From an uncultured Chlorobiaceae bacterium (GTDB taxonomy: Bacteria > Bacteroidota > Chlorobiia > Chlorobiales > Chlorobiaceae), in NCBI GenBank assembly GCA_903822595.1, contig CAIJPS010000107.1, positions 1 to 33,779 of the forward strand: 33,779 nt of DNA, given 5' to 3'. Positions 1 through 33,779 of the stretch are shown in pieces. Every line of letters begins with the position of its first letter. The stretch's first letter is position 1. A program made the translations under genes and the position numbers. Under the pieces are notes generated by a model. It made no database searches, was not told where the DNA came from, and saw only the letters and a list, made by a program, of their open reading frames with translations.

Positions 1-1
1 C

Positions 2-661
2 CGTGCGCTGGCAATCAGGGAAAAAGCACTTGGCCCCGATCACCCTGATGTGGCACAGAGCCTGAACAATCTTGCATTATTGCTGAAAACGCAGGGCAAC
101 TATGCCGCAGCCGAGCCGCTCGACCGCCGTGCGCTGGCAATCAGGGAAAAAGCACTTGGCCTCGATCACCCTTATGTTGCCATAAGCCTCAACAATCTTG
201 CATCATTGTTGCGAGCGCAGGGCAACTATGCAGCTGCCGAACCGCTCTACCGCCGTGCGCTGGCAATTGACGAAAAAGCACTTGGCCCCGATCACCCTTA
301 TGTTGCCACAAGCCTGAACAATCTTGCAGAATTGCTGCGAGTGCAGGGCAACTATGCAGCAGCCGAGCCACTCTACCGCCGTGCGCTGGCAATCAGGGAA
401 AAAGCACTTGGCCCCGATCACCCTGATGTTGCCACAAGCCTGAACAATCTTGCATTATTGCTGAAAATGCAGGGCAACTATGCGGCTGCCGAACCGCTCT
501 ACCGCCGTGCGCTGGCAATTGACGAAAAAGCACTTGGCCCCGATCACCCTGATGTTGCCACAAGCCTGAACAATCTTGCAGAATTGCTGCGAGTGCAGGG
601 CAACTATGCCGAAGCCGAGCCGCTTTACCGCCGTGCGCTGACCATTGACGAAAAAGCACTG
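2..661 (+). repeat. Tandem 126-bp coding repeats (TPR units)
   Basis: The string CGTGCGCTGGCAAT recurs at 2, 128, 254, 380 and 506, exactly 126 bp apart, with a diverged copy (CGTGCGCTGACCAT) at 632. Each period encodes one 42-residue TPR unit. Differences between units are few; two alternating versions (ATCAGGGAA versus ATTGACGAA) suggest duplication of two-unit blocks or gene conversion. Confidence 0.93.
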
Positions 662-724
662 GGCAAAGATCACTCGCAAACCATACTTTTCAGAAACAAC
701 CTCAACTCCCTTCCCAAGCCGTAA
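2..724 (+). CDS. TPR-repeat protein, 3' part (5' end outside window)
   Basis: The reading frame is open at the left edge, so this is the C-terminal part of a longer protein; the GTG at 50 is only an internal codon. The visible part is about 5.7 tandem 42-residue tetratricopeptide units of the kinesin-light-chain type, with recurring NNLA, QGNYAAAEPLYRRAL and EKALGPDHP blocks. The last unit decays into a short non-repeat tail ending in LPKP. TPR arrays are protein-protein interaction scaffolds; no enzymatic domain is visible in this part, so the full function cannot be told. Repeat units are nearly identical at DNA level (see the repeat entry), which implies recent expansion or gene conversion. 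A GC-rich inverted repeat starts right at the stop codon and may act as a terminator. Confidence 0.88.
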   Translation, partial: RALAIREKALGPDHPDVAQSLNNLALLLKTQGNYAAAEPLDRRALAIREKALGLDHPYVAISLNNLASLLRAQGNYAAAEPLYRRALAIDEKALGPDHPYVATSLNNLAELLRVQGNYAAAEPLYRRALAIREKALGPDHPDVATSLNNLALLLKMQGNYAAAEPLYRRALAIDEKALGPDHPDVATSLNNLAELLRVQGNYAEAEPLYRRALTIDEKALGKDHSQTILFRNNLNSLPKP

Positions 725-744
725 GGGCGGGGTCATCCCGCCCC
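725..744. repeat. GC-rich 20-bp dispersed inverted repeat, copy 1
   Basis: The sequence GGGCGGGGTCATCCCGCCCC folds into a 7-bp GGGCGGG/CCCGCCC stem with a GTCAT loop. It lies directly after the TPR stop codon, between two convergent genes. An identical 20-mer occurs at 32186-32205, and a diverged relative at about 17778-17804. It could be a REP-like element or act as a terminator hairpin; there is no strong T tract. Confidence 0.65.
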
Positions 745-751
745 TTCTGCC

Positions 752-1171
752 TCACGCCGCAGGCGCGGCAGTTGCAGCAGGCACCACCGCCGCCTTGATC
801 TTGTTCAGCTCCTTGTCCACCTTTTCGATAAGGTCATCATCCGACAAGGCAACGCGGGCAAACTGCTTGTTCAGCTCTCGCTGAAGCGTGACCGAGTTGA
901 TGAGCGTGGCAATATCGCGGGCAGCTTTGATGAAGTTGAGGTCGGCCTGTTTGTCGCGCAGCTCAAAGCGGCTGGGATAGATAACCTCATAATCGGTTTT
1001 GGTGGAGTCTATGCCTTTCCATGCGCAGAAAAGAGCAAAGATGTGGTATTCAGTAAGCTGAAGCTGTGCCGCCTTGTTGGCAAGCAGCGTGTTGATTTGG
1101 AATTCTGTCTCCATGGTGATGGCAGAAATGATCTGTTTGCGGTAGGTGCGTACCGGTGTGAGGTGTTCCAT
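752..1171 (-). CDS. Hypothetical protein, 139 aa
   Basis: I do not recognise this protein. The 139-residue sequence is mostly polar and predicted helical in the second half, with a low-complexity alanine-rich C-terminus (AAVVPAATAAPAA). No signal peptide, membrane segment or metal motif is visible. The frame has an in-frame TGA eight codons before the ATG at 1171, so it cannot extend far; an internal Met at codon 20 (1114) is a possible alternative start. Neither start has a clear Shine-Dalgarno sequence. The layout of the middle part vaguely recalls the C-terminal part of some phage structural proteins, but that is only an impression. It converges with the TPR gene. Confidence 0.55.
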   Translation of the reverse strand: MEHLTPVRTYRKQIISAITMETEFQINTLLANKAAQLQLTEYHIFALFCAWKGIDSTKTDYEVIYPSRFELRDKQADLNFIKAARDIATLINSVTLQRELNKQFARVALSDDDLIEKVDKELNKIKAAVVPAATAAPAA

Positions 1172-1293
1172 TTTACGGAGGCTTTTTCTCTCTCTTCATT
1201 TTTACTATATTCACTGCGTTCATAAAGAGCGTGTCGATCTGGTACTCGCGATGTCACTCGTTAATTTTTTTTATCAGTTAAGTGTAAAAGAAG

Positions 1294-1767
1294 ATGGCTC
1301 GTTATACCCCGGAACAGCTTGTTAAAAGAAATGCCTCCATCTGGACCGATATTCAGATTATTCTTGCTCCGATCCAGTTTCTCTTCTTTGTTGCTGGTGT
1401 TACCATCACTGCTCTTTATGCAAACGGTTTGTTTGTGACCAGTTTTTACTGGGTCAGCGTGGTTATTCTCTTCAAAACGCTCTTTTTTGCCCTTCTTTTC
1501 ATAACAGGCATGTTTTTTGAGAAGGAGGTTTTCAATCAATGGGTCTACTCAAAAGAGTTTTTGTGGGAAGATGTCGGAAGCACGGTTGCGGCTGTGTTTC
1601 ACCTCCTCTATTTTTTCATGGCTTATCTTGGTTATCCTGAACATGTGCTGATCTGGGAAGCCTTTCTCGCCTATTTCACTTATGTGCTCAATGCACTGCA
1701 GTATCTTATCAGGATCATTCTTGAGAAACTCAATGAACGGAAACTTCGGATTGATGGTCACATTTGA
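1294..1767 (+). CDS. bchV: 3-vinyl bacteriochlorophyllide hydratase, BchF/BchV family
   Basis: This 157-aa integral membrane protein matches the BchF/BchV family, which hydrates the C3 vinyl group of (bacterio)chlorophyllide to a hydroxyethyl group during bacteriochlorophyll synthesis. Visible family features are the N-terminal block [10 protein letters not shown] followed by I-L-A-P-I-Q-F-L, the F-E-K-E-V-F-N-Q block, the FLWEDV motif, and a C-terminal YVLNALQYL segment. About four hydrophobic stretches are seen (roughly residues 22-44, 50-75, 93-112 and 119-141). Green sulfur bacteria carry two paralogues, BchF and BchV. I call BchV because, from memory, C. tepidum bchV (CT1776) lies a few genes from the RLP gene (CT1772), as here. 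The paralogue assignment is therefore from context, not residues. Length is normal for the family. Confidence 0.85.
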
Positions 1768-1809
1768 CCTCGATCTCTTCTTTATGATGCCAGAACGATC
1801 AATATCATC

Positions 1810-2028
1810 ATGAAATACAGTTTTAGAAAGCTCTGGAATACCATGTTTCTTTTTGTCGGTCCAGCCTGGTATCTCCTTGTATGGATGATCTGGTCTTCCG
1901 GCCAGTTATCATCCATCGGTGACAAGATCATGTTTCTTTGCATGGTGATTCCCGGATTTCTCCTTATTTACAGTTCCGGTTTTTTTATTGAAGGTTGGCA
2001 TGAAAAGAAAAAAAAAGCCAGGCACTGA
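1810..2028 (+). CDS. Small two-helix membrane protein, unknown function
   Basis: The protein is 72 aa with two hydrophobic segments (about residues 11-29 and 39-60) joined by a short polar loop, a basic N-terminus (MKYSFRKLW) and a very basic C-terminus (EKKKKARH), so both ends are probably cytoplasmic. No family is recognised. It follows the bchV-like gene by 42 bp on the same strand and precedes the aldolase-dehydrogenase gene, so it may be co-transcribed with either. No enzymatic residues can be inferred. Confidence 0.7.
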   Translation: MKYSFRKLWNTMFLFVGPAWYLLVWMIWSSGQLSSIGDKIMFLCMVIPGFLLIYSSGFFIEGWHEKKKKARH

Positions 2029-2107
2029 AAAGAAGAGCGCCTTTTTTGGATATCGTTATTTTTCAACAATACACACCGGATTTCGGTGTCAGACAGCATG
2101 ATCTTTT

Positions 2108-4225
2108 ATGCAGAACTTTTGGAATGATGCAGACCTTGAACGCTCCGTCAAAGAGCAGTGCAGCTCAACAGAGATGCCAACTGAACTTGCTGAACTGGTC
2201 TATGCCTCCCGCTTGCTTGGCAGTGAAAGTTCGCTGGTGATGCATGGTGGGGGAAATACCTCAGTTAAATGCGAATTGGTTGATATGGTCGGCAATCGGG
2301 CTGATGTGCTCCTGATCAAGGCAAGCGGTGTTGATCTGAGCCGTGTTTCAGGGTGCGATTATACTCCACTCAGGCTGGGCCCCTTGCGCAAACTTGTAGA
2401 GCTCTTCAGTCGCAATGATCTGGTAAGTGAAGAGGCTCTGCGGCGCTTTTCGTCCAAAGAGTTCAAACACCTCCTGCTTTTGAATATGTTCAGTCTGACT
2501 GACCATATGGCCGAGCACAGGCTGACTCCTTCGATAGAGACTCTTTTGCACGCATTTCTTCCTCACCGGTTTATTTTACATACCCATTCGTTCGCCCTGC
2601 TTACCCTCAGTAATCAGCCTGATGGCGACAAACTCTGCCGTGAAACGCTTGGTGAAAATTTTGGTTCTGTGCCCTATATCAAGCCAGGTCTCGGCCTTGC
2701 CCGCTCGGCAGCTATCGTTTATGAGGAAAACCCGGAGATGAAAGGGCTTGTGCTTCAGAAGCACGGTCTGGTCACCTTCGGTGCTACGGCCAGAGAAGCC
2801 TATAGCCGCATGATTGAAGCGGTCAGCACACTTGAAGAACGGATTGCTGTGGCTGGAAGAAAATCGTTTCCATCCGTAACGTTGCCGAAAGAACTTGCCT
2901 CGGTTGAAGTGACGGCACCGGTAATCAGGGGTGCGTGCGTTGATGAAAAGGCACCCGGTACGCGTGAGTACCATCAGTTTATTCTCGATTTCCGTACTTC
3001 GCCAGCCATTCTCGACTATGTCAACAGTACCGATCTTGCTGCTATGAGCCAGAAGGGCGCGATGACGCCTGACTTTATTATCCGTACCAAAAACAGACCG
3101 CTTGTAGTTCCTGCTCCCGATGCGGCGGATATTCCGGGATTCAAGGCAGCGGTGCATGAGGCTGTGCAGCGCTACCGTGAAGAGTACACCAACTATTTTC
3201 ATGCCCAGCAAGAGGCTTCCGACATGCGGGTAACCATGCTTGACCCGTTGCCAAGAGTGGTGCTTGTTCCCGGCCTTGGACTTTTTGGTCTCGGCAAAAG
3301 CGCAGCATTGGCCGCAGTTAATGCCGATATTGCAACAGGTACTGCCTTGGCCATCCTTGATGCTGAATCGGTTGGCACTTTTGAATCCATAAGCGACCGT
3401 GAGGCTTTTGAAATAGAGTATTGGGACATGGAGCAGGCCAAGATGACGAAGGTGCATCATGATGTTTTTGCCGGTAAAATTGTCATGGTTACGGGAGCCG
3501 CAAGTGGCATTGGCCTGGCGACGGCCAAAGCCTTCCGCCAGAAAGGGGCCGAACTGGTCATTCTCGACCTGACCCGCGATGCACTTGAGCGTGCAGCAGA
3601 GGAGCTTGGCGGAAACGTCCTTGCCCTCACCTGTGACGTTACTTCAAGAGCAGAGATCCGCCTGGCGTTTGACACGGCATGTCGCCGGTTTGGTGGTGTG
3701 GACATTATCGTTTCCAACGTTGGGGCCGCCATTCAGGGCCGTATCGGTGAAGTATCTGACGATCTTCTGCGTAAAAGCTTTGAGCTGAACTTCTTTTCAC
3801 ACCAGTCCATTGCCCAGGATGCTGTCAGGGTGATGAAGCTTCAGGGAACCGGTGGTGTCCTGCTGTTTAATGTTTCAAAACAGGCTGTCAATCCGGGGCC
3901 CGACTTTGGCCCGTACGGCCTGCCAAAAGCTGCGACGCTTTTTCTTGTGCGTCAATATGCTCTTGATCATGGACGTGACGGCATTCGTTCAAACGGTATC
4001 AATGCCGATCGCATTCGCAGTGGTCTGCTTACTGAAGAGATGATCAAGGCTCGCTCAACAGCCCGCGGTCTGAGTGAAAAGGAGTACATGGCCGGAAACC
4101 TCCTGCAGCTTGAAGTGACTGCTGAAGATGTCGCGGAAGCCTTTGTTCATCTTGCGCTTGAGATCAGGACAACCGGTTCAATTACTACGGTGGATGGCGG
4201 CAACATTGCAGCCGCGCTCCGCTGA
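2108..4225 (+). CDS. Bifunctional class II aldolase / short-chain dehydrogenase
   Basis: This 705-aa fusion has an N-terminal class II (RhaD/FucA/AraD-like) aldolase domain and a C-terminal SDR domain. In the aldolase part: a phosphate-binding GGGNTSVK at 47-54, KASG at 71-74, a likely catalytic acid in PSIETLLHAF (E144), the zinc-binding HTH at 158-160 and a third zinc histidine in QKHG (H219). The dehydrogenase part starts near residue 457 with TGAASGIG at 462-469 and has S590, Y603 and K607 as the catalytic triad. Family members cleave phosphorylated ketoses such as rhamnulose-1-phosphate to DHAP plus an aldehyde, which the dehydrogenase can then oxidise or reduce. The substrate here is not determined. 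It lies upstream of the LsrF-like and RLP genes on the same strand, suggesting one pathway. Confidence 0.9.
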   Translation: MQNFWNDADLERSVKEQCSSTEMPTELAELVYASRLLGSESSLVMHGGGNTSVKCELVDMVGNRADVLLIKASGVDLSRVSGCDYTPLRLGPLRKLVELFSRNDLVSEEALRRFSSKEFKHLLLLNMFSLTDHMAEHRLTPSIETLLHAFLPHRFILHTHSFALLTLSNQPDGDKLCRETLGENFGSVPYIKPGLGLARSAAIVYEENPEMKGLVLQKHGLVTFGATAREAYSRMIEAVSTLEERIAVAGRKSFPSVTLPKELASVEVTAPVIRGACVDEKAPGTREYHQFILDFRTSPAILDYVNSTDLAAMSQKGAMTPDFIIRTKNRPLVVPAPDAADIPGFKAAVHEAVQRYREEYTNYFHAQQEASDMRVTMLDPLPRVVLVPGLGLFGLGKSAALAAVNADIATGTALAILDAESVGTFESISDREAFEIEYWDMEQAKMTKVHHDVFAGKIVMVTGAASGIGLATAKAFRQKGAELVILDLTRDALERAAEELGGNVLALTCDVTSRAEIRLAFDTACRRFGGVDIIVSNVGAAIQGRIGEVSDDLLRKSFELNFFSHQSIAQDAVRVMKLQGTGGVLLFNVSKQAVNPGPDFGPYGLPKAATLFLVRQYALDHGRDGIRSNGINADRIRSGLLTEEMIKARSTARGLSEKEYMAGNLLQLEVTAEDVAEAFVHLALEIRTTGSITTVDGGNIAAALR

Positions 4226-4284
4226 GAGAAAACAAAGAGAGTAGAGATCAACAATCATAACCGAAAAGAGGGAGACCCATCACC

Positions 4285-5166
4285 ATGGCGGAATACGATA
4301 AAGACAAACAGGCTAAAGAGTACTACCTTGATACTCCGGTCAACAACTACGGATTTTTTCTGAAAGGGGCTCACTCTCTTGATTGGGGAATGAAAAACCG
4401 CCTGTCGAGGATATTCCGTCCTGATACCGGAAAAACCGTGATGCTTGCTATCGATCACGGCTACTTTCAGGGCCCGACCACCGGTCTTGAACGTCCCGAC
4501 GTCAATATCGTGCCGCTTATGCCTTACGCCGATGCCATCATGCTGACCCGTGGTATTCTGCGCACCACGGTTCCTCCAACTCTTACCAAGGCGGTCGTCA
4601 TGCGCTGCAGCGGAGGTCCAAGTATTCTCAAGGAGCTCTCTGATGAAGAACTTGCCGTTGATATCGAGGATGCAATCCGTATGAACGTTGCCGCAATAAC
4701 GCTTCAGATCTTCATTGGCGGCGAATATGAGACCCGCTCCATCCACAACATGACAAGGCTTGTCGATATGGGCTTGCGTTACGGAATTCCAACCATGGCC
4801 GTGACTGCGGTTGGCAAAGATATGGTGCGCGATGCCAAATACTTCAGGCTTGCCTGCCGGATGGCTGCCGAGCTTGGGGCTCAGATTGTCAAGACCTATT
4901 ATGTGCCTGAAGATTTCAATACCATTGTTGCTTCCTGTCCGGTGCCGATTGTCATGGCTGGCGGCAAGAAACTTCCCGAACTCGATGCGCTCACCATGTC
5001 CCGCAATGCTATCGATGAAGGCGCATCAGGAGTTGATATGGGGCGCAATATTTTCCAGAGCGATGCTCCTCTTGCCATGATGAAGGCCGTCAACAAGGTG
5101 GTGCATGAGCAGATGAGTCCGCAGGATGCCTTTGACTATTTCAACACCATAAAGGCGGAAGGATAA
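4285..5166 (+). CDS. LsrF-like thiolase/aldolase (DeoC/FbaB-type class I)
   Basis: This 293-aa protein closely resembles E. coli LsrF, which transfers the acetyl group of 3-hydroxy-5-phosphonooxypentane-2,4-dione to CoA in autoinducer-2 breakdown. Shared blocks include [69 protein letters not shown] and [15 protein letters not shown]. The Schiff-base lysine is K203 in IVKTYYV. The ATG follows GAGGGAGACCCATCACC, an acceptable ribosome site. No other lsr genes (transporter, LsrK kinase, LsrR) are in the window, so an AI-2 role is not supported by context. Its neighbours, an aldolase-SDR fusion and an RLP, point to another phosphorylated dicarbonyl or ketose as substrate. Family call is strong; reaction is inferred. 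Confidence 0.9.
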
Positions 5167-5305
5167 TCGCAAAGAGTGAATACAATTGCGGCAGCAGACT
5201 TGATCGCCTGCGGCGCTCTTCTTGTTAGAGTTTGATTTTCTTAATGGGCGCCCTTTTGCTTTATCCGGTCTGCCGGAAAAGAGTGAGGGAGCATGACGTT
5301 TTTCT

Positions 5306-6604
5306 ATGAACAGTGAGGATATTAAAGGTTTTTTTGCCTCAAAAGAGCAGCTTGACATGGCTGACTATTTGACGCTGGATTATTACCTGGAGTGTTTGGG
5401 AGATATTGAGACCGCCCTTGCCCATTTCTGCAGTGAACAATCTACGGCACAGTGGAAACGCGTTGATCACGATGAAGATTTTCGCCCAAAGTATGCCGCA
5501 AAAGTAATCAGCCTGACGGTAGAGGGTGAGCTTCCGGCGCTCAGCTATCCGGTACGGCATTTTGAAACCGGCCCTATTCACGCCTGCCGTGTCACCATTG
5601 CTCATCCTCATTGCAATTTTGGCCCTAAACTGCCCAATCTGCTCTCTGCTGTTTGTGGTGAGGGAGTCTTCTTTACACCCGGAGTACCGGTCGTCAAACT
5701 GCTTGATATTGGTTTTCCAGCCTCTTACCTGTCAGCATTTGACGGCCCGAAGTTCGGGATTGATGGTATTCGCGATCTCCTGCATGCCTATAACCGCCCG
5801 ATCTTTTTCGGGGTAGTGAAGCCCAATATCGGACTCAGTCCTGCCCATTTTGCGGAAATCGCCTACCAGAGCTGGCTCGGCGGGCTGGATATCGCCAAGG
5901 ATGATGAAATGCTTGCTGATGTCGATTGGTCTACCCTTATTGAGCGATCACACGCTTTGGGAGAGGCCAGAGTGCGGGCGGAAAAGGAGACAGGAGAACC
6001 AAAAATATATCTTGCCAACGTCACAGATGAGGTTGACCGGCTCCTTGAACAGCACGACATTGCCGTCAGCAACGGAGCCAATGCTCTGCTTGTTAATGCT
6101 CTTCCGGTCGGATTAAGTGCCGTCAGAATGCTTGCCCGGCATTCGAAAGTCCCTCTTATCGGCCATTTTCCCTTTATTGCTGCCTTCAGCAGGATGGAGA
6201 AATATGGTGTTCACTCAAGGGTCATGACCAAGCTTCAGCGTCTTGCCGGTCTTGACTCAATCATCATGCCCGGCTTCGGCAGCAGGATGATGACCCCTGA
6301 AGAGGAGGTCAAGGAGAATATTGCAGAGTGCCTGCAGGAGTTTGGTCATATTAAACGCTCACTTCCTGTACCCGGAGGAAGCGACTCCGCACTCACGCTT
6401 GAAACGGTCTACCGGAAAGTGGGCAGTGTTGATTTTGGTTTTGTGCCTGGCCGCGGGATTTTTGGTCATCCTATGGGTCCGAGAGCCGGAGCCGCGAGTA
6501 TCCGCCAGGCATGGGAGGCTATCGAGCAGGGCATACCTCTCGAAACATACGCAGTTGGTCGTCCTGAACTTGAGGTGATGGTTGCGGGGCAAATAAAAAA
6601 GTAA
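5306..6604 (+). CDS. RuBisCO-like protein (form IV RLP)
   Basis: This 432-aa protein aligns from memory almost throughout with the Chlorobaculum tepidum RLP. It keeps part of the RuBisCO active site: K172 in VKPNIG, the metal-binding K198-D-D-E201 with the carbamylatable lysine, and H287 in IGHFPF. It has lost others: KPK is KPN, and the loop 6 lysine is absent from [10 protein letters not shown] (320-329). It therefore should not fix CO2. The C. tepidum RLP mutant is reported to have impaired thiosulfate oxidation, stress phenotypes and altered pigment; RLPs of other groups are enolases or isomerases in methylthio-sugar salvage. Here the gene sits between an LsrF-like enzyme and an SDR. The start was chosen by agreement with the known N-terminus; the 139-bp upstream gap may hold its own promoter. 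Confidence 0.95.
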
Positions 6605-6631
6605 GCACCAGCAAAGGGGAGTTGTCTGTTC

Positions 6632-7456
6632 ATGGGTAAGCTTGATCATAAGGTTGCCGTCATTACCGGCTCCACCAGAGGCATCGGTAAAGCTATAGCC
6701 CATGAGTTTGTCCGCCAGGGGGCAAAGGTGGTGATAACCTCCGCCTCGGTGGCCAATGTTCAGTCGGCTGTTGCCGAATTTCCTCCAGGTACCGCATACG
6801 GTTTTGTCTGCGATGTTGTCTCGATTGCCGATATGGAGCGACTTGTTGCTGCGGCAGTCAACAAATTTGGCCGGATTGACTGTTTTATCAACAATGCAGG
6901 GATTTCGGAGCCATTCGGGAACATTACAGAAAGCGATCCCGAGGTATGGGGACGGGTCATTGATACCAATCTTAAAGGCACCTACAACGGATGCCGTGCG
7001 GCAATCGGCTATTTTCTCAGGGAGAACATCCGGGGAAAAATTATCAACATGGCAGGTTCCGGCACCGACAGCGGCTCAAATACTCCCTGGATCAGCGCTT
7101 ACGGCTCCACCAAAGCAGCCATAGCCCGTTTTACCTTTGCTGTGGCCCAGGAGTACAAGCATACCGGGATTGCAGTCATGCTCCTCCACCCCGGTCTGGT
7201 ACGAACCGGCATGGTCAGTGCCGATAACCCGACGCCCGAACTTTCCAAACAGTTGGCCACCTTCAACACCATTCTGGATATTTTTGCCCAGCCGCCATCG
7301 GTTGCAGCAGGGCTTGCGGTACAATTGGCTTCAGGCTGGAGCGACTCCAAAACCGGTGTTTATCTCTCCGCACTTTGTGGAAGCAGAAAAAAATGGTTGC
7401 TCCTCAGCTATCCCTTCCGTAAGATACTGAACAGGATTGATCGCCAAACCTATTAA
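6632..7456 (+). CDS. Short-chain dehydrogenase/reductase
   Basis: A 274-aa classical SDR. The cofactor motif is TGSTRGIG at 12-19, the NNAG motif is at 87-90, and the catalytic Tyr and Lys are Y157 and K161 in AYGSTKAA. The expected catalytic serine is in the AGSG stretch near 141-144. A ribosome site AAAGGGGAG lies before the ATG. It starts 27 bp after the RLP stop codon and is probably in the same operon, so it may oxidise or reduce an alcohol or carbonyl intermediate made by the RLP, aldolase and LsrF-like enzymes. SDR sequence alone does not reveal the substrate. The C-terminal tail (KKWLLLSYPFRKILNRIDRQTY) is basic and hydrophobic and might touch the membrane. Confidence 0.88.
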   Translation: MGKLDHKVAVITGSTRGIGKAIAHEFVRQGAKVVITSASVANVQSAVAEFPPGTAYGFVCDVVSIADMERLVAAAVNKFGRIDCFINNAGISEPFGNITESDPEVWGRVIDTNLKGTYNGCRAAIGYFLRENIRGKIINMAGSGTDSGSNTPWISAYGSTKAAIARFTFAVAQEYKHTGIAVMLLHPGLVRTGMVSADNPTPELSKQLATFNTILDIFAQPPSVAAGLAVQLASGWSDSKTGVYLSALCGSRKKWLLLSYPFRKILNRIDRQTY

Positions 7457-7470
7457 CGCAGAGGATCGTC

Positions 7471-7977
7471 ATGCCGAAAGCTGCACCAACAGTCATACTT
7501 CTTGTTCTTGTTCTGGCGACTCTTCAAGGTTGTTACAGCTTTACGGGATCATCGCTGCCTCAGCACCTCAAAACCATTACGATTCCGGTTTTTGAAGACC
7601 GTTCCGGTGCTGGTATTGCACAGTTCAGGGGGGAGATTACCGGTGGGCTTGCTGCAAAAATAGAATCGCAAAGTACACTCCGTCTTACGCCCTCCATAGC
7701 CCGAGCCGATGTGCTGCTGGAAGGCGCTATCACCTCTTTTGCTGATTCTCCGAGCCAGCTCTCCAGCACAACCGAGCGAGCGGTGACGAATCGGGTTACG
7801 CTTGTCGTGCAGGTGACCATGACCGATCGGGTGAAAAAAACGCCGATATTTACCCAATCGTTTGTCGGATTTTCAGATTATCGCACCGGTAACTATCTTG
7901 CCCAGCAGGGAGCGATCCGATATTGCGTCAACCAGATTATCGACGAAATCTTTGACCGGGTTGTTTCCGGCTGGTAA
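7471..7977 (+). CDS. LptE-like outer-membrane lipoprotein
   Basis: A 168-aa predicted lipoprotein. It has a hydrophobic signal sequence and a lipobox LQGC at 18-21, with the acylated cysteine at 21. The following YSFTGSSLPQHLKTITIPVF segment, the later ADVLLEG strand and the NRVTLVVQV strand fit the LptE/LPS-assembly lipoprotein family as seen in Bacteroidota and Chlorobiota. LptE plugs the LptD barrel that inserts lipopolysaccharide in the outer membrane. It starts 14 bp after the SDR stop, so it may be read through from the RLP cluster although its role is unrelated. The family call rests on overall pattern without an alignment. Confidence 0.78.
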   Translation: MPKAAPTVILLVLVLATLQGCYSFTGSSLPQHLKTITIPVFEDRSGAGIAQFRGEITGGLAAKIESQSTLRLTPSIARADVLLEGAITSFADSPSQLSSTTERAVTNRVTLVVQVTMTDRVKKTPIFTQSFVGFSDYRTGNYLAQQGAIRYCVNQIIDEIFDRVVSGW

Positions 7978-8041
7978 GGTCACCTGCACGGTGGACCGGG
8001 ACAGATGTGCCCAAGTGGTTCAGTATTTTATATAACGTAAA

Positions 8042-8058
8042 ACCTGCGGCATGCAGGT
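8042..8058 (+). promoter_or_regulatory. Small hairpin just before HEPN gene ribosome site
   Basis: ACCTGC at 8042-8047 pairs perfectly with GCAGGT at 8053-8058 around a five-base loop. It ends seven bases before the strong AAAGGAGG ribosome-binding site at 8065-8072. There is no T tract, so it is not a typical terminator; it could tune translation or mRNA stability. Confidence 0.3.
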
Positions 8059-8077
8059 ATCATGAAAGGAGGTTGTT

Positions 8078-8515
8078 ATGGGATCGCATAAAGATGTTGA
8101 CTATCGTCTTGAACTTGCGCGCGGATTCCTCAATGAAGCGGAGCAGGATTACTCTCTCAAGCGTTGGAGAGCCTGTGTTTCCGGAGCCATACTTGTTCTT
8201 GAAAATGCCGGTCTTGCCGTGCTGATGCTCTTTGGTGTCTCTCCACTGGCCCACAAACCAGCCCGGCATTTATCACAGCTCATCACGGAAGGTACCGTCA
8301 CAAAAGAGGTTGCAGCCTTGATTGAACAAATTTTGCCTGAGCTGGAAACATACGACTCACATGAAAAAATGCTCGCCAAATATGGCAATGAGTCCTTATA
8401 CCAGCTTCCCTGGGAGCTTTTCAATGAAGAGGAGGGGGGCACGGCTATTGAGGCAGCCCGCAAGTCCATGCGAATCAGTTCCGAAATAGCCGCACTGGTT
8501 CTGGCTGAAAACTGA
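8078..8515 (+). CDS. HEPN-domain-like protein
   Basis: A 145-aa, mostly helical protein. The first half (residues 8-60: RLELARGFLNEAEQDY, then KRWRACVSGAILVLENAG) follows the HEPN pattern, where a helix with an acidic or aromatic face is followed by a helix with conserved A-x-x-x-x-x-E-x. HEPN proteins are often RNases or partners of minimal nucleotidyltransferases (MNT) in toxin-antitoxin pairs. An R-H pair at 63-64 is present, but no clear RX4-6H RNase motif, so nuclease activity is doubtful. It has an excellent ribosome site (AAAGGAGG, 5 bases spacing). No MNT gene is next to it: upstream is LptE, downstream a degraded GNAT gene. The family call is by pattern only. Confidence 0.55.
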   Translation: MGSHKDVDYRLELARGFLNEAEQDYSLKRWRACVSGAILVLENAGLAVLMLFGVSPLAHKPARHLSQLITEGTVTKEVAALIEQILPELETYDSHEKMLAKYGNESLYQLPWELFNEEEGGTAIEAARKSMRISSEIAALVLAEN

Positions 8516-8539
8516 CTATCCAGGGCAGTAGCTCGATCC

Positions 8540-8815
8540 GGAATTTTTCCCCAAGTGAAAACTGTCTGGTTACGAGGTTATACGGCGGTGCCGTTATGGC
8601 TGCAAGATCGGCCCCTTGTTTTCCGATACACCGCTTGATGCAGAGGCTATGTTCAGCCATGAATGCAACGACATCAGAAAGAAGCGGTATTCATTGACAT
8701 CCCTGAGGTTAATCCAGCAGCACTTGATCTGGTTCAGCACCACAACAGGGCTCTTGTTTTTGACACTCCATTCAATATATTTTTGCAAATTGCAATCTAC
8801 CCTGCTTACATTTCC
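8540..8815 (+). pseudogene. Degraded GNAT acetyltransferase, C-terminal remnant
   Basis: No intact gene fits this stretch, but two frames together give a recognisable C-terminal part of a GNAT acetyltransferase of the type ending in an 'LFADTP ... FLDVPEPN' domain. The first frame reads SGYEVIRRCRYGCKIGPLF then SDTPLDAEAMFS (about 8570-8660). The second reads AVFIDIPEVNPAALDLVQHH then NRALVFDT (about 8682-8765). The frame change lies near 8680, and an in-frame TGA lies just before the first block. The N-terminal acetyl-CoA-binding part is missing. Boundaries are approximate. The assignment rests on memory of family motifs. Confidence 0.5.
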
Positions 8816-8872
8816 GGCTATGTGAAAAAATCAATGCCATTTTCCCAAGCCTCAAAGATGTTCTAAAGAGAT

Positions 8873-9289
8873 ATGAGAACTCTTGCTGATGTTGCCGTTC
8901 TGTTTGTTGACGATGAAGTCGAAATCCTCAGCGCCCTGAAGAGTTGTTTTCGCAGGGAGCCCTACGTAAAAATATTTGCAGAATCGGGTGAACAGGCCCT
9001 CGCACTGCTGGATGAGAGTAACCGTGACGTTCGCGTTGTTGTTATTGCTTCAGATATTCACATGCCGGGTATAAACGGCATAGAATTGATTCAGAACGTG
9101 AAAAATCGTTTTCCCGACATTATCTGCATGTAGGTCTCTGGAGCCCATGATATCGACAAGCTTGTCAAAGATGTTGGTGCTGGCACTGTTTTCACAACGC
9201 TCACAAAACCGATCAATGTACCGGTTTTCAAAAAAGCCATAATTGACGCTATCGATTGTTACCGCGACGCTAAAACAGGCACTCGGTAA
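8873..9289 (+). pseudogene. Response regulator receiver domain with in-frame amber stop
   Basis: The frame from the ATG at 8873 encodes a CheY-like receiver: acidic pair D13-D14 in FVDDE, phosphoacceptor D61 in SDIHMPG, switch Ser at 89 and the conserved Lys at 112 in LTKPIN. It is broken by a TAG at 9131-9133 (codon 87). Translation in the same frame continues with a perfect second half (VSGAHDIDKLV, then FTTLTKP) to a TAA at 9287-9289. A single base change explains the stop. Unless the amber is read through, the product is an 86-aa truncated receiver without alpha4-beta5-alpha5. It has no output domain and lies beside histidine-kinase genes, so it was probably their single-domain partner. 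Confidence 0.82.
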
Positions 9290-9323
9290 TGTTCGATGTT
9301 CTCGTTTTTCCCGCTGCACACGA

Positions 9324-9908
9324 TCACGCACTCAGTCCTCTTGTTACAGGCAGCGAAAATGTAAACGCCGTGCCACCTTCCGGCAAACAGGCCGCAGAGA
9401 GGCTACCCTTATGTTTATTGACGATGATGTCATAACAAATACTTAACCCAAGCCCTGTTCCTTTCCCCGGTTCCTTGGTCGTAAAAAACGGTTCAACTAT
9501 TTTGCTTATCACATGTTCAGGAATTCCCGGTCCATCATCAGTAACGGAGCAAGAGATGCTCTCATCAGTCCCCCATGTTTTAATCTCAATCTTGCCATGA
9601 GAGCTTCTGTTTTGTGACTTGATGGCATGGCTGCTGTTGATAATCAGGTTGAGAATCACCTGACTGATTTGAGCCGGGTCGCAAAAGAGCTGCGGCAGCT
9701 CTTCGAGGTTTAAGGCAATAGTGGCAATATGGTTGTATTCGTGTTTTGCAATGACAAGGGCTTCATGAATTGCCTTGTTGAGATCAAATGCGAATAACTG
9801 CTCACTGACGTTCTTGAAAGAGTAGCTTCTCATGCTGTGGGTGATGGTCGAAATACGTTCGATCCCGGTCTGTAATTTTTCAAGAGTATCAGGGATGCTT
9901 TTGAGTCC
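9324..9908 (-). pseudogene. Histidine kinase 3' fragment (HATPase domain)
   Basis: On the minus strand, from about 9908 leftwards, the frame reads LKSIPDTLEKLQTGIERI, SMRSYSFKNV, then an HATPase_c domain: N box in NLIINSSHAIKSQ, G1 DDGPGIP, FFTTK, and [10 protein letters not shown], ending naturally with FSLPVTRGLSA at a TGA. It is very close to the C-terminal quarter of the 825-aa kinase at 12955-15432. The H-box (AHEINNPLNF), PAS and GAF parts are missing, so it cannot autophosphorylate. The first ATG in this frame is at 9833, but the similarity runs back to the junction near 9908, which shows truncation and not a separate short gene. Confidence 0.82.
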
Positions 9909-9915
9909 ATGGACT
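9904..9915. repeat. 12-bp perfect palindrome at rearrangement junction
   Basis: AGTCCATGGACT is a perfect 12-bp palindrome. It is exactly the point where the minus-strand kinase fragment on the left meets the plus-strand kinase tail on the right. The position suggests that fold-back or strand switching at a short inverted repeat made the junction. Confidence 0.7.
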
Positions 9916-9983
9916 TCCCGCCCGGAGGTGGTACCCTGTTGACTTTTTCACTGACAATTCAAGTAGCTGAAAAAGGGTTGTAG
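9909..9983 (+). pseudogene. Histidine kinase extreme C-terminal remnant
   Basis: On the plus strand the frame reads DFPPGGGTLLTFSL, then TIQVAEKGL and a TAG at 9981-9983. This is the final strand of an HATPase_c kinase (compare DSPPEGGTVFTFSLP at the end of the 825-aa kinase). All earlier parts of this gene are absent: the sequence to its left belongs to the other, oppositely oriented kinase fragment. Confidence 0.65.
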
Positions 9984-10015
9984 TGAAGACAACAACAGAT
10001 AAGTTTTATCGGAGA

Positions 10016-11977
10016 TCAGCCCTCAATTGTTCGTGGGAGAGACAGGGTAAAAACGGTCCCGCCTTCAGCAGGAGTGTCACAGGTGAGTGTGCCTTTATAC
10101 ATGGTTACAATAATATCCCAGGAAATGCTCAATCCGAGTCCCGTGCCTTTCCCCGGGCATTTGGTCGTAAAGAAAGGGTTGAAAATGTCTTTTTTGATCT
10201 CTTCGGGAATGCCTGGTCCATCATCAGTAATGGTACAGTAGACATTATTGCAGTCAAACCAGGTATGAATGCTGATTGTTCCGTTCGATCTCCGTTTTTG
10301 TGACTGGATAGCCTGGATACTGTTGATAAGGATGTTGAGAAAGACCTTATTAATCTGCTCCGGATTGCAGAGAATGAGGGGTAGTTCCTCAAGGGTGGTA
10401 GTAATATCAGCACAAGAAAGGTATTCATGACGCGTAATGGCAAGTGTGTCGATAATTCCCTGATTGATATCGAATGGGATCATTTTATCGATAGCGTAAC
10501 GGTGCGACAAATTCCTCATGCTGTCAATAATCGTGGTGATGCGTTCCAAACCACGTTGTGATTCAGCAAGGATATCAGGAATGTCATCGATCAGCATTTT
10601 GAGATCAAGTTCGGTCTCTCTTTGGCGCAGCCTCTGCAAGTCCAGGTCTGTGAAGGTTCCCTCCTCAATCTTTTTTGTGATGTTTTGATACTCTTTGATA
10701 ATCTCCTGCAAATCGAAAGAAATTTCCCGTATGTTTTCAAAATTAATAGCAATAAAATTCAGGGGATTATTGATTTCGTGGGCCATGCCAGCCGCAAGTT
10801 GGCCGACCATTTCCATTTTCTCGGATTGCTGAAGTTGAAGCCGGAGTTGGAGTTGAAGCTTTTCCTGTTCCGTTTCAGCAATTTTTTTCGCGACAATATC
10901 CCAGGTCATGTTGGCAAGAATGTTGACCCAGTTAACATCATTCTGATCATACGCCCCAGGTTTGTTTCCAAGACCAATAATGGCCACTATTCGGTCGTTC
11001 CGGATGACAGGAACAATCAGTTCACGCCGAACCGCTGCATGGCACTTCTTCGGCATTCCCATGAAAGAGTTGAGCGGCGGATCATAATGGTGAATTACCG
11101 CCTTTTGCTCCCGAACCGCATCAGCCCATTCTGCGGCTTTGCCCAGTGGAGTCTGCCGGCCCTTTTCTTTACAGCGGCCGATAGTTTTTGCGGTATTTGT
11201 TGATATGGCCTGCAATGAGAGTGACATCTGATCTTTGGTAACAAAATAAACGGTACCTAGGGAGCTGTTTGTCAGTTGTTCAGTTTCGTCAAGTGTCTCT
11301 TCCAGCAACGTCTCCACAGAAGAGGCGTCGGCCATTTGAAGAATACGAAGTCGGAATCTCAGGAAAAATTCATAGCGCTTGCGCTCGGTAACGTCATCGA
11401 ACATCGCAACGAAATACCCTTTTTTCGGGCTGTACATTGAGAGATCAAACCATTTGCTTAACGGTTCCAGATAGAATTCAAAATGATCTGGAATTCCGGT
11501 CTCAGCTACCCTGAATTGTTTTTCGAGAAACTCCGGTTGAGACTGTTCAATACCCGGAAAAACCTCCGATATTTTTCGGCCAACAACATTTTTTAAACCG
11601 GTTAATGTCTCATAACCGGAATTCACCTCTTCATGAACAAAATCGATAGCAGATCCCTTTTCGTAAATGACTCGGCCATAAACGTAACCGTTGCGCATAT
11701 AATCGATGAGGTCTCTGTGAGATATTTTGTTTGCGGAAAGCCTTTCGTTGGCTTGTGCCAGTTTTGCTTTATCCGGATTTTCTGCTTGAAATGCGGAACG
11801 TTCTTCTAACTGCATTTCAAGCTCAATCTGGTGAACGGATAGCTCATGGATAAGATTGAGCATCTCATCCGGTGAAGTGCAAGCAATCGGATTATTCTTT
11901 TGCTGTTCCTTCAGGTGCTCTTCAGCTCGAAGTCGCAGTGCAGGAAGATCATCAAAAAGTGGGCTCTTTTTTTTCAT
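10016..11977 (-). CDS. PAS-GAF sensor histidine kinase
   Basis: A 653-aa soluble sensor kinase: N-terminal coil with HELSVHQIELEMQ (45-57), one PAS domain (about 95-200, ending DVTERK), a GAF domain (about 215-365), HisKA with H400 in AAGMAHEINNPLNF, and HATPase_c with N552, DDGPGIP (585-591) and [10 protein letters not shown] (609-618). No membrane segment is seen, so it probably senses a cytoplasmic signal. The open frame extends to a TTG at 12142, but the extra 55 residues are not like the family, so I chose the ATG at 11977, before MKKKSPLFDDLP. A TATAAT-like box lies on this strand at 12152-12157. It shares PAS and GAF sequence with the 825-aa kinase, so the two are paralogues. It diverges from the flavoprotein gene. 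Confidence 0.9.
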   Translation of the reverse strand: MKKKSPLFDDLPALRLRAEEHLKEQQKNNPIACTSPDEMLNLIHELSVHQIELEMQLEERSAFQAENPDKAKLAQANERLSANKISHRDLIDYMRNGYVYGRVIYEKGSAIDFVHEEVNSGYETLTGLKNVVGRKISEVFPGIEQSQPEFLEKQFRVAETGIPDHFEFYLEPLSKWFDLSMYSPKKGYFVAMFDDVTERKRYEFFLRFRLRILQMADASSVETLLEETLDETEQLTNSSLGTVYFVTKDQMSLSLQAISTNTAKTIGRCKEKGRQTPLGKAAEWADAVREQKAVIHHYDPPLNSFMGMPKKCHAAVRRELIVPVIRNDRIVAIIGLGNKPGAYDQNDVNWVNILANMTWDIVAKKIAETEQEKLQLQLRLQLQQSEKMEMVGQLAAGMAHEINNPLNFIAINFENIREISFDLQEIIKEYQNITKKIEEGTFTDLDLQRLRQRETELDLKMLIDDIPDILAESQRGLERITTIIDSMRNLSHRYAIDKMIPFDINQGIIDTLAITRHEYLSCADITTTLEELPLILCNPEQINKVFLNILINSIQAIQSQKRRSNGTISIHTWFDCNNVYCTITDDGPGIPEEIKKDIFNPFFTTKCPGKGTGLGLSISWDIIVTMYKGTLTCDTPAEGGTVFTLSLPRTIEG

Positions 11978-12284
11978 GAATGATGACAGCAATGGGTCGA
12001 ATCGCAGGAGTAAAATAAGTTCTAATGTACGAATAGTTTGTGGTATAGCGTGTATTTCTGTCTTTAGAAAGACTCTGCTACGATTTGCAGAAAGCTTGCT
12101 TCCCGTGCTTTCGGCCTTGCGACTCCGCCCAGGTGTGATCAAAAATTTTCGATTATAAAAAGAATACGTAAAAACAGTGTTATCTTGACGCCTTGCAGCC
12201 CGGGATAAAAAATTTTTAAATTTTTATCTCAATGGAGTTAAGACTGAGAGTATTTCTGTATCAATCAATAAACCACAAATAACA

Positions 12285-12920
12285 TTGAAAGTTATCGCAG
12301 TTAACGGGAGCCCCCGCAAGGAGGGGAATACCTGGCACGCCCTGATGGGAGTAGGCAGGCAGTTACAGGAAAACGGTATCGATTTTGAAATTATACACGT
12401 TGGTAACCAGACTGTAAGGGGGTGTATGGCTTGCGGGACATGCGCGAAAAACAGGGATGAAAAATGCAGCATCACGACCGACCCGCTGAATGAATGGATA
12501 CAGCAACTGAAAGAAGCTGATGGTATTATTCTTGCTTCACCGGTCTATTATGCGGGCATTGCCGGTACCATGAAATGTTTTCTCGACAGGGCATTCTATG
12601 TGGCGGGATGTAATGGTGGCTTGTTCCGTCAGAAGGTGTCTGCTGCGGTCGTGGCTGTTCGCCGTACAGGAGGATCGTCCACCTTCGACAGTCTGAACCA
12701 TTACCTGACCTATTCAGAAATGATTCTTGCAACCTCCAATTACTGGAACATAACCCATGGAAGGACTCCTGGCGAAGTGTTACAGGATGGTGAAGGAGTG
12801 CAGATTATGGATGTTCTGGGAAAAAATATGGCGTGGCTGCTTTCCATGCGTGAGCAAACAAAAACTCTGCTTCCCGGGCCGGAGCCTGTTGCAAAGATTA
12901 TGACCAACTTTATTCGATAA
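12285..12920 (+). CDS. Flavodoxin-like iron-sulfur flavoprotein / NADPH-dependent FMN reductase
   Basis: A 211-aa flavodoxin-fold protein. The FMN phosphate loop is GSPRKEGNT (8-16) and the second flavin segment is SPVYYAGIAGTMKCFLDR. Cysteines C47, C50, C53 and C61 form CX2CX2CX7C, the spacing of the [4Fe-4S] site in archaeal-type iron-sulfur flavoproteins (ISF), so it may be an electron carrier or reductase with both cofactors. The start is a TTG at 12285 giving MKVIAVNGSP; no in-frame ATG lies near and no strong ribosome site is visible, so translation may be weak. It lies between two divergent sensor kinases, and redox sensing or stress defence is possible but unproven. Confidence 0.8.
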   Translation: MKVIAVNGSPRKEGNTWHALMGVGRQLQENGIDFEIIHVGNQTVRGCMACGTCAKNRDEKCSITTDPLNEWIQQLKEADGIILASPVYYAGIAGTMKCFLDRAFYVAGCNGGLFRQKVSAAVVAVRRTGGSSTFDSLNHYLTYSEMILATSNYWNITHGRTPGEVLQDGEGVQIMDVLGKNMAWLLSMREQTKTLLPGPEPVAKIMTNFIR

Positions 12921-12954
12921 TCCTGTGCGTCGAGATCAACCTGAGGAACAACCA

Positions 12955-15432
12955 ATGCAGAGCGCTCAAGAAAGACGATATCATCAAATCGCTTACGACA
13001 TGCGTTACGGCTATCTCTGCTGCCGGGTGATTTCTGAAGAGGGCAAGCCCTTTGATTTTATTCATGAAGAGGTGAATTCCGGTTATGAGACATTAACCGG
13101 TTTAAAAAATGTTGTTGGTCGCAGAATGTCAGAGGTCATGCCTGGCATTACCGAGTCAAATCCGAACTTTGTCGAAAAACTCGTCCGGGTTGCCGAGAGT
13201 GGATTTCCTGATCGATTTGAAGAGTATCCTGAAGGATTGAACAAGTGGTATGACGTATCGGTATATCGTCCGAAAGAGGGGTACCTCATTGCCATATTCT
13301 ACGATATTACCGAGCGCAAACAGGCCGAAAAAGCCCTCAAACAAAGCGAGGAACGGTTCAGGACACTTTTTAACAGTCATTCGGCCATCCAGGTTCTGCT
13401 TGATCCCGATACCGGGAAGGTGCTTGATGTGAATCAGGCGGCATCAGAGTGGTATGGGTGGACAGTAGAGGAACTCAGGCAGATGTATACCAGTGATGTC
13501 AATACTCTTGCGCCTGAAGCAATCATAAAGAGTCTGCAATCAGTAGGTGACAGTGAACCAAATAAATTTACAGGATGCCACAGAAGGGCTGACGGCTCAA
13601 TTCGCGATGTAGAGATTTTTCGTAACAAAATTATGATCGATGGCAAGGCTGTCATTCATGTCATTATTCATGACATAACGGATCGCAAAGAGACGGAAAA
13701 GGCTCTACAGGAAAGTGAGGAGCGGTTCAGAAGCCTTTTTGCAGACCATTCTGCCGTTATGATTGTGCTTGATGCTGATAGTGGCAATATTGTTGATGCC
13801 AATCAGGCTGCAGCGGACTTTTATGGATGGGGGGTTGATGAACTGAGAACGATGAACATCTTCAAGATCAACAACAGCTCTTATGAAGTTGTTCAGAAAG
13901 AGATGGAGCGATGGAAAGATATGGAGCAGAGAAGCATGTCATTCCGTCACCGGAGAGCTGATGGCTCCATTCGTGACGTGGAGGTATACGGCAAAAAAAT
14001 CAAGATCATGGGCAGATCGCTGGTCTATGATATTGTTCATGATGTCACTCTTCGCAATCGCATCGAAACGGTTGCCCAAATGCGCATTCGCCTGCTTGAG
14101 ATGGCAAAAAGTCATTCAGTGACGGAACTCATGCAGTTTACCATCGACGAAGTTGAATGGCTCACAGAGAGCTCTTTTGGGTTTGGCTTTATTGTGGGGG
14201 AAGATCAAGATTCAATTATTCAGGCAAGCTACTCGACAAATACCCTTCAGCACGCGTGCAAGGTGCCGACAAGGACGGCTCGTTTTTCGTTGAACAACGC
14301 TGGTGTATGGGCTGATGCCGTGAGGGAACGGAGAGGAGTGATTCACAATGATTATCCATCGCTCACGCACCGTAAAGGGATGCCGGAGGGTCATGTGGAG
14401 TTGAAGCGGGAACTGGTCGTTCCAGTCATTCGCAACCAGAAAATAGTGGCAATCCTTGGAGTTGGAAACAAGCTGGTCGATTATGATGAGGATGAAATTG
14501 TATGGGTAAGCTCCCTTGCCGATCAGGCGTGGGATATTATTGCAAACAAGATTAAGGATGACGAACAGAAAAAATTGCAGTTTAAGCTTCAGCACGCAAT
14601 AAAGATGGAGATGATCGGCCAGCTTGCCGCCGGGATTGCACACGAAATAAACAACCCACTCAACTTCATCACCCTCAATGAATATAACCTCAGAGAAGAT
14701 TTTAACGATCTTCGTGAACTTGTGGGTCAGTACCGCCGGATAATCGAAAAAGTAGAGAGACTTCCCGCCGTTATCGAAGAGGTAGGGCTACTTTTGAAGA
14801 AAGAGAGAGAGTTTGATATTGAAGAGTTGCTCAAAAGTATTCCTGAAACTCTTGAAAAATCACAAAATGGGCTTGAACGCATAAAGAGCATCACTAACAG
14901 TATGCGGAGTTACTCCTTCAAGAACGTTATGGAGCAGTTAAGCTCACTGAATCTCAATAAAGTAATACATGAAGCTCTTGTTATTGCAAAGAGCGAATAT
15001 ATCCTTATTGCAACTATTGCATTGCAGCTCGAAGAACTGCCGCAACTCATTTGCGATTCTTCACAGATCAGTCAGGTAGTTCTCAATCTGATCATCAACA
15101 GTTGCCATGCCATCCAGTCACAAAACCGGAACTCTCCCGGTCAGATTTTAATCAAAACATGGGCAACTGCCGATAACATTTTTTGCTCCGTGACCGATGA
15201 TGGCCCGGGAATATCTGATACGATAAAGGAGAGGATATTCGAACCCTTTTTTACCACCAAAGAGCCGGGGAAAGGAACTGGGCTTGGGCTGAACATTTCC
15301 TATGACATCATTGTCAATAAACACAAAGGAAACATTTTAGTGGATTCTCCGCCAGAAGGTGGCACCGTGTTTACGTTTTCACTGCCAATAAAACAGGGGA
15401 GGGATGAAGTATCGGTGAACGATACACAGTAG
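12955..15432 (+). CDS. Multi-PAS/GAF sensor histidine kinase
   Basis: An 825-aa soluble kinase: PAS1 (about 15-120), PAS2 (132-245), PAS3 (256-368), GAF (385-535), HisKA with H563 in AAGIAHEINNPLNF, then HATPase_c with [35 protein letters not shown] and the final FSLPI. PAS2 and PAS3 are clear tandem duplicates (SEERFRTLF / SEERFRSLF; DVNQAA / DANQAA; YGW; RRADGSIRDVE). PAS1 and GAF match the kinase at 10016-11977. The ATG at 12955 has TGAGGA eight bases before it and is preferred to the GTG at 12925. No response regulator follows; the broken receiver at 8873 is the nearest. The start is 34 bp after the flavoprotein gene, so the two may be co-transcribed. Confidence 0.9.
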   Translation: MQSAQERRYHQIAYDMRYGYLCCRVISEEGKPFDFIHEEVNSGYETLTGLKNVVGRRMSEVMPGITESNPNFVEKLVRVAESGFPDRFEEYPEGLNKWYDVSVYRPKEGYLIAIFYDITERKQAEKALKQSEERFRTLFNSHSAIQVLLDPDTGKVLDVNQAASEWYGWTVEELRQMYTSDVNTLAPEAIIKSLQSVGDSEPNKFTGCHRRADGSIRDVEIFRNKIMIDGKAVIHVIIHDITDRKETEKALQESEERFRSLFADHSAVMIVLDADSGNIVDANQAAADFYGWGVDELRTMNIFKINNSSYEVVQKEMERWKDMEQRSMSFRHRRADGSIRDVEVYGKKIKIMGRSLVYDIVHDVTLRNRIETVAQMRIRLLEMAKSHSVTELMQFTIDEVEWLTESSFGFGFIVGEDQDSIIQASYSTNTLQHACKVPTRTARFSLNNAGVWADAVRERRGVIHNDYPSLTHRKGMPEGHVELKRELVVPVIRNQKIVAILGVGNKLVDYDEDEIVWVSSLADQAWDIIANKIKDDEQKKLQFKLQHAIKMEMIGQLAAGIAHEINNPLNFITLNEYNLREDFNDLRELVGQYRRIIEKVERLPAVIEEVGLLLKKEREFDIEELLKSIPETLEKSQNGLERIKSITNSMRSYSFKNVMEQLSSLNLNKVIHEALVIAKSEYILIATIALQLEELPQLICDSSQISQVVLNLIINSCHAIQSQNRNSPGQILIKTWATADNIFCSVTDDGPGISDTIKERIFEPFFTTKEPGKGTGLGLNISYDIIVNKHKGNILVDSPPEGGTVFTFSLPIKQGRDEVSVNDTQ

Positions 15433-15731
15433 AGATTTTTCCGCTCAGTGCAAACTGCATTTGAGATCTTCTGTCTGGTCATTGTACCCACTGATTCGTG
15501 TCGTCTGCAACCAACGACAAGGTTCTTTTCTTCTGTGACTTCATGCTCAGCGCACTCCGATACATTGCACAACAATTCAAACGGTATATCCGGAGAATTT
15601 TTTTATACTGAAGGGGGGGAAGGTGTGCCGTATTATCCTTTAGATTACAGGAGTTATCCTCGGTGCGGTGGTGGTTGACGCTTTTTTTGTTTTAAGTCCC
15701 AGAGGACAGAGAAATTTATAAATCGTAGTGT
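15433..15731. other. Gene-free interval before rmlA
   Basis: About 300 bp between the kinase stop and rmlA. I see no convincing gene or RNA in it; the short frames here lack family features or ribosome sites. A TTGACG box at 15675-15680 and a T-run follow, but no good -10 box at the right spacing, so an rmlA promoter is likely here but not located. Confidence 0.4.
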
Positions 15732-16610
15732 ATGAAAGGAATTATACTTGCAGGAGGCTCTGGTACAAGGCTCTATCCCGTGACCCGGGCAGTATCAAAA
15801 CAGCTTCTCCCTGTTTATGATAAGCCGATGATCTATTATCCATTGACCACACTGATGCTTTCGGGGATAAGGGAGATTCTCATTATTACCACATCTGAAG
15901 ATCAGCCGATGTTCATGAAGCTGCTTGGGGATGGCAGTGACTGGGGTATTTCTCTCTCCTATATTGTTCAGCCATCACCTGATGGCCTTGCCCAGGCATT
16001 TATTCTTGGCGAAGACTTTATCGGCATTGATGACGTTACGCTTATTCTTGGTGACAATATCTTTTTTGGTTATGCATTCAGTCAGATGCTTGAGGCTGCT
16101 GTTCAGAGTGTACAACAAGAGCGAAAGGCAACGATATTCGGCTACTATGTCAGTGATCCGGAGCGTTACGGTGTGGCTGAGCTTGATGCTGAAGGGAATG
16201 TGCTCTCCCTGGCCGAAAAGCCGGAGAAGCCGAAATCGAATTATGCCGTCGTCGGGCTCTACTTTTATCCGAACAATGTCGTTGGCATAGCAAAACAGGT
16301 GCGTCCATCAGATCGGGGAGAGCTTGAAATCACGGCGGTCAATGAGGAGTATCTGCGGAGGGGAGAGCTGAAGTGTTCGATGCTAGGGAGAGGTTTTGCC
16401 TGGCTTGATACCGGTACGCATGAGTCATTCCAGGAGGCCGGGAATTTTATCCAGACCGTTGAGAAACGGCAGGGGTTGAAAATAGCCTGTCCTGAGGAGA
16501 TTGCCTGGCGAAATGGCTGGATAACGGATGAAGAGCTGTTACGGTTATCCGAGCCACTGATGAAAAGTCATTACGGCCAGTACCTGCGGCAACTGCTTGT
16601 TCAGAGGTAG
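15732..16610 (+). CDS. rmlA: Glucose-1-phosphate thymidylyltransferase
   Basis: A 292-aa enzyme, the normal length of RmlA/RfbA. It joins dTTP and glucose-1-phosphate to give dTDP-glucose, the first step to dTDP-L-rhamnose. The nucleotide-binding motif [11 protein letters not shown] is at residues 8-18, followed by [17 protein letters not shown], the [11 protein letters not shown] substrate loop and the LGDNIFFG metal segment; [18 protein letters not shown] and the W-L-D-T-G-T-H motif complete the family pattern. It heads the nucleotide-sugar gene cluster running to manC, all on the same strand. Confidence 0.96.
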
Positions 16611-16734
16611 ATGGTTGCTTTTTGATCGCTGTTTCTTTGTCGTTTATCAATTGTTATCTTCATGGATTGAAATCTGTTAAAGCTATATGCTCTTTTCATG
16701 ATTGGCGAAGTCAATATTATTTCCCCCGGCACTT

Positions 16735-17322
16735 ATGCGAGTAAATACTACAGCCATACCTGATGTCCTGATTTTTGAGCCGGCGGTGTTTGGTGATGAT
16801 CGTGGTTATTTTTTTGAGTCGTTCCGGCAGGATCTTGTTGAGCAGCATGTCGGCCATGTTGCCTTTGTGCAGGATAATGAGTCGAAGTCAGGTTATGGAG
16901 TGCTTCGCGGCCTTCATTTTCAGAAGCCTCCCTTTACACAGTCCAAGCTTGTCCGGGCGCTTTATGGCAGTGTGCTTGATGTTGCTGTCGATCTGCGTCT
17001 TGGTTCCCCCTGGTACGGTCGCCATGTCGCCTGTTTGCTTGATGCTGAACGGAAGAATATGCTCTGGGTTCCAAAAGGGTTTGCCCATGGTTTTGTTGTT
17101 CTTTCCCGGGAGGCGGTATTTGCCTACAAGTGCGATAACTACTACACCCCTTCGCATGATGCCGGTATTGTATGGAACGATCGATCCCTCGCCATCGACT
17201 GGCAGCTTCCGGCGGAGGTGATCAGGGTCTCCGGCAAAGATGCCCTGCAGCCAGCCTTCTCTTCCGTCGATACGTTTTCGTATGAAGAGTTCCGGCAGGA
17301 TAAGCTCTATCCCAGGAAATAG
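16735..17322 (+). CDS. rmlC: dTDP-4-dehydrorhamnose 3,5-epimerase
   Basis: RmlC, a cupin epimerase acting third in dTDP-rhamnose synthesis. Family marks are FGDDRGYFFESF, the LRGLHFQ segment with the catalytic base histidine, VRALYGSVLDVAVDLR, and PKGFAHGFVVLS. The frame is open back to a TTG at 16702, but I place the start at the ATG at 16735, because MRVNTTAIPDVLIFEP is the usual N-terminus; this gives 195 aa. The gap to rmlA is 124 bp. No strong ribosome site is visible at either start. Confidence 0.95.
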   Translation: MRVNTTAIPDVLIFEPAVFGDDRGYFFESFRQDLVEQHVGHVAFVQDNESKSGYGVLRGLHFQKPPFTQSKLVRALYGSVLDVAVDLRLGSPWYGRHVACLLDAERKNMLWVPKGFAHGFVVLSREAVFAYKCDNYYTPSHDAGIVWNDRSLAIDWQLPAEVIRVSGKDALQPAFSSVDTFSYEEFRQDKLYPRK

Positions 17323-17493
17323 CACTTGCAGACGCCGGCTTTCTCTGTCAGGGGAGGAGAGATGCTCTTTTCGGAGTCAGTCTGATTTCAGGTTTGCAAC
17401 CAACGGCTTCGGCATACTTCCTGAACCTGGTTCTGGAATATGCCCGGTTGCTGGTACATTAAAAATCGTTACAGAATTAAAACAGGAAGGAAA

Positions 17494-17745
17494 ATGGGCA
17501 AGACGTATGAGGTGGGCAGCGGCGATTTTTTTCGTGAAAAGATTATAGCGGCGATTTTTTATGGATTCCGTACCATCAAAGAGCCCGTATCCATAACGGT
17601 TCATCCTGACCTCATAATGAGGATAAGAGCTGATTTTAAGGATAAAGTGGTTGCGCCGAAAAGTGTTGGCGATACAGAAATGTTTTTCGGGGTGCCGGTC
17701 ATTGAGGATGCGACAAAAGAGAAGGATCACATCTCTGTAAATTAG
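17494..17745 (+). CDS. Small hypothetical protein inside the rml cluster
   Basis: An 83-aa protein beginning MGKTYEVGSGDFF. I do not recognise the family. The frame extends further back, but the ATG at 17494 has an excellent ribosome site (AGGAAGG, five bases upstream), which supports this start and the reality of the gene. It has no signal peptide or membrane helix; the middle (SITVHPDLIMRIRADF) looks like alternating strand and the tail is acidic. It separates rmlC from rmlD and has no evident sugar-nucleotide role, so it may be an insertion in the cluster. Confidence 0.6.
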   Translation: MGKTYEVGSGDFFREKIIAAIFYGFRTIKEPVSITVHPDLIMRIRADFKDKVVAPKSVGDTEMFFGVPVIEDATKEKDHISVN

Positions 17746-17777
17746 TGGCAAAAGCCACTCGTCACGCCCACCATTAC

Positions 17778-17804
17778 CCGTAGTGGCGGTCTCTTCCCGC
17801 CCAT
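17778..17804. repeat. Diverged copy of the GC-rich inverted repeat
   Basis: CGTAGTGGCGGTCTCTTCCC then GCCCATC keeps the layout of the repeat at 725-744 and 32186-32205 (GTAG, GGCGG, TC, CCCGCC), with mismatches in the stem and loop. It lies in the 255-bp space between the small ORF and rmlD, which otherwise shows no gene. Relation to the exact copies is likely but not certain. Confidence 0.4.
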
Positions 17805-18000
17805 CTACCATCATCCCCTGACAGGTTTGAGGTATCTGGAAGGCAGGTCGATGTCAAAAAATCCCAGTATCTTTTTGGATCCTCCTTTCCGTATTTTCGC
17901 TCTCATTTTTATATCTTGATTATTGGCAGTGGGTTGACGTAACAGAACGATATCCCAGGGCGTCGGCTCTCTGATTGTCACCATCAACTTTCATTTTTCC

Positions 18001-18876
18001 ATGAATATTCTTGTTACGGGCAGCAGGGGTCAACTTGGTTCTGAGTTGCAGGAGCTCTCAACCCGCTCTGATAATCACCGTTTCTTTTTCTATGATCTTC
18101 CTGATCTCGATATTACTTCTCCTGATCGTGTTGCCGAACTTTGCCGAGAACATGAGATAGAGGTGATCATCAATTGTGCGGCATATACCGCTGTGGACAA
18201 GGCGGAATCGGATGTTGATCTGGCATTCAGGGTGAACCGGGATGGCGCGGCCGTGCTTGCGGCCTGTGCGAAAGAGCGCAATGCTCTTCTGGTGCATATT
18301 TCCACTGATTATGTTTTTAACGGCAGGTCAAATATTCCTTATCGGGAAACCGATCCCGCAACGCCGCTTGGTGTTTACGGTGTATCGAAATGGGAAGGGG
18401 AGGAGCGTATCCGCGATATTGCCCCCTCTCACTGGATTATCAGAACCTCCTGGCTCTATTCCATCTATGGCGCCAACTTTGTCAAGACCATGTTGCGTCT
18501 TGGTGCAGAGCGATCGACGCTGAACGTTGTGGCTGACCAGATTGGTACGCCGACGTGGGCGGCTGATCTTGCAGGCGCTCTTGTTTCGATGCTTGAGCGG
18601 TACGACAAGAATAACCGCTACGCAGGAAGCTATCATTATTCCAACGAAGGGGTCTGTTCGTGGTATGATTTTGCCCAGGCGATCATGGAGTTGGCTGAAC
18701 TGCCCTGCAGGGTGGTGCCGGTCGAAAGCAGTCAGTATCCCCAGATTGCAGCGAGGCCGCACTACAGTGTTCTGAACAAGTCGGCCATAAAGCAGGAGTG
18801 GAAGATTGAAATCTCGCACTGGCGGGTATCGCTGGCTGCCATGCTTGAGAAGTTGCAGCACGGAACGAAAGGATGA
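18001..18876 (+). CDS. rmlD: dTDP-4-dehydrorhamnose reductase
   Basis: A 291-aa extended SDR that reduces dTDP-4-keto-L-rhamnose to dTDP-L-rhamnose, the last pathway step. The dinucleotide motif is GSRGQLG (7-13). NCAAYTAVDKAE, the STDYVFNG segment (T102, D103) and YGVSK (Y126, K130) are the substrate and catalytic residues; RTSWLY and the C-terminal RPHYSVLNKS match RmlD. It is followed by rmlB, whose start is 46 bp downstream, so the two are surely co-transcribed. Confidence 0.96.
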   Translation: MNILVTGSRGQLGSELQELSTRSDNHRFFFYDLPDLDITSPDRVAELCREHEIEVIINCAAYTAVDKAESDVDLAFRVNRDGAAVLAACAKERNALLVHISTDYVFNGRSNIPYRETDPATPLGVYGVSKWEGEERIRDIAPSHWIIRTSWLYSIYGANFVKTMLRLGAERSTLNVVADQIGTPTWAADLAGALVSMLERYDKNNRYAGSYHYSNEGVCSWYDFAQAIMELAELPCRVVPVESSQYPQIAARPHYSVLNKSAIKQEWKIEISHWRVSLAAMLEKLQHGTKG

Positions 18877-18922
18877 GAGCGGGGGAGCCGGAAGTGTTAA
18901 CCATAATAAAACAGTTACGCTG

Positions 18923-19972
18923 ATGCATATTTTGATTACGGGAGGGGCAGGTTTTATCGGGTCGCACGTTGTCCGCCATTTCCTGAAGAGTTATCCCTCG
19001 TACACGATTACCAATCTTGACAAGTTGACCTATGCCGGAAACCTTGCCAATCTTCGCGATATTGAGAGCAATCCGAACTACCGGTTTGTCAAAGGGGATA
19101 TCACCGATGGTGATTTTCTGCTGCGGTTGTTTCAGGATAACCAGTTTGACGGAGTGGTTCATCTGGCGGCCGAGTCGCATGTTGACCGCTCGATTGCCAA
19201 TCCGACGGAATTTGTGGTGACCAATGTGCTTGGTACGGTCAATCTGCTTAATGCTGCCAAAGCCTCCTGGCAGGCTGATTATGATGGCAAGAGGTTCTAT
19301 CACATTTCAACCGATGAGGTTTATGGTTCGCTCGGAAATGAGGGGCTCTTTACCGAAGAGACTCCTTATGATCCTCACAGTCCTTATTCAGCGTCGAAAG
19401 CCTCTTCCGACCATTTTGTACGAGCGTATCACGATACTTTTGGTATCCCGGTCGTGATCAGCAACTGTTCAAACAATTATGGCTCGTTCCAGTTTCCGGA
19501 AAAGCTTATCCCTCTTTTCATCAACAATATCGTCAACCGCAAACCCCTTCCGGTTTATGGCAAGGGAGAGAACATTCGCGACTGGCTCTGGGTTGTTGAT
19601 CATGCGCAGGCGATTGATGTGATTTTTCATCAGGGGAAGAACGGTGAAACCTACAATATCGGCGGTCATAACGAGTGGAGCAACATCGACCTGATCAGGC
19701 TTCTTTGCCGGATCATGGATGGGAAGCTTGGTCGTCCTTCGGGAGAGTCAGAAACGCTTGTCACCTATGTGACGGACAGGGCGGGTCATGACCTTCGCTA
19801 TGCAATCGATTCATCGAAGCTGCAGCGCGAACTGGGATGGGTTCCCTCGATCTCCTTTGAAAAAGGGCTTGAACTGACGGTTGAATGGTATCTTTCGAAT
19901 GCGGAGTGGCTTGACGATGTAACCTCAGGCGGGTATCAGCGTTATTACGAAGAGATGTACGGCAATCGTTGA
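18923..19972 (+). CDS. rmlB: dTDP-glucose 4,6-dehydratase
   Basis: A 349-aa NAD-dependent dehydratase that makes dTDP-4-keto-6-deoxyglucose, the second step of rhamnose synthesis. It has GGAGFIG at 7-13, the catalytic T130-D131-E132 of STDEVYG, Y155 and K159 in YSASK, and the family block NCSNNYGSFQFPEKLIPL. The frame is open back to 18806, overlapping rmlD, but the ATG at 18923 gives MHILITGG, the normal N-terminus. Gene order here is A-C-(orf)-D-B, different from the enterobacterial B-D-A-C. Confidence 0.96.
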   Translation: MHILITGGAGFIGSHVVRHFLKSYPSYTITNLDKLTYAGNLANLRDIESNPNYRFVKGDITDGDFLLRLFQDNQFDGVVHLAAESHVDRSIANPTEFVVTNVLGTVNLLNAAKASWQADYDGKRFYHISTDEVYGSLGNEGLFTEETPYDPHSPYSASKASSDHFVRAYHDTFGIPVVISNCSNNYGSFQFPEKLIPLFINNIVNRKPLPVYGKGENIRDWLWVVDHAQAIDVIFHQGKNGETYNIGGHNEWSNIDLIRLLCRIMDGKLGRPSGESETLVTYVTDRAGHDLRYAIDSSKLQRELGWVPSISFEKGLELTVEWYLSNAEWLDDVTSGGYQRYYEEMYGNR

Positions 19973-20019
19973 GGGTGGATTGGCTGTTTGATTCATAACT
20001 ATTTGACAGGGTACTTGTT

Positions 20020-20997
20020 ATGCGAATTCTGGTTATCGGTGGTGCTGGCTATATCGGCAGCCATGTTGCAAGGGCATTTCTTGATCGTGGATATGAGGTT
20101 ACGGTCTTTGATAATTTGCAGACCGGACTGAGGGAGAATCTTTTTCGTGATGCCCGGTTTGTGTATGGAGATATCATGCGTCCCGAACAGTTGCGGGAGG
20201 TGATGGCCGAAGGGTTTGATGGATGTGTCCATCTTGCCGCCCTGAAAGCTGCCGGTCAGTCGATGCTGAAACCGGAGGCGTATACTGAAGCCAATATTGC
20301 CGGAACGATCAATATTCTCAACCAGGCGGCTGAGGCTGGATTATCGCCGATTATCTTCTCCTCTTCGGCTGCTGTCTATGGAAGTCCCCAATACCTGCCG
20401 ATTGATGAGGAGCATCCAAAAGAGCCGGAAAATTTTTATGGCTTTACCAAGCTTGAAATCGAGCGCCTGCTTGGCTGGTATGACCAGCTTAAAGGGATGC
20501 GTTTTGCTGCGATCCGTTATTTCAATGCTGCCGGTTATGATGTTGAGGGGCGGGTCAAGGGGCTTGAGCTGAACCCGGAGAACCTTTTACCGATTGTGAT
20601 GGAAGTGGCTGCCGGTATGCGTCCGAAACTTTCTATTTATGGCACTGATTACCCGACACGGGATGGAAGCTGCATCCGTGACTATGTTCACGTGACCGAC
20701 CTGGCGGAAGCGCATGTTGCTGCCTTTGAATATATTTTGCAGCATGACAAAAGCCTGACGGTGAATCTTGGAAGCCAGGCTGGTGTGACTGTTCTTGAAA
20801 TGGTTGAGCGGGCCCGCGCCATTATCGGCAGGGCTATTCCCGCAGAGATTGTTGGCAGGCGTGCTGGTGATCCTTCAGAGCTTGTGGCATCGTCCGGCAA
20901 GGCGCGTGAGCTTCTTGGATGGGTGCCGAAGTACAGCGATGTCAATACCCTTGTTTCCTCGACGTGGAAGATGTACGAGAAGTATATCACTTGTTAA
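20020..20997 (+). CDS. galE: UDP-glucose 4-epimerase
   Basis: A 325-aa extended SDR interconverting UDP-glucose and UDP-galactose. It has GGAGYIGSH (7-15), the DNLQTG NAD-binding turn, SSSAAVYG with the catalytic serine near 116, Y140 and K144 in YGFTK, RYFNAAG, and the DGSCIRDYVHV signature typical of GalE. It could also accept N-acetylated sugars; sequence reading does not decide this. It lies 47 bp after rmlB and 21 bp before manC, so it is part of the same operon-like run. Confidence 0.93.
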   Translation: MRILVIGGAGYIGSHVARAFLDRGYEVTVFDNLQTGLRENLFRDARFVYGDIMRPEQLREVMAEGFDGCVHLAALKAAGQSMLKPEAYTEANIAGTINILNQAAEAGLSPIIFSSSAAVYGSPQYLPIDEEHPKEPENFYGFTKLEIERLLGWYDQLKGMRFAAIRYFNAAGYDVEGRVKGLELNPENLLPIVMEVAAGMRPKLSIYGTDYPTRDGSCIRDYVHVTDLAEAHVAAFEYILQHDKSLTVNLGSQAGVTVLEMVERARAIIGRAIPAEIVGRRAGDPSELVASSGKARELLGWVPKYSDVNTLVSSTWKMYEKYITC

Positions 20998-21018
20998 TGT
21001 TAAACCTCCTTATTCTCC

Positions 21019-22434
21019 ATGATTATTCCTGTGATTCTCAGTGGCGGTTCGGGCACGAGGCTCTGGCCCCTTTCCCGTGCATTGTACCCCAAACAGTTGC
21101 TTTCGCTGATTGGAGAGAAGACCATGCTGCAGGAGACGGTGCTTCGCCTTGCGGCAACTGATGATATCGGTCCCGTCTATTGTGTCTGCAATGAGAGCCA
21201 TCGCTTTCTTGTAGCCGAGCAACTGCATGAGATTGATGTCAATATCGGGGAGATTATTCTCGAACCCAAAGGACGCAATACCGCTCCTGCCGCAGCCATT
21301 GCTGCAATGCTTGTCACTGAAAAGCATCCTGGAGCCATCATGTTGATCTTGCCTGCTGATCACGTCATTCTTGACACGCTGGCATTTGGTCTTGCTGTTG
21401 CCGCAGGAAAGTCTGCTGCCGAAGAGGGTGGGCTGGTCACGTTCGGTATTGTTCCGGCCTCTGCTGAAACCGGTTACGGCTATATCAGAGCATCAGTGCA
21501 GCCTGAAGGCGAAAAGGGCGCCTATCCAGTTGCTGAATTTGTCGAAAAGCCTGACAGGGAAACGGCGGAGCGCTATCTCGCTTCGGGTGACTATTTCTGG
21601 AACAGTGGCATTTTCCTTTTCAAAGCTGAGAGCTATCTTCTCGAGCTTGAAGCGCATGCTCCAGCTATTGTTGCCGCATGTCGGGAGGCGCTCGGGAAAG
21701 CTGTTGCAGATCTTGATTTTTTGCGGCTCGATAGTGAAGCGTTTTGTGCCTCTCCTTCCGACTCTATCGATTATGCTGTGATGGAAAAAACCACGAAGGC
21801 GGCTCTTGTCCCCCTCAATGCCGGATGGAATGATGTGGGTGCATGGTCTGCGCTCTGGGATGTGCAGGAGCGTGATGATGCAGGCAATGTAAAGAGGGGA
21901 GACGTGCTGGTGCACAATGTAAAGAATAGCTATATCCACGCTACAAGCCGCCTCGTCACTGCCGTTGGTCTTGATGGTTATATCATTGTTGAAACTGCCG
22001 ATGCCGTACTTGTTGCCTCACGGGATTCTGTTCAGGATGTCAAGGCGCTTGTCGAAGAGCTAAAAAAGAGAGAGCGGGATGAGGTTGAGATTCATCGTCG
22101 GGTTTACAGACCGTGGGGCACCTATGAAACCGTTGATTTTTCAGATCGGTTCAAGGTCAAGCGCATTACGGTAAATCCAGGTGCAGCATTGTCGCTGCAA
22201 AAACATCACTTTCGTGCCGAACATTGGGTTGTCGTTAAGGGAACAGCTCAGGTGACGGTGGGAGAGAAGAAAATTACACTCATTGAGGATCAGTCAACCT
22301 ATATTCCTGTCGGAGAGTTTCATCGCCTTGAAAATACCGGACAAACTCCGCTTGAACTGATCGAGGTTCAGTCAGGCAGTTACTTGGGGGAGGATGATAT
22401 TGTGCGTGTTGAGGATCGGTATGGACGTCAGTAA
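21019..22434 (+). CDS. manC: Mannose-1-phosphate guanylyltransferase / mannose-6-phosphate isomerase
   Basis: A 471-aa protein of the AlgA/ManC bifunctional family. The N-terminal nucleotidyltransferase has GGSGTRLWPLSR (9-20), PKQLL and FVEKPD; the C-terminal cupin domain (about 355-465) has RPWGTYETVD, PGAALSLQKHHFRAEHWVVV and the final GSYLGEDDIVR, the type II phosphomannose isomerase signature. It makes GDP-mannose from mannose-6-phosphate together with a phosphomannomutase not found in this window. It closes the nucleotide-sugar cluster; GDP-mannose can feed exopolysaccharide, LPS or GDP-fucose. Confidence 0.95.
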   Translation: MIIPVILSGGSGTRLWPLSRALYPKQLLSLIGEKTMLQETVLRLAATDDIGPVYCVCNESHRFLVAEQLHEIDVNIGEIILEPKGRNTAPAAAIAAMLVTEKHPGAIMLILPADHVILDTLAFGLAVAAGKSAAEEGGLVTFGIVPASAETGYGYIRASVQPEGEKGAYPVAEFVEKPDRETAERYLASGDYFWNSGIFLFKAESYLLELEAHAPAIVAACREALGKAVADLDFLRLDSEAFCASPSDSIDYAVMEKTTKAALVPLNAGWNDVGAWSALWDVQERDDAGNVKRGDVLVHNVKNSYIHATSRLVTAVGLDGYIIVETADAVLVASRDSVQDVKALVEELKKRERDEVEIHRRVYRPWGTYETVDFSDRFKVKRITVNPGAALSLQKHHFRAEHWVVVKGTAQVTVGEKKITLIEDQSTYIPVGEFHRLENTGQTPLELIEVQSGSYLGEDDIVRVEDRYGRQ

Positions 22435-22578
22435 AGCGTGCTCTTTGCCCCCTGAAATCATGAAATCAGAGTGAACAATTTTGCAGGTGTTGTCTGATTT
22501 GCTTTGAAAGGACGATTAAATATATTACATTTTCACGAGTATTATTTTGTCTGCGGCAAACCTTAATATCAGTGTAAT

Positions 22579-22785
22579 ATGGCTGAACCAACCAAAAATT
22601 CCGGGCAGAAAGAGGGTGATCTTGTCCAGGGTGACTTCTCAACTATCCTTGTCGGTGTAGGTAACCTTATTGATAATACGATTGAACCTCTGAGCAAGAT
22701 TGTTGTCCAGACCCTCGATTCTCTTGTTGTTGTTGCAAAACAGATTCTTGAAGGTGTAAATTCTACACTCGGCGGCAAGAAGTAA
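22579..22785 (+). CDS. Probable chlorosome envelope protein, CsmB/CsmF family
   Basis: A 68-aa protein without signal peptide. A charged N-terminus (MAEPTKNSGQKEGDL) is followed by an amphipathic, valine- and isoleucine-rich stretch: GVGNLIDNTIEPLSKIVVQT and LDSLVVVAKQILEGV, ending with GGKK. This layout resembles the small CsmB/CsmF proteins that coat the chlorosome, the light-harvesting organelle of green sulfur bacteria. The call is from composition and memory; I could not align it. It stands alone between manC and ileS, with a strong hairpin terminator after it (22840-22880), so it is likely a separate transcript. Short length is normal for the family. Confidence 0.55.
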   Translation: MAEPTKNSGQKEGDLVQGDFSTILVGVGNLIDNTIEPLSKIVVQTLDSLVVVAKQILEGVNSTLGGKK

Positions 22786-22839
22786 GCGTCGGAAGTGTTG
22801 CGGGGCATTTGGCAGCCAGGCGTTGTTCATACATGTTTT

Positions 22840-22883
22840 CAGGCAAGCTTTTCGATTATTGGAGGGCTTGCCTGTTCTGTTTT
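22840..22883 (+). terminator. Rho-independent terminator after the csm-like gene
   Basis: CAGGCAAGC at 22840-22848 pairs perfectly with GCTTGCCTG at 22866-22874 (9-bp stem, 17-base loop), followed by TTCTGTTTT. It lies between the chlorosome-like gene and ileS and separates their transcription. Confidence 0.75.
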
Positions 22884-22913
22884 AATACTTTACTCCTGTT
22901 GTGAACTTTTTTA

Positions 22914-22919
22914 TATAAT
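22914..22919 (+). promoter_or_regulatory. Candidate -10 box for ileS
   Basis: A perfect TATAAT lies after the terminator, 45 bp before the ileS ATG. No good -35 box is found at 16-18 bp spacing, so this is a candidate only. Confidence 0.35.
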
Positions 22920-22964
22920 TGCAGGCCATGCGCCTGTTTTTGATTGAATGATTTCGGAAGAACT

Positions 22965-25900
22965 ATGGACGCTAAATTTGTCGAGTATCCCTCAAATGTG
23001 CCCTACAGTGCTGTAGAGGCGGAAGTTTTGGCATATTGGAATGAACATGGGATTTTTCGCAAGAGCCTTGAAGAAAAACCAGGTGATCGGGTTTACTCGT
23101 TTTATGAAGGTCCACCAACGGTTAACGGCAAGCCGGGTGTTCACCATGTCTTCAGCCGTACCATAAAGGATGTTGTTTGCCGTTACAAGACCATGCAGGG
23201 GTACCGGGTGCCGCGCAAGGCGGGATGGGATACGCATGGATTGCCGGTAGAGATTTCCGTTGAAAAGAAGCTTGGCCTGAAGAACAAGGCACAGGTTGTT
23301 GCCTATGGCGATGGCGAATTTAATGCCGAGGCCAAGGCGCTGGTTTATCATCATATTGACGATAATCGTGAAGGGTGGGGAAAGCTGACCGAGCGGATGG
23401 GATACTGGGTCGATATGGAGCATCCCTACATTACCTGTACCAATGATTATATCGAGTCGGTCTGGTGGGCACTGAAAACAATCTTCGATAAAGGACTCAT
23501 CTACAAGGATTATAAAATTGTGCCGCAGGATCCCAAGTCCGAGACGGTACTCAGTTCGCATGAGCTTGCCTTGGGCTATAAAGAGGTGACCGATCCAAGC
23601 ATTTATGTGAAATTCCGGATCAAGGATTCTGATGAGTCTCTGCTGGTATGGACGACGACACCGTGGACCTTGATTTCGAATGTGGCGCTGTGTGTTGGTA
23701 CGGATATTGATTACGTCAAGGTTGCTCATAGCGAGAGCGGAGAGGTGATGATTCTTGCCAAGTCGCGCCTGCATGTCCTGCTTGAGAAGAACGATGCTGG
23801 TGAGTCGCTCTGGACGGTTATTGCTGAACTGAAAGGACGAGATTTGGAGGGGCTCGACTATGAGCCGCTGTTCAGCTACATGCATCCTGAAAAGAGGTGC
23901 TGGTATGTTACCGCAGGCTCTTTTGTGTCAACCGAAGATGGTACCGGTATTGTTCATATTGCCCCGGCTTTCGGAGCTGATGACTATGAAATTGCTAAAA
24001 AATATGATCTGCCGATGCTCCAGCCGGTTGGCCGGAACGGCTGCTTTACGGCCGAGGTCAGCGATTATGAGGGCATGTTTTTCAAGGATACCGATCCGCG
24101 CGTAATCCGTCAACTCAAGGATGCGGGAAAATTGTACCGCAAGGAGATGATTACCCATACTTACCCTTATTCATGGCGTTATGATGTTCCGGTGATCTAT
24201 TATGCGCGGGAGTCGTGGTATATCAGGACAACGGCTATTGCTGAACGTATGGTAGAGCTCAACAAAACCATCAACTGGTGCCCTCCCGAGATTGGTAGCG
24301 GGCGTTTCGGTAACTGGCTTGAGGATAACAAGGACTGGGCGCTTTCACGCGAGCGTTTCTGGGGTTCACCACTGCCGCTTTGGGTTTCGGAGGATTTTGT
24401 CATTGGTGACGATGCCGCCTCAGGCAAAATGTTTGCGGTTGGTTCAGTGGCAGAACTGCGTGAAGGATTTATTGATATTGATGGGCTGCAGTGCGGGCTC
24501 GGTGATGCGCTCGACAGGGGAGCGGTGGAGCTTGATCTGCACAAACCTTTTGTAGACAGTATTTACTTCATAAGGGATGGCAAACGTTTCAACCGTACAC
24601 CCGAGCTGGTTGATGTCTGGTTCGACAGTGGCTCCATGCCGTTTGCCCAATTGCACTACCCATTTGAGCACCGTGAAGAGTTTGATGCTTCATTCCCAGC
24701 CGATTTCATTGCTGAAGGGGTCGATCAGACCAGAGGGTGGTTCTATACCCTGCACGCCATTGCCACGCTTATTTTTGATAAGCCAGCATATAAAAACCTT
24801 ATTGTAAACGGCCATATTCTTGATAAAAGTGGCCAGAAAATGTCGAAGTCAAAAGGTAATGTGGTTGATCCTTTTGAGACGATGGAGCGCTATGGTGCCG
24901 ATGCTCTTCGCTGGTACCTGATGGTCACCAGCCCTCCCTGGAGGCCGAAATCCTTTAACAGTGATGAGATTGAGGAGGAGCAACGCAAGTTTTTCCGCGC
25001 CTTCATCAACAGTTATAACTTTTTTGTGCTCTATGCCAATGTTGATCACTTTACCTTTGCTGAATCCGTAATTCCTGTTCATGAGCGTTCCGAACTTGAC
25101 CGCTGGGTGCTCTCCTGCCTGAACACGCTTGTTGACGGTGTTCATCTGCGTATGGAGCAGTATGACCTTACCGGAGCAGTAAGACTGATCAACGATTTTA
25201 CCGTTGATGATCTTTCAAACTGGTATATCCGTCGTTCACGAAAACGGTTCTGGAAAAGTGATATGGGGCCGGATAAGATTGCCGCCTATCAGACGCTCTA
25301 CAGCGCTCTCGAGACGCTTTCAAAACTGCTTGCTCCCTTTACTCCGTTCCTTGCCGAGCGGATTTACCTGAACCTGAACGGAATCAGCGGGCTCGAATCC
25401 TTTGAATCTGTTCATCTTGCAGATTTTCCCGTGCTGGATATTTCAGCTATTGACCGGCCGCTTGAGCAACGTATGAAAAAGGCACAGATTATTACCTCGC
25501 TCGTGCGAACCATGCGCGAAAAGGCATCTATCAAGGTACGTCAGCCGCTTAAACGTATTCTGCTTGCTGTTGGTGATGCTGCCGCGAGGGAAGAGTATCG
25601 TCAGGTTGGCGATATCATTATGGAGGAGATCAATGTCCAGAAGATAGAGTATATCGAGGAGGAGGGCTCGGTCATCAGCAAGAAGGTAAAGCCAAACTTC
25701 AAAACCCTTGGTCCCCGTTTTGGCAAGGAGATGAAAGCGCTGGCGGAAGCCATCAGGATTATGAGTCATAAACAGATTGCGCTTCTTGAAAAACAGGGCC
25801 AACTCTCACTTGAACTCGATGGAAAGATTTTTGAAATTCTGCGTGAGGATGTCGATATCATGCACGAGGATATCGAGGGGTGGCTGGTAGCATCCGATGA

Positions 25901-26222
25901 AGCGCACGGGATCATGGTTGCACTCGATACAGAGATGACTGAAGAGCTTGAGATGCAGGGCCTGTCGCGTGAATTGGTTAGCCGTATCCAGGCGCTTCGC
26001 AAGGAGAGTGGCCTCGATATTACTGATCGCATCGCGCTCTCTATTCAGGGTTCAGAAAAAGTGCTTGAGGCTGTTAAGGGCAATGAAGCCTATATCAAAG
26101 CGGAAACGCTTGCCATGATACTTGCTGTTGCAACGCTTGACCACTCCTCCGCAGCAAAGTGGAAAAATGAGACGATCAATGGGGAAATATGCAGGTTATT
26201 GCTTGAAAAATATGAGCGTTAA
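22965..26222 (+). CDS. ileS: Isoleucyl-tRNA synthetase (IleRS2 type)
   Basis: A 1085-aa class I synthetase that charges tRNA-Ile. The length and the long C-terminal part fit the eukaryotic-like IleRS2 subgroup. It shows [16 protein letters not shown], where the HIGH motif is replaced by GVHH (58-61); WDTHGLPVE; an editing domain with VWTTTPWTL and the later [12 protein letters not shown]; WVLSREx-like [10 protein letters not shown]; and KMSKS at 625-629. The ATG at 22965 has GGAAGAA before it and is better than the TTG at 22944. GXHH-type IleRS2 enzymes are reported to be highly resistant to mupirocin. No second ileS is visible in the window. Confidence 0.96.
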
Positions 26223-26269
26223 TAGTATTATTCGACTCTTTGTTTTTACAGCATTCTGTTAGTATTAAA

Positions 26270-26716
26270 ATGTCTGATATTATGGCGAAAAAAAACGGCA
26301 ATGCTTCCAAAAAGGACAATGAGGTTATGGAAGAACCTGTCCTGACAAAAACCTATCTAACCGATGAAGAACTTGAGCATTTTAAGCTATTGTTGCTGAA
26401 AAGGCGTGAAGAGGTGCTTCGTGATCTGGATATTCTGCGCTCTTCGCTTTCGGACGAAAATGTGGAAGACTCCATTAATTCCAACTACTCCATGCACATG
26501 GCCGATCACGGGACCGATACCATGGATCGCGAGCAGCGCTTCATGTTTATCGCCCGGGATGAAAAATATATCGGCTATATCGATCAGGCCCTTGACCGGA
26601 TACGGAACAAGGTCTATGGTATCTGTATCAAATCCGGCAAACCTATTCCGAAAAAGCGGCTTGAAGCGGTGCCGCACACCTCGGTCAGAATCGAGTTCAA
26701 GCAGGGGAAAAAGTAA
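26270..26716 (+). CDS. DksA/TraR-family regulator with degenerate zinc finger
   Basis: A 149-aa protein with a lysine-rich N-terminus, a coiled coil (about 35-70, ELEHFKLLLLKRREEVLRDL) and the family end VYGICIKSGKPIPKKRLEAV. DksA-type proteins bind the RNA polymerase secondary channel and act with ppGpp. Only one of the four zinc-finger cysteines remains (in GIC); the others are replaced (KSG and SVRIEF), so zinc is probably not bound. Similar cysteine-poor forms are usual in Bacteroidota/Chlorobiota. The start is uncertain: ATG at 26270 or 26282 (MAKKNG); the frame is open to a TTG at 26240, and none has a clear ribosome site. It lies 47 bp after ileS. Confidence 0.85.
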   Translation: MSDIMAKKNGNASKKDNEVMEEPVLTKTYLTDEELEHFKLLLLKRREEVLRDLDILRSSLSDENVEDSINSNYSMHMADHGTDTMDREQRFMFIARDEKYIGYIDQALDRIRNKVYGICIKSGKPIPKKRLEAVPHTSVRIEFKQGKK

Positions 26717-26799
26717 GGGGAGAGCGATGATGGCTGCTGCTATCATTTACAGGGCGGAGGAGGTGCGTACAGACGGGCTCCCCCCTTATGTTTTTCAGT
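26706..26799. terminator. Bidirectional terminator-like structure between dksA-like gene and purF
   Basis: The dksA-like gene and purF converge here. AAAAAGTAAGGGGAGAGC near 26708 pairs with GGGCTCCCCCCTTATGTTTT near 26779 as an imperfect long stem flanked by A and T runs. Inside is a second hairpin, ATGATGGC/GCTATCAT at 26727-26746. The long distance between the arms makes it less certain than a simple hairpin. Confidence 0.5.
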
Positions 26800-28288
26800 C
26801 GTTCTCGTCTTTGTCGGTTGTTGCATCGCTGACCTCAATAGGATAGTCGCCGCTGAAACAGGCGGTGCAGTAGCTGCAACTCTCTCCCTCAAATGAGGGT
26901 ACGCTGTTCATCAGTCCCTGCATTGAGAGGTATTTCAGTGAATCGACACCGATATATTCCCTGATCTTTTCTATCTCCTCCTCATCATTGTCAAGAGAAT
27001 CAAACATGTGGGTGAGGAGCTGCCGTTTGGTGGGGAAATCCATTCCATAAAAGCAGGGATTGGTGATTGGTGGAGAGCTGATGTGCAAATGAATTGCCTT
27101 TGGGTCAGCCTCACGGATCAGTTTGATCAGCATTTTGGCCGTTGTGCCGCGGACAATGGAGTCGTCGACAAGAATGATCGGCCGGTCGAGGAGCACACCG
27201 CGCACAATGTTGTATTTTGAGCGCACCTTGATGTCGCGGCTGTGAATGCCTGGCTGAATGAAGGTTCTCCCGACATAGTGGTTGCGGATAAGGCCGTGTT
27301 CAAACCGTGCCGGTCGCTCCATTTTAAGGCTTTCCCGAACAAAGCCGAGTGCAGCAGTATTGGATGAATCGGGAACACTGACAACGGTAAGCTCTTTTTC
27401 ACCGGGCTGGTGTTCGATTGAGGACTCTCTTGCAAGGTTTTTGCCGAGATTTCGTCTCACCTTGTCAACCGAGTGCTTGAAAATAAAGCTGTCAGGCCGG
27501 GCAAAATAGACATATTCGAAAATACAGCGCGCCTTGCGCTTCGAGGGTGGCAGAAAGAGTGAGGTAGGCTTTTCGTTTGCTATCGCCAAATGGTCAATCA
27601 GGAGGATTTCACCCGGTTCGATATCACGGATATACTCAGCCTGGATGATGTCGAAGGCGCAGGTTTCACTGGCTACGATATAGGCAAGCTCTCCGGTGAG
27701 AGGATCAACCTTTTTGCCGAGAGCGAGCGGTCTGAATCCGTAGGGATCCCTCGCAGCGATCATCTGGTTGTTCGCAAGAAGCACCATGGAGTAGGCGCCC
27801 TGAACCTGCAACAAGGCTTCGTAGAGCTGGTGAATCGGCTCTTTTTCACGACTTCGCGCTGCCAGGTGCGGGATGATTTCGGTATCTGATGAGGCCTGGA
27901 AGATAACGCCAAGCTCTGTCAACTCGCGCCGAAGCGCACGGGAGTTGGTCAGGTTTCCGTTATGTGCAATGGCAAGACTACCGGATCGGTAGGTAAGGGA
28001 AAATGGCTGAACATTGCTTACCGATGAGGAGGAACCAGTGGTCGAATAACGGTTATGGCCTATTGCGGCATAACCGCCAAGTCGTTCAAAAACAGTTTCA
28101 TCCCTGAAAACCTCCGCAACCAAACCCATCCCTTTATGCTGTTTGAAAAGGGTTTTCTTCTTGACCTTGTTGTATTCTGCTACGACTATACCTGCGGCTT
28201 CCTGTCCCCTGTGCTGCAGTGAGTACAGTCCATAGAAGGTATCTTCCGCGGGAGTTTTTGAATTAAAAACACCGAAAACTCCACACAT
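26795..28288 (-). CDS. purF: Amidophosphoribosyltransferase
   Basis: A 497-aa enzyme for the first committed step of purine synthesis (PRPP plus glutamine to phosphoribosylamine). I start at the ATG at 28288 because it gives M-C-GVFGVF with the N-terminal nucleophile Cys2; the frame is open back to 28363. LQHRGQEAAG and GHNRYSTTG form the glutaminase site; ILVDDSIVRGTT is the PRPP loop. Cysteines in KARCIFEYVYF, NPCFYGMDFP and SYCTACFSGDYP match the four [4Fe-4S] ligands of the Bacillus-type enzyme, so it should be oxygen-labile. Unlike the Bacillus enzyme it has no propeptide before the cysteine. It converges with the dksA-like gene. Confidence 0.96.
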   Translation of the reverse strand: MCGVFGVFNSKTPAEDTFYGLYSLQHRGQEAAGIVVAEYNKVKKKTLFKQHKGMGLVAEVFRDETVFERLGGYAAIGHNRYSTTGSSSSVSNVQPFSLTYRSGSLAIAHNGNLTNSRALRRELTELGVIFQASSDTEIIPHLAARSREKEPIHQLYEALLQVQGAYSMVLLANNQMIAARDPYGFRPLALGKKVDPLTGELAYIVASETCAFDIIQAEYIRDIEPGEILLIDHLAIANEKPTSLFLPPSKRKARCIFEYVYFARPDSFIFKHSVDKVRRNLGKNLARESSIEHQPGEKELTVVSVPDSSNTAALGFVRESLKMERPARFEHGLIRNHYVGRTFIQPGIHSRDIKVRSKYNIVRGVLLDRPIILVDDSIVRGTTAKMLIKLIREADPKAIHLHISSPPITNPCFYGMDFPTKRQLLTHMFDSLDNDEEEIEKIREYIGVDSLKYLSMQGLMNSVPSFEGESCSYCTACFSGDYPIEVSDATTDKDEND

Positions 28289-28581
28289 AAGTAATGGTAT
28301 GTTAAAATTGAGAAAACCGGCATAACAACCTGAACACTGATGCGAATGAACATAACCATTCAAACTCTAAATTGAAAATAATCGTTGCAGTTGTTCATGC
28401 TGATTGTGCTCAATCCCCTCTCCTGCTTTGGCAAGCTTTTGTTCGTGGAGTAAAAAGAGGTGACTCTTCGATTATGATGTTTCGTTTCACCGGAAAATTG
28501 TCTTTTCCATGAAGAGGGTTATATTTTCCAAAGCAGTAAAAAGATCCACTTTTTTAAATAATGTATTCATCAGGCACCAAA

Positions 28582-29106
28582 ATGGCAGCAATAACAAAAA
28601 AAACTCCGAAGCCTCCTGGAATCGCAATATGGGTTTTGGTAACCCTTCTTTGGGGTACTGTTTTTTTCTGGACATCGATTATCATGTTGCAGCTTGCCTC
28701 ATACAGGCTTCAGGAGGGCTTTTTCAACCCGTCAGGGAGCGAGCAGTGGAAGGTGTATGGAATACAGGTTGTTGTGCTGATCCTTTTCGCTCTTGTGGCC
28801 ATGATGGTAAAAAATCTGTTTGAGCCTGGAGGTCAAAAACAGATAGCGCGGTGGCAGAATATATCGGAAGGCAAGGGTGAAAAAATTTTTATCTCTTTTG
28901 CAGGAAGTCTGGCAACCAGTTTCTTCTTTACGGTACTTACAGCCCTGACCTTTCTTGGTGGCTCAGCTTTTCTTGGCTTTGTGGTTGATTTGACCGTTCC
29001 GGTTGTTTTTCTTGCCGCACTCTTCAATATTGCAGCAGGTATTACGGCATCAGTGATTGTGGGCGTTATTTTTCTGATTGCAAAGGTTGGCTGGAAAAAG
29101 GGGTGA
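28582..29106 (+). CDS. Four-helix membrane protein, unknown function
   Basis: A 174-aa protein from the ATG at 28582 (MAAITKKTPKPPG); an in-frame ATG at 28561 would add seven residues. It has a basic, proline-containing N-terminus and about four hydrophobic helices (near 15-37, 62-80, 103-127 and 133-168), with a polar loop of K, G and E between the second and third. It ends in GWKKG. No family is recognised and no catalytic motif is seen. It is a single gene between the divergent purF and the tRNA gene, with no clear functional context. Confidence 0.7.
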   Translation: MAAITKKTPKPPGIAIWVLVTLLWGTVFFWTSIIMLQLASYRLQEGFFNPSGSEQWKVYGIQVVVLILFALVAMMVKNLFEPGGQKQIARWQNISEGKGEKIFISFAGSLATSFFFTVLTALTFLGGSAFLGFVVDLTVPVVFLAALFNIAAGITASVIVGVIFLIAKVGWKKG

Positions 29107-29186
29107 AGGGTATGGGCAATCCCTTGTGGTTGCCCGATTGCGAAAGTGGGCCGCAAAACAGGGGGGAAGGGAACAGGCAGAAAAAC

Positions 29187-29219
29187 AAAAAAGCACAGTG
29201 TTTATGACTGCGCTTTTTT
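29187..29219 (-). terminator. Terminator of tRNA-Ala (bidirectional)
   Basis: AAAAAAGC, A, CAGT pairs with ACTG, C, GCTTTTTT around a 7-base loop. On the minus strand it follows the tRNA gene by about 12 bases and ends in a T-run; on the plus strand it can terminate the membrane-protein gene, as both flanks are A/T runs. Confidence 0.78.
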
Positions 29220-29231
29220 GTTTTTTTTCTG

Positions 29232-29304
29232 TGGAGCTAAGGAGATTCGAACTCCTGACCCTTTGCATGCCATGCAAATGCTCTACCAACTGAGCTATAG
29301 CCCC
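29232..29304 (-). tRNA. tRNA-Ala (anticodon GGC)
   Basis: The minus strand folds as a cloverleaf of 73 nt: acceptor GGGGCTA/TAGCTCC (one G-U pair), D arm AGCTCAGTTGGTAGAGC, anticodon stem TTTGC/GCAAA with loop ATGGCAT (anticodon GGC, for GCC/GCU alanine codons), and T arm AGGAGTTCGAATCTCCT. The discriminator is A. The next bases are CAG, so the CCA end is not encoded and must be added by the CCA enzyme. Confidence 0.96.
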
Positions 29305-29317
29305 GTTTCCAGCTCTA

Positions 29318-29346
29318 AGTAAAAGAAAAAAAACTTGTTTTTGCAA
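29318..29346 (-). promoter_or_regulatory. Candidate promoter of tRNA-Ala
   Basis: On the minus strand TTGCAA (29341-29346) and TTTACT (29318-29323) are 17 bp apart and the tRNA 5' end lies 13 bases downstream of the -10 box, a normal arrangement for a tRNA promoter. The -10 box matches the consensus at 4 of 6 positions. Confidence 0.4.
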
Positions 29347-29401
29347 CTTGTTTTGCTGATTCTTTCAGTGAGACGCTGTTATTAATACCAAATATACTGT
29401 C

Positions 29402-30283
29402 ATGTCACTCTTGTTTGTCGTCAGGGAAGGTTTTTCGAGTATTGGACGGGCGAAACTGCCAGCAGCCATTACGGTGACGACCAGTTTTTTTGCTCTTGTG
29501 CTGCTTGCTCTTTTCAGTACAGTCTCCTTGAGTTTTCTGGATGTCATCAAAGAACTGCATAGCCGTGTCGAGCTTGAGGTTTTTCTCAGTGAATCCATGA
29601 AAGAGCCTCAGGCAATGGATGCGCTCCAACAGGTAAAGTCGCTCAAGGGAGTGCGTGAGGCTCTTTATATTTCAAAGGATGAGGCAGCGCAGACGTTTAC
29701 TCATGATTTTGGGGAGGATATTGTCAAAATTCTTGGATCAAATCCGCTGCCGCGCTCCATCAGACTGAAATTCAACCCTGAATATGCACGTCCTGACAGT
29801 ATCGAGCGGATCGTTCCGCAAATCCAGGCAATAGCTCCAGGTGTTGATATTCGCTATAATCAGTTGTTTCTTGATCAGATTGAGCAGAATGCCCGGCTCT
29901 TTACCCTGGTGACTGGTGGCATAGGCATCTTGATTTCACTGGCAACCATTGTGCTGATAGGGTACACAATCCAGTTGGCAATGTACTCAAGACAGGAAAA
30001 GATAAGGACCATGCGTCTGGTCGGTGCTACGGGCTGGTTCATCGGTGCCCCCTATATCATCGAAGGGGCACTTCAGGGTCTTCTTTCCGGATTGCTTGCG
30101 GCAGGAGCGCTCTGGCTGATCGCCGATCAACTGCTCTTCCGCTATGAGCCGCTTCTTTATGCTGTGGTGCAACCTTCAGCACTCCTTGTTTTCCCAGCCA
30201 CGGTGGTGCTTGGCCTTCTCCTCGGTATTTTTGGCAGTGCACTCTCGGTGAGCAAGTATCTCAGAGCCGTTTCAAAGCGGTAG
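29402..30283 (+). CDS. ftsX: Cell division ABC-transporter-like protein FtsX
   Basis: A 293-aa FtsX with four membrane segments (about 20-45, 165-190, 212-240 and 250-275) and a large periplasmic loop after the first, as normal for FtsX. The loop has VELEVFLSE and a KSLKGVREALYISKDEAA-type segment of the ECD; the cytoplasmic loop before helix 3 has RQEKIRTMRLVGATGWFI, a FtsX signature. FtsX works with the ATPase FtsE to activate peptidoglycan hydrolases at the septum. FtsE is not next to it here. It starts 97 bp after the divergent tRNA gene and converges with nfo, only 6 bp away. Confidence 0.93.
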   Translation: MSLLFVVREGFSSIGRAKLPAAITVTTSFFALVLLALFSTVSLSFLDVIKELHSRVELEVFLSESMKEPQAMDALQQVKSLKGVREALYISKDEAAQTFTHDFGEDIVKILGSNPLPRSIRLKFNPEYARPDSIERIVPQIQAIAPGVDIRYNQLFLDQIEQNARLFTLVTGGIGILISLATIVLIGYTIQLAMYSRQEKIRTMRLVGATGWFIGAPYIIEGALQGLLSGLLAAGALWLIADQLLFRYEPLLYAVVQPSALLVFPATVVLGLLLGIFGSALSVSKYLRAVSKR

Positions 30284-30289
30284 CCGCTC

Positions 30290-31132
30290 CTATTTTGCAA
30301 GAGAGTAGAGGAGGTTAATCTCTTCGCTCCAGACATCGGAATCCGGTGTTTCAAGGATCAAGGGAATCTCTTCACAGGCAGGATTATTCATGATCCATGT
30401 GAAAGCATCCATCCCTATCGTTCCCTTGCCGATACTTGCATGACGGTCAATTCGGCTGCCAAGTGGCTGCATGGCGTCATTGAGGTGCATCCCGCGCAGG
30501 TAGTGGAGTCCCACAATCCGGTCGAACTCGCTGAAGGTGGACTCAATTGCTGCGGTTGATTGCAGATCGTAACCGCTGGCGAAGAGGTGGCAGGTATCGA
30601 GGCAGACTCCGACTCTTGTTTTATCTTCAATCCGGTCAACAAGAAAGGCCAACTGTTCAAACCGGTTCCCGAGGTTGGTGCCCTGTCCGGCTGTATTCTC
30701 AATCACAGCAGTGACGCTTTTTGTTGCATCAAGCGCCATATTGATGGATTCAGCAATAAGCTGTAAGCATCGCTCTTCCTCAATTTCCTTCAGGTGGCTT
30801 CCCGGATGAAAGTTCAGCAAAAGCAATCCGAGCTCTTCAGCTCGCTGCATCTCCTCAATAAAAGCTTCACGCGCACGCTGGAGCTTCTCAGGGTCGGGAC
30901 TGCCAAGGTTGATCAGATAGCTGTCGTGCGGCAGGATGTGCTCAGGGCGGAACCCTCCATCATCACAGTTTTTCCGGAAAGCATCAATTGAGGATGTCGT
31001 CAGTTTCGGTGCTTTCCACTGCCTCTGGTTTTTGGTAAAGAGGGCAAATGCTTTTGCCCCGATGCTGGTCGCCTGAAGCGGAGCATTTTCCACTCCTCCG
31101 GCAGTACTGACATGTGCTCCAACCCGTTTCAT
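30290..31132 (-). CDS. nfo: Endonuclease IV (AP endonuclease)
   Basis: A 280-aa TIM-barrel enzyme that cuts DNA at abasic sites in base excision repair. Metal and active-site motifs are visible: GAHVSTAGG near the N-terminus, [62 protein letters not shown] and ILETPDSD. The ATG at 31132 (MKRVGAHVS) is the normal family start; the frame also has a TTG two codons upstream. It converges with ftsX. Confidence 0.96.
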
Positions 31133-31158
31133 AGTCAAAAATAAAAAATGAGGGAAAT

Positions 31159-32169
31159 TTAGTCGGCAGCGCCGAATTTTTTTGCCTGTCCGGCAGTGAG
31201 ATTCAGGGTTTCACGGACAGCGAATGAACTTCCCTTGGAGGAGGATGTTGAAAGCATCTCGCCAAGAAGCCCGGTCGAAAAAAGCTGAACTCCAAGAATG
31301 AGCAGCAGGATACCGAGAAAAAGAATCGGGCGGTTGCTGACCGGTTTGTTCAGCAGGATTTTATCGAGTGTGATGTAAAGGCTGATGATAAAGCCGGAAA
31401 AAAAGCTTATGAGACCGGTCATACCAAAAAAATGCATGGGACGGCGAAGGTATCGGGTAATGAAAAGCACCGAGAGAAAGTCGAAAAGCCCTGAAAAAAA
31501 GCGGGAGGAGCCGTATTTGGTCATGCCGAACTTTCTTGCACGGTGGCTTACCGGCAGCTCGGCAATCCGGAACCCCATCCACTTGGCGAGCACCGGAATA
31601 TAGCGGTGCATATCGCCATGCAGTTCCAGCCTTCTGGTCACCTCTTTGCGGTAAACCTTCAGCCCGCAGTTGAAATCGTGAATGGTGATGCCGGTAAAGA
31701 GGCGTGTTACAGTATTGAAGAGCTTCGACGGGATGGTTTTGGAGAGCGGATCCTTGCGCTGCTGTTTCCATCCGCTGACCAGATCATACCCCTCCTGCAC
31801 TTTTTTGATCATCTCCTTGATGGCAAAAGGGTCATCCTGCAGATCGGCATCAATGGTGCAGACATAATCACCCGTCGCAGCCATAAAGCCTGCCGATAGT
31901 GCCGCTGTTTTCCCGAAATTTCTCTGGAAGGAGATCAGGCGAAGTTCTGGCCGTTCAGGAATCATGCTGCCGATCAGCACGCACGAATCGTCAGTTGAGC
32001 CATCGTCAACAAGGATAATTTCGAAAATGAATGGCTCCACAAAGAGTTTGCGCAGTTCGTCTTCTTGCATGGCAGCATAAAGTTGCCCGATCAATTCAGG
32101 AATAGATTCCCGTTCATTAAAGAGGGGAACAATAACAGAGAGCGAAGTCAAATGAACAATAATTGACAA
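31159..32169 (-). CDS. Family 2 glycosyltransferase with two C-terminal membrane helices
   Basis: A GT2-A protein of 336 aa, of the DPM1/ArnC/GtrB-like type that loads a sugar onto undecaprenyl phosphate. Motifs: [57 protein letters not shown] and [14 protein letters not shown]. Two hydrophobic segments near residues 238-262 and 278-304 anchor it. The start is a TTG at 32169; a second TTG at 32151 is possible, and no ATG or clear ribosome site exists. It lies 26 bp upstream of nfo on the same strand. The donor and final glycan are not known; it may use products of the sugar cluster upstream. Confidence 0.88.
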
Positions 32170-32185
32170 TGGAAATTAACCGTAG

Positions 32186-32205
32186 GGGCGGGGTCATCCC
32201 GCCCC
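32186..32205. repeat. GC-rich 20-bp dispersed inverted repeat, copy 2
   Basis: Identical over 20 bases to the copy at 725-744, in the space between queE and the glycosyltransferase gene. The flanks (GTAGG on the left, CCCATC on the right) are similar but not equal. Confidence 0.65.
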
Positions 32206-32233
32206 CCATCATTAAGCACAACGTATAGCCAAA

Positions 32234-32273
32234 AGGTAATGAGTTGAAGGGGTAAACCCAAACACCATTACCT
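32234..32273 (-). terminator. Hairpin at the end of queE
   Basis: AGGTAATG (32234-32241) pairs with CATTACCT (32266-32273), with inner GGGGT/AACCC-like pairs around 32249-32259. It touches the queE stop codon and has no T-run, so it may be a transcript-end stabiliser and not a strict terminator. Confidence 0.4.
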
Positions 32274-32944
32274 CATACCCCCCGCCTGCCAGGATCCCAG
32301 ATACATTTATGCAACTGGAGCTGCATCCTCGCCCGGAGCCTATCGCGCAGCATCCATTCGGCAAGTTCAGCCGGATCAAGTTTTCCAAATGAAACGCCCA
32401 TCATGATGGTAAAAGAATCCATCAAACCGTGTTCCTGCAGAAGCGCCGTTGCCCACGCATAATCCTCCTCGCAGGCAACAACAATCTTGAACTCAAAGCT
32501 CTGGCGGTGGAGTGGCTCAGCGGCAAGCGCAAGCTCAATGTTTTCAGGATTGTTCTGATCGCAGACCCCCGATGATGGCGGTTTCAGGTCAATGATTTTA
32601 TGCACCCGGCTGTCAACCCTGGCAACCGAGAGAAAGCCGCCGGTCTCAAGCAGCACCTTCTGCTCCAGATCGCAGAGCTGCCGCATGAGGCTGTACACGG
32701 CAGGCTGGAAAAGCGGCTCACCCCCGGTGACCTCAATAAAAGGCGCCTGAAATACAAGTGCTTTTTGCACAACCTCCTCTATCCCAAGCTTGACTCTGTC
32801 ACCTTCAGCATAGGCGGTATCGCAGCCAATGCAGCCATGACCGCACCCCGCAAGCCGTATGAAAGCGCAGGGCCATCCCGCAAAGGACGACTCCCCCTGG
32901 ATGGAGTGAAAAATCTCACTGATATTCAGCGTTCCAGCGCTCAT
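32273..32944 (-). CDS. queE: 7-carboxy-7-deazaguanine synthase (radical SAM)
   Basis: A 223-aa radical SAM enzyme that contracts the ring of 6-carboxy-tetrahydropterin to CDG in queuosine synthesis. The N-terminus has EIFHSIQGESSFAGWPCAFI then RLAGCGHGCIGCDTAY, with the cluster cysteines as CX3CX2C. VTGGEPLFQP is the SAM-binding GGE motif; LLETGGF and DLKPPSSG also fit QueE. The start codon overlaps the purN stop (ATGA), so the two are translationally coupled, although queuosine and purine synthesis are linked only through GTP. Confidence 0.94.
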   Translation of the reverse strand: MSAGTLNISEIFHSIQGESSFAGWPCAFIRLAGCGHGCIGCDTAYAEGDRVKLGIEEVVQKALVFQAPFIEVTGGEPLFQPAVYSLMRQLCDLEQKVLLETGGFLSVARVDSRVHKIIDLKPPSSGVCDQNNPENIELALAAEPLHRQSFEFKIVVACEEDYAWATALLQEHGLMDSFTIMMGVSFGKLDPAELAEWMLRDRLRARMQLQLHKCIWDPGRRGV

Positions 32945-33543
32945 GAGTGCTGTTCCGCAAGCAGTTTTTCAAGGGCATCCGGGTAAAGCTGGTGTTCACA
33001 TGCAAGCACTCTCGCTGCAAGAAGCTCCGGCGTGTCGCCCTGTAAAACCGGTACCGCTCTTTGCAGCAAAATTTTCCCCTTGTCATACTCCTCGTTGACA
33101 AAGTGCACCGTCGCTCCGCTCTGCGTTTCGCCAGCCTCAAGCACCGCACTGTGCACATACATGCCATACATCCCCTCACCCCCAAATTTCGGCAGCAAGG
33201 CAGGATGGATATTGAGCATCTTGTCCGGAAACGCCCTGACGACCGCGTCCGGCACCTTCCGCATATAGCCCGCAAGCAGAACAATGTCGATCTGCGCATC
33301 CTTCAGACGCTTTACCATCGCGGCAGCAAACTCATCAAAGGTGCCAAACTGTTTTTCCGTGATATGCACCGTCGCAATGCCATGTTCGCGAGCAAACTCC
33401 ATCGCTCCGCACTGTGAACGGTTTGAAAGACAGAGCACGACTTCCGCATTGAGCGGCTTTTCCGCAATTGAGCGGTAAATCGACTTGAAATTGCTGCCTC
33501 CGCCGGAGCAAAAGACCGCAATACGGGTTTTGTGGGTAGTCAT
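32941..33543 (-). CDS. purN: Phosphoribosylglycinamide formyltransferase
   Basis: A 200-aa GART enzyme that formylates GAR with 10-formyl-tetrahydrofolate in purine synthesis. Visible: VFCSGGGSNFKSI (phosphate-binding), LLAGYMRKVP, the catalytic N and H in NIHPALLPKFGGEGMYG, HSAVLEAGETQSGATVHFV and the catalytic D in NEEYDKG. Length and order are normal. It overlaps queE by four bases (ATGA). Confidence 0.96.
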   Translation of the reverse strand: MTTHKTRIAVFCSGGGSNFKSIYRSIAEKPLNAEVVLCLSNRSQCGAMEFAREHGIATVHITEKQFGTFDEFAAAMVKRLKDAQIDIVLLAGYMRKVPDAVVRAFPDKMLNIHPALLPKFGGEGMYGMYVHSAVLEAGETQSGATVHFVNEEYDKGKILLQRAVPVLQGDTPELLAARVLACEHQLYPDALEKLLAEQHS

Positions 33544-33620
33544 GTGGATGTAGTATTATTCTCTGATGTTATTCTCTGCGCCACAGGATAGCATTGTTGC
33601 TGTGTAATTGTTCGAGTTGT

Positions 33621-33779
33621 TCATGGACAGGCCTTCAGCAGTTTGGGGTTTGAGGTAATGACCTCGATGCCGCCAGTCTGAAAGTCTACATCGTTTGTGA
33701 GCAGCTTCAGGTTTTGTTGCTTGCAGATGTCGGTCAGTACTGCGTCGTTAAAGTCTTTCATACCCGATCCAAAATCAGA
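33621..33779 (-). CDS. PIN-domain (VapC-like) protein, C-terminal part
   Basis: The frame is open at the right edge; the last 52 residues are visible: SDFGSGMKDFNDAVLTDICK, then LKLLTNDVDFQTGGIEVITS and NPKLLKACP. The acidic D-F-N-D-A and the T-N-D-x-D-F pair are the C-terminal acidic residues of PIN-domain RNases, often VapC toxins in toxin-antitoxin pairs. The rest of the protein and any antitoxin lie outside, so the toxin role is only probable. Confidence 0.75.
   Translation of the reverse strand, partial: SDFGSGMKDFNDAVLTDICKQQNLKLLTNDVDFQTGGIEVITSNPKLLKACP

What the first reader, a model, noticed from the sequence alone, without database searches (positions are those of the whole stretch)
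23136..23147. IleRS2 with swapped GVHH signature motif
The class I HIGH motif is expected as H-x-G-H. Here the sequence reads GKPGVHHV, i.e. G-V-H-H, with first and third positions exchanged. I recall that GXHH IleRS2 enzymes have been described as hyper-resistant to mupirocin. A photosynthetic anaerobe carrying it as its apparent housekeeping enzyme is worth noting.
Basis: partly seen in the sequence, partly recalled or inferred. Interest (0 to 1): 0.62.

Follow-up and report, generated by a model that had tools for sequence, protein, structure and literature searches.

The report
Ordinary phylum-wide GXHH isoleucyl-tRNA synthetase 2
A green sulfur bacterium (Chlorobium) uses, as its only isoleucine-charging enzyme, a known 'type 2' form whose signature motif has two positions swapped; this form is already linked to extreme mupirocin tolerance, and nearly every relative in the phylum carries it, so it is real but ordinary.

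Summary
Window 23136-23147 (+) encodes Gly-Val-His-His, residues 58-61 of a 1085-aa isoleucyl-tRNA synthetase (22965-26222). Alignment places it without gaps on the class I HIGH motif. The closest solved structure is the engineered GVHH mutant of Priestia megaterium IleRS2 (8c8w). Domain content and signature motifs mark it as IleRS2. It is the only ileS found in the 97.6%-complete genome.

Brkic et al. 2023 (PMC10485003) described the G/AXHH motif in 86 IleRS2 enzymes and linked it to mM-range mupirocin Ki values by motif swaps.

My census shows the motif is not peculiar to this photosynthetic anaerobe. 388 of 394 sampled genomes of the same GTDB phylum match a GXHH pattern and none match the canonical version. 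Two of the six non-matches also carry GVHH when read; in the other four the N-terminal region was not found in incomplete assemblies. The motif is therefore most likely an ancestral housekeeping state of the phylum, not a recent resistance acquisition.

Mupirocin tolerance of this enzyme is inferred from homologues, not measured. Interest is low.

The parts
22965..26222 (+). ileS encoding isoleucyl-tRNA synthetase type 2 (IleRS2), 1085 aa; ATG preceded by GGAAG; the ORF list's TTG at 22944 is only the mechanical longest start
   Evidence: TIGR00392 E 9e-286, 950 bits over cut-off 621; only locus over the cut-off in the genome
23136..23147 (+). GVHH, residues 58-61, at the class I HIGH (HXGH) signature position with positions 1 and 3 swapped
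   Evidence: gapless alignment to HVGH of 1ile and 8c8u and to GVHH of 8c8w; multiple alignment with IleRS1 and IleRS2
23355..23366 (+). four-residue insertion (IDDN, residues 131-134) relative to P. megaterium and T. thermophilus IleRS2, directly after the helix alpha2 segment and three residues before Trp138 (= Trp130 of P. megaterium IleRS2)
   Evidence: alignments; present in 51 loci of the window's order, absent in 61 other loci of the phylum, one residue shorter in one
24654..24668 (+). HYPFE motif (residues 564-568), marker of eukaryote-like IleRS2
   Evidence: sequence; motif defined in PMC4861432
24837..24851 (+). KMSKS, second class I signature motif (residues 625-629), intact
25098..25556 (+). 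anticodon-binding domain (PF08264)
   Evidence: E 1e-32
25611..26210 (+). C-terminal DUF5915 domain (PF19302)
   Evidence: E 2e-53

Best explanation
This is the single housekeeping isoleucyl-tRNA synthetase of a Chlorobium-like green sulfur bacterium, a type 2 enzyme with the natural GXHH form of the HIGH motif. By homology with the crystallised P. megaterium GVHH mutant, the third-position histidine (His60) takes over the catalytic contact normally made by the first histidine. The active-site shift typical of IleRS2 makes room for it beside the ATP adenine, while the same side chain clashes with mupirocin. The enzyme should therefore charge tRNA-Ile normally and tolerate mupirocin with a Ki in the high micromolar to millimolar range. 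The motif was inherited from the ancestor of the phylum rather than acquired recently. Shown here: identity, motif position, sole copy found, phylum-wide conservation. Inferred: catalytic role of His60 and mupirocin tolerance.
For: IleRS equivalog match; IleRS2 domain set and HYPFE motif; best solved-structure match is the GVHH mutant 8c8w, aligned through the motif; only one ileS in the genome, the other hits being partial, below cut-off and consistent with related class I synthetases; GXHH in 388/394 phylum genomes plus 2 more on reading, HXGH in 0/394; all sampled phylum members form one supported group with a uniform motif, tree built without the motif columns; biochemistry and structures of GXHH IleRS2 in PMC10485003 and of S. 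griseus IleRS2, Ki 10 mM (PMC4861432).
Against: No Chlorobium IleRS2 assay was found in the papers searched. The GVHH swap in the two canonical enzymes tested gave Ki 35 and 460 uM, well below the mM values of natural G/AXHH enzymes, so the motif alone does not fix the level. The genome is a 109-contig draft at 97.6% completeness, so a second ileS cannot be wholly excluded.
Confidence: 0.93

Rival explanations
1. The enzyme is a secondary, acquired resistance copy (like plasmid MupA) and another IleRS does the housekeeping.
For: IleRS2 genes do occur as second copies and on plasmids; MupA/MupB models match at E ~1e-250 and plasmid ileS2 genes are common.
Against: MupA and MupB scores (about 835 bits) are far below their 1900-bit cut-offs. 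No other ileS over cut-off in the genome. The gene tree groups it with relatives of its own genus and order, and it sits beside a TraR/DksA zinc-finger gene, as does ileS of Parabacteroides.
Confidence: 0.03
2. The GVHH motif is a catalytic defect or a sequencing error.
For: Mutation of the first histidine in other class I enzymes lowers the activation rate about 1000-fold (stated in PMC10485003).
Against: Same motif in essentially all readable relatives in independent assemblies; the natural ALHH enzyme of D. radiodurans is fully active; ORF intact with KMSKS and all domains.
Confidence: 0.01
3. The motif was fixed in this particular lineage by selection from mupirocin-like antibiotics in its own habitat.
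For: The motif confers hyper-resistance, and the authors of PMC10485003 propose antibiotic selection.
Against: The motif is uniform across phototrophic anaerobes, Ignavibacteria, and gut and marine Bacteroidia, so it most likely predates this organism's habitat; selection could then only have acted on a distant ancestor.
Confidence: 0.05

Closest known systems
Non-canonical G/AXHH IleRS2, e.g. Streptomyces griseus IleRS2 and Deinococcus radiodurans IleRS2 (ALHH), PMC10485003
   Same: Type 2 IleRS with first and third positions of HXGH swapped
   Different: Chlorobium enzyme not assayed; carries GVHH rather than the ALHH of D. radiodurans; has a four-residue insertion near helix alpha2 that most phylum relatives lack
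Priestia megaterium IleRS2 (PDB 8c8u wild type HVGH, 8c8w GVHH mutant)
   Same: Best solved match; near full-length alignment; GVHH of the mutant identical at the motif
   Different: Wild type is HVGH; GVHH there is engineered and costs activity
Thermus thermophilus IleRS2 (1ile, 1jzq, 1jzs)
   Same: IleRS2 with HYPFE and KMSKS
   Different: HVGH motif, described as a reversion; Ki 0.2 uM
MupA / MupB (NF000257, NF000258)
   Same: Related mupirocin-resistant IleRS enzymes
   Different: Score less than half of the family cut-off; not a member

Membership tests
Isoleucyl-tRNA synthetase (TIGR00392) | score above curated equivalog cut-off | tested here: met
   950 bits against 621
Type 2 (eukaryote-like) IleRS | HYPFE motif; no IleRS1 GPPY tyrosine and no NKIL after the HIGH motif | tested here: met
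   HYPFE at 564-568, GPPT in place of GPPY, SRT in place of the IleRS1 NK residues (definitions)
Type 2 (eukaryote-like) IleRS | type 2 C-terminal domain | tested here: met
   DUF5915 PF19302, residues 883-1082; alignment to P. megaterium IleRS2 up to residue 1055
Non-canonical G/AXHH IleRS2 | G or A, X, H, H at the HIGH position with KMSKS kept | tested here: met
   GVHH 58-61 and KMSKS 625-629
Non-canonical G/AXHH IleRS2 | mupirocin hyper-resistance (Ki far above that of HXGH IleRS2) | not testable with these tools
   needs purified enzyme and an ATP/PPi exchange assay
MupA / MupB resistance enzymes | score above exception cut-off of 1900 bits | tested here: not met
   835 and 834 bits

The most novel reading that the evidence does not exclude
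GXHH is fixed as the ancestral housekeeping state across the whole GTDB phylum (Bacteroidia, Ignavibacteria, Chlorobia), with no canonical exception among readable genomes. That implies the entire phylum is intrinsically hyper-resistant to mupirocin and that the motif is kept for a reason other than present-day antibiotic exposure, for example co-adaptation of the IleRS2 active site that makes reversion costly.
Probability: 0.45. Interest if true: 0.3.

Novelty: new member of a known kind. Interest (0 to 1): 0.13.

Why it matters
It confirms that a catalytic-motif swap once thought intolerable is the housekeeping form across a major bacterial phylum. [quoted passage not shown] It does not reveal a new system.

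Tried and rejected
Looked for a second ileS in the genome: none over cut-off; the other hits are partial class I synthetase matches. Checked the six pattern-negative genomes: two carry DGPP...GVHH, which my Glu-anchored pattern missed; in the other four the N-terminal region was not recovered in incomplete assemblies. Asked whether the four-residue insertion near helix alpha2 is the adaptation that allows GXHH: rejected, since most GXHH relatives outside the window's order lack it. Tested the motif as a bare 12-base pattern: not significant on its own. Zanki 2022 was not held. Structure prediction was not run because a solved homologue with the same motif exists.

Full report
Observation. The window's ORF at 22965-26222 (+) translates to a 1085-residue protein with GVHH at residues 58-61, bases 23136-23147. 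NCBIfam calls it isoleucine--tRNA ligase with 950 bits against a cut-off of 621. Pfam shows the class I catalytic domain, the anticodon-binding domain and a C-terminal DUF5915.

Motif position. In a search of solved structures the top hit for the full protein is 8c8w, the GVHH form of Priestia megaterium IleRS2, followed by the other P. megaterium IleRS2 entries; those whose alignments were printed carry HVGH. With the first 200 residues as query, T. thermophilus IleRS2 (HVGH) ranks first and again aligns without a gap through the motif. A multiple alignment with IleRS1 enzymes puts GVHH opposite HLGH, HMGH and HIGH. So this is the HIGH site. The tetrapeptide pattern by itself would not be remarkable.

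Type. Against the IleRS1/IleRS2 markers given in PMC4861432, the protein has HYPFE (564-568), lacks the IleRS1 tyrosine of GPPY, and has a type 2 C-terminal domain. It also has His617 at the place of PmIleRS2 His582, which replaces the mupirocin-stacking Phe586 of IleRS1 (alignment, residues named). It is an IleRS2. It is not MupA or MupB.

Copy number. A whole-genome search found one locus over the ileS cut-off. The remaining hits are partial, far below cut-off, and consistent with the related valine, leucine and methionine enzymes (the identity of those three is my inference from length and match pattern). The genome is 97.6% complete in 109 contigs. Its nearest named relatives are Chlorobium and uncultured Chlorobiaceae.

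What is known. Brkic et al. 2023 (PMC10485003) analysed 379 IleRS sequences. They found 86 IleRS2 with G/AXHH, measured Ki 6.6 mM for D. radiodurans IleRS2 (ALHH), and moved Ki by two to three orders of magnitude through motif swaps. They also solved structures showing the third His taking the role of the first. S. griseus IleRS2 has Ki 10 mM (PMC4861432) and the same kind of motif. Their main text does not mention Chlorobi; I could not read the source data to see whether the phylum is in their tree.

How widespread. All 110 loci from Chlorobiaceae, Ignavibacteria and Bacteroidia whose motif region aligned carry GXHH. A 42-base degenerate pattern for E-G-P-P-x-x-N-G-x-P-G-x-H-H matched 388 of 394 genomes drawn from the phylum, 168 of 170 genera. 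The same pattern with H-x-G-H matched none. Of the six non-matches, G005 and G023 have D-G-P-P followed by GVHH. In G288, G323, G334 and G350 the N-terminal region was not found; all four are drafts at 81-88% completeness. Every genome in which the motif could be read has GXHH.

Tree. A quick maximum-likelihood tree without the motif columns groups all sampled phylum members together (SH-aLRT 98), with the window enzyme inside its own genus and order. HXGH and GXHH need at least two changes over this small set; direction cannot be read from it. Long outgroup branches and few rows from outside the phylum limit what it says beyond the phylum.

A small structural note. The window enzyme has four extra residues (131-134) next to the helix alpha2 segment discussed in PMC10485003. 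The insertion is present in the window's order and absent from most other GXHH relatives in the phylum. It is a lineage marker, not a requirement for the swapped motif.

Mechanism. Shown: identity, motif, single copy found, conservation. Inferred from homologues: His60 replaces the first His in catalysis; the IleRS2-specific shift of the motif accommodates it; its side chain clashes with mupirocin. Not tested: any kinetic or growth property of this organism.

Verdict. A correct observation with a correct, already published interpretation, in an organism where it is the rule rather than the exception. Interest is low.

Noticed in passing
window 23355-23366: Four-residue insertion next to helix alpha2 in IleRS2, found in the window's order and not in most other members of the phylum.
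   Followed up: partly
window 26240-26716: TraR/DksA-type zinc-finger gene directly downstream of ileS; the same gene order (ileS, TraR/DksA, then lipoprotein signal peptidase) occurs in Parabacteroides (L167).
   Followed up: partly
L167 (NZ_OY725767.1, Parabacteroides distasonis): A full ileS with chromosome-like neighbours is listed on a 47-kb circular 'plasmid' near a site-specific integrase; it may be an excised or misassembled chromosomal piece. Other Bacteroidota plasmid records also list ileS.
   Followed up: no
G115:C1:40856-44152 and G115:C10:549-752: One genome of the phylum has two GXHH ileS matches, one full-length and one a 205-aa N-terminal frame near a contig start.
   Followed up: partly
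L168 (MT835484.1): An unverified faecal 'bacteriophage' scaffold encodes a near full-length IleRS relative (44% identity); probably bacterial DNA.
   Followed up: no
window 18001-22434: Run of nucleotide-sugar genes: RmlD-like, GDP-mannose dehydratase-like, epimerase, and mannose-1-phosphate guanylyltransferase/isomerase.
   Followed up: no
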